Positions 1-64,000 of a stretch of DNA of 64,000 nt are shown here, in pieces. The first letter of the stretch is position 1, and each line of letters opens with the position of its first letter. This DNA comes from Rubrivirga marina (GTDB taxonomy: Bacteria; Bacteroidota; Rhodothermia; Rhodothermales; Rubricoccaceae). The translations under genes were made by a program, and so were the position numbers. The notes beneath the pieces were generated by a model. The model was not told where the DNA came from, made no database searches, and saw only the letters and a program-made list of their open reading frames with translations. The stretch lies in NCBI RefSeq assembly GCF_002283365.1, contig NZ_MQWD01000001.1, positions 2,656,793 through 2,720,792 on the forward strand, given 5' to 3'.

Positions 1-1
1 C

Positions 2-79
2 GTGGCGAAGGCACCGACGCCCCAAAAGACGGCCGGCAACCCCCCGTCGCCTCCGGCTGACGGCCCGGAAGAGGTGTGA
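2..79 (+). CDS. C-terminal end of an upstream protein (partial)
   Basis: An open frame enters from the left edge and ends at TGA 77-79, giving a 25-residue Ala/Pro-rich tail ending in PADGPEEV. The stop overlaps the GTG start of the next gene by four bases (GTGA), the usual sign of translational coupling. The tail is low-complexity and says nothing about function. Confidence 0.5.
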   Translation: MAKAPTPQKTAGNPPSPPADGPEEV

Positions 80-315
80 GCGAGTCGTGGCCCGACCGGT
101 TCGAAAAGGCCGGCCTGCTGGAGCGGGCCGGCCTCCTCGGCGGTGGCGCGGTCCGCCTCCTGGCCAACGCGATCGACAAAGGGCTCGACCGGGCCGCCGC
201 GATCGCCGTCGACGCCAAGCAGGCCTTCGACCGCGAGCTCGACCCCAACATGACGGACGCCCGCGTACTCGAAGAGTGGGACGACCGGGCCGACAATCCG
301 GCCGACGACGCGTAG
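76..315 (+). CDS. Small hypothetical protein, 79 aa
   Basis: The start is a GTG overlapping the upstream stop (GTGA), so it is probably co-translated with the gene to its left. The product is acidic at its C-terminus (EEWDDRADNPADDA) with an Ala/Leu-rich amphipathic middle. It has no signal peptide or clear membrane segment and no motif I recognise. The overlap and the codon use (G/C in third positions) argue that it is real. Confidence 0.6.
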   Translation: MSESWPDRFEKAGLLERAGLLGGGAVRLLANAIDKGLDRAAAIAVDAKQAFDRELDPNMTDARVLEEWDDRADNPADDA

Positions 316-318
316 ACG

Positions 319-639
319 CTACGCGGCCAGCGCCTGTGCGGCCTGGACGCCCGCGAACCTCGGGTGCGCCACGCGCTGCACCATCAGCTGGCCGTCGGCG
401 GCCGACGTGAGCTCCACGTCGAGGAGCCCGTGTGCCGACATCTCGATGACGACGGCGTGCCCGAGGCGGGACGTGTCGTCGCCGGCCTCGCCCGCCTCAG
501 GGCGGAGCCACTGGGCCGCGAGCCGGTTGATCTCGACCCACGAGAGCTGACCGAACGGCGCGCGCGACGACGCCGACAGGATCTCGATGACGAAGTCGGT
601 CGCGTAGGAGAGCGTGTCGGCGAGCGGGGGACGGGACAT
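319..639 (-). CDS. Hypothetical protein, 106 aa
   Basis: The frame is open further upstream, but the ATG at 639 (MSRPPLADTLSYATDF) is the natural start; the extra upstream residues are not protein-like. The product is soluble with helical predicted character and no cysteine. I do not recognise the family. It faces the 79-aa gene convergently with only three bases between stop codons and lies downstream of the P450 gene on the same strand. Confidence 0.55.
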   Translation of the reverse strand: MSRPPLADTLSYATDFVIEILSASSRAPFGQLSWVEINRLAAQWLRPEAGEAGDDTSRLGHAVVIEMSAHGLLDVELTSAADGQLMVQRVAHPRFAGVQAAQALAA

Positions 640-717
640 CGGCGTCGGGGGCGCGTGGCGTACCGGAACGTCGCCTAGGGGGTGTGACAACCCTGTGACG
701 CGGCATCCCAAAGGGCT

Positions 718-2043
718 CTATCGCGCCTCGGGCACCAGGGGCAGCGACCCGGCGGGTCGGAGTGTGACCGAGGCGTGGGCGTCCGGCGCGGGGCCGGCCA
801 TCCGGAGCCGCCAACGCTGTGCGATCGTGGCCATCACCAGCACGCCCTCCGCCCAGGCGAACTGCTCGCCGATGCACCCGCGCCGACCGACGCTGAAGGG
901 GAGGTACGCGAACTTGTGCCGCTTCACGCGGGCCTCGGCCTCGAACCGCTCGGGACGGAAGACGTCGGGCGCTTCCCAGAAACGCGGGTCGCGGTGGATG
1001 CCGGCGGGTGCGAACAGGATCATCGTCCGCGCGGGAATCGGGTGGTCGCCGAGCGTCATGTCGCGCGCGGCTTCCCGACCGACGACCCAGGCCGGCGGGT
1101 ACAGCCGCATCGACTCCGCGAACACCTGGCGGGTGTATGACAGCCGGTCGAGCGCGTCGAACGACGGCGGCCCGCCCAGGGCGTCCACCTCGGCGTGGAG
1201 CTGGGCTTCGACCTCGGGGTGCTGGGCGATGAGGAGCCACGTCCACGCGAGCGCGGCAGCCGTCGTCTCGTGACCCGCGAGGAGGAGCGTCATGGCCTCG
1301 TCGCGGACCTCCTCGTCGGTCATCCCCTCGCCGGTGTCCTCGTTGCGCGCCTCGAGGAGCATCGCCAACAGGTCGTCGTGCGACTCGTGAGGCGCGGCCC
1401 GGCGTTCGTCGATCAGTCCGTAGACGACGGCGTCGAGCGACTGTCGGGCCCGGTCGGCGGTGCGGTTCGCCTGCGTCGGGAGCCACATCAGCTTGTCGGA
1501 GAACGGGTACTGTGTGCGGTCAAAGGCGACCATCGACTCGCGGACCGCTTCGCTCACGCGGTCGGCGTCCGAGAGGACGTCGGCCCCGAAGAGCGTCCGC
1601 CCGGCGATCGCAAGGGCGAGGCGGGTCATGGCTGCGGCGCCGTCGACCGGCTCGCCCTCGGCCCAGCGGTCGGCCTCGGCGCGGGCGAGGTTCACCATCG
1701 TCTGGCCGTAGAGGCGGAGGCGGCCGTGGTGGAAGGCCGGCAGCATGAGCTTCCGCTGGCGGGTGTGCACGGGCGGCTCGCTCGTGAGGAGCCCGTGCCC
1801 GAGGATCCGCGCCGCCAACCGCAGCCCGCGCGCCTTCGTGACGTCGGCGTTCCGGTCGACGAGCACCTCGCGGACAAGGTCGGGGTGGCGGACGAGGACG
1901 AGCCCGGGGAGGCCAGGCGCCGAGACCTCGACGAGGTCGCCGCCGACGGCGTTGAGGCGGGCGATCCCCGCGCGCATGTCCCGGAGGAACGTGAGCGTCA
2001 GGTCGAACGGGAAGCGGGCGGGGAAGCGGCGGACGTCGGTCAT
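718..2043 (-). CDS. Cytochrome P450
   Basis: This is a 441-residue class-I-type soluble P450, a heme-thiolate monooxygenase. The sequence shows the I-helix oxygen-activation motif AGHETT, the K-helix ESMRLYPP (ExxR), and the heme loop FSVGRRGCIGEQ with the axial cysteine in FxxGxxxCxG. No N-terminal membrane anchor is present, so it should be cytosolic. The frame continues 107 codons upstream of the ATG at 2043, but that stretch is arginine-rich shadow sequence. No ferredoxin or ferredoxin reductase gene is adjacent, so redox partners must be elsewhere. The substrate cannot be read from sequence; fatty-acid or terpenoid hydroxylation would be a guess. Confidence 0.93.
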   Translation of the reverse strand: MTDVRRFPARFPFDLTLTFLRDMRAGIARLNAVGGDLVEVSAPGLPGLVLVRHPDLVREVLVDRNADVTKARGLRLAARILGHGLLTSEPPVHTRQRKLMLPAFHHGRLRLYGQTMVNLARAEADRWAEGEPVDGAAAMTRLALAIAGRTLFGADVLSDADRVSEAVRESMVAFDRTQYPFSDKLMWLPTQANRTADRARQSLDAVVYGLIDERRAAPHESHDDLLAMLLEARNEDTGEGMTDEEVRDEAMTLLLAGHETTAAALAWTWLLIAQHPEVEAQLHAEVDALGGPPSFDALDRLSYTRQVFAESMRLYPPAWVVGREAARDMTLGDHPIPARTMILFAPAGIHRDPRFWEAPDVFRPERFEAEARVKRHKFAYLPFSVGRRGCIGEQFAWAEGVLVMATIAQRWRLRMAGPAPDAHASVTLRPAGSLPLVPEAR

Positions 2044-2366
2044 GGCGCCGATACCTGTGGTGGCACGTCGGAGATACGTCAGGTCGCGGGCCCACAGCGG
2101 GAAGGAGACGGGGGGAGCCCGGGGTGGCGTGGAGATCCGTTTCTTGGGCGGTCGGCCTCGGGGTTCGGCGCGCCATGACGTCGCCTCGACGCGACCGGCG
2201 CGTCGAGGGTCGGGGAGCACTCGGCAAAGAGGTTCAGGGGATGCCGTTCCCTCCGAAACTCCGCGAGCGGTCTCCCTGCGGACACACCCAGCGAGGGGAG
2301 GTGGGGAAGTCCCGTAGTGTGTAGGTTCCGCGGTTCCATCCCAGTCGGCCCAACTCCCTCCCACAC
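2044..2366. other. Intergenic region between divergent genes
   Basis: These 323 bases separate the leftward P450 gene from the rightward S74-domain gene. A candidate promoter box TAGGTTCCG lies at 2322-2330 on the plus strand, 36 bases before the ATG at 2367. No other feature is clear; open frames crossing it are high-GC artefacts. Confidence 0.5.
2322..2330 (+). promoter_or_regulatory. Candidate -7 promoter box TAGGTTCCG
   Basis: This matches the TAnnTTCCG box found upstream of several genes in this window. It lies 36 bases before the ATG of the S74-domain gene. No convincing -33 element is visible. Confidence 0.45.
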
Positions 2367-4013
2367 ATGACCCTCCGTCGTTCTCGGCTGCTCCCAGCCC
2401 TGCTCCTGGCGTTCCTCGCCATCCCCGCCTCGGCGCTCGCGTCGGACGACGTCCCCGCGCCGACCACCGTCACCGAGGACCGCCTCGTGTGGGACCTCCA
2501 GGTCGACGCCGTCGAGACGGCCATCGAACTCCGCGGTCCCGAGGGCGTCGTCGCCCGCCGCGTGTTCCAGGCCGGCGAGGTGCCGGCCTTCACCGCCGCC
2601 GACATCGCCGCCCTCGACCTCCCCGACGGCGAGTACCGCTACGACGTGCTCATCGTGACGACCGAGGCGGACGCTGATGACCCCGAAGCGCGCGTGGGCC
2701 TTACGCAGTCCGGTCCGTTCGCCATCCGGAGCGGCCGGTTCGTCGCCGTCATCGGGCCCGTCATCACGGGTAACCAGACGATCAGGGACTCGCTCTGCGT
2801 CGGGTTCGACTGCGCGGACTCGGAGTCGTACGGCTTCGAAACCCTTATGCTCAAGGAGAACAACACGCGCATCCGGTTCTTCGACACGAGTGCGCAAGGC
2901 GGCTTCTCGTCGCGGGACTGGTGGCTCGTCGCCAACAGCAGCCAGAACGGGGGGGCGAGCTACTTCGCGATCCAAGACGCCGGTGACGATGGGTCCATCG
3001 CGAACGACATCCTCCGCGTGGCGGGCGGGGCCCCGGCCCGGTCGCTGTGGATCGACGAGCAGGGGGATCTGGCCCTCGGGACGGAGAGTGGCGCTGCGAC
3101 CACCGAGATCCACGTGGCGGACGGCGACACGCCGACGCTCCGGCTGGAGCAGGACGGGTCGAGCGGGTTCGCGACGCGGACCTGGGACCTCGCCGGGAAC
3201 GAGACGAACTTCTTCGTCCGCGACGTCAACAATGGCAGCGCGCTCCCCCTCCGCATCCTCGCCGGGTCCCCGGGCAACCAGGTCCTGGTCGGTCCGAGCG
3301 GCGTCGAGGTGAACAAGCAGACCAACTCGGGCAGCCCGAAGGCCGGGTACGGCTTCTTTGCCAATGGGGTCGCCGGGGCCGATCGGATGCTCGTCGGGTT
3401 CGACGACGTCACAACGGCCGCCCTGAACACGGACCTCGAGGTCGAGGGCCTCGCCCGCTTCCGCGCCAACACCCGGACCGACGGGACCGCCCTCTTCTTC
3501 GGCGGCGCCGACTTCCGCTCTGGCATCATCGGCCGGGGGACGCTCGCCTTCCAGGCCGACTACTCCACGACGACGCCGTACGTCTTTCAGATCCGCAACA
3601 CCGCTACGGCAACCAACCTATTTCGCCTTGACAACGGGGGGAACCTGACGATCTCGGGGGCGCTGTTCCAGGCGTCCGACGTGGACCGGAAGGACGCCGT
3701 CGTCGCCGTCGATGCAGAGGCCGTGCTTGAGGGCGTCGTCGGCCTCCCGCTCTCGACGTGGCAGTACACCGGGTCCGACGTGACGCACCTCGGCCCGATG
3801 GCCCAGGACTTCTACAGAGCGTTCGGCCTCGGGCAGGGTGAGACGACGATTTCAATGGTCGACGCCGACGGCGTCGCTCTGGCCGCGATCCAGGCGCTCC
3901 ACACGCGGAATGAGGCGGCGCAGGCTCGCATTGCTCAGCTCGAGGCCGCCAACGCCGCGCTGGCTGAGCGCCTGGCCCGCATCGAGGCGCTCCTCGGGCC
4001 CACCCATGAGTAA
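2367..4013 (+). CDS. Secreted protein with C-terminal S74 tail-fibre chaperone domain
   Basis: This 548-residue protein has a Sec signal peptide (hydrophobic core LLPALLLAFLAIPASALA). A long beta-rich middle contains repeated Gly/Asn/Asp turns. The last ~110 residues resemble the peptidase S74 intramolecular chaperone of phage tail fibres: SDVDRKDAVVAVDAEAVLEG matches the conserved S-D-x-x-x-K start, followed by HLGPMAQDFYRAFG and an IQALHTRNE coiled coil. In phage fibres this domain trimerises the shaft and cuts itself off; in bacteria it occurs on surface proteins. No phage genes are adjacent. It ends 34 bases before a T9SS cargo gene, suggesting a joint surface role. Confidence 0.8.
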   Translation: MTLRRSRLLPALLLAFLAIPASALASDDVPAPTTVTEDRLVWDLQVDAVETAIELRGPEGVVARRVFQAGEVPAFTAADIAALDLPDGEYRYDVLIVTTEADADDPEARVGLTQSGPFAIRSGRFVAVIGPVITGNQTIRDSLCVGFDCADSESYGFETLMLKENNTRIRFFDTSAQGGFSSRDWWLVANSSQNGGASYFAIQDAGDDGSIANDILRVAGGAPARSLWIDEQGDLALGTESGAATTEIHVADGDTPTLRLEQDGSSGFATRTWDLAGNETNFFVRDVNNGSALPLRILAGSPGNQVLVGPSGVEVNKQTNSGSPKAGYGFFANGVAGADRMLVGFDDVTTAALNTDLEVEGLARFRANTRTDGTALFFGGADFRSGIIGRGTLAFQADYSTTTPYVFQIRNTATATNLFRLDNGGNLTISGALFQASDVDRKDAVVAVDAEAVLEGVVGLPLSTWQYTGSDVTHLGPMAQDFYRAFGLGQGETTISMVDADGVALAAIQALHTRNEAAQARIAQLEAANAALAERLARIEALLGPTHE

Positions 4014-4047
4014 GCGCGTCTCACCACCCCTCCAGCCTACCCGACCC

Positions 4048-4839
4048 ATGACTGTTCTACTTCGCACGGCCGCTACCCTCGGGCTCGCTCTCGGATTCGC
4101 CGCGGCTCCGTTCGCCCAGGTTCACGTCGCCCCCGACGACGCCGACGAGCCGGGGCGGGTGATCGTCGATGAGCCGTCGTCGCTGGGCTTCCAAGTCGTC
4201 GATGACCAAGACCCGCTCTCCATCCAGGCGGCTCGTGCACCCGCGCGGCGCACCGAGGCGGCCCACGCTGAGCCGACTTGGGAGACAGACGCTGAGGCGG
4301 TGCCTGGGGCGGTGTTCGTGCCCGCGGCCCGTGTGGACGTCGGGCCGCTCGAAGACGGGCGTGACCGGGCTCTTGTGAGGGGGGCACCTGCGGTCGCCGT
4401 CACCGGCGAACTCGCCGACGGTCGGCTGGCGACGTTCGTCCCGAGCCGAGAGGTAGCGATCGTCTACACGGGCCCGCTTAGGGACGGCCGACCGGACGGC
4501 GTCCGGGGGACGCCGGTCGTGTCAGACGACGCGCCGGCCGTCGTGCCGTTCGGCCGTGCCAGGGTCGAGACGGCCAGTCCGGCCCGCTTCGTGGTCCTGC
4601 CGAACCCCGCCTCGACGGAGGCGTGGGTGGAGTTGGTCCCCGCAGCACCGTCTCGGGCCACCATCACGGTGTTCGACGTTCGCGGCCGTGAGGTTCTGAC
4701 GGCCTTCGATGGGCCGGTCGCGCCGGGCTCGCCCTCGCGGGTCCGCCTAGACCTGTCCCCGCTCTCGGCCGGCGCGTACGTGGTCACCGTCGAGATCGAC
4801 GGGGCGCGGGTGAGCGAGACCATCCAGGTCGTCCGCTAG
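4048..4839 (+). CDS. Secreted protein with T9SS type A sorting domain
   Basis: The product is 263 aa. An in-frame ATG exists at 4006, but 4048 places the signal peptide (LLRTAATLGLALGFAAAPFA) correctly at the N-terminus. The C-terminal ~85 residues form a Por/T9SS type A sorting domain: VLPNPASTEAWVEL, then ATITVFDVRGREV, then LSAGAYVVTVEIDG, ending VSETIQVVR. This domain directs export across the outer membrane by the type IX system. The middle is unrecognised and acidic. T9SS is restricted to the Bacteroidota superphylum, so this gene is a strong taxonomic marker. A strong terminator follows. Confidence 0.85.
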   Translation: MTVLLRTAATLGLALGFAAAPFAQVHVAPDDADEPGRVIVDEPSSLGFQVVDDQDPLSIQAARAPARRTEAAHAEPTWETDAEAVPGAVFVPAARVDVGPLEDGRDRALVRGAPAVAVTGELADGRLATFVPSREVAIVYTGPLRDGRPDGVRGTPVVSDDAPAVVPFGRARVETASPARFVVLPNPASTEAWVELVPAAPSRATITVFDVRGREVLTAFDGPVAPGSPSRVRLDLSPLSAGAYVVTVEIDGARVSETIQVVR

Positions 4840-4862
4840 CCTGCGCGCGTAGGGGCCGGCAG

Positions 4863-4898
4863 GGCGCCCTGGGCCTCCGGGCCCAGGGCGCCTTTTTT
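4863..4898 (+). terminator. Rho-independent terminator after the T9SS cargo gene
   Basis: A perfect 13-bp GC stem (4863-4875 paired with 4880-4892) has a 4-base loop and is followed directly by six T residues at 4893-4898. It lies 24 bases after the stop codon. Confidence 0.9.
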
Positions 4899-4930
4899 GA
4901 CGACGGGCGTGAAATTGCACGGCCACTGGT

Positions 4931-5014
4931 GTACGTTGCCTCCGCGCGCAGAGGCGCGCAGTCGTCACCCTTGATGAGAGCCCTGGCTGGAGGAGGCCAG
5001 GGCTCTCGTCTTTT
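4931..5014 (+). ncRNA. Candidate short RNA ending in its own terminator
   Basis: Between two terminators lies a short stretch with a possible -7 box TACGTTGC near 4932, a GCGCGC hairpin around 4945-4960, and a second terminator: a perfect 12-bp stem 4976-4987/4996-5007 followed by GTCTTTTG. No open frame of note fits. A stand-alone terminator right after another terminator implies that something starts between them. It could be a small RNA, or an attenuator leader for the downstream lipoprotein gene. There is no direct evidence of transcription. Confidence 0.35.
4976..5014 (+). terminator. Second rho-independent terminator
   Basis: A perfect 12-bp stem (4976-4987/4996-5007) with an 8-base loop is followed by a short T run. 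It lies 115 bases before the ATG of the next gene, so it cannot terminate the T9SS gene, which already has its own. Confidence 0.75.
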
Positions 5015-5128
5015 GTCGGGTCTGGTGGTCGTGGTCCTGCCGCTCGGGTCACGGGCATGCGCTCGGTGACGTGCGTCGGACCCTCCGATGGGCGTCCGGG
5101 TATCACGACACGTCACCCCCCAGATCCC

Positions 5129-5656
5129 ATGAGTCGCATCTTCCTTCTCGCCGCGTTCGCGCTCATCGTCTCCGCGTGCGAGCCCGCCGACGAGTCGGCT
5201 GAGGCCCCTCCCGTCGACTCCGGCGAGATCGTCGCCTCCGAGGACACGACGGCCACGGCGGACATCCTCGACCCGGATGGCGCCGCGCCGTTCAACCTCA
5301 ACACGGCCACCGCCGAGCAGTTCGCCACGATTCCAGGCGTCGGCGAGCGGATGATCCACGAGTTCGAGGAGTACCGGCCGTACACCAGCATCGAGCAGTT
5401 CCGCCAGGAGATCGGCAAGTACGTCGATGAGGACGTCGTGGCGGGCTACGAGGAGTATGTCTTCGTGCCAGTGAACCCGAACGAGGCCTCTGTCGCCACG
5501 ATGATGCAGCTTCCAGGCGTCACGTCGGAGGCCGAGGCTCAGCAGCTCGTGGATGGCCGGCCGTACGCATCGGAGGACGCGTTCCTGACGGCGTACGAGT
5601 CGATCGCCGGCGAGCCCGACGCGGCCTCGGCGAGCGTCTACGTCGAGTACGAGTAG
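5129..5656 (+). CDS. Helix-hairpin-helix (ComEA-like) lipoprotein
   Basis: The product is 175 aa. The ATG at 5129 gives a lipoprotein signal peptide with lipobox IVSAC (Cys about residue 16). Two helix-hairpin-helix units follow: FNLNTATAEQFATIPGVGER and NPNEASVATMMQLPGVTSEA, each with the LPGVG-type hairpin of the ComEA family, which binds DNA non-specifically in competence. Unlike ComEA, the protein is lipid-anchored and acidic, so DNA binding is uncertain. It overlaps the next gene (stop TAG shares its G with GTG at 5656), indicating coupling. Confidence 0.75.
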   Translation: MSRIFLLAAFALIVSACEPADESAEAPPVDSGEIVASEDTTATADILDPDGAAPFNLNTATAEQFATIPGVGERMIHEFEEYRPYTSIEQFRQEIGKYVDEDVVAGYEEYVFVPVNPNEASVATMMQLPGVTSEAEAQQLVDGRPYASEDAFLTAYESIAGEPDAASASVYVEYE

Positions 5657-6084
5657 TGGCCGCCGAGCCTTGGCTCCGGCGGTTCTTGCTGGCGATGGCC
5701 GTGACGACCTACGTCGCGGCGGCCGTCGAGCTGGCCCTCGTGGAGCACTACGAGGGGTGGCAGCAGATCCTGCCGTTCGTGACGATCGGCTTGGGCGTGG
5801 CGGCCGCGGCCTGGGCGTGGGCGTCGCCGAGGCGCTCCTCGATCCGGTCGGCCCGGTGGGCCGGCGTGCTCGCCACGGTGACCGCCCTGGCCGGCGTGTA
5901 CTTCCACGTCGAGGGCAACCTCGGCTTCGCCCGGGAGGTCCGTCCGGACTCCCGCGGGGTCGAGCTCACGTGGGACGCGCTCAGTGGGGTCAACCCGCTC
6001 CTCGCGCCGGGCATGATCGCGCTGGCCGGTCTGCTGGCCGCCGCGGCGACGTACCGGCACCCCGCGCTGGCCGGTGGGCGCTGA
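5656..6084 (+). CDS. Small integral membrane protein, 142 aa
   Basis: A GTG start overlaps the upstream stop (TAGTG). The product has four predicted membrane helices: FLLAMAVTTYVAAAVELAL, ILPFVTIGLGVAAAAWAW, WAGVLATVTALAGVYFHV and a C-terminal LLAPGMIALAGLLAAAATY. No catalytic motif is visible and I do not recognise the family. Co-translation with the HhH lipoprotein suggests a shared envelope function. Confidence 0.65.
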   Translation: MAAEPWLRRFLLAMAVTTYVAAAVELALVEHYEGWQQILPFVTIGLGVAAAAWAWASPRRSSIRSARWAGVLATVTALAGVYFHVEGNLGFAREVRPDSRGVELTWDALSGVNPLLAPGMIALAGLLAAAATYRHPALAGGR

Positions 6085-6092
6085 CCGCAGCT

Positions 6093-6120
6093 CCCCCCGC
6101 CTCGGCGCCGAGGCGGGGGG
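6093..6120. terminator. Palindromic hairpin between convergent genes
   Basis: A perfect 28-base dyad (CCCCCCGCCTCGGC and its complement) lies between the membrane-protein stop at 6084 and the Lon stop at 6180. It has no T run on either strand. It is probably a shared bidirectional terminator of the CCTCGG..CCGAGG type that recurs in this window. Confidence 0.55.
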
Positions 6121-6179
6121 CCAAGACGGACCGGAGCGGATGGGCTACGGTGCTCGATCTGCGGGTGCCGTCGGCGACC

Positions 6180-8741
<2,562 letters not shown>

Positions 8742-8868
8742 TCGGAGGCGGGGTCGGGCGGGTGGCACGCCGAGGCGGCGTGCGTCGGTCCGCCGGAGCA
8801 TCGGCGGGGGAGGGCGGAGGGTAAACTCACGGGCCGCCCATCGTGTCCCCCGTTCGCCGAATCGTCTC

Positions 8869-9780
8869 GTGCGCGTCGCTCGCCCGTCCGACCTCCTGGT
8901 GCCCGCCCTCGGCGGGGCCCTCTTCGCCCTGATCGCCGGGCTCGTCGGGGCGCGCGCGGCCGGCCTCGGCGTCGGGCTGGCCGTCGGCCTCGGCGTATGG
9001 GCGGGGGTTCTCGGGTGGGCGCTGCGTCGTCCGCTCCGGCGGCTCCGCGTCGCGCGGCGCGCGCTCCCGCAGGCCTCCCGTGACTGGATCGCCGACCACG
9101 TCCGCCTCTACGGCACGCTCGACGACAGGGGTCGCCGGCGGTTCGAGCGCGACGTGGCGTTCGCCCTCGACGGGCTCACGTTCGAGGGCGCGGGCGGGGC
9201 CAAGGCGACCGACGAACTCCGGCTGATGGTCGCCGCCGGCGCCGCGCTCCTCCTCCACGGCCGCCCGGATTGGGAGCTCCCGACCGAGCGGACCGTCCTC
9301 CTCGTGCCCGACACGTTCGACGAGGCCTACGGCGACGAGGAGCCCGGCGTCTACGACGGGATGGTCCACCACCAGGGGCCGATCGTCCTCTCGACGCGGG
9401 CCGTCCAAGATGGCTGGGCGTACGAGGATGGCCACAACGTCGTCCTCCACGAGCTGGCCCACGTGTTCGACTTCGAGGGCTGGGAGGCCGACGGCGTCCC
9501 GAGCTTTCTCGACCCGCGCTCGGCCGAGGCGTGGACGACGCTGATGCGCCGCGAGATGCGCCGGGCGGAGCGGGGCCAGGGCGTCCTCCGGGCGTACGCT
9601 GCCAGCGCGCCGGCCGAGCTGTTCGCCGTCGCCACGGAGCAGTTCTTCGAGCGGCCCGCGCGCTTGCGGAACCATCACTCCGAGCTGTTCGACGCGCTCG
9701 TCGCGTTCTACAACCTCACGCCGCCCGACGAGCCGGAGCTCGGCGCGGGCGAGAGCCTCATGTCTCGTCGCTGGTCGTGA
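8869..9780 (+). CDS. MtfA-type zinc metallopeptidase with N-terminal membrane anchor
   Basis: A 303-residue protein starting at GTG 8869. Two hydrophobic segments (LLVPALGGALFALIAGLVGA and GLGVGLAVGLGVWAGVLGWA) precede a soluble M90/MtfA-like domain. The zinc motif is VVLHELAHVFDF (HExxH), followed about 60 residues later by ELFAVATEQFFE, the usual third-ligand region. E. coli MtfA is soluble and acts on Mlc in sugar uptake control; the membrane anchor here differs. The gene is divergent from Lon, with about 125 bp between starts. Confidence 0.85.
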   Translation: MRVARPSDLLVPALGGALFALIAGLVGARAAGLGVGLAVGLGVWAGVLGWALRRPLRRLRVARRALPQASRDWIADHVRLYGTLDDRGRRRFERDVAFALDGLTFEGAGGAKATDELRLMVAAGAALLLHGRPDWELPTERTVLLVPDTFDEAYGDEEPGVYDGMVHHQGPIVLSTRAVQDGWAYEDGHNVVLHELAHVFDFEGWEADGVPSFLDPRSAEAWTTLMRREMRRAERGQGVLRAYAASAPAELFAVATEQFFERPARLRNHHSELFDALVAFYNLTPPDEPELGAGESLMSRRWS

Positions 9781-9786
9781 CGCGAC

Positions 9787-9815
9787 GACCCCGCCCGGCT
9801 CGGGGCCGAGGCGGG
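9787..9815. terminator. Imperfect CCTCGG/CCGAGG hairpin between convergent genes
   Basis: A nearly perfect dyad (CCCGCCCGGCTCGG and CCGAGGCGGGCCGG, two mismatches in 14 pairs) fills the gap between the metallopeptidase stop and the histidine kinase stop. No T run; probably a shared terminator. Confidence 0.45.
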
Positions 9816-9820
9816 CCGGC

Positions 9821-11287
9821 TCACGCGCCGGGCGCCATCGCCCGCACGGCCGCGTCGAGCACGTCGATCTGGAACGGCTTCTTGACGACGGCCGCCACGT
9901 CGTCCCCGTCGGCCTCGGCGTCCGTGTCGCCGGTCAGGAGGAGGACCGGCAGCCCCGGGTGCCGCTGGCGGATGGCGGCCGCCAGCTCTCGCCCGCTCAT
10001 GTCGGGCATCGAGAGGTCCGTGACGACGGCGTCGACGGCCGTCCCGTCGGCGAGGGCCGCCAGCGCGGCGGGGCCGCCGTTGACCTCGGTGACGTCGTGG
10101 CCGCGCAGGCGGAGGAGCTTCGACGTGACCGTCCGGACCATCGGCTCGTCGTCGACGACGAGGAGCCGGATGCCGGGGGCGGCGGTGGCGGGGGCCGCCG
10201 CTGGCCGTGCGGTCTCGGGGGCGGGCGTGCCCGTCGAGAACGGGAAGACGAGGCGGAAGAGCGTTCCCCGGCCCGGCTCGCTCTCGATCTCGATCCGCCC
10301 GTTGTGCTCCTGGACGATCCCCTGGCTCATCGTGAGCCCCATGCCCGAGCCGCCCGAGCCCTTCGTCGTGAAGAGTGGCTCGAACACGCGCCGCTTCACG
10401 CTCTCGGTCATCCCCACGCCCGTGTCGCCGATCTCGATGATGGCGGCACGGTCGCGGCGGGAGGTCGTGAGCGTGAGCGTCCCGCCGGCCGGCATCGCCT
10501 GGACCGCGTTGAGGACGAGGTTGACGAGGACCTCCCGGAGCTCCGTCGGCGTGCCGAGGATGGCCGGCACCGGGCGGAGCTCGGTCTCGACCCGGATCGC
10601 GATGCCCTGCCGACGGGGCTCGTTGTGCCAGTACGGCCGGGTGAGGGTCAGGACCTCCTGGACGATGGCGTGCAGCGCGACCGGCACGGCCCGCTCCTGC
10701 TTCTCGTTGCGGATGTACTGCTGGATCTTGCGGACGAGCGCGGCGCCGTCGCCGGCGGCCTGTTCGAGGGCCTTCAGGTGGCCGTGCGTCTCGCCGTCGG
10801 CCCCGAGGCGGAGGAGGTCGGAGCGCAGCAGCTCCGCGTGCCCGATGACCGCTGTGAGGAGGTTGTTGAAGTCGTGGGCCACCCCCATCGTCATCCGGCC
10901 GAGCATCTCCATCCGCCGCCGCCGCGTCTGCTCGGCCGCCCAACTCGCCGGCTCCCGCATGACCTCGCCGTGGATCGAGACGGGGTACCGGCCGGGCTCG
11001 GACTGGGGCAGGCGGACGGGGTGGAAGTGGAGGAGGACGGGTAACGGCCCGTCTCCCAGGCCGCCCTCGACGAGGAACACCTCGTTCGTGACCGCCCCGC
11101 CGCGCGAGGCCTCGACCGTGTGCTCCTGGGCGAACCGCGCGTCCTCGATCGGGAGCCGGCCCCACAGCCCGTCGTCGCCGAAGATGTCGCGCCACGCTTC
11201 GTTGCAGTCGAGCCGCCGCCCGGCGGCGTCGGTCAGCGCCGTCAGGAGCTCGGGGGCGACGTAGGGGAGGCTCGGCGTGGGCTCCAT
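9821..11287 (-). CDS. Hybrid sensor histidine kinase with receiver domain
   Basis: A 488-residue soluble protein. Residues ~1-120 form a PAS-like sensor. Next come the HisKA dimerisation helix with phospho-acceptor His in GVAHDFNNLL, and an HATPase with the N box (LVNLVLNAVQAM), G1 (DTGVGM) and GSGMGL. A C-terminal receiver has VVDDEP, the phospho-Asp in VVTDLSMPDMSG and the conserved Lys in VVKKPFQ. This NtrB-like layout with a fused receiver usually acts in a phosphorelay. A candidate promoter box TACCTTCCG ends only two bases before the ATG, suggesting a leaderless mRNA. Confidence 0.92.
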   Translation of the reverse strand: MEPTPSLPYVAPELLTALTDAAGRRLDCNEAWRDIFGDDGLWGRLPIEDARFAQEHTVEASRGGAVTNEVFLVEGGLGDGPLPVLLHFHPVRLPQSEPGRYPVSIHGEVMREPASWAAEQTRRRRMEMLGRMTMGVAHDFNNLLTAVIGHAELLRSDLLRLGADGETHGHLKALEQAAGDGAALVRKIQQYIRNEKQERAVPVALHAIVQEVLTLTRPYWHNEPRRQGIAIRVETELRPVPAILGTPTELREVLVNLVLNAVQAMPAGGTLTLTTSRRDRAAIIEIGDTGVGMTESVKRRVFEPLFTTKGSGGSGMGLTMSQGIVQEHNGRIEIESEPGRGTLFRLVFPFSTGTPAPETARPAAAPATAAPGIRLLVVDDEPMVRTVTSKLLRLRGHDVTEVNGGPAALAALADGTAVDAVVTDLSMPDMSGRELAAAIRQRHPGLPVLLLTGDTDAEADGDDVAAVVKKPFQIDVLDAAVRAMAPGA

Positions 11288-11289
11288 GC

Positions 11290-11298
11290 CGGAAGGTA
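11290..11298 (-). promoter_or_regulatory. Candidate -7 box TACCTTCCG directly at a start codon
   Basis: Two bases separate this box from the histidine kinase ATG (11285-11287). If it works as a -7 element, transcription would start at or inside the start codon. Confidence 0.4.
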
Positions 11299-11379
11299 GA
11301 GCGTGGATGGGCGGACAGGGCAGAGGGGGAATTCTGGCAGCCCCCTGTGTTCTGGCCTACGAGGCCGGCTGGGTGTCGC

Positions 11380-11401
11380 CGCCTCGGTGCCGAGGCGGAC
11401 C
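11380..11401 (-). terminator. CCGCCTCGG-TG-CCGAGGCGG hairpin
   Basis: A perfect 9-bp dyad with a 2-base loop lies 18 bases after the stop of the lipase-like gene (leftward) and upstream of the kinase gene. There is no T run. Its position fits a terminator for the lipase-like gene. Confidence 0.5.
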
Positions 11402-11418
11402 CGGCCGAAGATCCGCCC

Positions 11419-12285
11419 TCACAGTCCGCGTTCGCGGAGGGCGTCGCAGTGGGCCTCGAAAAAGGCGAGCGAGTCGTAGGCCGGCGAGGCCGTCCAGCGG
11501 AGGCCGATCTGGCGGGCGTGGTCGGCGTCGAGCGTGCCGAGGCGCTCCCCCCACCAGCCCGAGTCCGTCGGGACGATGCCGTCGTTGATCCCGGCGAGCC
11601 CGTGGAGGATGCGGTTGGGGACGACGAGCGGCGGGTACATGGGCACGTCCGTGCCCTTGCCCGCGCGGCCGGCGTACGAGGCGCACCACGCGTCCGGGAC
11701 CGTCTCGTCCGGGGGGAAGCGGTCGACCACGACGTCGGGCGCCAACTCGGCCAGGGCCGCCTCGGCGTGCGGCGGGGCCGACTCATAGGCGGCCCGGCCC
11801 ACGAACTCCATCACCCCGATGGCCCACGCCCGGAGCCGCTCCGGCCGGTCGAGCACGAACGGCGCCAGCGCCGAGCCGCGGTGGGGCGTCGAGACCGTCA
11901 CGAGGCTCGCGAATCGTCCGGCCCAGCGCTCGTCGCGGGCGAGGGCGCGCGCGTCGAGGCCGCCCGTCGAGAACCCGACGAGGTTGAGCCGGTCGGCACC
12001 GGTCTCGTCGAGCACGCGCTCGAGCCGGTCCGCCCACGAGACGGCGCGGACGTCGACGGTGTCGTAGGGGTTGACGTGCGGCGCGTAGGCCCAGACGCCG
12101 CGGGCCCGGAGGTGCATGGCCTCGGCGTGGAGCACGCCGCCCTGCATCAGGTTGGCGAGTGCGCCGAAGCCGTGGAGCAGGACCACGGGGTAGCGCGTCG
12201 GGCGGAGCGGCGGCTGGGGCATCGGCTCCAACTCGACGGCCCGTCGCGCGACGGCCTCGGCGCGGCGGGTCAGCCCGGAGAGCAT
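11419..12285 (-). CDS. Alpha/beta-fold lipase-like hydrolase
   Basis: A 288-residue protein; the ATG at 12285 is chosen because the upstream open frame is Arg/Ser-rich shadow. The alpha/beta hydrolase fold starts at YPVVLLHGFGA (oxyanion HG). The nucleophile elbow is LVGFSTGGLDA (GxSxG), followed by VSTPHRGS as in bacterial triacylglycerol lipases, the acid candidate in GINDGIVPTDS, and the catalytic His in DADHARQ. No signal peptide is seen, so it may be cytosolic. The lid region has several acidic residues. Substrate is unknown. Confidence 0.82.
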   Translation of the reverse strand: MLSGLTRRAEAVARRAVELEPMPQPPLRPTRYPVVLLHGFGALANLMQGGVLHAEAMHLRARGVWAYAPHVNPYDTVDVRAVSWADRLERVLDETGADRLNLVGFSTGGLDARALARDERWAGRFASLVTVSTPHRGSALAPFVLDRPERLRAWAIGVMEFVGRAAYESAPPHAEAALAELAPDVVVDRFPPDETVPDAWCASYAGRAGKGTDVPMYPPLVVPNRILHGLAGINDGIVPTDSGWWGERLGTLDADHARQIGLRWTASPAYDSLAFFEAHCDALRERGL

Positions 12286-12316
12286 CGGGGCGGGGCGAGG
12301 AGGCGGGGGGGCGTCA

Positions 12317-12946
12317 TCAAAGGACCGCCCACATGGCGAGGCCCGAGAGCACGGGGACGCGGAAGTTGTCGTTGACCGGGATCGGGAGCGCCTCCAGCGC
12401 GGCGCCGACGACGGCGCCGACGCCACACCCGACGACCGTCAGCCCGACCGACGGCCACGTGGTCACGGCGAGCCCCGTCAGGAACGCGGCCACGACGTAC
12501 GCCGCGGTGCCCTCGACCGACTTCGGCGAGCCCGGCCACTTCGTCCGCCCGAACCGCCGACCGAGCACGGCCGCGGCCCCGTCGCCCACCATCAGCATCG
12601 CGAGCGCGGCGGCTCCGACGCCCGGCGGGAACAGCCAGACACAGGCGGCGGCCGAGAGGCACATCCACACGGCCCCATTGAACACGATCGGCCCCCCGAA
12701 CTCGGGCAGCTCCTCGGGCCGCATCATCCATCCGAACACGCGGTCGACGAGGAGGTCGTGGACCGCCGCGACCCGCTGGCGGGCCACGTCGAGCGCGACG
12801 GCGAGCACGGCGAGCGTGGTCAGCACGACCCGGGCGAGCGTCGTCGGCAAGACGAGGATCGCGAAGGGGAGCACGAGCGCGCCGAGGTGGATCGCCTTGC
12901 GCTGGAGCTCGACGCGGTAGGGGAGGACGGGGACGTGGTCGCTCAC
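12317..12946 (-). CDS. DGK1/VTE5-family polyprenol- or diacylglycerol-kinase-like membrane protein
   Basis: A 209-residue polytopic protein with about six membrane helices; the start is GTG at 12946. It shows the N-terminal ELQRKAIHLGAL of the SEC59/DGK1/VTE5 family, then MLMVGDGAAAVLGRRFG, the KSVEGTAAY segment, and the C-terminal PIPVNDNFRVPVLSG. Related enzymes phosphorylate dolichol, phytol or diacylglycerol with CTP; others are phosphatidate cytidylyltransferase-like. The exact lipid substrate cannot be told. A TATGTTCCG box lies three bases before the start, another possible leaderless gene. Confidence 0.8.
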   Translation of the reverse strand: MSDHVPVLPYRVELQRKAIHLGALVLPFAILVLPTTLARVVLTTLAVLAVALDVARQRVAAVHDLLVDRVFGWMMRPEELPEFGGPIVFNGAVWMCLSAAACVWLFPPGVGAAALAMLMVGDGAAAVLGRRFGRTKWPGSPKSVEGTAAYVVAAFLTGLAVTTWPSVGLTVVGCGVGAVVGAALEALPIPVNDNFRVPVLSGLAMWAVL

Positions 12947-12949
12947 GCG

Positions 12950-12958
12950 CGGAACATA
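12950..12958 (-). promoter_or_regulatory. Candidate -7 box TATGTTCCG
   Basis: Three bases separate this box from the GTG start of the lipid-kinase-like gene. It matches the TAnnTTCCG pattern and again suggests a leaderless transcript. Confidence 0.4.
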
Positions 12959-13003
12959 CGCGGGGACGGCCGCCGTTCCCGCGGCTCACCCGCCCGCCCG
13001 CCG

Positions 13004-13867
13004 ATGCGCGCCCTCGTCATGCTCCCGCTCCTCCTCGCCCTCGCCGCCTGCGGCTCTGACGGCGACTACGCCGACGACATGCGCCACCAGCACGACGGCG
13101 ACACGCCCGACGCGACCGGCATGACCGACGGCGCCGACGCGGAGGGCGTCGTCACCGAGACCGTCCCGTACGCGACCGTCGGCGGGGAGACCGTCACGGG
13201 GTACCTCGCCCGCCCGGAGGGCGCCGAGGCCGGCCTCCCCGGCGTCATCGTGATCCAGGAGTGGTGGGGCCTCAACGAGAACATCGAGGCGATGGCGCGG
13301 CGGCTCGCGGCCCAGGGCTACGCCGCGCTCGCGGTCGACCTCTACGGCGGGCAGGTCGCCACGACGCCCGACTCGGCGATGGCGTTCATGCGCGAGGCGA
13401 TGAGCCGAGAGGACGCGCTGACCGACAACGTCCGCCAGGCCTACGCCTTCCTCGCCGACAGCCTCGGCGCCCCGCGTGTCGGGTCGATCGGCTGGTGCTT
13501 CGGCGGGATGTGGTCGCTGCGGACGGCGCTCGCGCTCCCAGACCAACTCGATGCGGCCGTGATCTACTACGGCCGGCCCGTCACCGAGGCGGACCGACTC
13601 GCGGCGCTCTCGATGCCCGTCCTCGCCCTGTTCGGCGGCGCCGACGACTCGATCCCGGCCGACACCGTCGCGGCGTTCGACCGGGCGCTCGCCGAGGCCG
13701 GCGTGGCCCACACCGTCCACACGTACCCGGGGGCGGCGCACGCCTTCGCCAACCCGTCCGGCCAGGCCTACGACGCGGAGGCCGCCGAGGACGCGTGGGC
13801 GCGCACGACGGCCTTCCTCGCCGAGCACCTGACGCCCCCCGCCTCGGGCGGCGACGCCGCGGAGTAA
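13004..13867 (+). CDS. Dienelactone hydrolase family lipoprotein
   Basis: A 287-residue protein with a lipoprotein signal (LLLALAACGSD, lipid Cys about residue 15) and an acidic His/Asp-rich linker. The dienelactone hydrolase fold follows: VIVIQEWWGLNEN, then the nucleophile Cys in GWCFGGMW, the Asp in GGADDSIP and the His in PGAAHAF, which together form the Cys-Asp-His triad. Cytosolic family members open dienelactones in aromatic degradation; a lipid-anchored form should act in the periplasm or at the cell surface on an unknown ester. It is convergent with thiE. Confidence 0.88.
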   Translation: MRALVMLPLLLALAACGSDGDYADDMRHQHDGDTPDATGMTDGADAEGVVTETVPYATVGGETVTGYLARPEGAEAGLPGVIVIQEWWGLNENIEAMARRLAAQGYAALAVDLYGGQVATTPDSAMAFMREAMSREDALTDNVRQAYAFLADSLGAPRVGSIGWCFGGMWSLRTALALPDQLDAAVIYYGRPVTEADRLAALSMPVLALFGGADDSIPADTVAAFDRALAEAGVAHTVHTYPGAAHAFANPSGQAYDAEAAEDAWARTTAFLAEHLTPPASGGDAAE

Positions 13868-13877
13868 CCCGCTCGGC

Positions 13878-14534
13878 TCAGGTCCGATCGCTCAGCCAGC
13901 GGTCGATCTCGGCGCGGAAGGTGGCCGCGGCTTCGGCGGGGTCGTCCGCGCACGTCACGGCCGAGAGGACGGCGACGCCCCACGCGCCGGCGTCGAGACA
14001 CGGCCCCACGCGCTCCGGCGTGATCCCGGCGATCGCGACGACGGGGATCGAGACGGCCTCGCAGGCCGCGCGCAACCCGTCGAGTCCCTTGACCGACGCC
14101 GGGTTCGCCTTCGAGGCCGTCGGGAAGACCGGGCCGAACCCGACGTAGTCGGCCCCCTCCGCCTCGGCGGCGGCGGCGCCCTGGGCGGTCGTGGCCGTCG
14201 CGCCGACGAGGAACGGCTCCCCGAGGCGGTCGGCGACGGCCCGGGCGTAGCGGACCGGGAGGTCGGTCTGGCCGAGGTGGACGCCCGTGGCGCCGGCCGC
14301 CAGCGCGAGGTCGAGGTGATCGTCGACGAGGCACGGGACGCCGGCGCTGTGGCACCGCTCGACCGTTGGGAGAAGTCCCGAGAGGAGGTCCCGGGGCCCG
14401 CCCGATTTCTGCCGGAACTGGATCGTGTCGGCGCCGCCCTCGATGGCCGCGCCCGCGACCGCCGCGTGCGAGAAGCGCGTCTGGAGGGCGGTATCGGTGA
14501 GGACGTGGAGGCGCCCGAGCGGCGGCGTCGGCAT
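13878..14534 (-). CDS. thiE: Thiamine-phosphate synthase
   Basis: A 218-residue TIM-barrel enzyme that joins HMP-diphosphate and thiazole phosphate to make thiamine phosphate. Family signatures are present: TIQFRQKSG (diphosphate-binding Arg/Lys), VDDHLDLALAAGATGVHLGQ with the Mg-binding Asp, GATATTAQGA, DYVGFGPVFPTASK and IPVVAIAGITPERV. No other thiamine gene is adjacent. The ATG at 14534 fits the family start. Confidence 0.95.
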   Translation of the reverse strand: MPTPPLGRLHVLTDTALQTRFSHAAVAGAAIEGGADTIQFRQKSGGPRDLLSGLLPTVERCHSAGVPCLVDDHLDLALAAGATGVHLGQTDLPVRYARAVADRLGEPFLVGATATTAQGAAAAEAEGADYVGFGPVFPTASKANPASVKGLDGLRAACEAVSIPVVAIAGITPERVGPCLDAGAWGVAVLSAVTCADDPAEAAATFRAEIDRWLSDRT

Positions 14535-14604
14535 GGGGCGGGGAGGGGAGGGGAAGATCGCGTGCCCAGGCGGCGTCGGCGCGCCGGACGGCCCCGAGTC
14601 TCCG

Positions 14605-14613
14605 TAGGTTCCG
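14605..14613 (+). promoter_or_regulatory. Candidate -7 box TAGGTTCCG
   Basis: This box lies 22 bases upstream of the response-regulator ATG and is identical in sequence to the box at 2322-2330. Confidence 0.45.
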
Positions 14614-14635
14614 GCTGCCCCCCGCGCCCCTCCCC

Positions 14636-15028
14636 ATGGCCGACACGCCCACGCGAGCGCTCGTCGTCGACGACGAGACCGACGTCCAGTTTCTCTTCAC
14701 CCAGAAGTTCCGCCGCGAGGTTCGGAAGGGGTTGCTGGAGTTCGTGTTCGCCACGAGCGGAGAGGAGGCGCTCGAGAAGCTCCGAACGGGCGAGGCGGCC
14801 GACGTCGTCGTCGTCCTGTCCGACATCAACATGCCGGGGATGAGCGGGCTCGACCTGCTGGCCGAGATCACGCGCGAGTTCCCCGACGTCGAGGTCTACA
14901 TGGTCACGGCCTACGACGACAACCAGCTCGAGTCGACGGCGCTTCAGGGCGGCGCCCGTGGCTACCTCACCAAGCCCATCGACTTCGGCACGTTGAAGGG
15001 CGAGGTGTTCGGGATCGAGGCCGCGTAG
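14636..15028 (+). CDS. Single-domain response regulator (CheY-like)
   Basis: A 130-residue receiver with the acidic pocket LVVDDETD, the phospho-Asp in LSDINMPGMSG, the Thr in VTAYDD and the Lys in LTKPIDF. No output domain is attached. It precedes the giant CheB-CheR-kinase gene by 95 bases in the same direction, so it is a candidate phospho-acceptor for that kinase or for an anti-sigma or motility circuit. Confidence 0.93.
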   Translation: MADTPTRALVVDDETDVQFLFTQKFRREVRKGLLEFVFATSGEEALEKLRTGEAADVVVVLSDINMPGMSGLDLLAEITREFPDVEVYMVTAYDDNQLESTALQGGARGYLTKPIDFGTLKGEVFGIEAA

Positions 15029-15123
15029 GCGGGTCGGGGGACGCTTGGATCGAGGCCCCGGCCCGTGCGACGATCGGGTCCGCGCGGTGTCGAACCACGC
15101 GCGGTCGCTCCCGTTTACGCCCC

Positions 15124-18100
15124 ATGGCTGACGACACCAGTTCGGATCTCGCCCCCCCGTTAGCGTCAGGGGAGGCGGACGGCGGCTTCCCCGTCGTCGG
15201 GATCGGCGCGTCTGCGGGTGGACTGAGGGCCTACCAGACGTTCTTCTCCGCGCTCCCGCCGGAGCCTGGGATGGCGTTCGTCCTCATCCAGCACCTCTCG
15301 CCCGACCACGAGAGCGCGCTCGCGGAGCTGGTCCAGACGCAGACCCGGATGTCGGTGGCCCAGGTCGGGGACCACCCGGCCGTCGAGGCGAACCGGGTCT
15401 ACGTGATCCCGCCCGGCAAGCACCTCGTGATCGAAGGCGGGAGCCTGGCGCTCAAGGAGCCCGGCCCGGGCCGCGGGAAACCGTCGACGATCGACCACTT
15501 TTTCCGGTCCCTCGCCGAGGACATGGGCGAGCGAGCCGTCTGCATCGTGCTGTCCGGCACGGGCAGCGACGGGGCGCTCGGGCTCAAGGCCGTCAAGGAG
15601 CGGGCGGGCCTGACGATGGCCCAGGACCCCGACGACGCCGACTACGACGGGATGCCCCGCAGCGCCGTCGCGACGGGCCTCGTCGACGTGGTCGGGTCGG
15701 CCGCCGAGTTGGCCCAGATGCTGGTCCGCGTTCGCCATTCCGCGAGGGAGATCGTGATCCCGGCCCAGGACGACGACGAGACGACCGCGCTCCAGTCCGT
15801 CCTCACGCTCCTCCGCCAGCGGACCGGCCACGACTTCTCGGACTACAAGCCGTCGACGATCCGTCGACGCCTCGCGCGGCGGCTCCAGGTCAACGGGATC
15901 CCGGCGCTGTCGGAGTACCTCGCGTTCCTGCGGACGCACCCGGCGGAGGTCCAGGCGCTCCTCCGCGACTTCCTCATCTCCGTCACCCAGTTCTTCCGGG
16001 ACCCCGACGCGTTCGACGTCCTCGAGCGGGAGGTCGTGCCGAAGCTGTTCGAGGGGAAGGGCCGCGGCGACACGGTCCGGGTGTGGGTGGCCGGCTGCGC
16101 CACGGGCGAGGAGGCCTACTCGGTGGCGATGCTGCTCTGCGAGCACCGCGACCGGCTCGGCGTCCAGCCCGAGATCCAGGTGTTCGCCACCGACATCGAC
16201 GACGACGCCCTCGCGTCGGCGCGCGAGGGGCTCTACCCGGAGGCGGCCATCGGCGACCTGACGCGCGAGCGCCTCCTGGCGTTCTTCGACGAGGAGCCGA
16301 ACGGGATCCGCGTCAAGGGCGGTCTCCGCGACATGGTCTTGTTCGCCCGCCACAACCTCATCTCGGACCCGCCGTTCTCGAGGCTCGACCTCGTCTCGTG
16401 CCGGAACGTCCTGATCTACCTCAACCGGTCGATCCAGCGGCGGGTGTTTACGGCGTTTCACTACGCCCTCGCGCCGGACGGGTACCTCTTCATCGGCGGA
16501 TCGGAGGGGGCCGACGTGTTGTCGAAGGGGTTCGCGGAGCTCGACAAGAGCGCCCGCGTGTTCCGCCGGCGCGACGCGAACCTCGGCGGCGACCGGTTCG
16601 AGCTGTTCTCGGGCACCCGGACCAAGACGCCTCGCCCGCCTCGCCCATCGGTGCCGGCCGACGCGGAGTCCGGGCTCGTCGATCGGTACGCGTCGTGGAC
16701 GCTCCAGGCCTACGCCCCCCCCCGCGTCCTCGTCGACGAGCACCACGAGATCACGCACGTCTTCGGCGGGGCGGGGGAGTACCTCCGCGACCGCGAGGGT
16801 CCGGTGAGCAACAACGTCGTCGAGAAGGTGCTCCGGGCGTTCCGCGTCGACCTCCGGTCGGCCCTGTTCCGGGCGTTCTCGAAGGGGGAGGCGACCGACA
16901 CGGGGTTTCACGGCGTGTCTGTGGGCGGGACCGAGCGCGTGGTCCGGCTCCACGTGGGGATGGCTGGGGGGGAGGCCGAGGCCGACGGGCTGGCGGAGGT
17001 CGTGTTCGTCGAACTCGACCCGGCCTCGGTCGAGGGCCTCCGGGTGGGGGTGATCGACCGGGGGGACGGCGAGCAGCTCCACGACGATCCTGCCGTGGTC
17101 CGGATGGAGGAGGAGCTTCGCAGGACGCGCGAGCGGCTCCAGGCCATCGTCGAGGAACAAGAGACCTCGAACGAGGAGCTCAAGGCGTCGAACGAGGAGC
17201 TCCAGTCGATGAACGAAGAGCTCCAGTCGACGACGGAGGAGCTGGAGACGTCGCGCGAGGAGCTCCAGTCGATGAACGAGGAGCTCCACACGGTGAACCA
17301 GGAGCTCAAGACGAAGGTCGAGGAGCTCACGCGGGCCAACGCCGACCTCCACAACCTCATCGCCTCGACGGCGATCGCGACGCTGTTCCTCGACCGGGAG
17401 CTCCGCGTGTCCCGCTACACGCCGGTCGCGGCCGACCTGTTCAACCTCATCCCGGGCGACGTCGGGCGCCCGTTCGACCACGTCACGCACCGGCTCGACC
17501 ACGACGGGCTGACGACGCTCGCGCAGCGCGTCCTCGACACGCTCCACGTCGAGGAGCAGGAAGTCGAGGACGACAGCGGCCGGTGGTACGTCCTCCGGGC
17601 GACGCCGTACCGGACGGCCGACGACCGGATCGAGGGCGTCGTGATGACCGTCTTCGACGTGACCCTCCAGAAGCGGGCGCAGGCGGAGGCGCTCCGGCGG
17701 GCGCGGCAGCAGGAGGCCCTCGCCGAGCTCGGCCAGCTCGCGCTCCGGACGGGATCGCTCGCCGACGTGTTCGACCGGGCCGTCGCCCTGGCCGTCGACG
17801 CGCTCGACGCCGACTTCGCCAAGGTGCTCCGCCACGACCCCGAGGCCGGGGTGCTCCACCTCGTGTCCGGCGTCGGGTGGGCCGAGGGCATCGTGGGCCA
17901 CGCGACCGTGCCCGACGACGAGGGCTCTCAGGCCGGCTACACCCTGGTCGCCGACCGGCCGGTGGTCGTCCCCGACCTCGCGAAGGAGTCGCGGTTCTCG
18001 GCACCGACCCTCTTGAGCGACCACGACGTCCGGAGCGGGATCAGCGTGACGATCCCCGGGCCCGGCGCCCGCCCGTTCGGCGTCTTCGGCGTCCACGCCC

Positions 18101-20043
18101 GGGAGGTCCGGCAGTACTCCGAGGCCGACACCCAGTTCATCGACGCCCTCGCGAGCGTGGTCGGTGCGGCCATCCGGCGGGACCGGGACGAGGCGACGAT
18201 CCGCCACCAGCTCGGCGAGATCGAGGCCATCTACGCGACGGCGCCGGTCGGCCTGGGCGTCCTCGACGCCGACCTCCGGTACCGACGCATCAACGAGCGC
18301 CTCGCGGCCATCAACGGGACGTCCGTCGAGGACCACCTCGGCAAGCGGCCGGGCGAGGTGGTCCCCTCGGTCGCCCCGGACCTGGAGCCGAAGCTGCGCC
18401 GCGTGATCGAGACCGGGGAGGCGCTCGAGGAGTTCGAAATCCGGGGGACGACGCCGGGCTCCCAGGAGGAACGGATCTGGCTCACGACCTACGTCCCCCG
18501 CTTCGGCAGCGACGGAGAGGTCCTCGGCGTCAGCGCGATGGTCCGTGACGTGACCGAGCGGCGGCGGCAGGAGACCGATCTCGCCGAGGCGAACCGGCTC
18601 CTCGAACTGGCCATGTCCGGAGGCGGGCTCGGCGGGTACACCCTCGAGTTCGGCGACGGCGAGCCCATCGTTCACTTCGACGAGCAGGCCCAGGCGCTCC
18701 TCGAGACCCCGCCGACTGCGACCCGCCGAGCCATCAACGAACGCGTCCATCCGGACGACCTCGCCGAGGCTCGGGCGAAGGTCGACCGGGCGTGCGATCC
18801 CGACGGAGATAGCGACACGTTCTCCATCGAGTTCCGCTACCCCCGCCCCGACGGGCGGACGGTCTGGCTCGCGGCGCGGGGCGTCTGCCTGTTCTCCGAC
18901 GGCGCCCCCCGGCGCGTCGTGGGCCTCCTCTTCGACATCACGGACCTGAAGGAGGCCGAGGCCCGGGCCCGCCGCCAGCTGGCCCAGGTCGACGCCTACT
19001 TCGACGCCGTCCCCCTCGGCGTGGCCGTCTACGACGCGGACGGCCGGTACCTCCGTGCCAACCGGCAGTTGGCCGCCCTCGTCGGGCGCGAGCCGGAGGC
19101 GCTCCTCGGCCACCGCCCCGGCGACCTGTTCCCGGGGCACCGGGACATCAACGAGCCGTTCCTCCAGCGCGTCCTCCAAACGGGCGTCCCGATCCGCGAC
19201 GTCGAGATGGCGCTCCCGGCCCCGTCGGATCCCGACGGCCCGCTCCGCGACTGGCTCGTCAACTTCGTCCCGCTCACAGAGGACGGCGAGGTCATGGGGG
19301 CGATGGTGGTGATCCAGGACGTGACGGCGCTGAAGCGGGCCCAGGCCGGGCTCGAGCGGCTCACGACGGAGCTCGAGGCGCGCGTGGTGATGCGGACGGC
19401 CGAGGTCCGTCGCCTGGTCGGCGACCTCACCGAGGCCGAGCGCCGCGAGCGGGGCCGCGTGGCGCAGGTGCTCCACGACGACCTCCAGCAGCTCCTCTAC
19501 GCCACCCAGTTCAAGCTGCAGGCCATGCGGCGGGGCGCCGAGGCCGAGCTCCTCGAGATCATCGAGGACGCCGACGGGCTCGTCGCCCGTGCGGTCCAGG
19601 TCACGCGGACGCTGACCGTCGACCTCCGCCCGCCGGTCCTCCGGGGGGAGGGCCTCGACCGGACGTTCGAGTGGCTGGCCCACCGGATGGGCGAGGCGTA
19701 CGGCCTCGACGTGGCCGTCAAACGGGAGGGCCCGGTCCAGGCGGGCAAGACCGTTCAGGTGCTCCTCTTTCAGATCGTCCGGGAGCTCCTGTTCAACGTG
19801 GTCAAACATGCCGGGACGTCGGAGGCCACGATCCGCGTGGGCCCGGCCGACGGGGGCCGCGTCCGGGTCGTCGTGTCCGACGACGGCGTGGGGTTCGAGG
19901 CCGACGGGGAGGCGGAGGAGGCGACGGGCGTCGGCCTCGTCGGCGTCCGCGAGCGGATCCGGCTGGTGGGCGGCTCCGTCGACGTCCGGTCGGCGCCCGA
20001 CAGCGGGACGGTCATCGAGATCGTCTGCCCGACCGAGCTCTGA
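15124..20043 (+). CDS. CheB-CheR-PAS-GAF-histidine kinase fusion, 1639 aa
   Basis: Domains in order: a CheB methylesterase (~20-195; GIGASAGG, HLSPDHES, SGTGSDGALG); a CheR methyltransferase (~215-490; SAM-binding VAGCATGEEAYS, SCRNVLIYL); a long coiled coil of repeating NEELQS units (~660-740); a PAS-like domain; a GAF domain (~865-1020); three further PAS/PAC units; and a HisKA_3 module with phospho-acceptor His1451 in VLHDDLQQ. A C-terminal HATPase (LLFNVVKHAGT, DDGVGF, GVGLVGVRERI) completes it. CheB/CheR fusions of this kind usually act outside chemotaxis. No receiver is fused; the LuxR-type regulator 122 bases downstream is the likely partner. No chemoreceptor is nearby. Confidence 0.93.
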   Translation: MADDTSSDLAPPLASGEADGGFPVVGIGASAGGLRAYQTFFSALPPEPGMAFVLIQHLSPDHESALAELVQTQTRMSVAQVGDHPAVEANRVYVIPPGKHLVIEGGSLALKEPGPGRGKPSTIDHFFRSLAEDMGERAVCIVLSGTGSDGALGLKAVKERAGLTMAQDPDDADYDGMPRSAVATGLVDVVGSAAELAQMLVRVRHSAREIVIPAQDDDETTALQSVLTLLRQRTGHDFSDYKPSTIRRRLARRLQVNGIPALSEYLAFLRTHPAEVQALLRDFLISVTQFFRDPDAFDVLEREVVPKLFEGKGRGDTVRVWVAGCATGEEAYSVAMLLCEHRDRLGVQPEIQVFATDIDDDALASAREGLYPEAAIGDLTRERLLAFFDEEPNGIRVKGGLRDMVLFARHNLISDPPFSRLDLVSCRNVLIYLNRSIQRRVFTAFHYALAPDGYLFIGGSEGADVLSKGFAELDKSARVFRRRDANLGGDRFELFSGTRTKTPRPPRPSVPADAESGLVDRYASWTLQAYAPPRVLVDEHHEITHVFGGAGEYLRDREGPVSNNVVEKVLRAFRVDLRSALFRAFSKGEATDTGFHGVSVGGTERVVRLHVGMAGGEAEADGLAEVVFVELDPASVEGLRVGVIDRGDGEQLHDDPAVVRMEEELRRTRERLQAIVEEQETSNEELKASNEELQSMNEELQSTTEELETSREELQSMNEELHTVNQELKTKVEELTRANADLHNLIASTAIATLFLDRELRVSRYTPVAADLFNLIPGDVGRPFDHVTHRLDHDGLTTLAQRVLDTLHVEEQEVEDDSGRWYVLRATPYRTADDRIEGVVMTVFDVTLQKRAQAEALRRARQQEALAELGQLALRTGSLADVFDRAVALAVDALDADFAKVLRHDPEAGVLHLVSGVGWAEGIVGHATVPDDEGSQAGYTLVADRPVVVPDLAKESRFSAPTLLSDHDVRSGISVTIPGPGARPFGVFGVHAREVRQYSEADTQFIDALASVVGAAIRRDRDEATIRHQLGEIEAIYATAPVGLGVLDADLRYRRINERLAAINGTSVEDHLGKRPGEVVPSVAPDLEPKLRRVIETGEALEEFEIRGTTPGSQEERIWLTTYVPRFGSDGEVLGVSAMVRDVTERRRQETDLAEANRLLELAMSGGGLGGYTLEFGDGEPIVHFDEQAQALLETPPTATRRAINERVHPDDLAEARAKVDRACDPDGDSDTFSIEFRYPRPDGRTVWLAARGVCLFSDGAPRRVVGLLFDITDLKEAEARARRQLAQVDAYFDAVPLGVAVYDADGRYLRANRQLAALVGREPEALLGHRPGDLFPGHRDINEPFLQRVLQTGVPIRDVEMALPAPSDPDGPLRDWLVNFVPLTEDGEVMGAMVVIQDVTALKRAQAGLERLTTELEARVVMRTAEVRRLVGDLTEAERRERGRVAQVLHDDLQQLLYATQFKLQAMRRGAEAELLEIIEDADGLVARAVQVTRTLTVDLRPPVLRGEGLDRTFEWLAHRMGEAYGLDVAVKREGPVQAGKTVQVLLFQIVRELLFNVVKHAGTSEATIRVGPADGGRVRVVVSDDGVGFEADGEAEEATGVGLVGVRERIRLVGGSVDVRSAPDSGTVIEIVCPTEL

Positions 20044-20117
20044 TTCGTCCCCTGAGGGCGCGGCCGGAGAGCAGCGTCAGGAATCCCCTGGCGGGGGAAC
20101 CGGACAGGGTGGCCGGG

Positions 20118-20126
20118 TATACTCCG
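20118..20126 (+). promoter_or_regulatory. Candidate -7 box TATACTCCG
   Basis: This variant of the TAnnTTCCG box (one mismatch) lies 39 bases upstream of the NarL-type regulator ATG. The regulator may therefore have its own promoter besides read-through from the kinase gene. Confidence 0.35.
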
Positions 20127-20165
20127 ATACGGCGCACAGCGAACGCACACCGAGCCCAACGTACC

Positions 20166-20846
20166 ATGGCCCACCGCATTTTCCTGGTCGAAGATCACCC
20201 CGTCATGCGTGAGGGCTACGTCAGTCTTCTGAACGCCGAGCCGGACCTCCACGTCTGCGCCGAGGCGTCGTCGGCGGAGGAAGGGTTCGAGTTGGCCGTC
20301 GACCTCGAGTTCGACATCGCCATCGTCGACCTCTCGCTCCCGGGGGTCAACGGCGTCGAGTTCATCAAGCGGCTCCGCTCGCTCGACCCCGACGTGAAGG
20401 TCCTGGTGGTCTCGGCCCACGACGAGGCGCTCTACGCGGAGCGGGCGCTCCGGGCCGGGGCCCGGGGCTACCTCATGAAGCACGAGTCGGCCCGCCAGTT
20501 CGTGACGGCCGTCCGGACGGTCCTCGACGGCGAGCTCTACCTCAGCGACTCGCTCCAGACGCGGTTCCTCCAGGACCGCTTTGGCCACGCGACCGAGTCG
20601 ACGCCGGCCATCGAGCGGCTGACCGACCGCGAGCTCGAGGTGTTCGAGCACTTCGGCCGCGGCCAGAGCACCCGCGAGGTGGCCGAGGCGCTGGGGCTCA
20701 GCCTCAAGACCATCGAGTCCCACCGGGCCAACATCAAGAACAAGTTGGGGATCGACCGGGCGGCCGAGTTCATGCAGCGGGCCGTCGTGTGGGTCGAGTC
20801 GCCGATGCGCGCCCGGCAGCAGAAGGAGAAGGCCGAGGCATCCTAG
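20166..20846 (+). CDS. NarL/FixJ-type response regulator
   Basis: A 226-residue two-domain regulator. The receiver has FLVEDHPVM, the phospho-Asp in IAIVDLSLPGVNG, and the Lys in GYLMKHES. The C-terminal LuxR helix-turn-helix is LTDRELEVFEHFGRGQSTRE followed by VAEALGLSLKTIESHRANIK. It immediately follows the giant kinase, whose HisKA_3 transmitter is the class that pairs with NarL-type regulators, so the two are probably a cognate pair. The last ~20 residues are charged and Gln/Lys-rich. Confidence 0.95.
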   Translation: MAHRIFLVEDHPVMREGYVSLLNAEPDLHVCAEASSAEEGFELAVDLEFDIAIVDLSLPGVNGVEFIKRLRSLDPDVKVLVVSAHDEALYAERALRAGARGYLMKHESARQFVTAVRTVLDGELYLSDSLQTRFLQDRFGHATESTPAIERLTDRELEVFEHFGRGQSTREVAEALGLSLKTIESHRANIKNKLGIDRAAEFMQRAVVWVESPMRARQQKEKAEAS

Positions 20847-20994
20847 ACCGCGCTGCCGGAGTCCGTGTCGACGGCGGGACCCGACCAGCCCCCGCCGTCC
20901 GGCGTCCGCCCGAGATTGAAGGGTATCGGAGACGGGAGGCGGACGCCGAACGCCGGAGTGTACGCCGCGACGAGGGGACGGCCTATGGGGGAAG

Positions 20995-21029
20995 GGAGGA
21001 GGTGACACTAGCTTCATGAGACCTCCTCC
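20995..21029 (+). promoter_or_regulatory. 9-bp inverted repeat just before the L,D-transpeptidase start
   Basis: GGAGGAGGT (20995-21003) pairs perfectly with ACCTCCTCC (21021-21029) across a 17-base loop, ending five bases before the ATG at 21035. The left arm resembles a Shine-Dalgarno sequence. It could fold over the initiation region or be a protein operator. Confidence 0.4.
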
Positions 21030-21034
21030 ACGCC

Positions 21035-21814
21035 ATGCCCACTCCCTTCGTCGTCGCCCTCCTGATCGCCATGCTCGTGCCGGACACGCCGTCGGGACCG
21101 ATCCCGGAGAGCGCCCGGCAACTCCTCCTCGTGACCACGGCGGACTGGTCGGCGACAGGCGGGACGTTGCAGCGCTACGCGCGTGAGCCCGCCGGCGAGT
21201 GGGCGCCGGTCGGCGAGACGGTGTCGGTCGTCGTCGGGCGGAGCGGACTGGGGTGGGGGCTCGGCCTCCACGGCGGGCCGTTGCCGGAGGGGCCGACGAA
21301 AGCAGAGGGCGACGGTCGCGCGCCCGCGGGCGTGTTCCGCCTCTCCGCCGCCTTCGGCTACGCCGCGACGGCGCCGACCGGCCTCCCGTACGTCCCGACG
21401 CCGGGCCTCCACTGCGTCGACGACCGGGCCTCGGCCTCGTACAACCTCGTCCGCGACGTGCCTCCCAGCCGCGACTGGGACAGCCACGAGACCATGCGTC
21501 GCCGAGACGGGCTGTATCGGATCGGCGCCATCGTCGCGCACAACGGGCCGGGCGTCGACGCCCGCCTGCTCCCCGAGGGGGCTCGCCTCGGGGACGCCGC
21601 GCCCGTCCCCGGCGGCGGCTCCTGCATCTTCCTCCATGTCTGGGGTGGCCCAGGCACCACGACCGCCGGCTGCACGGCGATGGCGGACGCCCGCCTCGCC
21701 GAGGTTCTCGCCTGGCTCGACGCCGAGGCGGACCCGGTGCTCGTCCAACTGCCCGAGGCGGAGGTCGCCGTGCTCCGAGAGGCATGGGGGCTGCCAGGGC
21801 TGGAGGGGGAGTAG
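21035..21814 (+). CDS. YkuD-type L,D-transpeptidase family protein
   Basis: A 259-residue protein with a short hydrophobic N-terminus (FVVALLIAMLVPDTPSG, a probable signal peptide). The catalytic region matches the L,D-transpeptidase fold: GDGRAPAGVFRLSAAFGY, then IVAHNGPGV, then FLHVWGGPGTTTAGCTAM with the active Cys in TAGCTAM and the upstream His. Enzymes of this fold crosslink peptidoglycan 3-3 or attach proteins to it in the periplasm. This variant with a long insert (~135-165) is a distinct subgroup. It stands alone, just left of the tRNA-Phe insertion site. Confidence 0.82.
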   Translation: MPTPFVVALLIAMLVPDTPSGPIPESARQLLLVTTADWSATGGTLQRYAREPAGEWAPVGETVSVVVGRSGLGWGLGLHGGPLPEGPTKAEGDGRAPAGVFRLSAAFGYAATAPTGLPYVPTPGLHCVDDRASASYNLVRDVPPSRDWDSHETMRRRDGLYRIGAIVAHNGPGVDARLLPEGARLGDAAPVPGGGSCIFLHVWGGPGTTTAGCTAMADARLAEVLAWLDAEADPVLVQLPEAEVAVLREAWGLPGLEGE

Positions 21815-21954
21815 GGCGTTCGGACAGGGAACCGACAGAACGCTGGGGGTTCGGACTCCGGAAAGACGAGCTCCCGATCTCCCATCTCCCGCGAGCGGAG
21901 CGAGCCCGCCCCTCTTCACCGAGTCTCGGTTTCGGAGGCCGATGGACGGCCCCG

Positions 21955-21962
21955 TATATTCG
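21955..21962 (+). promoter_or_regulatory. Probable native tRNA-Phe promoter (TATATTCG)
   Basis: A TAnnTTCG box lies 29 bases before the tRNA-Phe 5' half at 21992, with TTTCGG at 21930-21935 as a possible upstream element. It sits outside the repeated att segment, so it stayed behind on the left when the island inserted. The intact tRNA at the right end no longer has it. Confidence 0.5.
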
Positions 21963-21980
21963 TCGCCCCGGCCAGTCTCT

Positions 21981-22030
<50 letters not shown>

Positions 22031-22099
22031 GAGTCCGACTCGGCAAAACCGTGGATTCCAGCGCGTATGGGGTGGTCCATCGCCGGTCGTCAACCGCTA

Positions 22100-22118
22100 C
22101 TGCTGACGGATTGCTGAT
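22100..22118 (+). repeat. Candidate integrase arm-type site, left
   Basis: CTGCTGACGGATTGCTGAT matches 35361-35379 at 17 of 19 positions in the same orientation. It holds two TGCTGA half-units 10 bases apart. One copy near each island end, outside any gene, is what arm-type integrase or excisionase sites look like. Confidence 0.55.
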
Positions 22119-22154
22119 GGGCGTGGGGCTCGGGTCGGCCATCCCAAGACCGCC

Positions 22155-23297
22155 GTGAGCAGCCTCGTCAAGTCGAAGTCCGGCCAGTACTACCTCCAGT
22201 TCTACCGGGACGACCGCCGTCCGAAGCGGCGACAGGTCCCGCTGAAGACGTCGTCGAAACGGACGGCCACGCGGGTCCGATCGCACGTCGACGAACTGTT
22301 TCTGAGGGGGGAGTTCGACCCGTGGGAGACGACGGACTTCGTGGCTGCGACGGAACCCGACGGGAACGTGGTCGGCTACGACGCCGCGGTCGTCCTTTTC
22401 CTCGCCTCTAGGGGGGGGAGGTCGGAGCGGACGGTCGAGTCCTACCGGAACACCCTCCGGTCGTTGGGTCGGTCGCTCCCCAAGGGCGCTAGAGCGCACG
22501 AGGTGACGCGGGACGACGTGCTACGGTGGGTCCGGTCGGGGAGGGGGAACGTGACGACCCAGCACTCGATGGCCCGCCACGCCTCGGTGTTCTTTCGCTG
22601 GGCAGCAGAGGAAGGTGGGATCACCGACAACACGGGGCGCCCCGTCGAGAATCCGACGCGGAACCTCCGGCTGCCCCCGATGCCGAGGAAGAGCCCGAAG
22701 TGGATCCGCCCCGAGGAGGTCCGGCTGATCTTGGAGGCTCTGCCCACGACCGGGCAGGCCACGACCGACGGGACGCACTGGCTGTACCCGATCATCCGGT
22801 CGAACGTGGTCCTCGGGCTAAGGGCGTCCGAGGTGTGCCGGCTTGTGTGGCGAGAGGTCGACCTAGAGTTGGGCGAGTTGGCCGTGTTCACGACGAAGGG
22901 GCACTCGGAGCGCGTCGTCCCGGTGTCCTCGGTGGTCCGACAGGAACTCGGGCGGATCCGCTCGTGGTCGCGCTCGGAGTGTGGTCGTGAGCCGGGCGGC
23001 GACGAGCACGTGTTCCGGACGTCGCCCGAGGCGGGGCGGCTCTGCCCCCGGTACCTCTCCCGCCAGTTCAAGAGGTACGTCCGAGCGGCTCTCCCTGAGC
23101 ACCGAGCCCGCGTGGTCAACTTCCATTCGACCCGTCACTCGGCAGCGTCGTATCTCGCGCAGGCGGGGAAGACGGCGGAACTGATCCGGGAGTACATGGG
23201 CCACGCGTCGGTCGCTACGACGTACAAGTACGTCCACCTGGAGAGGGAGGCGGTCCACAAGGAGAGCGTGGGGGTGTTCGACCGATTAGCGTTGTGA
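22155..23297 (+). CDS. Tyrosine recombinase (integrase)
   Basis: A 380-residue site-specific recombinase starting at GTG 22155, 125 bases inside the left junction. An N-terminal basic arm-binding region (SSLVKSKSGQYYLQFYRDDR) precedes a SAM-like core-binding domain. The catalytic domain holds Arg223 (LGLRASEV), Lys248 (TTKGHSERV), His324-x-x-Arg327 (HSTRHSAA), a His near 350 (MGHASVATT) and the nucleophile Tyr357 (TTYKYVH). All catalytic residues are intact, so it may still be active. No excisionase gene is recognisable beside it. Confidence 0.94.
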   Translation: MSSLVKSKSGQYYLQFYRDDRRPKRRQVPLKTSSKRTATRVRSHVDELFLRGEFDPWETTDFVAATEPDGNVVGYDAAVVLFLASRGGRSERTVESYRNTLRSLGRSLPKGARAHEVTRDDVLRWVRSGRGNVTTQHSMARHASVFFRWAAEEGGITDNTGRPVENPTRNLRLPPMPRKSPKWIRPEEVRLILEALPTTGQATTDGTHWLYPIIRSNVVLGLRASEVCRLVWREVDLELGELAVFTTKGHSERVVPVSSVVRQELGRIRSWSRSECGREPGGDEHVFRTSPEAGRLCPRYLSRQFKRYVRAALPEHRARVVNFHSTRHSAASYLAQAGKTAELIREYMGHASVATTYKYVHLEREAVHKESVGVFDRLAL

Positions 23298-23390
23298 TCA
23301 CTCGTCCCATTTCCGCTGGCTCGGGCGATGTCCTGCTGCGCCCCCGACTATGGGGCAGAAGCCACACAGCACGTGTTTGCCGGGAGGGTC

Positions 23391-23398
23391 TACATTTG
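23391..23398 (+). promoter_or_regulatory. Candidate promoter box TACATTTG
   Basis: An exact match to the Bacteroidota -7 consensus TAnnTTTG, 22 bases before the ATG of the OLD nuclease gene. A TTTG sits 12 bases upstream, closer than the usual spacing for a -33 element. Confidence 0.5.
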
Positions 23399-23420
23399 TT
23401 CATGACCCTGTGTATGGCCG

Positions 23421-24914
23421 ATGATGAACGCGCTCTACGTCCACAACCCCGGGAGGAACGTCCATCACACGAGGTTCCTCGACTTGGGCAAGGTTTCGGT
23501 CCTCTGCGGGAGGAACAACAGCGGGAAGACTACCCTGCTAGAGTCCGTCCGCGACATCGGTATGAACGGGAGCGCCGCCCTCGGATCACCGGCCATTCGA
23601 CTAGAAGGTGAGTTCGCCGAGGCGCTCTGGCGACAGGTCGAGAACGAGTGTAAGGTCAACAACTGGTCATTCTCGAGTGCGAAGGACCAGATCGAGCGTG
23701 CGTGGGGCGGCGATCTCCTTGATCTCGAGAAACAACGGGAAGTGGTCGAGCGGATCGGCGCCTTCCGGGGCTACTCGAACTTGCAGAAGGCGGTAGAGAA
23801 CGCCGTAGCGACCGCGTTGAAGAAGTTGCCCAAGCGGGTCTTAGTGCCGGCCAAGCGGCTACGATTACAACAAGCGGCGTTCAAGTCGGAGCCTTCAGGA
23901 GAACTGAACCCCAGGGGCGAGAACCTGCTGAACTACCTGTTTTGGTCAAAGAACCAAGTGCAGGGATCTCGTCCCTACTCGTACTACGGGGAATTGAGGG
24001 GGCATTTCTCGACGGTCACAGAGGGGTTCGATTTCGACGTGACGTTGAGTGGAGGCTCACTGACTTTGAAGATCCTCCCACCCTTCGGGGGTAAGTGGGA
24101 TGCAGCGGAGTCGTTCGGGCTCGGTCTCCACGACGTCCTACTCATCCTCGCCGTCGCGTTGGCTGAGGACGCGGGGCTCCTGCTCGTAGAGGAGCCCGAG
24201 AACCACGTCCACCCGGCCATGCAGCGACGCCTGTTGCAGGTCCTCAAGCGGGAGACGACGAATCAATACCTTCTCTCGACCCACTCCAACGTCTTCCTGG
24301 ACAACGCGTTCGTTGACAAGGTCTACTTCACAGAGTTCGTCGATGGCGAGGTCCGGTTGAGCGACGTGACAAGCAAGGCGTCGCTCCTCGATGACCTGGG
24401 TTATGAGGTGACCGATAACCTGACCGCGGACGTCGTGGTGCTCGTGGAGGGACCCACCGATGTGCCGGTGCTGGAGACGCTGGCGCTCAGGAGGGAGGAT
24501 CTGCGGTTGAAGCAGATCAAGTTCTGGCCGCTCGGCGGAGACATCATGGACCAGTTGGACCTCAGTGTCCTGACCGATTCCAACAAGGTCGTCGCGATCG
24601 TGGATGACGACCCGGGGAGCCGTCGTGTCCGAGATCGCTTCTTGGCGAAGTGCGCGGAGTTGGAGGTTCGCTGCCATCGCTTAGGGCGCTACGCTATAGA
24701 GAACTACTTCACCGTGGACGCGCTGCGATCGGTATACGGCGGGCAGCTCCCGGAGGATGTAACGAGAATCACCCCGAGAACTAAGTTAGAGAAGCAGATC
24801 GGCTTCAACGTGAAGAGGCGCAATCGGGATATCGCCGAGGCCATGTCGTATGAGGACGTAGCTGGAACCGACCTCGGCGATTTCTTCGACCTGTTGGCGG
24901 AGGTCGCCAGATGA
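23421..24914 (+). CDS. OLD-family ATPase/TOPRIM nuclease
   Basis: A 497-residue protein. The N-terminal SMC/ABC-type ATPase has Walker A GRNNSGKTT (residues 30-38) and Walker B/signature LLLVEEPENHVHPAMQRRLL (about 254-273), followed by LLSTHSNVFLD. The C-terminal TOPRIM nuclease has the catalytic Glu343 in VLVEGPTDVPV and the acidic cluster Asp395-397 in AIVDDDPGS. This is the layout of class 1/2 OLD nucleases and of GajA of Gabija defence. No UvrD-like GajB or RT partner lies nearby, so it is best read as a solo OLD defence nuclease. Tandem ATGs at 23421 and 23424 are both possible starts. Confidence 0.88.
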   Translation: MMNALYVHNPGRNVHHTRFLDLGKVSVLCGRNNSGKTTLLESVRDIGMNGSAALGSPAIRLEGEFAEALWRQVENECKVNNWSFSSAKDQIERAWGGDLLDLEKQREVVERIGAFRGYSNLQKAVENAVATALKKLPKRVLVPAKRLRLQQAAFKSEPSGELNPRGENLLNYLFWSKNQVQGSRPYSYYGELRGHFSTVTEGFDFDVTLSGGSLTLKILPPFGGKWDAAESFGLGLHDVLLILAVALAEDAGLLLVEEPENHVHPAMQRRLLQVLKRETTNQYLLSTHSNVFLDNAFVDKVYFTEFVDGEVRLSDVTSKASLLDDLGYEVTDNLTADVVVLVEGPTDVPVLETLALRREDLRLKQIKFWPLGGDIMDQLDLSVLTDSNKVVAIVDDDPGSRRVRDRFLAKCAELEVRCHRLGRYAIENYFTVDALRSVYGGQLPEDVTRITPRTKLEKQIGFNVKRRNRDIAEAMSYEDVAGTDLGDFFDLLAEVAR

Positions 24915-25208
24915 CTGCAAGCCGCCGCCGCCGGACCCCGACCATCGACCCCACGACTCGTCCCGCTTTTGGAACAGCCACTCGACTCCTCCTGTGATCC
25001 AGTAGAAAAGGCAGGCGTCAGTAGTGACCACATACACGTTATTCAGCCTATTCGATCGATAGGTTAAATACATCTATTTATCGTAATCTATTTGATAAAT
25101 AATGTTGTGTATATAATGTATAGGTTTTTGTTAGGTGGCGCGCCTGCTAGATGCGGGTGGCAGGCGCGCCCTGGTTGGTGGCCGAAGGGGCCACCATGGT
25201 TTAATCGT
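24915..25208. other. AT-rich spacer with two strong hairpins
   Basis: About 290 bases without a protein gene. After the GC-rich end of the OLD gene the composition falls sharply at about 25030. TATAATGTATAGGTTTTTG (promoter-like, plus strand) ends at about 25130 and is followed by the two hairpins annotated below. Confidence 0.5.
25135..25200 (+). ncRNA. Candidate structured RNA with two consecutive hairpins
   Basis: Hairpin 1 is a perfect 11-bp stem GGCGCGCCTGC (25137-25147/25160-25170) with a 12-base loop; hairpin 2 is a perfect 7-bp stem GGTGGCC (25177-25183/25189-25195) with loop GAAGG. Both are GC-rich islands in AT-rich surroundings, and a promoter-like TAGGTTTTTG lies just upstream on the plus strand. 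It could be a small RNA, a recognition structure for a neighbouring defence protein, or a terminator of the leftward gene at 25209. Strand and boundaries are guesses. Confidence 0.35.
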
Positions 25209-25658
25209 CTAAACGTGTTTTCCGGAGTTTAGATACGACTCCCGATCTAGTAGTTCGGGATTCTTGTCTGTGACGATTTTGTAGATTGATTGAGCTGCAT
25301 CTTCAATCTCGCCATCAAATACTAGATCCCATGGGACATCTCTTTCCACTTCGTGGATCATTTCGCGATACGCCTCTTCTACTGTGTGCAGATAGTCCCC
25401 ATTGTGTCCAGGGTCGAATTGCCCTATCTGGGTGAACGTCCAGGATAGACATCTGCAAAAGTCAATAAACTCTTTCAGATCTCCGATTCCAGCCCAGCAG
25501 GAGTGCTGTATGGGACTGAGTTCTGCGGCGTTTAATTCTTGTGTCATGACGAATTGCGTGGTTTTGAGCCACGGCAAAAGAGAAAAAAATGGACCTTGAT
25601 TGTAATCATTGGGTCCGTGGTAGCGTCTCGAAAGACTCGGATGCCACCTGGCAGACAT
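25209..25658 (-). CDS. Hypothetical protein, 149 aa
   Basis: The product begins MSARWHPSLSRRYHGPND and is soluble, rich in aromatic residues and acidic in its second half (VEEAYREMIHEVERDVPWDL). I do not recognise it. The AT-leaning codon use differs from the chromosome, and it sits alone between AT-rich spacers, typical of island cargo. A 13-bp palindrome lies 23 bases upstream of the ATG and may be its operator. An immunity- or antitoxin-like role is possible but unsupported. Confidence 0.6.
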   Translation of the reverse strand: MSARWHPSLSRRYHGPNDYNQGPFFSLLPWLKTTQFVMTQELNAAELSPIQHSCWAGIGDLKEFIDFCRCLSWTFTQIGQFDPGHNGDYLHTVEEAYREMIHEVERDVPWDLVFDGEIEDAAQSIYKIVTDKNPELLDRESYLNSGKHV

Positions 25659-25680
25659 GGTATATGTTCCTGAGTACGCA

Positions 25681-25693
25681 TGAAGTTACTTCA
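25681..25693. promoter_or_regulatory. Perfect palindrome TGAAGTTACTTCA, candidate operator
   Basis: A 13-base perfect dyad with a central T lies 23 bases upstream of the leftward gene starting at 25658, within an AT-rich promoter region. The size and position fit a dimeric repressor site. No regulator gene is identified in the island. Confidence 0.4.
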
Positions 25694-25849
25694 AAATAAT
25701 TTTATAATTATATTATATATTGATACATTATATCAGCATATCGTCGTATTTGTGATGCGGCTCGATCCTCGACGCTTCATCACGAGAGGAACGAGCCGCG
25801 TCCGAAGCTCAGGTTCTGGCCGGAATGTTCGGGATATGGACTCTCTCGC

Positions 25850-26497
25850 CTACGAGTTCGGGTGGAACGGGTCGAACCCGAACAGTTCGAACGCCTTCTG
25901 TCGTCTCCAGTCGAGCGCGGCTTCTAGCGTCGGTACCGTGCGGGACGTGTGTCTGTCGCCGTCGCACTGGATGGCGACGTAGAACCGGCCAGAAGAGGTC
26001 TCGTATATGTTGTGGCGACCGGACTTCGACCTACGATTCGGAGACGCGTATCGCTCCAGGGCGGTGATCTTCACGTGCTCGGGTATAGAAACGGGAATGA
26101 GGTCCCAAAGCCTCGGGTTCTTGGGGTCGCCGTCAGCGTGGTGAACTTGGTAAGAGCCCGATAACCCGGTCACGGACTCTAGGACGAGCCTGTGTAGATA
26201 AGGGCGCTCCTTCCGGGGGGCGTTCGAGAGTGTGACCCTCGGGTATCTCGTCGACCTGTCCCATTTCAGCGGGCGTTCCGCCAGTCGGTAGACGCCGAGG
26301 TCGTCCCGGCTCACCCTGTAAACCTCGGGGAACCCCGTGTCGTCTAGCCTCACGGCGTAGATCCCAACCCAGTCCACTACCCACCACGCGTCGTCGTAAT
26401 GGGCGAGTTCGGGCGGTCTAGGCTGGGCGTATAGGTCGATCCCGTTATGGGAAGTCGTGTAGTGTTGCATATTGCAAAAAAGTTTTGGTACATACAC
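25850..26497 (-). CDS. HNH endonuclease with AP2-like C-terminal domain
   Basis: A 215-residue protein. The middle carries an HNH nuclease motif: YLHRLVLESVTG, then YQVHHADGDPKNPRLWDL (HH...N), then EHVKI. The C-terminal ~50 residues (NIYETSSGRFYVAIQCDGD, then TLEAALDWRR) resemble an AP2 DNA-binding domain, a pairing common in phage and mobile-element homing endonucleases. The ATG at 26497 or the one at 26470 could be the start. No intron is apparent, so it is a free-standing enzyme, perhaps helping spread of the element or nicking competitors. Confidence 0.82.
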   Translation of the reverse strand: MYVPKLFCNMQHYTTSHNGIDLYAQPRPPELAHYDDAWWVVDWVGIYAVRLDDTGFPEVYRVSRDDLGVYRLAERPLKWDRSTRYPRVTLSNAPRKERPYLHRLVLESVTGLSGSYQVHHADGDPKNPRLWDLIPVSIPEHVKITALERYASPNRRSKSGRHNIYETSSGRFYVAIQCDGDRHTSRTVPTLEAALDWRRQKAFELFGFDPFHPNS

Positions 26498-26676
26498 AAT
26501 TGGTCAAAACTCGTGCCAGAATGAACAGTTTTGTCGGTCTTCACAGGCTGCATATAATAACGAAGTGAAAGTGAAGGTGGGTCCGTTCGAGCGTTGTGGC
26601 ACGAGGTTTGGCATGCTAGGGATGTCTCGGAATTTAAAATTATCGGATTCGGGCTGGCGGCTATTGTTGCTCCGAG

Positions 26677-27090
26677 ATGTCGGTGCCGGATCGTAGAAAG
26701 AGAATACAGATGGAAAGAGAGTTCATTAAAGAGATGGTCGAGCTAGACGGCGTCGTCTTCGTCATGTTCGACTCCGGGTCCGTGGCGGTCCACGAGGAGT
26801 GGAGCCGGAACAAGGGGACGGAAGTGACGGGCTGGGAGACCACGACGGCCACCGGGCTCGACGGGGACGACCACGAGGTCGTCCGGGTCTCGGTGGGGGT
26901 CCAGATCAAGACGTTCCTCTTCGACGAGGTCGTCGCGGGGCTCCTCTACGGGGAGTGCCCGCGGGGTCACGCCGTGTACCGGACCGTGTCGGACGAGGGG
27001 TACCCCCACGACCTCGGGTACCACAAGTGCGAGCGGGTCCGCGCCGACGGGACGCCGGAGTGGGGGAGGCTCAACCCCTACCCCTTCTAG
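26677..27090 (+). CDS. Hypothetical protein with possible Cys/His metal site, 137 aa
   Basis: The product starts MSVPDRRKRIQMERE. The C-terminal half has GECPRGHAVYRTV followed by YPHDLGYHKCERV, a Cys/His spacing that could bind zinc. No known family is recognised. Its first ~25 codons are AT-rich while the rest is strongly GC-rich, suggesting a join of old promoter or leader sequence to host-like coding sequence. It reads towards the polymerase-palm gene 119 bases away, possibly one operon. Confidence 0.6.
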   Translation: MSVPDRRKRIQMEREFIKEMVELDGVVFVMFDSGSVAVHEEWSRNKGTEVTGWETTTATGLDGDDHEVVRVSVGVQIKTFLFDEVVAGLLYGECPRGHAVYRTVSDEGYPHDLGYHKCERVRADGTPEWGRLNPYPF

Positions 27091-27209
27091 GTGGAGTCGG
27101 CGTCAAGGGGGGGGCTCGGGCACGTCCTGAGCCCCCTTCTCTCGGTACGCTGGCACGAGCCCGACCTCAAGCAGAGTTTTAATCATTTGACTAAATAAAA
27201 CATAGCGAT

Positions 27210-28910
27210 ATGAATAGCGAAAACAATATGCACAACATGGGAGATGGCCCCCATGTCGAAAATGCCTCAGTCCTCCGCCCGTTCTCCGGAGGCTCCACGC
27301 CCGGGTTCTCGGTCCTCTACGACGAGGTCCGGGTCTCCGAGTCCCCGGCGGTCTCCCGGGTCTTCGAGGTCCTGGACCGCGAGGGCGCCGTAGGGAGGCA
27401 GCGGCGGGACCAGATCCGGGTCATCGTCGGTCAACTCGTGTACAACCTGGAGCACGCGCTGGCGACGGAGCGGGGTCTACAGAAACCGGCGCCCGTGTGG
27501 GTGGCCCTGAACCTCCAGAGCACGCAGGGTCGGGACCGGTACCGGCGGGAGCACTTCTCCTACGCACGGATCCGACGGATTCTGGACGGTCTAAAGCGCC
27601 TCGGGTGGATCGACGTGTATGCCGGTCGCCCTGGCTGGGCGAACGATGGGCTTGGGAAGGCGACCCACCTCCGAGCCACGATGGAGCTCGCATCGATCCT
27701 GGAACGGTCCGACTCAGCTGAGGTGGACGGCACGCGGTCGGCGTCGTTCGCCGGTTGCTCGGGTTCCAGGTCCTTCCTCCTACCGAAAGTCGAAGTCGTC
27801 GTCCTCCGGGACAAGCCGGAGCGTCCGAGGCGCTCGGGCAAGAAATCAGTCGAGGTCCAGTACGTGGACAACGACGCCACAAGGGCCATGAGGCGTCACC
27901 TGAACGACCTGAACGCGAGGTTGGACCACAGCCACGTGACCCTCTCGGTCCCCCTCGGGCTCGTCCACGTGTCCGGGTCGACCGTGAGCGTCCTCCCGAG
28001 ACGGAACACGTCCCACTCGATCAGCTGTCGTGGGTCCAACCCCTCACTTGATCTGGTGAATGTGTCTGATTTATGCCATATGAACCTATCTAAGATATCC
28101 CATTACACAGACTGTGGTCACGTATCCCTTCTTCATTATATGCATAGCAACTCGACTGATAGAGACGGGATCCGATTCGTCCCCGCCTATATCAAGAAGA
28201 AGCCTGAGGCCAAATACGAGAGGCTCAAGCGGTACCTCCGGTTCGACTCCATGCACTGCGACGTGTCCAGCGGGACGGTCACGTGGACGCTCCCGTACGC
28301 CTACAAGCAGGTCTTCCGCTCGTTCTCTCGCGGGTCGTGGGAGAAGGGGGGACGGTTCTTTGCCCCGTTCCAGGAGCTGTCCAAGACGCTCAGAGAGCAC
28401 CTGACGATCGACGGGGAGCCCACGGTCGAGGTCGACTACCCGTCGCTCCATTTCAACCTCCTCTACCACGGGCTAGGTTTGGAGATGACGGAGGAGGTGG
28501 GTCGAGACGCGTACGACGTCGGGCTTGATGTGCCCCGGACGACGCTGAAGATCGTCGCCAACTCGATGCTCAACGCCCCGAACTACCAGAGCCTCTACCG
28601 GATGCTCAAGGCCAAGGACGCGGACCCCAAGGAGGTGCTCGACCTCAACGGCCACTCGGCGAAGGACGTCGTCCACGCGCTCAAGCGGCTCCACGAGCCC
28701 ATCGCGGGCTATTTCCACAGCGACATCGGGATCGATCTCCAGTTCGTGGACAGCCGAATCGCGGAGCGCGTGCTGAGTCGGATGACGGTCCTCCCGGTCC
28801 ACGACTCGTTCGTCGCTCCACGGAGCCGGGTGCAGGAGCTGCGGCGGGTGATGGCGGACGCGTACGAGGTGGTGGTCGGTCGCCGCATCGCGCTCGGAAA
28901 ACCAGAATAG
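27210..28910 (+). CDS. Winged-helix protein with family-A polymerase-like palm (putative replication protein)
   Basis: A 566-residue protein. Residues ~70-160 look like a winged helix-turn-helix (HFSYARIRRILDGLKRLGWI) as in plasmid Rep proteins. The C-terminal third shows polymerase motifs in order: A, VEVDYPSLHFNLLYHG with Asp409; B, RTTLK (Arg443-x3-Lys447) like the O helix; C, VLPVHDSFVAP with His531-Asp532. That order matches the PolA/T7 RNA polymerase palm. The family-A aromatic residue after motif B is absent, and there is no exonuclease domain. An AT-rich patch interrupts the gene at about 28040-28160. It may replicate the excised element or act in defence. Function is inferred from motifs only. 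Confidence 0.6.
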   Translation: MNSENNMHNMGDGPHVENASVLRPFSGGSTPGFSVLYDEVRVSESPAVSRVFEVLDREGAVGRQRRDQIRVIVGQLVYNLEHALATERGLQKPAPVWVALNLQSTQGRDRYRREHFSYARIRRILDGLKRLGWIDVYAGRPGWANDGLGKATHLRATMELASILERSDSAEVDGTRSASFAGCSGSRSFLLPKVEVVVLRDKPERPRRSGKKSVEVQYVDNDATRAMRRHLNDLNARLDHSHVTLSVPLGLVHVSGSTVSVLPRRNTSHSISCRGSNPSLDLVNVSDLCHMNLSKISHYTDCGHVSLLHYMHSNSTDRDGIRFVPAYIKKKPEAKYERLKRYLRFDSMHCDVSSGTVTWTLPYAYKQVFRSFSRGSWEKGGRFFAPFQELSKTLREHLTIDGEPTVEVDYPSLHFNLLYHGLGLEMTEEVGRDAYDVGLDVPRTTLKIVANSMLNAPNYQSLYRMLKAKDADPKEVLDLNGHSAKDVVHALKRLHEPIAGYFHSDIGIDLQFVDSRIAERVLSRMTVLPVHDSFVAPRSRVQELRRVMADAYEVVVGRRIALGKPE

Positions 28911-29197
28911 GCGACGCTCGGAGGCTCCCCCTGGTTCAGAGGGTTCCAGGGGGACTCGCCCAACACGCACCTGTGCTAGTGTTCGCCCGTATTGGAACTA
29001 GTCTCCGGTCGGTTACGACGTGGGAGGAAGTCTTGTGCCACCCAGGAAGGGGAACCGGTGGGACCAAGCATTTTGGCAGCGTCGACTGCCGCCGGTGACC
29101 ACTCACATGACGCCGTCCTATGAGGCGCAACGCGCTCTGCCGAGCGAGGAGGATGTCGAGGCGTATGGAGGGTTCTGCCCGAACTGCACCGGACGGT
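28911..29197. other. Intergenic region with a doubtful short ORF
   Basis: A GTG-initiated 63-codon frame (29020-29211, plus strand) ends in GGFCPNCTGRSTHL. It overlaps the 3' end of the NACHT gene on the other strand and matches nothing I know. It may be a gene remnant. No other signal is evident. Confidence 0.3.
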
Positions 29198-30991
29198 CTA
29201 CCCATCTTTGAGTCTCTTGAACTGAATGCCAGGTATGCCACTAAGATATTTGTGGACATGATATGAGGTCAGATAAATTGGCTCATTTGCATCTATGTCT
29301 TCATTGGTAATGTTTTTATACGATCTATGTATATACCATCCTGTGCCTCCTTGTACCTCAATTAGTATTGAGATTCTTATTAGCATGCAAATTGAATCGA
29401 ATATTCCAGGTATAGAAGTAAGTTCTTCAATTGAAGATTCGGAATATCCGTCTATTGGAGAATTTGGCGAACTGAATTTAGTTGACATATAGCCTATGAG
29501 TTTCAGGACTGCATACCCTAGATCATAAGATGGTATCAAGTTGGGTTTTTCAAGTTTAAGTCTGGATATGAACGAAGAAAAGCTGTTTAGGTTGAAGCTT
29601 CTAATTACTTCGTCGTTTGCTAACGTGACCGCCAACCAGAGGGCAGGGTCCGCAGAAATAGCTACCGCTATAGCGGCAGGGTGAGGGTAATTCTCGATAT
29701 AGTTGTAAAATGATTTTGTGAGCGGCATACGCACGATGTGGTTTGCTGCAAGAAATTCTTGTAGAGATAGGTGGGAAAACTCATAGTGATCAGAGACCTT
29801 GGTAATTATTCCCGTATGGGATTCAATCTCACGCGCGACGGCGCCTGCTTCTCCCATCGGTAGCTTAAATCGCGGCGCTAGAGATTGGTACGCGATTTCG
29901 AGTGCCTCCGTAGTAAAGCTCTTGCTCTTAAATTGAACTGTTATCCAATATGAAAGATGTGATAGAAACTCTAGTTTCCTGTCGTTATCGAGTCCGGCAT
30001 ATTGGGATATTCGTATAATGCCGCGCTGCTCAGACCACTCAGTAAGCAACAACCGAACTAGAGTCCTGTACACCGAAGAGGGCTGGTCCGGTAGGGCTTC
30101 AGATAGTTGATATATGTAAACAAGAGTGCAGAGTAGCAGCGGGCGGTTCGCGACGTCGTGGTATGGGGTGGATCCGAGCTCCTTGACGAACGAGGTTGCG
30201 TCACCTAGCCAGAGGGATGATATCTCTACAATCTGATCGTCTGTGAGGGGCTGAATTTCTGTAACTCTGTATCCCTGTATAAATCTGACAAAGTCGGCGG
30301 ATCTGCAAGTCGCGATAACTTTAATATTGTAATCATAACTTATGATCTGCAGCTCGTCAATCAGCTTGTTGCGAGCTGATGCAGGCATTTCATCGATTCC
30401 ATCTAGGATGAGACAGCATCTAATTTCATTTATCAATGAATATACAAAATCATCAAGCTTGCCTTCTTGTATAGTATATCTGGCATCGTCCCCGTTGATT
30501 TCGATTTTGTACGGTATTTTAAGTGTATCAGATATTGCTACATATAGAAATGAATAGTTTTCAATCTCTCTGAGTCTGATTACTATTGGCATATATTCAT
30601 AAACCCCTGAATCAGATTCGCTAACTAATAATCTCTGTACAATACGCTTAAGAGTAGTTGTTTTTCCTGATCCTGGGTCGCCTAATAGTACATATGAATT
30701 GTCATCCTTGATTAGGTCGTCCTCGTGCATCGTGATTCCTCTGTTACCCCTGACACTAAATCTGCGGGGCATATCGGTGATTTTAAGTCTTATAGTGTTG
30801 GAGTTTACTAGGCGAGGTGTGCTGAGTCCCAGAAATTGAATATCCTCACTCCATCTGAAACTAGATATTAAATGTCTCGACACAAGATTTTCGAAGTCAA
30901 TTTCACTTGTATTAGACCCTCTCTGTTTGAGTCGTTTTTTTACAATTTCAGATACAGCCGACTTTAGTACCTCTATGGCTATCGTTTCCAT
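29198..30991 (-). CDS. NACHT-domain NTPase, candidate anti-phage NLR-like protein
   Basis: A 597-residue protein. A ~95-residue N-terminal region precedes a STAND NTPase: Walker A LLGDPGSGKTTT (about 102-113), Walker B CLILDGIDEMP (193-203, the acidic D-x-x-DE form typical of NACHT), and the winged-helix motif FSHLSLQEFLAA. The C-terminal ~170 residues are unrecognised and would be the sensor; no canonical LRR, WD or TPR repeat is seen. Bacterial NACHT proteins are known single-gene anti-phage defences. The gene is strongly AT-rich compared with the host, so it was acquired separately. The N-terminus lacks an obvious nuclease or protease effector. Confidence 0.85.
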   Translation of the reverse strand: METIAIEVLKSAVSEIVKKRLKQRGSNTSEIDFENLVSRHLISSFRWSEDIQFLGLSTPRLVNSNTIRLKITDMPRRFSVRGNRGITMHEDDLIKDDNSYVLLGDPGSGKTTTLKRIVQRLLVSESDSGVYEYMPIVIRLREIENYSFLYVAISDTLKIPYKIEINGDDARYTIQEGKLDDFVYSLINEIRCCLILDGIDEMPASARNKLIDELQIISYDYNIKVIATCRSADFVRFIQGYRVTEIQPLTDDQIVEISSLWLGDATSFVKELGSTPYHDVANRPLLLCTLVYIYQLSEALPDQPSSVYRTLVRLLLTEWSEQRGIIRISQYAGLDNDRKLEFLSHLSYWITVQFKSKSFTTEALEIAYQSLAPRFKLPMGEAGAVAREIESHTGIITKVSDHYEFSHLSLQEFLAANHIVRMPLTKSFYNYIENYPHPAAIAVAISADPALWLAVTLANDEVIRSFNLNSFSSFISRLKLEKPNLIPSYDLGYAVLKLIGYMSTKFSSPNSPIDGYSESSIEELTSIPGIFDSICMLIRISILIEVQGGTGWYIHRSYKNITNEDIDANEPIYLTSYHVHKYLSGIPGIQFKRLKDG

Positions 30992-31429
30992 GACGGGGTG
31001 GTTGTAGGGGTACTAGGCTGCCTTGCCGAAGATTGTGGGGCATGATGAGCTGCTTCGGAAAGCTGCTGGCCGACTGAGAGTTTCGGAGCCCGCCTCGTCA
31101 ACCAGGGATGGGGCGTTCACAACAGCTCTGCCGTCAGTGCACCAAGTGGACACCATCTAGTCGGAGATCAACCGGGAGCTTTCCGCATTGGAGCGTAGGC
31201 ATGATATCACAGCTGTCGACTGGTTCTCGGCTTATCTGTTCGTACCCAATGAATGGGGAAGAGGGACCCACGTGGGTTATAGCCTTGAACACGGATCCCG
31301 AATCCGGGAGACGCAGACCGGTCGGTGAGCTCACGCGAACGGGAACCAAATCAGCAGGGCGATGCCCGTAGGACCGAACGAGGTCCGATCCCACGGGCGC
31401 CGGCACCGGTCTGGCGCCGAGAACTACGC
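30992..31429. other. No recognisable gene
   Basis: The composition returns to GC-rich here. Short overlapping frames on both strands look non-functional, and no repeat or hairpin stands out. It may be the worn remains of an older gene. Confidence 0.4.
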
Positions 31430-31819
31430 CTATTGGCACCCGACCAGGACAATCAGCCTGTTTACTTCGTCAACGATCTGGAGGTCGGGTGCGCCCCGCC
31501 GAGCTGAGTCGCGCCCGTCTTCGTCGGGGAGGTCGAACTCCGAGCGGACCCGGATGCCGTCGCACTCCTTCTCCATACCCTCGGCGAAGCGGATGGCAAC
31601 GAATCGCCCGTCCTCCTTCGAATGTCGCTCAATCTCGGCGGGCGCGTCGGGACGGATGAAGACCGGTTCCGGCGATCCGGACTTGAAATCCGACGCGAGG
31701 GGAGCCTCCCGGATGACCGCGTCGCACGACGAACTGGCGGACGGTTCGGGCGCGAGAGCATCCAGTTCGAGGCTGGCGGCGCCGCTCAGGGCTCGCCCCC
31801 GACCTCGTGGAAGAGGGCT
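31430..31819 (-). pseudogene. Coding remnant without a start codon
   Basis: A minus-strand frame of ~129 codons has clear coding character (PVFIRPDAPAEIERH, FVAIRFAEGMEKECDGIRVR, LQIVDEVNRLIVLVGCQ) but no ATG, GTG or TTG start until codon ~77. The frame shifted by one base immediately upstream also looks coding (TDEISELEALFHEVGGEP then stop at 31786). The simplest reading is one leftward gene broken by a frameshift near 31790 and truncated by the HsdR-N gene. The family is not recognised; a translationally coupled pair is the alternative. Confidence 0.4.
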
Positions 31820-31875
31820 TCAAGTTCGGAGATCTCGTCGGTCTCGCCGGGGTGGTGGGAGTGGCCGATATTGAG

Positions 31876-33120
31876 ATGGCGTCCGCTGGGGTGAGGCGGT
31901 CCCTGCGCCGGTATCTCGTACGTCCTGATACACTGACTCTGCCCTCGTTGCTCACCGTCTCCGACGACTTCCTGACCCTCCTCCGGCGCGTCGCCGGGGA
32001 CCCGAACCTCGCGACGTTCAACGAGGACCAGACCAAGCAGGGGATCGTCCTGGAGACGTTCCGCCGTCTGGGGTGGGACCCGTCGGACGTCGACGAGGTC
32101 TACCCGGAGTACGGCTCGGGCGACCTCAAGCGGGTCGACTACGCGCTCCGGATCGGCGGGAAGAACCGGGTGTTCGTCGAGGTCAAGCGGTGCAACGTGG
32201 ACCTCGAGGCGCACCAGGAGCAGCTCCTCTACTACGCGTACCAACAGGGCGTCCCGCTGGCCGTCCTGACTAACGGCGTCGTCTGGTGGTTCTACCTCGC
32301 CCAGTGGGAGGCGACCTGGGAGCAGCGGAAGTTCTACTCGATCGACCTCCAGCAGCGGGACACCGACGAGGCGGCGGCTCGGTTCGTCGACTTCCTCTCG
32401 AAGGGGAACGTCGAGACGGGGCGGGCGCAGCGGAACGCGCAGGAGGTCCTGACGAGCCAGAAGCGGCAGAAGGAAGTCCGGCGGACGCTCCCCGAGGCGT
32501 GGGCGGACCTCCTGGCCGGACCGGACCCGACGGTCGTCGAGGTGGTCAAGGACCGGGTCGAGCAGCTCTGCGGGTACACCCCGACCGACGAGGAGGTCGC
32601 CGCGTACCTCCGTGCCCGCGACGGCGCGGGACCCCCTCGCCGTCCCGATACGAAGCCTCTATACGAGACAACTCGGGAAGAGACCACTCGGGGTACTGGG
32701 GAGGCGGGCAGCCCTGACGATCGGGGCGCGGGCGGTCCCGCGGGTCCTCGGACCCTCCTCTCTCTACGGGAGGGCGCGGACCTCGGTAACACGAAGCCGC
32801 GCTTCCTCGTGATCGGTGGGGACCGCCTGGACGCGGCGAGTTGGTCGGCGGCGTCGGTCGCGTTCGTCCGTTGGTTCGTCGAGCGGGGTCACCTGAGACG
32901 CGAGGACCTGCCCGTCCCCACGTACTCGAAGCGCGGCAAGTGCTTCGTCAGCGACCATCCCGGTCACGCCGACCCCGACAAGCACGGCGCGTGGACGGAG
33001 GTCGACGGGTTCTACGTGGACACCAAATACAACGCGATGGGGCACGTGATGAACATGATCGCCCTGACCGATCACGTCGGTCGCGACGACCTCGACGTCC
33101 GCGTCGCTCTTCAGACCTAG
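31876..33120 (+). CDS. HsdR N-terminal-type (PD-(D/E)xK) nuclease-domain protein
   Basis: A 414-residue protein with the ATG at 31876 (an earlier in-frame ATG at 31807 is possible). Residues ~35-175 match the type I restriction R-subunit N-terminal nuclease: EVYPEYGSGDLKRVDYAL then RVFVEVKRCNVDLEAHQEQL, giving the D...ExK active site, then YYAYQQGVPLAVLTNGVVWW. There is no helicase, so it is not a full HsdR. The C-terminal ~100 residues form a second, unrecognised domain (FLVIGGDRLDAAS, EVDGFYVDTKYNAMGHVMNM), joined by a disordered Thr/Glu/Gly linker. Such stand-alone HsdR-N proteins are common in mobile elements. Confidence 0.75.
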   Translation: MASAGVRRSLRRYLVRPDTLTLPSLLTVSDDFLTLLRRVAGDPNLATFNEDQTKQGIVLETFRRLGWDPSDVDEVYPEYGSGDLKRVDYALRIGGKNRVFVEVKRCNVDLEAHQEQLLYYAYQQGVPLAVLTNGVVWWFYLAQWEATWEQRKFYSIDLQQRDTDEAAARFVDFLSKGNVETGRAQRNAQEVLTSQKRQKEVRRTLPEAWADLLAGPDPTVVEVVKDRVEQLCGYTPTDEEVAAYLRARDGAGPPRRPDTKPLYETTREETTRGTGEAGSPDDRGAGGPAGPRTLLSLREGADLGNTKPRFLVIGGDRLDAASWSAASVAFVRWFVERGHLRREDLPVPTYSKRGKCFVSDHPGHADPDKHGAWTEVDGFYVDTKYNAMGHVMNMIALTDHVGRDDLDVRVALQT

Positions 33121-33127
33121 ACAGACC

Positions 33128-33628
33128 GTGGCCCCCAACTTCCAAGACAAGGCGTCCTTCATCTGGCAAGTCGCCGACGACCTCCTCCGGGGCACGTTCA
33201 AGCGCTCTGAGTACGGCGACGTGACACTCCCGTTCGTCGTCCTCCGCCGCCTCGACTGCGTGCTGGAGGAGCGCAAGGAGAACATCCTCGCGACGTACGA
33301 GGGGTTCAAGGACCAGCTCACCGAGGACCAGCTCGACGGCGTCCTTCTGAAGACGAGCGGGGTCGACCTCACCGAACGCGACCGAGTCCGCGTCGAGGAG
33401 ATCGTACGCGACGCGCGGGAGTCCGAGGAGGTCCAGGCGGTCATGACCGGGAACAACACGCGGTCTGGCCAGAGGCACGTGGTCGACCGGGTCGTGGACG
33501 AGCGGGTGTACGAGGAGGTCACCCACGGGGTCGACCTGTTCAAGAAGCTCTCGGACCCGAGGGCGAACCGGATCCTGAAAGCGCGGCTCTTCGACGAGTT
33601 GATCCGTCAGTTCTCCCAAGCGGCATAG
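33128..33628 (+). pseudogene. Collapsed type I RM remnant: HsdM N-terminus joined to HsdR C-terminus
   Basis: A 166-codon open frame starting at GTG. Residues 1-~80 match the HsdM N-terminal domain (FIWQVADDLLRGTFKRSEYG, LPFVVLRRLDCVLEERK, LLKTSGV). From about residue 81 it changes to what looks like the HsdR C-terminal helical domain (LTERDRVRVEEIVRDA, VDLFKKLSDPRANRILKARL). The methyltransferase domain, HsdS and the motor part of HsdR are missing. This is best explained by an in-frame internal deletion of a hsdM-hsdS-hsdR operon. It is still open, so a small fusion protein may be made. Confidence 0.65.
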
Positions 33629-33791
33629 TATGCGCGATTCGTGGAACAGGAAACACTTCAGCGTGCCGCAAGAAGCAGAGCGTCGTCAGACTTGGCAATT
33701 GAGAAAAAGCAAGCAATGATCCAATGGTGTGTTTGCGATTGGCAGTACAATCTTTTGTTATAAAAAGAATGAATTATTGTATGAACTCGTA

Positions 33792-33800
33792 TATACTTTG
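33792..33800 (+). promoter_or_regulatory. Candidate promoter box TATACTTTG
   Basis: A near match to the Bacteroidota -7 consensus lies 14 bases before the SIR2 gene ATG, in a strongly AT-rich upstream region (33700-33814). The gene probably has its own promoter. Confidence 0.4.
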
Positions 33801-33814
33801 CCACAAGTTATTAT

Positions 33815-35173
33815 ATGGAATCATCTAAAAACTTTGTATTTGTTCTAGGGTCTGGAACATCTATTCCTTCTGGAGTGTCGGGAGTGGCCGATATAACTAG
33901 AGTTTTGCAAAGCTCGATCGTGGACAATGAATTGTTATATAATAGTATTGTGTCAGAAATTAAATTTGATATAGAAATATCTTGCAACGATAATAAATCT
34001 TGTGTGGAGATAGGGCAGAATATGATTCTATCTATTTTAGATAAGATAAATGAATATGAGAGATACGTAAGCAATAGAAGGATAGAAATACTACATGATA
34101 GATTGGGTCGTCGTGAGGTCAACGAGGTGGGTGGATTTTTGGGATCAGAACTCAAGTTGATTGATATGATTTTAGAGTACGAAGCTTGTGGGGACAGGAT
34201 AGAGTTTCGATACTCTGCGAATTACGAAGATGTTCTATACGTACTACAGCAGATGGAGAGGGTCGAAAGGGGGGAATTGTATGACCCGTCATCAATTATG
34301 TACTCTCAATATCTCGCAGAAAACCATGACATGATATCATCTGAAAATGATAGTATAAGTGATTTACTGAATACTGTATTAGTTGCAAGATATATAATAT
34401 ATGCCGTCATAAAACAGGAACTTGAGAAAATACCTGATAATATAGAGGGTCTTGATTTGATATGTGATGTTTATAAAGCCGAATGGTTGAATCGTATGGC
34501 TATTGTCACATTCAATCACGATATGTTGATTGAAGCTTTACTGGATAGAAATCAAATTCCATATACAACAGGCTTTCTGCCTGGCGATGTGGGTGAGGAC
34601 TATTTCAGCCCGGATCTATTGTTTCCCGAGCCGAGTCGCAATGTGGCTGTGTTAGGTGATGATGTAGTTCGGGTAATAAAAGTACATGGATCTGTAAACT
34701 GGAGAGTTGGGTATATAGGAGAAGATTACAATAAAATGAAACGTCTTATATCATTGACTGACGATGAGATAAGAGGCGGGCCACGATTGTCAGCAAATCA
34801 TCTGGGGTATGCATTCATTTCTCAAATGCCGTACTTGCTTACTGGTGGCGGGAAGGAGGGAATGTATAATTACAAGACGTACGGACATCTGCAGCATGCA
34901 TTCCAGAATTGGTTAGATATATCAGATATTGTATTTGTTGCTGGTTTTGGATGGAATGACAAGGGTGCCTCTGACATGATATCAAGATGGATGGAATTTG
35001 CGGGAAATAAATGCTTGTTCTCACATACTGACCCGCGCAAAGCGCTATTTGACTCTAAGTGGGGCAGAAACCTGCTCGCGGCTGATGTGGACAGGTCGGG
35101 TGGTTTGAGATACATAGAAAAATTCATGAGGGACATTGCCGTCGATGACATTGAGAGTCTGGTAGGGGTATAG
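33815..35173 (+). CDS. SIR2-domain protein, candidate defence NADase
   Basis: A 452-residue protein with divergent SIR2 motifs: FVLGSGTSIPSGVSG (residues ~8-22, NAD-binding GAGxS), VTFNHDMLIEAL (Phe233-Asp236, replacing the TxNxD motif), VIKVHGSVNW (catalytic His291) and VFVAGFGWNDKGASDMI near residue 375. No zinc-binding cysteine quartet is present, so it belongs to the SIR2_2 group of NAD-cleaving defence effectors rather than deacylases. No partner (HerA, Ago, TIR or prophage-sensing protein) is adjacent. A ~150-residue helical insert lies between the first two motifs. The gene is strongly AT-rich. Confidence 0.85.
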   Translation: MESSKNFVFVLGSGTSIPSGVSGVADITRVLQSSIVDNELLYNSIVSEIKFDIEISCNDNKSCVEIGQNMILSILDKINEYERYVSNRRIEILHDRLGRREVNEVGGFLGSELKLIDMILEYEACGDRIEFRYSANYEDVLYVLQQMERVERGELYDPSSIMYSQYLAENHDMISSENDSISDLLNTVLVARYIIYAVIKQELEKIPDNIEGLDLICDVYKAEWLNRMAIVTFNHDMLIEALLDRNQIPYTTGFLPGDVGEDYFSPDLLFPEPSRNVAVLGDDVVRVIKVHGSVNWRVGYIGEDYNKMKRLISLTDDEIRGGPRLSANHLGYAFISQMPYLLTGGGKEGMYNYKTYGHLQHAFQNWLDISDIVFVAGFGWNDKGASDMISRWMEFAGNKCLFSHTDPRKALFDSKWGRNLLAADVDRSGGLRYIEKFMRDIAVDDIESLVGV

Positions 35174-35222
35174 CTTTGCGCCGCCAGGTGCGCGCCACAG
35201 GATGGGGCGGCGTCCGGCGAGC

Positions 35223-35255
35223 GGTGGTCGAGGGCGGACTTGAACCGCCGACACA
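35223..35255 (-). repeat. Inverted copy of the tRNA-Phe 3' half
   Basis: These 33 bases are the exact reverse complement of 35498-35530, covering the variable loop, T arm, acceptor 3' strand and ACC of tRNA-Phe. Upstream of it, on the minus strand, the sequence diverges at the anticodon stem, so it is a 3' half only. It lies inside the island, about 200 bp from attR. It is probably the scar of another integration at a tRNA-Phe, or a deleted composite end. Confidence 0.8.
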
Positions 35256-35360
35256 TGGCCAGTCCACAACGGGTGTGCCCTCACGGGCTCTTCGCGTAAA
35301 CGGGGGTGCGGTTGCTGGGACCGTGCCTAAATTGGGGACCACGCGCTGCTGGCAGGGCTC

Positions 35361-35379
35361 CTGCTGACGTAGTGCTGAT
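35361..35379 (+). repeat. Candidate integrase arm-type site, right
   Basis: CTGCTGACGTAGTGCTGAT is the partner of the left copy at 22100-22118 (17 of 19 identical, same orientation), 66 bases before attR. Confidence 0.55.
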
Positions 35380-35401
35380 CCTTCCCATTCTGGCCTGAGT
35401 C

Positions 35402-35433
35402 ACCGACGCTTCGACGCGTCGGAATCCCCGATT
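35402..35433 (+). other. Tandem hairpins upstream of the rebuilt tRNA-Phe
   Basis: CCGACGC pairs with GCGTCGG across a 6-base loop (35402-35421), followed at once by GAATC-CCC-GATTC. They lie between the right arm-type site and attR. They could be a terminator for leftover cargo transcription or part of the attachment complex. No TAnnTTCCG box is seen between here and the tRNA. Confidence 0.4.
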
Positions 35434-35444
35434 CTGGTCGTTTG

Positions 35445-35528
<84 letters not shown>

Positions 35529-35610
35529 CCCGCTCTTTCAGACACCGCGCCCAGCGGTTGAAGATCCAGCGGAGCGCGCCCCAGCGCTCGACGGCCCCCG
35601 AGGCCGTCGC

Positions 35611-35618
35611 TAGATTGG
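35611..35618 (+). promoter_or_regulatory. Candidate tRNA-Asp promoter box TAGATTGG
   Basis: A TAnnTT-type box lies 12 bases upstream of tRNA-Asp, suggesting that tRNA-Asp can be transcribed independently of tRNA-Phe. Confidence 0.4.
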
Positions 35619-35630
35619 GCGCACCGACTC

Positions 35631-35704
<74 letters not shown>

Positions 35705-35707
35705 CAC

Positions 35708-35751
35708 GAACGCCCCCGCTTCTCATCGAGAGGCGGGGGCGTTCTGGTTTT
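35708..35751 (+). terminator. Rho-independent terminator after tRNA-Asp
   Basis: A perfect 12-bp stem (35708-35719/35733-35744) with a 13-base loop is followed by TGGTTTT. It closes the tRNA transcription unit. Confidence 0.85.
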
Positions 35752-35823
35752 GACACGCGGGATCGGGGATGCGGGGTCGAGGGGTCCGGCCCTCATTCCA
35801 CTTGCCTCGAGCACGCATCCTTC

Positions 35824-36690
35824 CTAAAACACGCCGCCCTGGCCCCACGAGAGCTTGTCGCGGATCGTCTGGAAGTAGTCCCGGTCCGGGAGCGTCACGA
35901 GGCGCACGACGTGCTCGGCCCGCCGGATCCGGACCGTCACGCCGCCGTCGAGGAGCGTCGACACGCCGTCGCAGGCGAAGGCGAAGGGGTGGTCCCGCGT
36001 CTCGACGCGGAGGACCAACTCCGAGAAGCAGGGGAGGACGATGGGCCGCGCCGTGAGCGTGTGCGGCGCGATCGGCGCCACGACCAGCGTGTCCGTGCCC
36101 GGCGCCAGGATCGGGCCGCCGACCGAGAGCGCGTAGGCCGTGGAGCCCGTCGGCGTGGCGACGACGAGGCCGTCGGCCCAGTACGTGTTGAGGTAGTCGT
36201 CGCCGACGTGGGCCTCGACCTGGATCATGCTCGTCGTCCCCGACTTGTCGACGACGACGTCGTTGAGCGCCCAGTCCGGGACGTCGCCGAGGCCGGCCCC
36301 CTCGACTTCGACGGCCAGCGTCATCCGTTCCTCGACGCCGGTGCGGCCGGCCTCGGCCGCCTCGACGACCTCGCGGACCTCCCCGACCTCCGCTTTCGTC
36401 AGGAACCCGAGCCGGCCGATGTTGACGCCGAGGATGGGCGTCCCGTCGACGCGGTGGGCGGTGCGGAGGAGGGTGCCGTCGCCGCCGAACGAGAGGACGA
36501 GGTCGACCCCGTCGGCCGGCGTATCGGTGACGGGGCCTCCCGGGTCGGTGCCGCCGCGCTGGGCGAGGCCGTCGGCGAGCGGTCGGTCGAGACGGTAGGG
36601 GAGGCCCTCGGCGTCGAGCCACGCCACGAGGTCGGCGAGCGGCTGCCAGAGGGCGTCTTTCGTGGGGTTGCCGGTAATGCCGTACGTCAT
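35824..36690 (-). CDS. nadK: NAD kinase
   Basis: A 288-residue enzyme that phosphorylates NAD to NADP in the cytosol. It shows the family's GGDGT motif in LSFGGDGTLLRTAHR, then ILGVNIGRLGFLTKAE, the NDVVVDKSGTTSMIQ segment, and ATPTGSTAYALSVGGPI of the NAD-binding core. Length is typical. It is divergent from the FAD oxidoreductase gene, with about 90 bp between starts. Confidence 0.96.
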   Translation of the reverse strand: MTYGITGNPTKDALWQPLADLVAWLDAEGLPYRLDRPLADGLAQRGGTDPGGPVTDTPADGVDLVLSFGGDGTLLRTAHRVDGTPILGVNIGRLGFLTKAEVGEVREVVEAAEAGRTGVEERMTLAVEVEGAGLGDVPDWALNDVVVDKSGTTSMIQVEAHVGDDYLNTYWADGLVVATPTGSTAYALSVGGPILAPGTDTLVVAPIAPHTLTARPIVLPCFSELVLRVETRDHPFAFACDGVSTLLDGGVTVRIRRAEHVVRLVTLPDRDYFQTIRDKLSWGQGGVF

Positions 36691-36730
36691 GGGCGCGTCG
36701 GGGGGAGGGCGCGTACGTCGCGGGCCGGGC

Positions 36731-36739
36731 TACGTTCTG
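36731..36739 (+). promoter_or_regulatory. Candidate -7 box TACGTTCTG
   Basis: A TAnnTTCnG box lies 42 bases upstream of the FAD oxidoreductase ATG. Confidence 0.35.
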
Positions 36740-36781
36740 ACGATCTCCCTCCTCTCCTCTCGGTCCTCCGGTCGCCCGCTC

Positions 36782-37996
36782 ATGCACGTCGTCATCGTCG
36801 GGAACGGGATCGCGGGGGTGACGGCCGCCCGGCACGTCCGCAAGGCCGACGCCGAGGCCCACGTCACGCTCGTCTCCGACGAGACCGCGACGCCGTTCGC
36901 GCGGACGGCGCTGATGTACGTCTACATGGGCGTGCTCACCCGCTCGCACACGGCGCTCTACGAGGAGCGGTTCTGGGCCGAGAACCGGATCGACCGCGTG
37001 GTCGACCGCGCGCTCGCGCTCGACCCCGATCGCCAGCGGCTCGCGCTCCGCAACGGCGGCGACCTCGCGTACGACCGTCTTCTCATTGCGACGGGCTCCG
37101 TCCCGTTCCTTCCTGACTGGCCCGGGGCGGGTCTCGACGGCGTACAGGGCCTCTACCATCTCCAGGACCTCAACCGGATGGAAGCGGCGACGGTGGAGGT
37201 CGAGCGCGCCGCCGTCGTCGGCGGCGGGCTGATCGGCGTGGAGCTGGCCGAGATGCTTCGCACCCGCGGCGTCGACGTGACGTTTCTCGTTCGGGAGGAG
37301 CGGTACCTGCCGCGCGTGTTCTCGGAGGCGGAGAGCGCGCTCGTCGCCGACGCGATCCGGGCGCACGGCGTGGACCTCCGCCTCGGCGCCGAGGTGGACC
37401 GGGTCGAAGGCCAGGGGAGGGCGGAAGCGGTAGTCACAGCCGACGCCGAGCGGATTCCAGCCGGCTTCGTCGGCGTCGGGACGGGCGTCCGGCCGAACGT
37501 CGGGTGGCTCGGGGACGCCGTCGAGGCGGACCGGGGCGTGCTCGTGGACGCGGCGCTGCGGACGTCGGCAGCGAACGTCTGGGCGGCGGGCGACTGCGCC
37601 CAGCTCCGCGAGCCGCCGGTGGGCGCGAGGGCCGTCGAGCCGATCTGGTATACGGCCCGGCTCCAGGGCGCGACGGCGGGACTCGGGATGGCGGGGCGCC
37701 CGCTCGCCTACGCGCCCGGCGTCTTTTTCAACTCGGCCAAGTTCTTCGACCTCGAGTGGCAGGTCTATGGCGCGACGTCCACCGACGGCGACGACTGGGA
37801 GTGGACCGACGGCCGACGGGGCCTCCGGATCCGGCACGCCGACGGCGCCGTCCGCGGCGTGAGCGCGCTCGGCGTTCGGCTTCGTCAGGCCGTCTGCACG
37901 CAGTGGGTCGAGGAGGAATGGGCCCTCGACCGCGCCCTCACCGACCTCGACGCCGCCCGCTTCGACCCCGAGTTCGCCCCCGCCCTCACCCTCTGA
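36782..37996 (+). CDS. FAD-dependent pyridine nucleotide-disulfide-type oxidoreductase
   Basis: A 404-residue flavoprotein. The N-terminal FAD-binding motif is VVIVGNGIAGVTAARHVRK; the second nucleotide motif is AAVVGGGLIGVELAEMLR; VWAAGDCAQ contacts FAD. There is no redox-active CxxxxC pair, so it resembles ferredoxin/rubredoxin or nitrite reductase-type NAD(P)H oxidoreductases. The C-terminal ~75 residues are a variant domain (WQVYGATSTDGDDWEW). The 10-base gap to the 4Fe-4S membrane protein suggests that it passes NAD(P)H electrons to that protein. Confidence 0.88.
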   Translation: MHVVIVGNGIAGVTAARHVRKADAEAHVTLVSDETATPFARTALMYVYMGVLTRSHTALYEERFWAENRIDRVVDRALALDPDRQRLALRNGGDLAYDRLLIATGSVPFLPDWPGAGLDGVQGLYHLQDLNRMEAATVEVERAAVVGGGLIGVELAEMLRTRGVDVTFLVREERYLPRVFSEAESALVADAIRAHGVDLRLGAEVDRVEGQGRAEAVVTADAERIPAGFVGVGTGVRPNVGWLGDAVEADRGVLVDAALRTSAANVWAAGDCAQLREPPVGARAVEPIWYTARLQGATAGLGMAGRPLAYAPGVFFNSAKFFDLEWQVYGATSTDGDDWEWTDGRRGLRIRHADGAVRGVSALGVRLRQAVCTQWVEEEWALDRALTDLDAARFDPEFAPALTL

Positions 37997-38006
37997 CCCC
38001 ACTCCC

Positions 38007-39404
38007 GTGCCCGACCTCCCGCTCTACAACGCCCGCGCCGACGCCGACCTCGCGCTGTTCTCGAACCCGGCGTTCCGCCCGACCGGCGTCCAGAAGCTCG
38101 GGCTCGCACTCGTCGGCCTCGGGTTGGCGGCGTTCGTGGTCGCCCTGGCGAGCCCGTTCGGCGCGGCGCACCCCGTGCCGTTCGCGCTCGCGGCGTTCGG
38201 GGGGCTCGGCCTCGGCGGCGTCGTGTATGGGCTCGGTGGGCTGGCGGCGCCGGCGGGCGTGCGGAACGAGGGGACGATGGTCTCCTCGAACGAGGCGCGC
38301 GGCGCCGTCGGCTGGGCGATCGGGCTGGCGCTAACGGCGCTGTACGTCGTCCTGTACTTCTGGCCGGCCGGGCTGGCGGGGCTCCTGCCGCTCGCCGACC
38401 CGCTGTCGCGGTTGATGCGCGACCAGCCGGCGACGCTCGGCAACGGCGGGCAGTGGTTTCTCTACACGACGCTCTACACCCTCGCCGTCGCCGTGATGGG
38501 CGTGCGCGCGCTGGTTCGGTACCGCCACAGCCGATATCACGTGATCCGGACGCTGAGCGTGATGTTCTTCCAGACCGTCCTCGCGTTCGCGCTGCCCTTC
38601 TTCCTCGTGACGCTCCAGCAGCCCGAGCTGTACGTCCACTACACGTGGCCGCTGGACTACGACCTGTTCTTCCCGTGGAGGGTGGCCGAGCTGCGGGCTG
38701 AGGGCCAACTCGGCGTGGCGATGCTGGTGTGGGGCGTCGTGATGATCGCCGTCGCCACGCCGGTGCTGACGTACTTCTTCGGGAAGCGGTGGTACTGCTC
38801 GTGGGTGTGCGGCTGCGGCGGCCTCGCCGAGACCGCCGGCGACCCGTACCGCCACCTGTCCGACAAGAGCCTCGGCGCGTGGAAGCTCGAGCGCTGGCTG
38901 GTCCACGGCGTGCTGGCGACGATCACGGCGGCGACGCTCTTGCTGTGGGTCGCCGCCGTCGCCGAGGTGGGCTGGCTCGACGCTGTCGCGGAGACGGTCT
39001 CGTGGCTCTACGGCCTGCTCATCGGGTCGATCTTCGCGGGCGTCGTGGGCGTCGGGTTCTACCCGCTCCTCGGGAGCCGCGTGTGGTGCCGGTTCGGATG
39101 TCCGATGGCGGCGATCCTCGGGCTCCAGCAGCGGTTCTTCTCGCGCTTCCGCATCACGACGAACGGCGGCCAGTGCATCTCGTGCGGCCAGTGCTCGGCC
39201 TACTGCGAGATGGGGATCGACGTAAAGTGGTACGCACAGCGCGGGCAGAACGTGGTCCGCGCGTCGTGCGTCGGCTGCGGGGTCTGCGCGACGGTGTGCC
39301 CGCGCGGCGTGCTCCGCCTCGAGAACGGACCGGACGTAGGAGGCGCCAGCCGGGCGGGTCGGCCGGTGAACAACCTGATCGAGGACCTCGACATTTTGGC
39401 CTGA
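38007..39404 (+). CDS. Polytopic 4Fe-4S membrane protein (NapH/CcoG-like)
   Basis: A 465-residue protein starting at GTG. Six or more membrane helices are visible, with cysteine motifs CSWVCGCGGLAET and CRFGCPMAAILG at helix ends, as in NapH/NosR/CcoG. Two C-terminal ferredoxin clusters follow: CISCGQCSAYCEMG and CVGCGVCATVCPRG. It is likely a membrane electron-transfer subunit between the upstream flavoprotein and a periplasmic acceptor, possibly the downstream cytochrome. The pathway is not identified. Confidence 0.87.
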   Translation: MPDLPLYNARADADLALFSNPAFRPTGVQKLGLALVGLGLAAFVVALASPFGAAHPVPFALAAFGGLGLGGVVYGLGGLAAPAGVRNEGTMVSSNEARGAVGWAIGLALTALYVVLYFWPAGLAGLLPLADPLSRLMRDQPATLGNGGQWFLYTTLYTLAVAVMGVRALVRYRHSRYHVIRTLSVMFFQTVLAFALPFFLVTLQQPELYVHYTWPLDYDLFFPWRVAELRAEGQLGVAMLVWGVVMIAVATPVLTYFFGKRWYCSWVCGCGGLAETAGDPYRHLSDKSLGAWKLERWLVHGVLATITAATLLLWVAAVAEVGWLDAVAETVSWLYGLLIGSIFAGVVGVGFYPLLGSRVWCRFGCPMAAILGLQQRFFSRFRITTNGGQCISCGQCSAYCEMGIDVKWYAQRGQNVVRASCVGCGVCATVCPRGVLRLENGPDVGGASRAGRPVNNLIEDLDILA

Positions 39405-39430
39405 GGCCTAAGGGGCAGGACGTCGAGAGG

Positions 39431-39446
39431 GCCCACCTCGGTGGGC
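39431..39446 (+). terminator. Hairpin after the 4Fe-4S gene
   Basis: GCCCACC-TC-GGTGGGC forms a perfect 7-bp stem 27 bases after the stop, followed by TTGTG. It is a weak terminator or a processing hairpin before the cytochrome gene. Confidence 0.4.
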
Positions 39447-39500
39447 TTGTGCGCCGGCCCGAAACGTCCGAGGTTGCGCCATCCTCACCCGCCCTTCACG

Positions 39501-39977
39501 ATGCGCCTCCTCGTTCCGCTCGTCGGCTTCGCCCTCCTCGTCCTCGCGGCCTACGCCCCTGGCCCCACACCCGCCGCCCCCGAGGCGGCCCCGGCCGACT
39601 CGTCGCAGTGGGAGAACCTCCAGGTCCTCCCGGACTCGATCTCGCGCGACGCCCTCATCGGGATGATGCGGGGGTTCACCGAAGCCCTCGGGGTCCGCTG
39701 CGACCACTGCCACGCGCGAGGGGGGGAGGGGCCGCCCGACTTTCCGTCGGACGCGAATCCTCATAAGGAGGTCGCCCGCGAGATGATGCGGATGACGTGG
39801 CAACTCAACCGCGAGGCGCTGCCGGCCATCGAGGGGCTCCACGAGGCCGAAGGGGCGCGCGTGACGTGCTACACGTGTCATCGCGGCGCCGCCCGCCCGG
39901 CCACCGCTCCGCCCGCGGAAGCGGAGCCCGCCGAGCACGACCATGGGGAGGGATCTTCGCCCGGCGACTCAAACTGA
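39501..39977 (+). CDS. Small c-type cytochrome, two CxxCH motifs
   Basis: A 158-residue exported protein; the ATG at 39501 gives the signal sequence LLVPLVGFALLVLAAYAPG. Two heme attachment motifs, CDHCHAR and CYTCHRG, lie about 55 residues apart, with FTEALGVRC and Met-rich EMMRMTWQLN between, resembling photosynthetic-reaction-centre-type cytochrome c domains found widely in Bacteroidota and Acidobacteriota. The C-terminal tail is Pro/Ala/Glu-rich. It probably accepts electrons in the periplasm from the preceding Fe-S protein. Confidence 0.88.
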   Translation: MRLLVPLVGFALLVLAAYAPGPTPAAPEAAPADSSQWENLQVLPDSISRDALIGMMRGFTEALGVRCDHCHARGGEGPPDFPSDANPHKEVAREMMRMTWQLNREALPAIEGLHEAEGARVTCYTCHRGAARPATAPPAEAEPAEHDHGEGSSPGDSN

Positions 39978-40149
39978 GACTGTCCCGGGCTGGGAATGGA
40001 GTCGGCCCTGGTCAAAGAAATCCCCCCATCAGGGAGGGGGTATTCGGTCGGTTCACGGTAGGTTCGCGAGGCGCTCCTCTCTTGCGCGCGCGGCCACGGC
40101 CGCTTGTGCGCCTCGACGGCGTGCAGCATTCTTCCCCATCCCCGAGCTC

Positions 40150-41844
40150 ATGCGCATCCTCCTATTCAGCCTCGCGCTGGTCTTCGCGGCAACGGCCGCA
40201 CACGCCCAGAACAACACGGCGTCGACCACGCAAGGCAGCAACAACACCGCGACCATCGACCAGACCGGCGCTGGCGACGACGCCACCGTCGTGCAGGGCG
40301 GTGACTCCAACACCGCCGACGTCGACCAGACGGCCACGGGCGCCGTCGCGAACGTCGATCAGGCGGGCACCGTCAGCCAGGCCACCATCGAGCAGATCGG
40401 CACGGTCGGGCTGTCGGCGACCATCAACCAGAGCGGCGCCAACAACACGGCGACGCAGACCCAGTCCGGCTCGGACAACGACGCGCTGATCGACCAGAGC
40501 GGCGACGACAACACGGCGACCCAGGCGCAGACCGGCACGTCGGTCAACACGGCGACGATCTACCAGAGCGGAAATAACAACACGGCGACCCAGTCGCAGG
40601 ACCCCTCGACGGGCTTTACCCCGCCGGTCCTCTTCGACGCCTCGGCCGACCAGTCTGGCTCGGGCAACACGGTCACGCAGACCATGACGCAGGACGTCTT
40701 CAGCCCGCTCGTCGGGGTGAATGACGTGACGCTGATGGCCGTCCAGAGCGGCGACGACAACACGGCGACGCAGGTCTCCGAGCACTCCGGCTGCTGCGGT
40801 GCCGCTGGCCAGGCCACCGTGGTGATGTCCGTTGACCAGTCGGGCGACCGCAACATGTCGACCCAGACCAGCGCGTTCGGCACGTGGGCGGGCTCTGCGG
40901 ACCGCGACGCCAGCGTCGTCCAGATGGGCGACTACAACGTGGCCGAGCAGATCCTCGAGGACAACGGCGCCAAGACCGCCTCGATCGACCAGAGCGGCGC
41001 CTTCAACACGGCGTTCCAGGGCCTCGACGCCAACAACGGCAGCACTTCCGTGGTCAACCAGACCTCGACGCTGACGCAGTCCGGTGACGCGAACGACGCG
41101 ACGCAGCTCGTGCTCTCCATCGACAACGCCGTGCCCACCATCGTTCAGTCGGTCTCCGGCGACCAGTCGGGCGATGGCAACACGCTCTACCAGGAGGTCA
41201 ACGTCCCGTTCGGCAGCCCCTTCGGCAACGTCTCGCACACGGCGACGGCGACCCAGAGCGGTGACGACAACGACGGCCAGCAGCTCATCGGCCTTGTCGG
41301 CTCGTCCGCCCCGGCGACCGCGTCGCAGTCCCTCGACCAGTCGGGCAACGGCAACACGTCGTTCCAGCTCCAGCAGTCCGTCAACTACGGCGGCGGCTTC
41401 AGCTTCTCCGACGCGAGCGTGACCCAGACGGGCGACGACAACACGGCCAGCCAGACGCAGGACGACCTCGGCGACCTCGAGGCGACCATCACGCAGGCCG
41501 GCACGCTCAACCAGGCCACCCAGTACCAGGACGGCGAGAGCTTCGAGGGCGACCTCGACGCGACCATCACGCAGTCCGGCACGGGCAACATCGCGACCCA
41601 GACTCAGACGGTCGACGACCGGCCGAGCGTGGCCGTCTTCGCGATCCATTCGGCCGACCTCCTGCAGGACGGCGACATGAACGTCTCGACGCAGACGCAG
41701 TCCGGCCTCGGTGGGCACGTCAGCACGGCCGAGCAGATCGGCAACATGAACACGTTCACGCTCACGCAGTCCGGCACGGTCGGCCACACCGACACGCTGA
41801 GCCAGATCGGCGACAACAACACGTCGACGGTGACGCAGAACTAA
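40150..41844 (+). CDS. Secreted curlin-like repeat protein, 564 aa
   Basis: The signal peptide is RILLFSLALVFAATAAHAQ. The mature part consists almost wholly of imperfect curlin-type repeats with the signature Q-S/T-G-x-x-N-x-A-T-Q (QSGDDNTATQ, QTGDDNTASQTQ, QSGTGNIATQTQ), roughly 20-30 residues apart. This beta-solenoid chemistry (Gln/Asn ladders with Gly turns) is that of CsgA/CsgB amyloids. It is much longer than CsgA (about 150 aa). No csgE/F/G-like genes are seen in the window. It is likely a biofilm or surface fibre. A strong terminator follows. Confidence 0.85.
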   Translation: MRILLFSLALVFAATAAHAQNNTASTTQGSNNTATIDQTGAGDDATVVQGGDSNTADVDQTATGAVANVDQAGTVSQATIEQIGTVGLSATINQSGANNTATQTQSGSDNDALIDQSGDDNTATQAQTGTSVNTATIYQSGNNNTATQSQDPSTGFTPPVLFDASADQSGSGNTVTQTMTQDVFSPLVGVNDVTLMAVQSGDDNTATQVSEHSGCCGAAGQATVVMSVDQSGDRNMSTQTSAFGTWAGSADRDASVVQMGDYNVAEQILEDNGAKTASIDQSGAFNTAFQGLDANNGSTSVVNQTSTLTQSGDANDATQLVLSIDNAVPTIVQSVSGDQSGDGNTLYQEVNVPFGSPFGNVSHTATATQSGDDNDGQQLIGLVGSSAPATASQSLDQSGNGNTSFQLQQSVNYGGGFSFSDASVTQTGDDNTASQTQDDLGDLEATITQAGTLNQATQYQDGESFEGDLDATITQSGTGNIATQTQTVDDRPSVAVFAIHSADLLQDGDMNVSTQTQSGLGGHVSTAEQIGNMNTFTLTQSGTVGHTDTLSQIGDNNTSTVTQN

Positions 41845-41868
41845 GGGTGGTCCGTTCGCCTTCTGGAG

Positions 41869-41904
41869 GCCCGCGGGAGTCACGCGCTCCCGCGGGCTTT
41901 TTTT
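41869..41904 (+). terminator. Rho-independent terminator after the curlin-like gene
   Basis: A perfect 11-bp stem (41869-41879/41887-41897), 7-base loop and seven T residues, 25 bases after the stop. Confidence 0.92.
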
Positions 41905-42004
41905 GTGTCCCACCCCGTCGGCGTCGGCGTCGAGGCGGACGCGATCGGCCTCGAACCCCGAGCCGTGGGCGGGCGTTGGGCCCCCCCATCCGATCCTCCC
42001 CTCG

Positions 42005-42232
42005 ATGTCCACCCGCCCCAACCCGCGCCCGATCACGGCGACCCGCGCGCTCGTCTTGTTCGTCGTCTACACGGTCGTGTTCGCGCTCGGCGGCGGGCTC
42101 TCGGCCGGCATCATGGCGCTCGTGTTCGAGGCGCTGAGCCCCCAGGGAAGTGACCCGACGGTCTACGCCATCACGTTCGGCGTGACGGGGTTCATCGCAT
42201 ACAGGTTGGCACAGCGCGTGGCGGAGGGGTAG
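42005..42232 (+). CDS. Small membrane protein, 75 aa
   Basis: The ATG at 42005 precedes two hydrophobic helices (ALVLFVVYTVVFALGGGLSA... and VYAITFGVTGFIAYRLAQR). No family is recognised. Its TAG abuts the leftward gene's stop, forming TAGCTA with no intergenic base. Confidence 0.55.
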   Translation: MSTRPNPRPITATRALVLFVVYTVVFALGGGLSAGIMALVFEALSPQGSDPTVYAITFGVTGFIAYRLAQRVAEG

Positions 42233-43009
42233 CTACCGCACGATCGCCCACGTCCCGTCGACCTGCGTGAGGGTCAGGCCAAACGCGAGGGGCCGGCCTC
42301 CAGATCGGGCTTGGAGGGGGGGGAGGCTCCCCGGACCGCGAACCTCGATCAGCCGGCCATCCGCGTATTCTTCCAGGGACAGGGTGTCGAGGTCGAGCGG
42401 GGCGACGCGCCAGTCGTCGGCGGTCATGGCCGAGGAGAGGAGACCTGCGTGGTCGTCGGCGAGCTCGTCCGGGGGAACGCCGAGGGCGATCCCGAGCTCG
42501 GCGTGCTTCCGGCGGTGAAGCGCGACGACGGCCTCCGCGTCCCGCCCGACCAGCCCCTCATGGACGGCCTCGACCACACGGAGGATCTGTCGCCGCTCCC
42601 CCTCTGATAGCGAGCCCGTTGGCGCGGACTCCCAAGCCCACCCGGTCGGCACGTCGTCGGCCCAGAACGCGGCTTCGAAGACGATCGGCCGCCCTGGTTC
42701 GAGCGGTCGGTCGGCGGGATCCCACTCGAGGTCGGCGAGGACGCCCTCGGGGCCGGGCAGGCGTCCGTGCTCGCCGTGGATGAGCCGGAGGGCGAACGCC
42801 GGCTCGCCTGCCCGACCCGCGGACGCGGCGGGCGGGAGCAGGCGGGCGGTGATGACGTTGTGGCCAGAGACCAGCCACGGGTTCAGCTTGACCTGGGTCG
42901 TCCGCCGCCCCGGAGCGAGCACGCGGATCACGCTGACCCCGTTGACCGACACGTCGAGGCGGACCGCCTCGCTGATCGACTCGACGACGTAGAGCGGGGG
43001 GATGGACAT
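42233..43009 (-). CDS. Hypothetical protein, 258 aa
   Basis: The N-terminal part reads like a beta-sandwich (VRLDVSVNGVSVIRVLAPGR then VKLNPWLVSGHNVITARLLP), a pattern seen in carbohydrate-binding folds. The C-terminal ~120 residues have a helical stretch (ERRQILRVVEAVHEGLVGRD) and end like a SnoaL/NTF2-type domain (LTLTQVDGTWAIVR). No signal peptide is seen. It is six bases downstream of the 474-aa gene, so the two form an operon. Function unknown. Confidence 0.65.
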   Translation of the reverse strand: MSIPPLYVVESISEAVRLDVSVNGVSVIRVLAPGRRTTQVKLNPWLVSGHNVITARLLPPAASAGRAGEPAFALRLIHGEHGRLPGPEGVLADLEWDPADRPLEPGRPIVFEAAFWADDVPTGWAWESAPTGSLSEGERRQILRVVEAVHEGLVGRDAEAVVALHRRKHAELGIALGVPPDELADDHAGLLSSAMTADDWRVAPLDLDTLSLEEYADGRLIEVRGPGSLPPLQARSGGRPLAFGLTLTQVDGTWAIVR

Positions 43010-43015
43010 GGATGG

Positions 43016-44440
43016 CTATCCGAATGGGAGCTCGTACTCGAGCGACTTCCCGAGGGGGCCGCCATCGAAGAGCGTGATCGATTCCTTGTAGGAGATGTAC
43101 CCCGCCGCGATTTTTACGGAGACCGAACCCTTGACGCCGTCCCAGTTGAATCCGAACTCGAGGCTGGGCGGCTCCGCGCCGGAGGCCTCGGCGTCGAGCG
43201 AGATCCCGGTTCCCCCCTCGACCGTGACCTCGAGGGCCTTCTCGTGGGCCAGAAACAGCTCGGCCCCGACGGCGCCCTTGATGTACCCGGAGGCCTCCGC
43301 CGACGCGCTGTGCTCGTCGGGTGACGACCGGCCCCACGACCCGGTCACGCTGACCCCACCCTGGAACTTGAGGTACACGCTCGCGCGGACGTATTTCTTG
43401 ATGTATCCCGGGAGGGCGGCCAGGGGCCCGAGGTGGATCTTCGTTTCGCCCCCCAATAGGGGGTCGAGTTCGACCGAGGCCGTGTACTCGTAGAACGCGC
43501 GGTGGTCGTCGTGCTCGGCCCACTTCGCCGAGACCGAGATCGTCCCATCGGGCGGGTCGAAGGAGACCTCAGCGGCCCCGACCGTCTGGCGGAGCCAGTC
43601 GACTGCTGCCTTCACCCCGTCCATGGCCTTTCCCCAGCCCTCCTCCGTCAACTCCACCGACAGCTCGTTCGTCGGGTACGCTTCGATCTGGTAGCGCTTG
43701 GTCCCGGCGCACGTCTCCATGACCGCCGTGTACGACTGCGGCGTCACGTAGCCGATCCAGCCGGGCTTGAGGGTCTGCCAGTGGAACGACCGGAACGTGG
43801 CGGCCGGGCCGGGATGGGTCGACGACACCATCCCCGCGACCGTCCAGCGAGGGTGGGGCCCGCACCCGCCTTCGACTTCGGCTGATAGATTGATCGTCTC
43901 GCCGAACTCTGGAGGGACCACCTCGAGCAGGCCTCCGGCCGACGCGGCCCGCCCCTCGGAGTCGATGACCTCGGAGGAGATCAGGCGGCAGACGGGAGGG
44001 GACGGGGCGGGCTCCGAGGTCGAGGGGGCGGTCTCCGTAGGGCCCGCCGCGTCCGGAGCGTCCGCTGCGGCCGAGGCGGACGGAGGCGTGGACTCTGGAG
44101 CGTCGGTCTCGTCGGAGGCTCCGGGTGAGGTCGCGGTGTCTGGGTCACCGAGATAAGTGGCACCGGTCACGCCGAGGGGCAGCCGCCGCAATTCGAGACG
44201 GCGCCCCTGGAGCGCCCGGACGACCTGGGCGCGGACGCCGGCGTCGGAGAGAGACCGGACGGAGACGCCGGGCTCCAGGTCCCCGAGCGCGTGCCGGAAG
44301 ACGCGGAGCGAGAGAGGGTCGTGACAGGCGGAGATGAGCCACCCCGCGAGGTCGGGACGGCAGGCCGCTCCTTCGTCTCCGACGCCCGATCGTGAGTTGC
44401 GTGTGAGCAGGTAGGGGCGTCCGTAAATCAGAAGGCGCAT
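43016..44440 (-). CDS. Hypothetical protein with Ala/Pro-rich linker, 474 aa
   Basis: The N-terminus (MRLLIYGRPYLLTRNSRSGV) is followed by a small helical domain, a ~55-residue Ser/Ala/Pro/Thr linker, then a beta-rich C-terminal half. The C-terminal half (~350-474) has alternating polar/hydrophobic strands with Gly turns (GGVSVTGSWGRSSPDEHSAS, GAVGAELFLAHEKALEVTVE), suggesting a membrane-associated or barrel-like element. It forms an operon with the 258-aa gene. A toxin/immunity or contractile-injection association is conceivable, but nothing in the sequence proves it. Confidence 0.65.
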   Translation of the reverse strand: MRLLIYGRPYLLTRNSRSGVGDEGAACRPDLAGWLISACHDPLSLRVFRHALGDLEPGVSVRSLSDAGVRAQVVRALQGRRLELRRLPLGVTGATYLGDPDTATSPGASDETDAPESTPPSASAAADAPDAAGPTETAPSTSEPAPSPPVCRLISSEVIDSEGRAASAGGLLEVVPPEFGETINLSAEVEGGCGPHPRWTVAGMVSSTHPGPAATFRSFHWQTLKPGWIGYVTPQSYTAVMETCAGTKRYQIEAYPTNELSVELTEEGWGKAMDGVKAAVDWLRQTVGAAEVSFDPPDGTISVSAKWAEHDDHRAFYEYTASVELDPLLGGETKIHLGPLAALPGYIKKYVRASVYLKFQGGVSVTGSWGRSSPDEHSASAEASGYIKGAVGAELFLAHEKALEVTVEGGTGISLDAEASGAEPPSLEFGFNWDGVKGSVSVKIAAGYISYKESITLFDGGPLGKSLEYELPFG

Positions 44441-44589
44441 CTGGCGACGACGGGGGGCGCAGAGAGGGCGGAGTATAGAGCGGAGGATCGGATCGCCGTT
44501 GTGTGTTGGGGAGACGGGTGCACTGCGTCCGGCCGGCGAGTTAGATGGCGGACGCTGTTGGGTCTACAGAGCTTTCCCCCTCGCAACCC

Positions 44590-46161
44590 ATGCCGCCCCT
44601 GTCCCGGCTGTCCCGCGTCTGGAGCAGCGCCGTCCTCGGCGTCGACGCGCTGCCCATCGAGATCGAGACCCACACCGAGCCCAACATCCCGCGGTGGACC
44701 GTCGTCGGGCTGCCCGACGGGGCCGTCCGCGAGAGCCGGGACCGGGTGTGGGCCGCGCTCAAGACGTCCGGGCTTCCGACGCCGCGCGGGGCCGTGACGG
44801 TCAACCTCGCCCCGGCCGATGTCAGGAAAGAAGGCTCGGCATACGACCTCCCGCTCGCGCTCGGCCTGCTGGCGGCGATCGGCGACGGGCTGATCTCTCA
44901 GGACGTGCTCGACGAGGTCGTCATCGTCGGGGAGCTCGGCCTCGACGGGGCGGTCCGACCGGTGCGGGGCGTTCTCCCGATGGCGGCCGGCGCCCGGGCC
45001 GACGGCCGGCGCGGCATGCTCGTCCCGCCCGAGAACGCGGCCGAGGCGGCCGTCGTCGAGGGCCTCGAGGTGTACCCCGTGGCCACGCTCCGCGAGGCGT
45101 TCGACTTCCTCGTCGAGGAGGACGGCCGGGGGACGCCGGAGGCACCGCGCCGCCTCACGACACCCGACGGACCCACGGGCGGACCCGACTTCGCCGACGT
45201 TCGTGGGCAGGGGCTCGTCAAGCGGGCCCTCGAGGTCGCCGCGGCCGGCGGCCACAACGCGCTGATGGTCGGCCCGCCGGGGTCGGGAAAGACCATGCTC
45301 GCGCGGCGGCTCCCGACGATCCTTCCGCCACTGACGCCGGCCGAAGCGCTGGAGACGACGAAGATCCTCAGCGTGGGTGGCCGGCTGAACGGGGCGGCCG
45401 GGCACGGGCTCGTGGCGGCGCGACCGTTCCGGTCGCCCCACCACACCATCTCAAACGCCGGCCTGGTCGGGGGCGGGTCGAACCCGATGCCCGGCGAGAT
45501 CTCCCTCGCCCACAACGGCGTCCTGTTCCTCGACGAGCTCCCCGAGTTCGACCGCCCCGTGCTGGAGGTGCTCCGGCAGCCCCTTGAGGAGGGGGAGGTC
45601 ACGATCGCTCGGGCACGGGCGACCGTCCGGTACCCGGCCCGGTTCATGCTCGTGGCCTCGATGAACCCATGCCCGTGCGGGCACGCGGGGGACCCCACGC
45701 GGGCGTGCGTCTGTGCCCCGGGCCAGGTCCAGCGCTACCTCGCCAAGGTCAGCGGCCCGCTGCTCGACCGGATCGACCTCCACGTTGAGGTCACGCCGGT
45801 CCCGTTCGAGGCGCTCAGCCGACGGGAAGATGCGGAGCCGAGTGCGGCCGTCCGCCGCCGGGTCGTGGCCGCGCGGGAGCGGCAGGCAGCCCGATTCGAT
45901 GGCCTCCAGGGGCGGTACTGCAACGCCCAGTTGACCGCCCCTGAGGTCCGCCGGTGGTGCCGCCTCGACGCGGCGGGCCAGGGCCTGCTGAAGTCGGCGC
46001 TGACGCGGCTTGGCCTGAGCGCCCGCGCCCACGATCGGATCCTGAAGGTGGCCCGCACCGTCGCCGACCTCGCCGAGGCGGGCGACGTAGGGCCGGAGCA
46101 CGTCGCCGAGGCCATCCAGTACCGATCGCTCGATCGCGCCGGGTGGGGCGTCGGGGGTTGA
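44590..46161 (+). CDS. YifB/ComM-family Mg-chelatase-like AAA+ ATPase
   Basis: A 523-residue protein. The N-terminal ChlI/Lon-like domain starts VWSSAVLGVDALPIEIETH and carries VGLPDGAVRESRDRV and NLAPADVRKEGSAYDLPLAL. The AAA+ core has Walker A VGPPGSGKTMLA and Walker B GVLFLDELPEF. A Cys-rich insert MNPCPCGHAGD..CVCAPGQ and a C-terminal helical domain complete the family architecture. Homologue ComM is a branch-migration helicase in natural transformation. The ATG at 44590 is chosen over 44545 because conserved sequence begins there. Confidence 0.93.
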   Translation: MPPLSRLSRVWSSAVLGVDALPIEIETHTEPNIPRWTVVGLPDGAVRESRDRVWAALKTSGLPTPRGAVTVNLAPADVRKEGSAYDLPLALGLLAAIGDGLISQDVLDEVVIVGELGLDGAVRPVRGVLPMAAGARADGRRGMLVPPENAAEAAVVEGLEVYPVATLREAFDFLVEEDGRGTPEAPRRLTTPDGPTGGPDFADVRGQGLVKRALEVAAAGGHNALMVGPPGSGKTMLARRLPTILPPLTPAEALETTKILSVGGRLNGAAGHGLVAARPFRSPHHTISNAGLVGGGSNPMPGEISLAHNGVLFLDELPEFDRPVLEVLRQPLEEGEVTIARARATVRYPARFMLVASMNPCPCGHAGDPTRACVCAPGQVQRYLAKVSGPLLDRIDLHVEVTPVPFEALSRREDAEPSAAVRRRVVAARERQAARFDGLQGRYCNAQLTAPEVRRWCRLDAAGQGLLKSALTRLGLSARAHDRILKVARTVADLAEAGDVGPEHVAEAIQYRSLDRAGWGVGG

Positions 46162-46171
46162 CGCCATCCAC

Positions 46172-46189
46172 CTCGGCGGCGAGGCGGAC
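46172..46189. terminator. Short CCTCG/CGAGG dyad between convergent genes
   Basis: CCTCG-GCGG-CGAGG (46173-46186) lies in the 28-base gap between the YifB stop and the ExbD stop. It is weak but fits the window's pattern of CCTCGG-type hairpins at gene ends. Confidence 0.35.
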
Positions 46190-46603
46190 CTACTCGGCCG
46201 GCGCGATGGCGGCCTCGGTCGCGATCGAGACGCGCATGTCGAGGGCCGAGGCGGCCGAGGCCACGGCCGCCAGCCCGTCGATCGTCGCCTCGCGGTCGGC
46301 GTAGACGGCGAGGGCCGTCTTGCCCTCGCGGACGGCCGCGATGGCCAGCGTGAGGCTGTCGCGCGCGACCTGGCGGTCGTCGACGTAGAACAGACCGTCC
46401 TCGTCGATCGTCACGGCTACGTAGACCTGCTCCAGCGGAGCCGCCGCGGCCACGTCCGGCAGCTGAACGCGGAGCCCGTTCTGCGTCACGAACGACGACG
46501 TGAGCAGGAAGAAGATGAGGAGCAGCAGGACGATGTCCGTCAGCGAGGCGAGGCTGAACGCCGTGAGCGCCTTGCGGCCCGTCGAGAAGTCGAAGGTGGC
46601 CAT
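46190..46603 (-). CDS. ExbD/TolR-family biopolymer transport protein
   Basis: A 137-residue protein with a short cytoplasmic N-terminus, one membrane helix beginning SLTDIVLLLLIFFLLTS that carries the essential Asp in LTDIVLLL, and a periplasmic domain (VQLPDVAAAAPLEQVYVAVT). With the ExbB/TolQ partner two bases upstream it forms a proton-driven motor energising outer-membrane processes. The exact role (TonB or Tol) cannot be decided; no tonB lies in the window. Confidence 0.93.
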   Translation of the reverse strand: MATFDFSTGRKALTAFSLASLTDIVLLLLIFFLLTSSFVTQNGLRVQLPDVAAAAPLEQVYVAVTIDEDGLFYVDDRQVARDSLTLAIAAVREGKTALAVYADREATIDGLAAVASAASALDMRVSIATEAAIAPAE

Positions 46604-46605
46604 CG

Positions 46606-47328
46606 CTAGCGGCGGCGGTCGGCCGGGGTCTGGAGGAAGTCGATAAAGTCGGACGAGACGCGCTCGAGCCCGTTGACGAGTCGCGCGATCCGCCCGATGA
46701 GGAGGTTGTACGCGAACAGCGCGACGAGGCCGACGGCGAGACCGGCGGCCGTCGTCACGAGCGCCTCCCAGATGCCGCCCGCGAGCAGGGACGGGTTGAC
46801 GAGCCCCTCGTAGCGCTGGATCTGGCGGAACGCGCCGATCATCCCCGTGACCGTCCCGAGGAAGCCAAGCATCGGGGCGATGGCGGCGATCGAAGCGAGG
46901 AGGTCCATCCGCTTCTCGAGGTCGAACGTCTCGCGGCGGCCGGCTTCCTGCACGGCCTCCTTGATCTCGCCGATGGGCCGCCCGAGGCGCTCCAGGCCGC
47001 GCTGGAGGATCCGCGAGGCCGGCGTGTTCCGCTCGCGGCAGTACGCCATCGCCCCGTGGACGTCGCCGGCCTGGACGTAGTCCGAGACGTTGCGCGTGAG
47101 CGTGTCGGGGTCGCCCTTGGCGCGGCGGAGCGCCCGGATCCGCTCCCACACGACGGCCACCATCAGGACCGAGAGGAGCACGATGGGGATCATCGACCAG
47201 CCCCCGAGGAAGAGGAGCTCCAGCCCTCCGCGGAGCGACTCCATGAACGTGGGATCCGGGGGCGGGGCAGCGGCGGCCAGCGTGTCGGCCGCGAGCGAGT
47301 CGACCGGGGCGGTTTGGAGGGCGAGCAT
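46606..47328 (-). CDS. MotA/TolQ/ExbB proton-channel family protein
   Basis: A 240-residue protein with three membrane helices: WSMIPIVLLSVLMVAVVWER, then ASIAAIAPMLGFLGTVTGMI (the signature GTVTGMI), then ALVTTAAGLAVGLVALFAYN. It ends two bases before exbD, so they are co-translated. It forms the pentameric channel around the ExbD helix in the inner membrane. Confidence 0.95.
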   Translation of the reverse strand: MLALQTAPVDSLAADTLAAAAPPPDPTFMESLRGGLELLFLGGWSMIPIVLLSVLMVAVVWERIRALRRAKGDPDTLTRNVSDYVQAGDVHGAMAYCRERNTPASRILQRGLERLGRPIGEIKEAVQEAGRRETFDLEKRMDLLASIAAIAPMLGFLGTVTGMIGAFRQIQRYEGLVNPSLLAGGIWEALVTTAAGLAVGLVALFAYNLLIGRIARLVNGLERVSSDFIDFLQTPADRRR

Positions 47329-47358
47329 GGGCAGCCGCGGGGCGGCGGGCAGGGGGGA

Positions 47359-49587
47359 CTAGAGAGTCTGGAGGTCGAGGAGCCAGGTGTCGCCGGGCGC
47401 CTGGGGAGGGATCCGGTCGCGGAGGCGGATCGCGTCGTCACGCGTGCCGAACTGGCCGACGGCGACGCGGAAGTTGCCGCTGCGCGAGACGAGGACGGCC
47501 GTCCGGTAGCCCGCGCGGCGGTACCGTTGGCGGAGCGCCTCGGCCTCCTCGCGCGACGACGTCGAGAGGACGACCAGCGTCCACGCCTCGGCGGCGGGGT
47601 CGATGGGCTGGTCGAGCGCCGTGAGCGCGCGGACGTCCGCGTCGCTGAGCCCGTTCAGGCGGGGCGGGAGAAGGGCGACGCCGGGGGCGGGCGACCGGCC
47701 GAGGCCGGTGCGGGGCGCCGGTGTGTCGTCGTCCCTCCGGCCTGGCCGCGACGCTGAGGCCGGCGCTCCGGTCGCGACGCCCGTCGCTGCGGGCCCGCCG
47801 TCAGTTGCGACCGGAGCGCCGTCACCAGTCGGAGGCGTTACGACGTTGGCCTCGCCGAACCTCGGGAGGCTGTCGGGGGCGGCGAGGGGCTCCGCGGGGA
47901 AGGGGGCCGGCGTCACGTCGGCGGCCGCGCTGGCCGTCATCGTCTCCCCCGGGTCGGAGAGTCCTCGGAGGCGGGGGGCGATGTCGGGCCAGAAGAGGGC
48001 GACGGCCGCGGCGATCAGCAGGAGCAGAAGCAGGAGAGCGACCCACAGGCCCCAGCGCCGCTTCGTGGGAGCCGGCTCTTCGGCTTCGTTGGAAAGGGCG
48101 GCGACCGGGGGCGCGACGGGAGGTCGGGTCGGGCCCGGCGTTGGGGAGGTCTCCGGTTCGTCCTCGAACGTCGGGAACGTGAGGTCGGGCGTCGCCGGGG
48201 GCTCCGCCTCGGGCGTGGGGGGAAGCGGGTCGGAGACGCGGGAAGGGGGGTCAGAGAGGTCCACCACGTCGAAGTCGGCGTCCTCGATGAGGGCGTCGAG
48301 CACATCGGCGTCGGAGAGCGAGACGTCGGGGTCGTCGAGCCCGCGGCTTCCGATGGCGGGGGCGGTCCAGGTCTCGTCGCCCCAGTCGGCGTCCGAGGCG
48401 GGCGCCGAGGCGGGCGCCGAGGCGGGCGACGCCGGGGGGGGCTCGCGGTCCGGCGGCGTCGGGGGGAAGACCTCGGCGGGCGTCGGGTCGCCGGGCTCGC
48501 CGAACGGAGCCGCGAGTGGCACGTCGTCCGTCGCGGCCTCGGCGGCGAACGCATCGGGCGTGCTCTCCTCCGACGACGACGGTTCGGGAGGCGTGGCGTC
48601 GTCGTCGGCGCCCACCTCGTCCGTGGTCATCGGATCGGTCACGGGGCCCGGCTCGTCCGGCGCGGCGGGCGGCTCGTCCGGCGTCGGCCCGTCTGCAGAG
48701 TCCGAAGGTTCGGGGGCGGCCGACATGGCGAGCGATGGGTCGTCTTCGACGTCCGACGGCGGAACGACCTCGATCACGGGCGGCGTCCATCCAGCGGGCA
48801 GGTCCGGCTCCGTGTCCGCCTCGAGCGGCGGACGGAACGGGTCGGTCGGCCCTTCCGACGAGAGATCCCGCAGGGGACCGTCGAGGTCCGACGGGCGAGC
48901 CGCCTCTGGCTCCTCAGGGGGCGCGGTGCGCCGCTCTGGCTCCGGTTCGGGAGCCGGCGGCTCGGGCGGCGGCGGCGTGGCGGAGGGACGGGGCGGCTCA
49001 GGCGTGCCGACGTCCGGGACGCTCGGCTCGGTCGCTCGAGACGCCGGCGAGGGAGGGGGCGACTCGGGTGCAGCGGGCGGTGGCCCCGGGCGGGCCGAAT
49101 CGGCCGACGACCCGCCGCCGGGCACGTGGTGCGTCCGGATCGTCGGCTCGGACGAGGGCCGGGCCGGCACCGGCGCCAGCCCCTCGTACGTCCGGTTGAC
49201 CGCGGCCAGCAGTTCGGCCTCGACGCCGAGGACGACGCCGCTGCTCGTCCGCCGCAAGAGGCCGACGCCCGGAAGGCGGACCTCGCCCGTGGCCGCGAGC
49301 AGGGCCTCGAGTTGGTCCATGGCGTTGGAGTACGACTGATCGGCGACGTCCGGCGAAATCGCCAGGAGCCGGGCGAACGGGAGCGCGAGCGAGTCGGCCC
49401 CCTTGGCCTCGGGGTCGAGGCCGATGGTCTCACCAGGCGGGAGCATCACGCGCGTCCCGTCGGCTCGCTCCTCGACGCGCGCGGCGACGTGCTTGCGCAC
49501 GAGCGTGCCGAGGCCGGGCAGGGGGGCGGGCTGCCCCTCCAGCAGGCGCTCTCGGATGGCGGCGGCGACGGCGTCGAGAGGGGTCAC
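47359..49587 (-). CDS. HU (CCDC81-like) and SPOR domain protein, 742 aa
   Basis: The start is GTG. Residues ~1-130 form paired CCDC81-type HU-like domains (PLPGLGTLVRKHVAARVEER, RLPGVGLLRRTSSGVVLGVE). A very long Pro/Ala/Glu/Asp-rich region follows, then a membrane helix (LWVALLLLLLLIAAAVALFW) and a C-terminal SPOR domain (WTLVVLSTSSREEAEALRQR, NFRVAVGQFGTRDDA) that binds denuded peptidoglycan at division sites. This layout is characteristic of Bacteroidota. It lies in an operon with exbBD and the barrel protein. The acidic linker has a small ASAPASAP repeat. Confidence 0.87.
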   Translation of the reverse strand: MTPLDAVAAAIRERLLEGQPAPLPGLGTLVRKHVAARVEERADGTRVMLPPGETIGLDPEAKGADSLALPFARLLAISPDVADQSYSNAMDQLEALLAATGEVRLPGVGLLRRTSSGVVLGVEAELLAAVNRTYEGLAPVPARPSSEPTIRTHHVPGGGSSADSARPGPPPAAPESPPPSPASRATEPSVPDVGTPEPPRPSATPPPPEPPAPEPEPERRTAPPEEPEAARPSDLDGPLRDLSSEGPTDPFRPPLEADTEPDLPAGWTPPVIEVVPPSDVEDDPSLAMSAAPEPSDSADGPTPDEPPAAPDEPGPVTDPMTTDEVGADDDATPPEPSSSEESTPDAFAAEAATDDVPLAAPFGEPGDPTPAEVFPPTPPDREPPPASPASAPASAPASDADWGDETWTAPAIGSRGLDDPDVSLSDADVLDALIEDADFDVVDLSDPPSRVSDPLPPTPEAEPPATPDLTFPTFEDEPETSPTPGPTRPPVAPPVAALSNEAEEPAPTKRRWGLWVALLLLLLLIAAAVALFWPDIAPRLRGLSDPGETMTASAAADVTPAPFPAEPLAAPDSLPRFGEANVVTPPTGDGAPVATDGGPAATGVATGAPASASRPGRRDDDTPAPRTGLGRSPAPGVALLPPRLNGLSDADVRALTALDQPIDPAAEAWTLVVLSTSSREEAEALRQRYRRAGYRTAVLVSRSGNFRVAVGQFGTRDDAIRLRDRIPPQAPGDTWLLDLQTL

Positions 49588-49608
49588 GGGGTCGGGCGGC
49601 GGGTGCGT

Positions 49609-49618
49609 CGGGAAGGTA
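49609..49618 (-). promoter_or_regulatory. Candidate -7 box TACCTTCCCG
   Basis: A one-base-longer variant of TAnnTTCCG lies 21 bases before the GTG of the HU-SPOR gene. It suggests an internal promoter in the envelope operon. Confidence 0.35.
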
Positions 49619-49624
49619 GGGCGG

Positions 49625-51211
49625 TCAACGTGCGAGGCGGAGGCCGGCCAGGACCGTGAACGGGGGCTCGGGGAAGTCCGGCCAGCGCTGGCGCTCGCCC
49701 AAGAACCGTTCGCCGCGGAGGACGACGGCCAGCGGCCCGTACACGTTGTAGCGGGCGTCCAGTGAGAGCCGGCCGTACGCCGGCGCCTCGTCCGAGTCGA
49801 TCCGGTCGATCGGGCGGGCGCTCTCGGCGTGCGCCGCCAGCCCCACGCGCCCGCCAGGGAACGGGACCTGCACCCCGACGTGGCCGACGAGCGGAGCGAA
49901 GAACGGAATCTCGCCCTCGTCGGACCGCCCGTCGCGGATCTCGAGGCCCGCCGAGGCGGACACCCCCGAGGCGTGCGTCACGGCGAGGTCGGCGCCGAGC
50001 CCGAAGGCCTGGGCGTCGAGGTAGACCGGCTCGAACGCGGCGCCGAACTGCTCGAACGCGAGGTACGTCGGCGCGACCATGGCGTGACCGTAGACGCGGG
50101 CACGCAGCGGGCCGGGGCGCAGCTCGAGCCCGGCCCGCGCGTCGATCGGGACGATGTCGGGGACGACGAGCGGGTTCTCGGCGACGTACCGGTTCTCCTC
50201 CGTGAGGTCCATCAGAGACCGGACGCCCACGTGCGGGTCGTTGGTCGCGAACGCGACCGTCGTCGCCCCGAACGGCACTTGGAGGTCGAGAATGGGGCCG
50301 ACGCTCTGCGCGTCGCCACCGCCTACCGAGGCCGAGGCGTCGTAGGCGAGCGCGCGCGCGCCGACCGAGAACCGGAAGCCCTCGCGCTCGACGAGCGTCA
50401 GCGCCAGCCCGGCGGCCCCATACTGAACGTCCGTGCCGACGGTGCCGGCGCCCGCGATGCCGCCGGCGGCGTCGACGGCGACCTTGTCCGCGAACAGCCC
50501 GAGGCGGCCGGAGGCGTCGAGCCGGCCCTCCGACGTCTCCTCCGAGTCGTCGGTCCGCGTCAGCCGCCCCTGCTCGAACCCGACCGTCAGCGCGAACGGC
50601 ACCGCGCCGACGCCCTCGACGCCGGCCTCGGCCCCGGCGCCCTGCCGGAGCCGGCGCTCGCCGAAGCCGACGCCCGGGGTCGAGTACGCGTCGAGGAGCC
50701 CGTGGGCCGTGATGTGGACGCGCCCGGTCCCGAACGACCGCCCGCCCGCCTCGACGGCGACGCGGTCGAAGTCGACCCGCCCGACGGTCTCGCCAACCCC
50801 GTCGTAGTCGGCGTCGACGAAGAACTCGCCGGCGGCCCCGGAGCCGGACAGGTCGAGGCGGCCATAGCGGGCGACGTAGGCACCCGCCCCCGCCTCGGCG
50901 CGGAGACGGTAGATCTCCAGGTTCGTCGCGGGCGGCTCCGGCGGAGGCGCCAGCGCGAGCGCCGGCAGCGCGTCGAGGTCCGGGACGAACGGAAGCGCCA
51001 CCGGCTCCCGCTCGGCCGGCACGACGTAGCGGCGGGGGAGGGGGCCGAACCCCGAAAGCGGCTGGCGCTCGACGACGGGGAGCGTCACGGCGACGGTCCC
51101 GCGGCTCTCGAACACGGCCGGCGTGAGGCTCGGGAGCTGCGAGCGGTCGTCGGGCTGGGCCCACGCGAGGGCGGGCAGGAGGAGGACCGCAGCGGAGAGG
51201 AGGGCACGCAT
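49625..51211 (-). CDS. Outer-membrane beta-barrel protein, 528 aa
   Basis: The signal peptide is RALLSAAVLLLPALAWAQ. From about residue 100 the sequence alternates strands with Gly/Asp turns (AGAYVARYGRLDLSGSGAAG, VRVDFDRVAVEAGG-like), typical of a 16-22-strand barrel, ending in an aromatic-poor FTVLAGLRLAR. It resembles the barrel half of TonB-dependent receptors but lacks a plug domain and TonB box. It starts three bases after the TPR gene ends, so they are co-expressed. Substrate is unknown. Confidence 0.8.
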   Translation of the reverse strand: MRALLSAAVLLLPALAWAQPDDRSQLPSLTPAVFESRGTVAVTLPVVERQPLSGFGPLPRRYVVPAEREPVALPFVPDLDALPALALAPPPEPPATNLEIYRLRAEAGAGAYVARYGRLDLSGSGAAGEFFVDADYDGVGETVGRVDFDRVAVEAGGRSFGTGRVHITAHGLLDAYSTPGVGFGERRLRQGAGAEAGVEGVGAVPFALTVGFEQGRLTRTDDSEETSEGRLDASGRLGLFADKVAVDAAGGIAGAGTVGTDVQYGAAGLALTLVEREGFRFSVGARALAYDASASVGGGDAQSVGPILDLQVPFGATTVAFATNDPHVGVRSLMDLTEENRYVAENPLVVPDIVPIDARAGLELRPGPLRARVYGHAMVAPTYLAFEQFGAAFEPVYLDAQAFGLGADLAVTHASGVSASAGLEIRDGRSDEGEIPFFAPLVGHVGVQVPFPGGRVGLAAHAESARPIDRIDSDEAPAYGRLSLDARYNVYGPLAVVLRGERFLGERQRWPDFPEPPFTVLAGLRLAR

Positions 51212-51214
51212 GGG

Positions 51215-53989
51215 TTACGGGGCCTGGTCGCCGTCGACGGCGGGGGGCGCGGGGGCGAGGTTGGGGCGGTCACGGAGGGCGGCCTCGCCGGCGGCCGTGG
51301 ACGGGTAGCGCGCGATGAGCTCGCGGAGGATGGCGTCAGCTTCGGGGGTCCGGCCGAGGTCCTGCAGCGCGAGCGCCTCGAGCGCGTAGGCATCGGCGAC
51401 GCGCTCCGGGTCACTGGCCCCGCTCGCGCGGAGACGGGCGGCGGCGGACCGGGCGCCCTCAGCATCGCCGGTGGCGAGGAGGGACTGGGCGAGGCGGAGC
51501 GTGGCGTCTGCCGCGAAGGGCGAGTCGGGGTAGCGCGTGAGGAGGCGCCGGAACACCCGGGCGGCGGCGTCGGGCCGGGCCGTCGCGGCGTAGGCGCCGC
51601 CGAGCGCGAGGAGCGCTTCCTGCTCGAGATCGGCGGGAGGCGGACCGGCGAGGACCTCTTCCAAGAGCGCGACGGCGAGCGAGTCCTCGCCCGACGTCAG
51701 CGCGAGCTGGGCGCGGGCGTACCGGAGACGGGTTCGTTCCTCGACCCCTCGCAGGCGGCTGTCCACCTCGGCGAATGCCCGGTCGACCTCGTCCTCGCGG
51801 CCCTGCGCCGCGAGCGCGTCGGCCACGCCGCCAAAGGCGTCGACGGTGAGCGGGCTCGTCGGGTAGCGCTCGAACACGCGGCGGTAGGCGGCCTCCGCCA
51901 GCTGGTAGCGGCCCTGGTTCAACAGCACGTCGCCGATGCCGAGGAGGGCCGCCGCGCCGCGCTGCGGCCGCTCGTTCAGCACGCGTTCGTAGGCGCCGAT
52001 GGCGAGGCTGTCCTGCCCGCGTGCCGCGTACAGCGCGCCCTGCTCGAGGAGCGCCAGCGCGTACCGCTCCGACTCTGGGTACTCGCGGAGGAGTCGGGTG
52101 TAGGTGCTCAGGGCCTCGTCCGTGCGGCCCTCGCGTCCCAGCACCTGGGCTGTCTGGAAGAGGGCGTAGTCGCCGCCCTGCCGGTCGGGCGTGGCGGCGG
52201 CCACGCGGCCGTAGACGAGGCGGGCGTCCTCGTACCGGCCGAGGACCGTGTAGAGGTCGCCGAGGCGGAGGAGGGCGTCGGCGTAGTAGGGGACGAGCTC
52301 GCCGGAGCGCGTGTACGCCGAGAGGAACCGCTCGAAGGCGTCGGCGGCCTCGGCCGTCTGGCCGCGCTGGTAGAGCGTCCACGCGATGACGTAGCGGGCG
52401 GCGTCGGCGCGGGCGTGGCCGGGGTAGCGCTCGAGGAGCTCGCGGAGGATCGACTCGGAGCGCGCGTAGTCGCGGGCCTGGAACGCGGCCTCGCCGGCCC
52501 AGAAGAGGGCCTCTCCGGCCCGGGGGCCCGTCGGGTCGGCCCGGTTCACGGCGACGAGGGCCGCGACCGCCGGCTCGTACTGCCCGTTGAGGAAGAGCGC
52601 GTAGGCGTCCTGGAAGGCGACCTCGGCGCGTGTCTCGGCCGTGGCCGTGCCCAGGTCCTCGGCCTGGGCGAAGGCCTCGCGCGCGCGTCTTGTCTGGCCG
52701 GACGCGGCGTAGGCCTCGCCGAGCATCCGGGCGGCCTCGCCAGCGTACGGACCGCGCGGGCTCTGCCGGAGGAGTCGGTCGAAGGCCTGGGCCGCGGCGT
52801 CGTACTGACGGCGCTCGTAGCGGAGGAGACCGAGTTCCAACAGCGCGGGATCGGCGTACGCCCCGCCCGGACGGCGCTCGGCGGCCTGCGTCCATCGGGC
52901 CTCGGCGTCGCCGAGCTGGCCTAACCGCTTGAGGGCGATGCCTTCGTAATAGGCCGCTTCGTGCGCCACGGCACCGTCCTCCGCCGGGTTGGAGACGCCC
53001 GCGCGGGCGATCCGGAACCAGTCGACGGCCTGTGCCCACTCGCTTCGCGCGGAGGCGGCGCGCCCCTGAGCGAGCGCGGCGCGGCGCGCGTAGCGGCTGT
53101 CGGCCGGGACGGCGTCGAGCGACGTCGTCGCCCGCGGGTCGCCGAGGCGGAGCCACGTCTCGCCGGCTAGGAGCGCGCCGCGGGCGGCGTCCTCACCGGT
53201 CAGCGTCAGGCGGCGGCGGTCGGCCTCGGCGGCGCCCTCGGGGTAGCGGCCGGCGCGGAGGAGTGACTCGGCCAGCCCGAGCCCGGCTCGGTCATTCTCC
53301 GGAGACACCGGGTAGCGCTCCTGAAGTCGGCCGAACGCCGAGGCGGCTCGGCTCCAGTCCCCCTGGTCCACGCGGACCGTGCCGAGGGCGTAGAGGGCAC
53401 GTGGGGCCGTCGGGGTGTCGGCGGTCGAGGCGCGCTCGAAGGCGGCCGCGGCGGCGTCGGGACGTGATTGGCGGCGGTGGACGAGCCCGAGGAGGTAGGC
53501 CGCCTCGGCACGCGAGGCCTCCGGGCCGGGCGCGTCGGCCGCCGCGGCGAGGGCGTCCTCCGCGCGGGCGTCGTCGCCGCGGTCGTAGTAATACCGGCCG
53601 AGGGCGAGCCGGGCGCGCGACGCGAACGGGTGGTTCGGATACCGCGCTTCGAACCGGGCGAAGAGGGCCGCCGCCGCTTCTGCGTCGTCCGTCGCCAGCG
53701 CGGACTCGGCGCGGTAGAACAGGGCCTCCGGCGCACGCGGGTGGCGCGGGTACGCGTCGAGGAACCGACCGAACGCGCGCTCCGCGGCTCCGAACTGGCC
53801 GCCGTCGTACAGGAGCTTCGCGGCCTCGAAGGCCTCCTCCGACCGGTCGGGGCGGGCGTCGGTGACGCCCGGGGTCTGCGCCACGGCGTCGGGGGCCGAG
53901 CCGGCGAGACCGGCGGCGAAGGCGAACCCGAGGGCCGCAACGAGGCGGAGGCGCGCCGGCGTGCGGCGCGCAGAGAGAGACCGGGGCAT
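51215..53989 (-). CDS. Secreted tetratricopeptide-repeat protein, 924 aa
   Basis: The signal peptide is LRLVAALGFAFAAGLAGSA..AVAQ, with the ATG at 53989. The rest is about 20-24 TPR units (YPRHPRAPEALFYRAESALA, GQFGAAERAFGRFLDAYP, DEALSTYTRLLREYPESERY), a helical solenoid for protein-protein contact in the periplasm. Such long TPR proteins begin Bacteroidota envelope operons with a barrel, SPOR protein and ExbBD, as here. It may organise the barrel or peptidoglycan complex. A TAGATTGC box at 54017-54024 may be its promoter. Confidence 0.9.
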   Translation of the reverse strand: MPRSLSARRTPARLRLVAALGFAFAAGLAGSAPDAVAQTPGVTDARPDRSEEAFEAAKLLYDGGQFGAAERAFGRFLDAYPRHPRAPEALFYRAESALATDDAEAAAALFARFEARYPNHPFASRARLALGRYYYDRGDDARAEDALAAAADAPGPEASRAEAAYLLGLVHRRQSRPDAAAAAFERASTADTPTAPRALYALGTVRVDQGDWSRAASAFGRLQERYPVSPENDRAGLGLAESLLRAGRYPEGAAEADRRRLTLTGEDAARGALLAGETWLRLGDPRATTSLDAVPADSRYARRAALAQGRAASARSEWAQAVDWFRIARAGVSNPAEDGAVAHEAAYYEGIALKRLGQLGDAEARWTQAAERRPGGAYADPALLELGLLRYERRQYDAAAQAFDRLLRQSPRGPYAGEAARMLGEAYAASGQTRRAREAFAQAEDLGTATAETRAEVAFQDAYALFLNGQYEPAVAALVAVNRADPTGPRAGEALFWAGEAAFQARDYARSESILRELLERYPGHARADAARYVIAWTLYQRGQTAEAADAFERFLSAYTRSGELVPYYADALLRLGDLYTVLGRYEDARLVYGRVAAATPDRQGGDYALFQTAQVLGREGRTDEALSTYTRLLREYPESERYALALLEQGALYAARGQDSLAIGAYERVLNERPQRGAAALLGIGDVLLNQGRYQLAEAAYRRVFERYPTSPLTVDAFGGVADALAAQGREDEVDRAFAEVDSRLRGVEERTRLRYARAQLALTSGEDSLAVALLEEVLAGPPPADLEQEALLALGGAYAATARPDAAARVFRRLLTRYPDSPFAADATLRLAQSLLATGDAEGARSAAARLRASGASDPERVADAYALEALALQDLGRTPEADAILRELIARYPSTAAGEAALRDRPNLAPAPPAVDGDQAP

Positions 53990-54016
53990 GTGGGGGGACG
54001 GCGTCCGGCGAATGGG

Positions 54017-54024
54017 GCAATCTA
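54017..54024 (-). promoter_or_regulatory. Candidate -7 box TAGATTGC before the TPR operon
   Basis: A TAnnTTnC-type box lies 27 bases upstream of the TPR ATG. It is a weaker match than the TAnnTTCCG boxes but in the right place to drive the five-gene leftward operon. Confidence 0.35.
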
Positions 54025-54126
54025 CGGAGTCGGGCGGCCTTGTCCGAAAACGGAGAAACAAAGGGGGGGAGCCGGATCGTACCTGTCCCTCACCGGCATC
54101 CCTTCTTTCTTCCGCCCCTCGTTCCC

Positions 54127-54789
54127 ATGGCCGACGACACCAAGACGACCGACCCCGACGCTCCGGCCGACGACGCCACCGAGCCCACGCCCGGCGTCCC
54201 CGACCCGACCCCCTCCGTCCCCGACGCCTCCGTCGAGCCGGTCGCCCAGGCCACGGCCCCCGCCGCCGACACGATCCCGCCCCCGCTCCCGGCCGACTAC
54301 GAGATGCCGGACGACTACGCCGACGAGGACCCCATCGCGGTCGCCAAGGCGTGGGTCGAGGAACACCCCGGCCTCGCCATCCTCGGCGCCGCGGGGATCG
54401 GCCTCCTCGCCGGGCGCCTGGTGATGGCACTGCTCCCCGAGCCCGAGCCGCCCTCGCTAGCCGACCGTGTCGAGAAGCGCGCGCGCCAGATCGCCAAGGA
54501 GGCCAAGAAGCGCGGCGAGGTCTACTCGAAGGAGGCAAAGAAGAAGGGGAAGGTCTACTCCAAGGAGGCCTCGGCCTTCGCCAGCGACGCCGGCGACTCG
54601 CTCCAGGTCAGCCTCCACAAGGCCGCCGACGCGCTCAAGGAGGCCGCCGACAAGGCCGGCGACGCCGCCGAGGTGGGCTACGAGAAGTCGAAGGACCTCG
54701 CCGAGACGATCGCCGACGCGGCCAAGGTGGCCGTGACCGGCGTCCTCGCGTCCAAGCTCGACGACTGGGTCGGCAAGGTCCGGAGCTAA
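54127..54789 (+). CDS. Membrane-anchored Lys/Ala-rich helical protein, 220 aa
   Basis: The first ~75 residues are acidic and Pro-rich. A membrane helix follows (HPGLAILGAAGIGLLAGRLV), then a long amphipathic helix rich in Lys, Ala and Glu (KEAKKRGEVYSKEAKKKGKV) reminiscent of YqjD/ElaB-type ribosome-associated or apolipoprotein-like helices, but in reverse order. There is no enzymatic motif. Function unknown; membrane or envelope stabilisation is a guess. Confidence 0.65.
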   Translation: MADDTKTTDPDAPADDATEPTPGVPDPTPSVPDASVEPVAQATAPAADTIPPPLPADYEMPDDYADEDPIAVAKAWVEEHPGLAILGAAGIGLLAGRLVMALLPEPEPPSLADRVEKRARQIAKEAKKRGEVYSKEAKKKGKVYSKEASAFASDAGDSLQVSLHKAADALKEAADKAGDAAEVGYEKSKDLAETIADAAKVAVTGVLASKLDDWVGKVRS

Positions 54790-54813
54790 CGGGCGCCGAT
54801 TCCTGAAGGTCTT

Positions 54814-54846
54814 GACCGGGGCGTCCCCGCGCGGGGCGCCCCGGTC
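54814..54846 (+). terminator. Strong GC hairpin after the helical membrane protein gene
   Basis: A 10-bp stem GACCGGGGCG (54814-54823/54837-54846) is extended inward by CCCCGC/GCGGGG. It is followed by CGTCGTGTTT. A terminator with a poor T tract. Confidence 0.65.
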
Positions 54847-54887
54847 GTCGTGTTTGCGCGTACCCTTCGGCGCACTGCCCCAGACCC

Positions 54888-55811
54888 ATGAGCATCCTCG
54901 TCGTCGGAACCGTCGCCTTCGACACCGTCGAGACGCCGTTCGGCCGCGCCGAGCGGATCCTTGGCGGCTCGGCGACCTACGCGAGCCTCGCCGCCCGCGT
55001 CGTCGACGCGCCCGTCCTGCTCAACGCCGTCGTCGGCCGCGACTTCCCCGACAGCCACGTCGAGGCGCTCTCGTCGCGGGGCGTCGACGTCGAGGGGCTC
55101 GTCCGCGACCCCGATGGCGAGACGTTCTTCTGGGCCGGCCGCTACCACTACGACCTCAACACGCGCGACACGCTCGCGACGCACCTCAACGTGCTCGCGA
55201 CGTTCGAGCCGGACCTGCCCGCCAGCTACCGCACGCCCGGGATCGTCTGCCTCGGCAACCTCGACCCGACCGTCCAGTCTTCCGTCATCGACCAGACGGA
55301 CGGCCGAGGCCTCGTTGTGGCCGACACGATGAACTTCTGGATTGAGAACACGCCGGACGCGCTCGCCGAGACGCTCCGCCGCGTCGACGTCCTCGTGATC
55401 AACGACGAGGAGGCTCGCCAGCTCTCGGGCCAACCGAATCTCGTCCGCGCCGCGCGAGCCGTGCGAGAGATGGGGCCGGGCACCGTCATCATCAAGAAAG
55501 GCGAGCACGGGGCTCTCCTCTTCTGCGGCGACGACGTGTTCTCGGCACCGGCCTACCCGCTCGAGGACGTCGTCGACCCGACGGGCGCGGGCGACACGTT
55601 CCTGGGCGGCTTCGCGGGCCACCTCGCCCGCCTCGGCAGCACCGACGCCGAGGCCATGCGCCAGGCCGTCGTCGTGGGCAGCGCGCTGGCGTCGTTCGTG
55701 GTCGAGGCCTTCGGGCCCGACCGGCTCCTCAGCGTGACCGCCGAGGAACTGGACGAGCGGATCGACGCGTTCCGGCGCCTCTCGGCCGTCCCGACCATCG
55801 TCGCGGCGTAG
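54888..55811 (+). CDS. PfkB-family carbohydrate kinase
   Basis: A 307-residue ribokinase-fold enzyme. The N-terminus SILVVGTVAFDTVETPFGR leads to GGSATYASLAARVV and LNAVVGRDFP. The C-terminal signature is VVDPTGAGDTFLGGFAGH with the catalytic base Asp in GAGD, and GTVIIKKGEHGALLF precedes it. Many Bacteroidota homologues are annotated as sugar or nucleoside kinases with unknown substrate. It is convergent with the next gene, with one base between stops. Confidence 0.92.
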   Translation: MSILVVGTVAFDTVETPFGRAERILGGSATYASLAARVVDAPVLLNAVVGRDFPDSHVEALSSRGVDVEGLVRDPDGETFFWAGRYHYDLNTRDTLATHLNVLATFEPDLPASYRTPGIVCLGNLDPTVQSSVIDQTDGRGLVVADTMNFWIENTPDALAETLRRVDVLVINDEEARQLSGQPNLVRAARAVREMGPGTVIIKKGEHGALLFCGDDVFSAPAYPLEDVVDPTGAGDTFLGGFAGHLARLGSTDAEAMRQAVVVGSALASFVVEAFGPDRLLSVTAEELDERIDAFRRLSAVPTIVAA

Positions 55812-55812
55812 G

Positions 55813-57612
55813 CTACGCGCCGACCTGCTGCGAGTACCGCTGGAACAGGGCCGCCTGGGCCTCGAAGACCCACTGGTTCATGATGGTGTCCTCGGACACC
55901 TGGATCTGGCTGCCGATGCGCCGGGCGTCACCGCGGCCCCACTGGGCGATCTCTTCGAGCGTGAGGACGCCGGCGTCGTAGAGCAGCCGCTGGACGTCCT
56001 CGTCGATCGTCGTGATGACGGTGAGGTCCTCGGCGCCGTTGGGGGCCTCAGGCGCCGGCGCCGTGTCGGCGGCGGGCTCTGGGGTCTCGCTGGGCCCGGG
56101 TGCCGGGGCCGGCATCGCGATGGGCCCCGGGGCAGGAGTCGGCGCTACGATCTCAGGGGCGTCCGACGCCGCGTCAGGCATCGCGATCGGGTCCTTCGAG
56201 GTCTCGGGAGCGCCCGTGAGCGCATCGAGGTCGACCAGGCCGTCCGCCTCGGGCTCGGGCTCAGGCGTCTCCGTTGGGACCGGCGTGCTCGGCGGCGCGG
56301 GCGGGAACGTGATGAAGTCGTCCGGCGACGCCATCACGGGCGTGGCCACGTCGGGGGCGGAGGGGCGGGCGATCCACGCCGTGTCCTCCTCACGGTAGCT
56401 CTCGGGCTCCGGCGCCGGCACGGGCGCCTGGGGGGAGGCCTCGGCCTCGACGGCGGGGGGCTCCGGCGTCGACGGCGTCGGGGGGGCGGGCGACCACGTC
56501 TCGAAGACGTCGCCCGGGGCTGCGCTGTCGCCGCCGGCCGGCTCGTCGTAGAGCGGCGCCGTCGCGAAGGGGTCGTCCGGCTCGTCCTCGGCGGGCGCGG
56601 GCGCCTCGATGTCGATGAGCGTGGGCTCGTCGAACGGATCCGCTGACCTCTGCGGCTCGGCGCGCGGGGGCTCCTCGTTGGAAGAGTCGTCCCCGAACGT
56701 CGCGTCTTCGAACGTCGCGTCCTCGAACGTCGACTCGTCAAAGAAGGCGTCCTCGAACGTCGCGTCCTCGAACGTCGGCGGCTCCTCGGACGCGTGTCCG
56801 TCGAACGTCGTCTCCTCGAAGGAGGGCGCGTCGAAGGACGCGTCCTCGAACGCTGGGCCTTCGTCGGCGGCGGCCTCAACGGTCGCGGGCTCTGCGAACG
56901 AGAACTCCTCGGTGAACACGGGCACGTCGCTCGGGGTCTCGCCCTCCGCAGCGGGCTCGGGGTCGACGTCCGGCTCGGGCTCCGTGAAGGCCTCCGCGAA
57001 GGTGAACTCTTCGAACGGCGCGGCCTCTGCCTCGAAGAACTCCGTCTCCTCGGGCTGAGGAGCGGGGGCGTCCGGAGTGAACGCCAGGAAAGCTGTCTGA
57101 AATTCCTCGGGCGGCGTGGTCTCGGGCGGAGGGTCGGGGTGGGTATCCGGCTCGGCCTGAGGCTCCGGCTGCGCGAGGGGATCCGAAGCCGGGGGGAGGG
57201 CGGCGGGCGGGGGCGTGCCGGCCGTGATCCCGACGGTCTGCTGGATCGTCCCGATCTGGGTCCGGATCTGTTCGATCTCGTGGTCCCGCCGCTTCGACTC
57301 GTGGCGGAACTCGTTGCGGAGGCCCTCGACCTGATGCCGCTGGGTTTCCACCGAGCTGCGGACCGAGTCGAGCTTCTGCGCCAGGAGTTGGCGCTGCGTC
57401 TCGCCCTGCAGGCGGTGGTCGGACATCGCCTTCTCGATCTGCTGACCGAGGCTCTCGACCTCCTCCGCGACCGGCTTCGGTGCGGCGGCCGACGCGATGT
57501 TGGGGGGCGGCTTGGCCTCTTCCGTCCGCTTGGCGCGGATGAAATAGGCGCCGGTGAGGCCGACGATGGCGGAGCCGGCGACGATGGCCAGGGCGATGAT
57601 GAGGTACAGCAT
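55813..57612 (-). CDS. Membrane-anchored coiled-coil protein with acidic repeats and C-terminal HhH domain
   Basis: A 599-residue protein. The N-terminal membrane helix is LYLIIALAIVAGSAIVGLTG. A coiled coil (EEVESLGQQIEKAMSDHRLQ and onward) spans ~50-125. A Pro/Glu/Asp-rich region includes near-perfect pentapeptides FEDAT (15-bp DNA repeats at 56695-56777). The C-terminal ~70 residues read LTVITTIDEDVQRLLYDAGV then TLEEIAQWGRGDARRIGSQI, the helix-hairpin-helix domain seen in ribosomal L17-fused and DUF4332-like proteins. Cytoplasmic nucleic-acid or protein binding near the membrane is likely. It is followed four bases later by the 301-aa gene's stop region, with that gene upstream. Confidence 0.75.
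   Translation of the reverse strand: MLYLIIALAIVAGSAIVGLTGAYFIRAKRTEEAKPPPNIASAAAPKPVAEEVESLGQQIEKAMSDHRLQGETQRQLLAQKLDSVRSSVETQRHQVEGLRNEFRHESKRRDHEIEQIRTQIGTIQQTVGITAGTPPPAALPPASDPLAQPEPQAEPDTHPDPPPETTPPEEFQTAFLAFTPDAPAPQPEETEFFEAEAAPFEEFTFAEAFTEPEPDVDPEPAAEGETPSDVPVFTEEFSFAEPATVEAAADEGPAFEDASFDAPSFEETTFDGHASEEPPTFEDATFEDAFFDESTFEDATFEDATFGDDSSNEEPPRAEPQRSADPFDEPTLIDIEAPAPAEDEPDDPFATAPLYDEPAGGDSAAPGDVFETWSPAPPTPSTPEPPAVEAEASPQAPVPAPEPESYREEDTAWIARPSAPDVATPVMASPDDFITFPPAPPSTPVPTETPEPEPEADGLVDLDALTGAPETSKDPIAMPDAASDAPEIVAPTPAPGPIAMPAPAPGPSETPEPAADTAPAPEAPNGAEDLTVITTIDEDVQRLLYDAGVLTLEEIAQWGRGDARRIGSQIQVSEDTIMNQWVFEAQAALFQRYSQQVGA
56695..56777. repeat. 15-bp tandem repeats encoding FEDAT pentapeptides
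   Basis: About five copies of a 15-bp unit close to GCGTCCTCGAACGTC lie in frame within the acidic linker of the coiled-coil protein. The unit is a multiple of three, so copy-number change would lengthen or shorten the protein without a frameshift. Confidence 0.7.
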
Positions 57613-57616
57613 CGGG

Positions 57617-58522
57617 CTACTCGGTGACGAGAGTCAGGGCGTGCGGACCGACGCCTACGCCCACGTCGAGGCGGCCGGCGGCGACGGCATCTTCGAAGAG
57701 GTGCTCCAGGAGAACCGCACGGGCGGAGGCGAGGTCGGGGTCGGGGGCGGTCACGGCGACGCGGAACGTGTCGGGGTTCCACTCGAACCGGCTCGCCATG
57801 CGGTAGACGTACGAGCGGAGGGTCGGCTCGAGCTGGGCGCTCCGGCGGCCGAACCCGTGGTGGATCGCGTCGAGCAGGCGCGACAGCTCGACGTCGAGCG
57901 GCTCATCGCTGGCGCTTTCGAGCCGCGTGAGGAGGTCGACGGGGATCGGGGCGGGCTCAGCGGAGAAGTCGGCGGGTGTGGCGGGGGCGGTCGGCGGGGG
58001 CACCGGGGCCGGCGCGTCGGCCCCGGCCGGCGCGGTCTCGTCGGTATCGGCCGGCGCGGGCGCGGCCTCAACCCGCGGCCGGTCGGTGGCGGCGATCGCG
58101 AGGGCCGCGGTCAGGGCGAGGCACACGAGCGAGAGCCCGCCGACCAGGGCGATCCCCCAGCTCGGAAGCGGAGGCAGCGGAGCCCGCCTCGAACGGGACG
58201 GAGGGGGAGCGGGCGTCCCCGCCTCGGGGCCGGACTCGGCCGCCTCGGCAGGGCCCGGCGTGTCGTCGGAATCGGGCGCGAGGGCCCCCAGGGCCCGGTC
58301 CGGGATCGGGATGGCGCCGTCGATCCGCTCGACGGTCGGGAGCTCGATTTCGAACGGCCGTGCGGGCGCCTCCTCGGCGTCGTCGGTCACGGGGACGTCT
58401 GTCTCGTCACGCGGGGCGCGGGGCGAGAACGGAACGCGGTCGAGTAGATCGGTAATCGGCACGGGTCTGAAGGGGCCGTTCTGGAACGGCAGCGTGTCAG
58501 CGGGCGGAGGTGCAACAGCCAT
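57617..58522 (-). CDS. Single-pass membrane protein with disordered regions, 301 aa
   Basis: The ATG at 58522 is preferred over 58660. Residues 1-~115 are acidic and Pro-rich. A membrane helix (GIALVGGLSLVCLALTAALA) sits about 120-145, then a Pro/Ala linker, then a folded ~95-residue C-terminal domain (LLTRLESASDEPLDVELSRL, SYVYRMASRFEWNPDTFRVA). The family is not recognised. It lies four bases upstream of the coiled-coil HhH gene, so they form an operon. Similar linkers suggest they work together at the inner membrane. Confidence 0.7.
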   Translation of the reverse strand: MAVAPPPADTLPFQNGPFRPVPITDLLDRVPFSPRAPRDETDVPVTDDAEEAPARPFEIELPTVERIDGAIPIPDRALGALAPDSDDTPGPAEAAESGPEAGTPAPPPSRSRRAPLPPLPSWGIALVGGLSLVCLALTAALAIAATDRPRVEAAPAPADTDETAPAGADAPAPVPPPTAPATPADFSAEPAPIPVDLLTRLESASDEPLDVELSRLLDAIHHGFGRRSAQLEPTLRSYVYRMASRFEWNPDTFRVAVTAPDPDLASARAVLLEHLFEDAVAAGRLDVGVGVGPHALTLVTE

Positions 58523-58560
58523 GCCCGTCGGAAGGCCTGTAGGGGACCGTCCGCCCCCGG

Positions 58561-58569
58561 TATCTTCCG
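58561..58569 (+). promoter_or_regulatory. Candidate -7 box TATCTTCCG
   Basis: A full TAnnTTCCG match lies 17 bases upstream of the GTG of the multiheme cytochrome gene. Confidence 0.45.
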
Positions 58570-58586
58570 GCGTCGCCCCCGAACGC

Positions 58587-60665
58587 GTGTCCGGACGTCT
58601 CGTCCTCTCCCTCGCCGCGGCCGCGCTCGTCGCCGCGTACGCCCTCTCCGCCTGCCGCACCTCGGCCCCCGAGGTCGCGGACGACGCGTCGTGGACCTAC
58701 GTCGGCGACGGGGCCTGCCAGCAGTGCCACGCCGACCTGGCGGCGAGCTACGCGCAGACCGGGATGGGCCGGTCCCTCAGCCGCTTCGACCTGGCCACCG
58801 CGCCCGAGCAGTTCGGGCCGAACGGGGAGGGGCCGACGGTCTGTGCGCCCGACGGCTACTGCTACCAACCGCTCGTCCGCGGCGACACGCTCCTCATGCG
58901 CGAGACGCGGCCTGACATGCCGGGCTACGAACGCATCGAGGCGGTCGATTACGTCGTCGGCTCGGGCAACGCGACGCGGTCGTACCTGCTGGCGGCGGGT
59001 GGCGCCGCGGAGGGGCCGCACGGGGAGTATCTCACCGAGATGCCGCTCACGTGGTACGTCGAACGGGCCCTCTGGGACCTCAGCCCAGGCTATGAGGACG
59101 GCAACGCGCGGTTCGATCGGCCCATCACGCTCGAGTGCCTGACGTGCCACGACGCCCGGCCGGGCCACGAGACGAGCCAGAACTTCTACACCGACGTCCC
59201 GCTCGGCATCTCGTGCGAGCGGTGCCACGGGCCGGGATCGGCCCACGTCGCGGCCTTCGAGGCCGGCGGCGAGCCCTCGGACCCGCGGATCGTCAACCCG
59301 TCGCGCCTGCCGACCGACCTCCAACTCGACGTGTGCCAGCAGTGCCACCTCACGGGGACCAGCGTGTTCGCGCCGGGGGAGGACCCGACGACGTACCGTC
59401 CCGGCCGGCCCCTCGCGGCCCACCGCGCCGTGTTCGCGACGGAGGCCTCCGTCGAGGACCCCGTCCGCTTCGGGATCGCCAGCCACGCCGAGCGGATGAT
59501 GCGGAGCGCGTGCTTCGAGGGCAGCCTCGGGACGAGCCGCGAGATGACGTGCACGACGTGCCACGACCCGCACGTCGCGAACGACGCGCTCCCGGCCGAC
59601 CACTTCAACCAGACGTGCGCCTCGTGCCACGGGCCCTCCGCCCACCTCGACGCGTGCTCGCGAGCGGGCGCCGAGACCGTCGCCGAGGCCGTGACGGGCG
59701 ACTGCGTGAGCTGCCACATGCGGACGTCCGGCACGTCCGACATCCCCCACGTCTCGTTCACCGACCACTGGATCCGCCGCGATCCGCCCGCCTCGTCCGA
59801 GGCTCTCTCGACGGTCGACGACGTGCGCGGAGACACGCCCTTCCGCCTCGTCAACCTCGCCGGCGGCGGCGACCCGCCGAGCCCGGCCGTGGCCGACGCC
59901 CACCTCGCCATCGCGACGTTCTCGCTCTACGAGACGCAGCACCCGCTGCCGGCCTACCTCCCTCGTGTCGCGAGCCTCGCGCGGCGGGCGCTGGCGGCCG
60001 GCGTCGAGCGGACCGACCTCCGCGTGACGCTGGGCCGAGCGCTCCTCGCGATGGACTCGTCCGCGACGGCCCGCGACGTCCTCGCCGACGCCACCGCACG
60101 CGGCCCGAGCGATCCGTACGCCCACCTCTGGCTCGGCGTCGCGGAGTCCGAGCGGGGCCGGCACGCGGAGGCCGCCGACGCCTTCCGCAAGGCGGTCCGC
60201 CTCGCGCCGATGCTGACGGAGGCCCGGGTCCGCCTCGGGACCGCGCTCACCGAGGCAGGGCGGCTCGCCGAGGCGGAGGAGGCGCTGGCCACGGCCGTCG
60301 CTCAGGACCCGCTCCGCCACCCGGACGCGTGGAACGCGCTCGGCCTCGCCCGCCTCCGCCAGAACCGTCTCGACGGCGCGCTCGGCGCGCTCCGCCGGGC
60401 CGTCGCCCTCGACCCGCGCGTCGCGACGGCCCGCGCCAACCTGGGCGCCGCGCTCCTCGCCTCCGGCGACCTCGACGCCGCGCGGGCCCAGTTCGAGGCG
60501 GCCCTCCGGCTCGACTCGGCGGAGCGCTCGGCGCTCGGCAACCTCGGGCTGATCCTCGCGCGGCAGGGGCGGACCGACGAGGCGCGCGCCCACTTCCAAC
60601 AGCTCCTCCGGATCGACCCGACCGACGCCCGGGCTCGCGCCGCGCTCGCCGAACTCAGCCCATGA
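58587..60665 (+). CDS. Multiheme c-type cytochrome lipoprotein with TPR repeats
   Basis: A 692-residue protein, GTG start, with lipobox YALSAC (lipid Cys near residue 23). Seven CxxCH heme sites lie between ~residue 40 and 390: CQQCH, CLTCH, CERCH, CQQCH, CTTCH, CASCH, CVSCH, in a cytochrome c554-like arrangement. The C-terminal ~250 residues are TPR repeats (ADAFRKAVRLAPMLTEARVR, LDAARAQFEAALRLDSAERS). Such cytochrome-TPR proteins are periplasmic or surface electron carriers. ATGA overlap with the next gene shows coupling. Confidence 0.9.
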   Translation: MSGRLVLSLAAAALVAAYALSACRTSAPEVADDASWTYVGDGACQQCHADLAASYAQTGMGRSLSRFDLATAPEQFGPNGEGPTVCAPDGYCYQPLVRGDTLLMRETRPDMPGYERIEAVDYVVGSGNATRSYLLAAGGAAEGPHGEYLTEMPLTWYVERALWDLSPGYEDGNARFDRPITLECLTCHDARPGHETSQNFYTDVPLGISCERCHGPGSAHVAAFEAGGEPSDPRIVNPSRLPTDLQLDVCQQCHLTGTSVFAPGEDPTTYRPGRPLAAHRAVFATEASVEDPVRFGIASHAERMMRSACFEGSLGTSREMTCTTCHDPHVANDALPADHFNQTCASCHGPSAHLDACSRAGAETVAEAVTGDCVSCHMRTSGTSDIPHVSFTDHWIRRDPPASSEALSTVDDVRGDTPFRLVNLAGGGDPPSPAVADAHLAIATFSLYETQHPLPAYLPRVASLARRALAAGVERTDLRVTLGRALLAMDSSATARDVLADATARGPSDPYAHLWLGVAESERGRHAEAADAFRKAVRLAPMLTEARVRLGTALTEAGRLAEAEEALATAVAQDPLRHPDAWNALGLARLRQNRLDGALGALRRAVALDPRVATARANLGAALLASGDLDAARAQFEAALRLDSAERSALGNLGLILARQGRTDEARAHFQQLLRIDPTDARARAALAELSP

Positions 60666-61621
60666 TCCGTGCTTGGATGCTGTTCACGGGGCTTCTGCTC
60701 GCCGGCTGCGGCGGGGGAGGCCCCGTCGACGTCCAGACCGCCGACGCCGTCCCGCTCCGGCTCGATCGCGACGACCCGGGGAAGCTGCTCGGCTCGGTCC
60801 TCGGCGCCTACCTCGGCCCCGACGGCGGGGACCCGGTCGAGGCCGGGCTCCTCTCGGGCGACGGCGACGCGCTCGTGCTCCACCCCCAGCGGCTCCCCGA
60901 GGCGGCCCGGGCCGCGCTCGCCGACGCCAACGGCGACGGGGCCATCGACTGGGAGGAACTGGCGGCGATGCTGGAGGCGACCTACGTCGACGCCCGCGAT
61001 CTTCCGCCGACGCTCGACGCGCTCCGCCAGCAGGCCGACTACCGGGCCGGCGAGCCCGAGTGGTTCACGGTCGAAGTCGACGGCGTGATGACGGCGGCGC
61101 GGCGGCGGATCCACGTCCCCCTCGCGGCGCTCCGTGAGGCGATGCGGGCGTTCGCGGACGGCGGCACGCTCGACTACCCGGCCGGCACGTGGATCGTCGG
61201 CGAGCACGCGGTTGACGGCGACGTGGTCGAGACGACGGTCAAGCACCGCCGGCCGGACGGCTACTGGGACTTCGCGGTCTACGGCCCCGACGGCGCGCTG
61301 GCTCCGGCGACGCAGACCGAGCCGCGGTCGCTCCGCGTGCCGACGCAGTGCACGGGCTGCCACCTCGGCCAGCGCCTGTTCGAGCCCGAGAAGAGCTTCC
61401 CCGCCGAGGCCGGCGACGGCCCGTTCGGCCCCCGCGCGATCTACGTTCCCGACGCCTGGCGGAGCCGGGAGGCCACGGCCCTTTTCGACGAGCACCGCCG
61501 CCGCGACGACGGCGTCCTCGGCCTCTACGCCACGCTCTACGCCGGCCGCCTCCTCGCCGACCGCGAGGCGGGCACCCTCGGGGACGACGACCGACGGCTG
61601 CTGGAGGCGCTGGGGCTGTAA
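60662..61621 (+). CDS. EF-hand and mono-heme cytochrome lipoprotein
   Basis: A 319-residue protein whose ATG overlaps the previous TGA (ATGA). The lipobox is LLLAGCGGG. An EF-hand calcium loop DANGDGAIDWEEL lies about residue 85, and a single heme motif CTGCHLGQRLFEPEK at about 236. I know no named family with this pairing. It is probably a periplasmic partner of the seven-CxxCH cytochrome, with calcium-controlled folding or docking as one idea. Confidence 0.8.
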   Translation: MIRAWMLFTGLLLAGCGGGGPVDVQTADAVPLRLDRDDPGKLLGSVLGAYLGPDGGDPVEAGLLSGDGDALVLHPQRLPEAARAALADANGDGAIDWEELAAMLEATYVDARDLPPTLDALRQQADYRAGEPEWFTVEVDGVMTAARRRIHVPLAALREAMRAFADGGTLDYPAGTWIVGEHAVDGDVVETTVKHRRPDGYWDFAVYGPDGALAPATQTEPRSLRVPTQCTGCHLGQRLFEPEKSFPAEAGDGPFGPRAIYVPDAWRSREATALFDEHRRRDDGVLGLYATLYAGRLLADREAGTLGDDDRRLLEALGL

Positions 61622-61622
61622 G

Positions 61623-61640
61623 GCGGGCCGGCCCGCCTCG
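61623..61640. terminator. Palindrome AGGCGGGCC-GGCCCGCCT
   Basis: A perfect 18-base dyad directly after the stop at 61621; no T run. A probable transcription end or pause between the cytochrome pair and folB. Confidence 0.4.
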
Positions 61641-61725
61641 GGGAGTTTGGCGGGTTTCTCGAACGCGGGCCGCCTCGTCGACCCGAAGCCGCGTAACCTG
61701 CTCCCCCAGCCGACCCGATCGACCC

Positions 61726-62091
61726 GTGCGCCTCGCCACCGTCCGCCTCGTCAACGCCGTCTTCTACGCCCACCACGGGGTGATGGAGGAGGAGCACCGG
61801 ATCGGCGGGCGCTACGAGGTCGACGTGGCCATGACGCTGGACGTCCGCGAGGCGGCGGAGGGCGACGACCTCTCGAAGACGGTCGACTACGAGAAGGTGT
61901 ACGCGCTCGTGCGGGAGGTCGTGACCGGCAACTCGTCGTACCTCATCGAGCGCGTGGCGTGGCGGATCGCCGAGGCCGTCGGCGAGGCGTACCCCGCGGT
62001 CGCCGAGGTCGAGGTAACGGTGCGCAAGCCGAACCCGCCGGTCGGCGGGCCGTGCGACCGGGCCGAGGTCGCCGTCCGGCACGCGCCGTGA
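61726..62091 (+). CDS. folB: Dihydroneopterin aldolase
   Basis: A 121-residue enzyme of folate synthesis that converts dihydroneopterin to 6-hydroxymethyl-dihydropterin and glycolaldehyde. Family landmarks are VFYAHHGVMEEEHRIGGRYE, the catalytic-site TVDYEKVY and the C-terminal EVTVRKPNPPVGGPCD with the conserved Lys-Pro. GTG start. Its stop overlaps the folK start (GTGA), so the two consecutive pathway steps are co-translated. Confidence 0.95.
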   Translation: MRLATVRLVNAVFYAHHGVMEEEHRIGGRYEVDVAMTLDVREAAEGDDLSKTVDYEKVYALVREVVTGNSSYLIERVAWRIAEAVGEAYPAVAEVEVTVRKPNPPVGGPCDRAEVAVRHAP

Positions 62092-62600
62092 CGGAGGCGT
62101 TCGTCGCGCTCGGCGCCAACGTGGGCGACCGGCTCGCGGCGCTCCGAGGCGCGGTCTCGGCTCTCGGCGCCCTCAAGCACACCGAGGTGACGGCCATGAG
62201 CGCCGTCTATGAGACGGAGGCCCTCGTCCTGCCCGGCGCCGACCCGCAGCCCGACCACCTCAACGCGGTCGTCGGGCTGTGGACCGGGCTCGGGCCGTTC
62301 GCGCTCCTCCGCGCGCTCCACGTCATCGAGCGGGACGCCGGCCGCGACCCCGACGCCCCGAAGTGGGCCCCTCGGCCGCTCGACCTCGACATTCTGCTGT
62401 TTGGGGTTCAGTGCGTCGAGTCGTCGACCCTTGTCGTCCCGCACCCGTCGCTGGCGGAACGGCGGTTCGTGCTCGCGCCGCTCGCCGAGGTGGCCGGCCT
62501 CGCCGAGGTCCCCGGCCTCGGGCAGACCGTGGACGATCTCTTGGCCGCCTGCCCCGACTCCGGTCGGGTCGAGCGAACGGAGTTCGTCCTGAGGGCTTGA
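62088..62600 (+). CDS. folK: HPPK, 2-amino-4-hydroxy-6-hydroxymethyldihydropteridine pyrophosphokinase
   Basis: A 170-residue enzyme that pyrophosphorylates the FolB product using ATP. It has the N-terminal FVALGANVGDR, then SAVYETEAL, and the Mg/ATP site APRPLDLDILLFG with the two catalytic Asp residues, then VPHPSLAERRFVLAPLAE. GTG start overlapping folB. In Bacteroidota folK is often next to a deoxynucleoside kinase gene, as here about 1 kb away with a DinB-like gene between. Confidence 0.96.
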   Translation: MTEAFVALGANVGDRLAALRGAVSALGALKHTEVTAMSAVYETEALVLPGADPQPDHLNAVVGLWTGLGPFALLRALHVIERDAGRDPDAPKWAPRPLDLDILLFGVQCVESSTLVVPHPSLAERRFVLAPLAEVAGLAEVPGLGQTVDDLLAACPDSGRVERTEFVLRA

Positions 62601-62610
62601 CGCCCGCCGG

Positions 62611-63423
62611 CTACGGCTGGGCCCAGGCCGACGTCGGCGTCGGCGTCTCTCGGAACGCCCACTCGGGGTAGGGGTGGGGCGGCACCAGCCCGAGCGCGGT
62701 GAGCATGACGCTGGCCTCGCCCCGGTGGAACACCATGGGTGCGATCCCGAAGCGCCGGAGGGCCGAGCCCCGCGACATCCGAGCGATCTCGACCCCGTCC
62801 CTCTCGAGGCGCCAGGTCCCCTGGAGGTCGTCCGGTGTGGTCGTGGGGATGAGGGACCGAACGGTGTCGGCGTTGGACCGGTACGTCTCGATCAGCTCCG
62901 CGGGCGTTTTGAATTGGGGGAGGTCGGGCTCGAACATCACCTCGAGCGCGTCGAGTTCGAGCACCCAGCTCATCCGGGCCACGATCCGAACGAGCCTCCG
63001 TGAGAGGGTCCGCAACGTGGCGATGTCGGGGTGCGGAGTCCAGTCGTACTGGTCGGGGGGGAGGGATTTGAGGACGGTCTCCGTTTGCTCGATCTCGAAC
63101 AGGGCCTCGGTCAGGATCGCGGGTCGCTCCGGCTCCGACGCGAACTCGGGCCCGCTCGGGGCCTCGTCCGGAGGGGTCTCATCCGGAGGGGGCTCGGAGC
63201 GGTTCGGGGCCACCGCCGAGGGGTCTGGCGACCACAGGACGACCTGGTCGAACGGGAGGCTGGACCGGCCGTTCTCCAGAACCCACGCGACGCCGGCCGG
63301 CCAGTCGTCGGTGTGCGTGACCTCGAAGAACGCCGCGTGGTCGACGCCCCCCTGGGTGACGATTCGGACGAGCTGCCCTTGGCGGGGGACGCGCGCGGTC
63401 GCGTCGTACCAGGCGGGTTCCAA
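62611..63423 (-). CDS. DinB-like four-helix protein with extra N-terminal domain
   Basis: The start is uncertain: the best candidate is TTG at 63423, giving 270 aa, because the frame above it lacks a good start. The C-terminal ~155 residues look like a DinB fold (EALFEIEQTETVLKSLPPDQ, PMVFHRGEASVMLTALGLVP with the conserved His). DinB proteins are thiol-transferase or metal-binding enzymes induced by stress. The ~100-residue N-terminus (VTHTDDWPAGVAWVLENGRS) is unrecognised and linked by a Pro/Glu stretch. A TATCCTTCAG box lies 30 bases before the TTG. The gene is convergent with folK. Confidence 0.6.
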   Translation of the reverse strand: MEPAWYDATARVPRQGQLVRIVTQGGVDHAAFFEVTHTDDWPAGVAWVLENGRSSLPFDQVVLWSPDPSAVAPNRSEPPPDETPPDEAPSGPEFASEPERPAILTEALFEIEQTETVLKSLPPDQYDWTPHPDIATLRTLSRRLVRIVARMSWVLELDALEVMFEPDLPQFKTPAELIETYRSNADTVRSLIPTTTPDDLQGTWRLERDGVEIARMSRGSALRRFGIAPMVFHRGEASVMLTALGLVPPHPYPEWAFRETPTPTSAWAQP

Positions 63424-63453
63424 TGTGGGCGTGCTGTGGTGGGCGCAAGAAGA

Positions 63454-63463
63454 CTGAAGGATA
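63454..63463 (-). promoter_or_regulatory. Candidate -7 box TATCCTTCAG
   Basis: A variant of the TAnnTTCCG box 30 bases upstream of the proposed TTG start; its position supports that start choice. Confidence 0.35.
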
Positions 63464-63569
63464 CGCCGTCCGCACGCCGCCGTCCGGGGTCTGACAGGCA
63501 GGGTGTCGCCCGGACGGGCCGACGTTGCCCTCGTCCGGCGCGATCTTGCCCGCCCACCCATCCACCGCC

Positions 63570-64000
63570 ATGCCTGCCCCCACGCTCCCCGCCCACCTCG
63601 GATACGTCGCCGTCGAGGGCGTCATCGGTGCTGGCAAGACGACGCTGGCCCGGATGCTGGCAGAGCGGGCCGGCGGCAAGCTGGTGGAGGAGGAGTTCGA
63701 GGAGAACCCCTTCCTAGACCGCTTCTACGGCGACCGCGACCGGTGGGCGCTCCAGACGCAGCTCGCGTTCCTCGCCAGCCGGTTCAAGCAGCAGAAGGCG
63801 CTCGCCGCGCGCGACCTGTTCGTCGACCACGTCGTCTCGGACTACACGTTCGACAAGGACCGGATCTTCGCCCACGTCACGCTCGACGGCGACGAGGTCC
63901 GCCTCTATGAGACGCTCTACGGCATCATGGAGCCGTCGGCGCCGGTGCCCGACCTCGTGGTTTACCTCCGCTCGTCGGTCGACCGGCTGCTCCACAACGT
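63570..64000 (+). CDS. Deoxynucleoside kinase (partial, runs off the window)
   Basis: The first 143 residues are present from the ATG at 63570. The P-loop is YVAVEGVIGAGKTTLARMLA, followed by ENPFLDRFYGDRDRWALQTQ, the substrate-binding segment of the dNK/dGK-dCK family, FLASRFKQQK and the ERS-region equivalent VSDYTFDKDRIFA. It salvages deoxyribonucleosides by 5'-phosphorylation; purine preference is common in bacterial members but is not proven here. Confidence 0.92.
   Translation, partial: MPAPTLPAHLGYVAVEGVIGAGKTTLARMLAERAGGKLVEEEFEENPFLDRFYGDRDRWALQTQLAFLASRFKQQKALAARDLFVDHVVSDYTFDKDRIFAHVTLDGDEVRLYETLYGIMEPSAPVPDLVVYLRSSVDRLLHN

Follow-up and report, generated by a model that had tools for sequence, protein, structure and literature searches.

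The gene at positions 27210-28910 encodes a 566-aa protein that is predicted to consist of an N-terminal winged helix followed by an A-family polymerase palm, and it resides in a mobile element inserted into a tRNA-Phe gene. The protein is probably a small active DNA-copying enzyme, and we consider it most likely (probability about 0.6) that its role is to prime and/or copy the element after excision. The palm fold, the catalytic residues, the membership in an element and a two-gene core of integrase and polymerase were established by computation. The initial annotation had proposed an element-encoded winged helix and A-family palm lacking an exonuclease, and this architecture is borne out by AlphaFold2 modelling, VIA-align structural comparison, the att repeats and an empty site.

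Polymerase gene, motifs and predicted fold

The analysed stretch (the window) comprises 64,000 nt of the Rubrivirga marina genome (GCF_002283365.1, NZ_MQWD01000001.1, positions 2,656,793-2,720,792). The features of the polymerase gene are listed below in window coordinates.

27210..28910, + strand: TV-Pol/divPolA2-type polymerase gene; intact ORF of 566 aa, phrog_4756 match 3.5e-45
27336..27746, + strand: predicted N-terminal winged-helix domain, residues about 43-179; pLDDT 83 in a separate model, winged-helix rows at Z 6-7.3
28002..28244, + strand: low-confidence insertion, residues about 265-345; pLDDT <50 at 265-331, a gap in most relatives
28257..28907, + strand: A-family palm with reduced fingers, residues 350-566; pLDDT about 95, best 50 VIA-align rows A-family DNA polymerases or single-subunit RNA polymerases (ssRNAP)
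28434..28436, + strand: D409, motif A catalytic aspartate; 128/128 relatives
28449..28451, + strand: H414, at the position of Pol I Glu710 (ribose gate); profile alignment DYPSLH = DYSQIE
28536..28550, + strand: R443-x3-K447, O-helix motif B; R in 128/129, K in 129/129 relatives
28803..28805, + strand: D532, motif C catalytic aspartate (HDS)

The polymerase motifs read GGR382, VEVD409YPSLH414, R443TTLK447 and VLPVH531D532S533F, so that motifs A, B and C are present in an intact ORF in the order originally described. Residue conservation was tallied over 126 fetched loci without selection for E.D...H. R382 (126/126), R395 (128/128), E407 (126/128), D409 (128/128), D433 (125/128), Y435 (128/128), R443 (128/129, the exception being Lys) and K447 (129/129) were all conserved. 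HDS was found in 130/130 relatives, a count that is biased because the loci were fetched with a pattern containing HDS. All 93 aligned relatives matched phrog_4756 and, given the near-invariant residues in the tally, the motifs lie far beyond chance. Judged from these sequences, practically every relative that could be read retains the two catalytic aspartates together with the Arg of the template hairpin and the RxxxK of the O-helix. The palm had been called degenerate; this is wrong for the catalytic residues, the set of which is complete.

In Pol I, Glu710 excludes ribose. The corresponding position is occupied by His in 119 of 128 relatives, by Gln in 4, Ser in 2, Ala in 2 and Leu in 1, and by Glu in none, and we infer that the loss of the gate Glu relaxes sugar choice in this protein. 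The position of Tyr766 is taken by Asn455 (Asn in 122/129 relatives), in agreement with the earlier remark that the aromatic residue after motif B is missing.

The AlphaFold2 model, built on a 93-row alignment, had a pTM of 0.79 and a pLDDT of about 95 across residues 350-560. In the model, strand 403-409 ends with D409, helix 443-455 opens with R443, and H531-D532 form the turn of a hairpin (528-530/533-537); as modelled, this placement is the Pol I arrangement. A template hairpin precedes the palm, with GGR382 on strand 380-384, and in the thumb region one long helix (222-240) precedes the hairpin, the remainder being modelled with low confidence. The best 50 VIA-align rows (Z 8.1-10.1) were all Pol I-type DNA polymerases, among them apicoplast Pol, Bst, Taq, T7, Pol theta and Pol nu, or T7 and mitochondrial RNA polymerases (T7 RNAP, mtRNAP). 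The top ranks in Foldseek were A-family polymerases as well, with E-values of 0.005 and above. The fold check suggested in the initial annotation thus did not yield a fold unrelated to the polymerase palm.

Profile alignment was collinear with Pol I, with GGR382 matching the TGR motif, D409 matching DYSQIE and HDS matching HDE. The comparison, made with hhalign on a small set, was weak for both Pol I and ssRNAP (local probability 26-28). No family in Pfam or NCBIfam matched the window polymerase. PF00476 (DNA polymerase I) matched none of the 93 members, and PF00940 (RNA_pol) gave no match to the window protein and matched 2/93 members, at best with 0.0013. An exonuclease domain is absent from the 566-aa protein.

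The N-terminal domain matched a JetABC subunit, eS19, LmrR and MepR structurally at Z 6-7.3, which indicates similarity at the level of the fold only, as Z is below 8. PadR-type sequence matches to the domain were weak (profile E-values 0.02-0.09), and the full-length profile gave only weak winged-helix matches when compared with PDB sequences. Rep_3-type initiators were absent among the matches listed for the domain, and the winged helix first proposed as "Rep-like" weakly resembles PadR/MarR regulators. The predicted winged helix is a refinement of published descriptions, since the N-terminal domain of the TV-Pol branch was predicted in 2008 to be all-helical (PMC2579912) and no known fold was found for that of divPolA2 in 2024 (PMC11348598). 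In pattern-1 SCC elements an analogous slot is held by LP1413, a winged-helix ssDNA-binding protein (PMC7581432).

Host element and accompanying genes

The polymerase gene lies between two exact 41-bp direct repeats of tRNA-Phe that delimit an element of 13,464 bp.

21990..22030, + strand: attL, 41-bp 5′ part of tRNA-Phe; exact direct repeat
22155..23297, + strand: tyrosine integrase of the element; PF00589 4.7e-24
23421..24914, + strand: cargo, AAA/OLD-like ATPase-TOPRIM; PF13304 3.2e-20, PADLOC AriA/GajA-type matches
29198..30991, - strand: cargo, NACHT/STAND NTPase; PF05729 1.7e-7
31807..33628, + strand: cargo, HSDR_N nuclease-like ORF, then truncated HsdM N-terminus; PF04313 2.9e-9, PF12161 1.7e-14
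33815..35173, + strand: cargo, SIR2-like protein; PADLOC SIR2 6.5e-14
35454..35494, + strand: attR, the same 41 bp in the intact tRNA-Phe gene (35455-35531)

The integrase gene starts 125 bp inside attL. When the two flanks were joined, they aligned across the junction to two congeners with 81-82% identity, showing that the element is absent from these genomes. The G+C content falls to 37% within the element, compared with about 70% outside.

The cargo also includes an HNH gene. The ORFs at 31807-33628, which hold HSDR_N and the N-terminal part of HsdM only, look like what is left of a type I restriction system. The NACHT/STAND NTPase and the SIR2-like protein have 37-47% GC in a host of 70% GC and probably represent recent defence cargo. 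At 35219-35258 on the minus strand, close inside the element's right end, we observed an inverted copy of the tRNA-Phe 3′ half (95% over about 40 bp), about 195 bp ahead of the intact tRNA-Phe gene. An ORF of 137 aa (26677-27090) is located on the same strand 120 bp upstream of the polymerase; it had no significant database match and no counterpart in related loci.

Neighbour clustering placed a tyrosine integrase within 9 kb of the polymerase in 44/70 genome loci, and 35/52 of the integrase ORFs were within 3 kb of it. The R. marina genome contains 13 integrases per 4.98 Mb, from which a chance expectation of about 5% per 20-kb window follows. A resolvase recurred in 10 genome loci. Among the other genes of the window only the integrase has homologues beside the relatives, apart from one distant match to the NACHT gene; OLD, HNH, HSDR_N, HsdM_N and SIR2 had no counterpart among related loci. 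No helicase was recurrent near island members in the genome loci, no D5/DUF927 helicase was found within the window element, and neither an SSB-like nor any other small conserved partner gene was seen near relatives.

In 20 loci, integrase and polymerase were bracketed by direct repeats, one copy of which lay at a tRNA gene, although the shortest of these repeats could individually be due to chance. In one element of 4.9 kb the only recognised genes were the integrase, the polymerase and a caspase-like ORF. On the viral contig IMGVR_UViG_3300037296_000253 (L122), a 3,347-bp unit occurs three times in exact copies, which start near positions 1, 4660 and 8007; two lie in tandem, and each has a 24-bp repeat. 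As this unit holds just the integrase and the polymerase, the minimal unit appears to be two genes.

The L122 contig is prophage-like, with capsid-, portal- and terminase-like genes. In a related 8.5-kb element, an RNase H gene directly follows the polymerase (L048:10669-11130), an arrangement suggestive of RNA primer removal.

Relatives and distribution

By sequence comparison, we assign the window protein to the divPolA2 family: the divPolA2 representative AUR84708 matched the family profile with 1.7e-43 over residues 23-424, and gave 6e-11 against the window protein in BLASTP. A tblastn search returned 139 phage records, mostly from Vibrio and Aeromonas, along with three large plasmids. Contig scans yielded 211 related stretches in bacterial genomes, of which 80 were kept, and 46 in viral contigs; a viral-contig scan with the single window sequence found nothing, and an alignment of 13 rows was too diverse to yield patterns. 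The gene was carried by 9/395 sampled genomes of the window's phylum and by none of eight other genomes of its family, a scattered distribution of the kind usual for mobile genes.

ORF100 of the Vibrio phage ICP1 (HQ641347) is a member of the family (profile 4e-52), and barbaviruses also carry the polymerase. Motif C of ICP1 ORF100 (L197:3032-4699) reads HDA, not HDS. In a tree of 94 palms from phage and island members the two groups interleave, with at least seven label changes forced by well-supported branches, indicating exchange of the genes between phages and islands. The window polymerase forms a long branch without close kin, its best identity being 39% over the palm.

The protein had been suggested to be little-described. 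It has in fact been published, as TV-Pol (PMC2579912) and as divPolA2 (PMC11348598); the suggestion holds for the integrase-linked branch, for which we found no biochemistry in the literature. We found no paper that names phrog_4756, a family of unknown function.

Proposed function and known systems

A role as a replicase, which was suggested at the outset, or in primer synthesis is in our opinion the best reading of the polymerase, and we found no support for the template-independent polymerase also suggested. The integrase would excise the element from tRNA-Phe, as the computed att repeats and empty sites suggest, the winged helix would bind element DNA and present a single-stranded template, and the palm would join nucleotides by a two-metal mechanism, producing primers and short strands from which copying of the circle could start. 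Helicase and bulk elongation would be supplied by the host. Some observations count against a replication gene: no helicase was recurrent near island members, whereas CCPol and the D5-linked TV-Pols adjoin one, and a conserved SSB-like partner was not seen. In phages, divPolA2 has varying neighbours and accompanies a separate replicative polymerase (PMC11348598), so that it is not the main replicase there. A more specific proposal, which we put forward tentatively, is a one-chain primase-polymerase in which the winged helix takes the place of the SSB partner found in CCPol-MP and the loss of the gate permits a ribonucleotide or mixed start. With the integrase, it would provide all the genes that a helicase-free element needs to excise, copy and reinsert itself.

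The catalytic fold cannot separate a primase from a gap-filler or an RNA polymerase. An A-family palm without proofreading and without a helicase partner would suit a gap-filling or second-strand DNA polymerase, one that does not prime but finishes or mends element DNA that has been excised, integrated or taken in as single strands. CCPol alone extends primers and needs MP for priming (PMC7581432), and repair has been suggested for divPolA2 (PMC11348598). Such a role would, however, leave the DNA-binding winged helix unexplained by itself, and it is hard to see why a 3.35-kb two-gene unit should retain a polymerase when host Pol I is able to fill gaps; we regard a gap-filling role as unlikely. 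We are more doubtful still that the protein is a T7/mitochondrial-type enzyme, either a single-subunit RNA polymerase or a maker of RNA primers, an option also raised for divPolA2 (PMC11348598). This option would agree with HDS in place of HDE in motif C, with the absence of the ribose-gate Glu, with the two PF00940 matches and a match of the phrog_2051 RNA polymerase to one member, and with the presence of T7 RNAP and mtRNAP among the best structural rows. Yet DNA polymerases rank equally well structurally, collinearity with Pol I extends over the entire palm while that with RNA polymerases is confined to the surroundings of motif C, the equivalent of Tyr639 is Asn, and no N-terminal domain of the T7 type was recognised.

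The initial annotation had also placed the polymerase in a defence pathway with the neighbouring nucleases, and the cargo does include OLD, STAND, SIR2 and restriction fragments. We rejected this role, which we consider highly improbable, because the cargo is not shared with related loci, save for the one distant NACHT match. In addition, PADLOC gave no match for the polymerase, its gene stands apart from the cargo, and it is conserved with integrases and present in phages too.

The DnaG and AEP families account for most of the known primases. If the branch described here primes, it would represent a widespread further priming solution, used by tiny integrative elements of many phyla and by phages such as ICP1; among A-family palms, priming is known from SCC elements (PMC7581432). 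The analysis joins two literatures, on the phage divPolA2 and on the integrase-linked TV-Pol islands, and supplies precise ends for the element, a minimal unit of two genes and testable features (His414, Asn455 and the winged helix). The unusual traits of the protein are the replacement of the ribose-gate Glu and the presence of a winged helix instead of an exonuclease or a partner SSB.

Like divPolA2 (PMC11348598), the window protein combines a palm of the A-family/ssRNAP fold with an N-terminal domain and has no exonuclease. AUR84708 differs in having Glu at the gate and FDE in motif C, and is a phage gene, whereas the window's gene belongs to a chromosomal integrative element. In anatomy, context and hosts the window protein fits the integrase-linked TV-Pol branch (PMC2579912), with which it and its relatives share the hairpin Arg, a two-Asp palm, fingers with a conserved Asp (D433) and RxxxK, the lack of a nuclease fusion, linkage to a lambda-type integrase or resolvase, islands with restriction genes and the overlapping hosts Paracoccus, Loktanella and Methylobacterium. 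The N-terminal domains are set apart by prediction, all-helical in TV-Pol and modelled as a winged helix with a beta wing in the window protein, and the record of the TV-Pol-listed phage Ma-LMM01 gave no match to the family profile.

TV-Pols were predicted to be prim-pols (PMC2579912), and SCCmec CCPol-MP, classed as a TV-Pol, is an active primase-polymerase (PMC7581432) and the experimentally tested relative in function. In common with the window protein, these PolA-SSB primases of SCC elements (PMC7581432, PMC10061031) have an A-family palm that is encoded on a mobile element in the vicinity of a site-specific recombinase. CCPol is close to Pol I in sequence, needs its partner MP, sits in a helicase operon and is reported to keep the equivalents of Glu710 and Phe762 and to prime with dNTPs only (PMC7581432), while in the window protein a winged helix is fused to the palm and the gate is His, and neither a partner nor a helicase was seen. 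With Pol I and T7 DNA polymerase it shares the palm fold and collinear motifs 1, A, B and C, and it differs from Pol I in the missing exonuclease, the shorter fingers, HDS for HDE, His for Glu710 and Asn for Tyr766. With the T7/mitochondrial ssRNAP it has in common the palm fold and an HDS motif C, and it is distinguished from them by its compact fingers, its Asn for Tyr639 and an N-terminal domain not recognisable as the T7 type.
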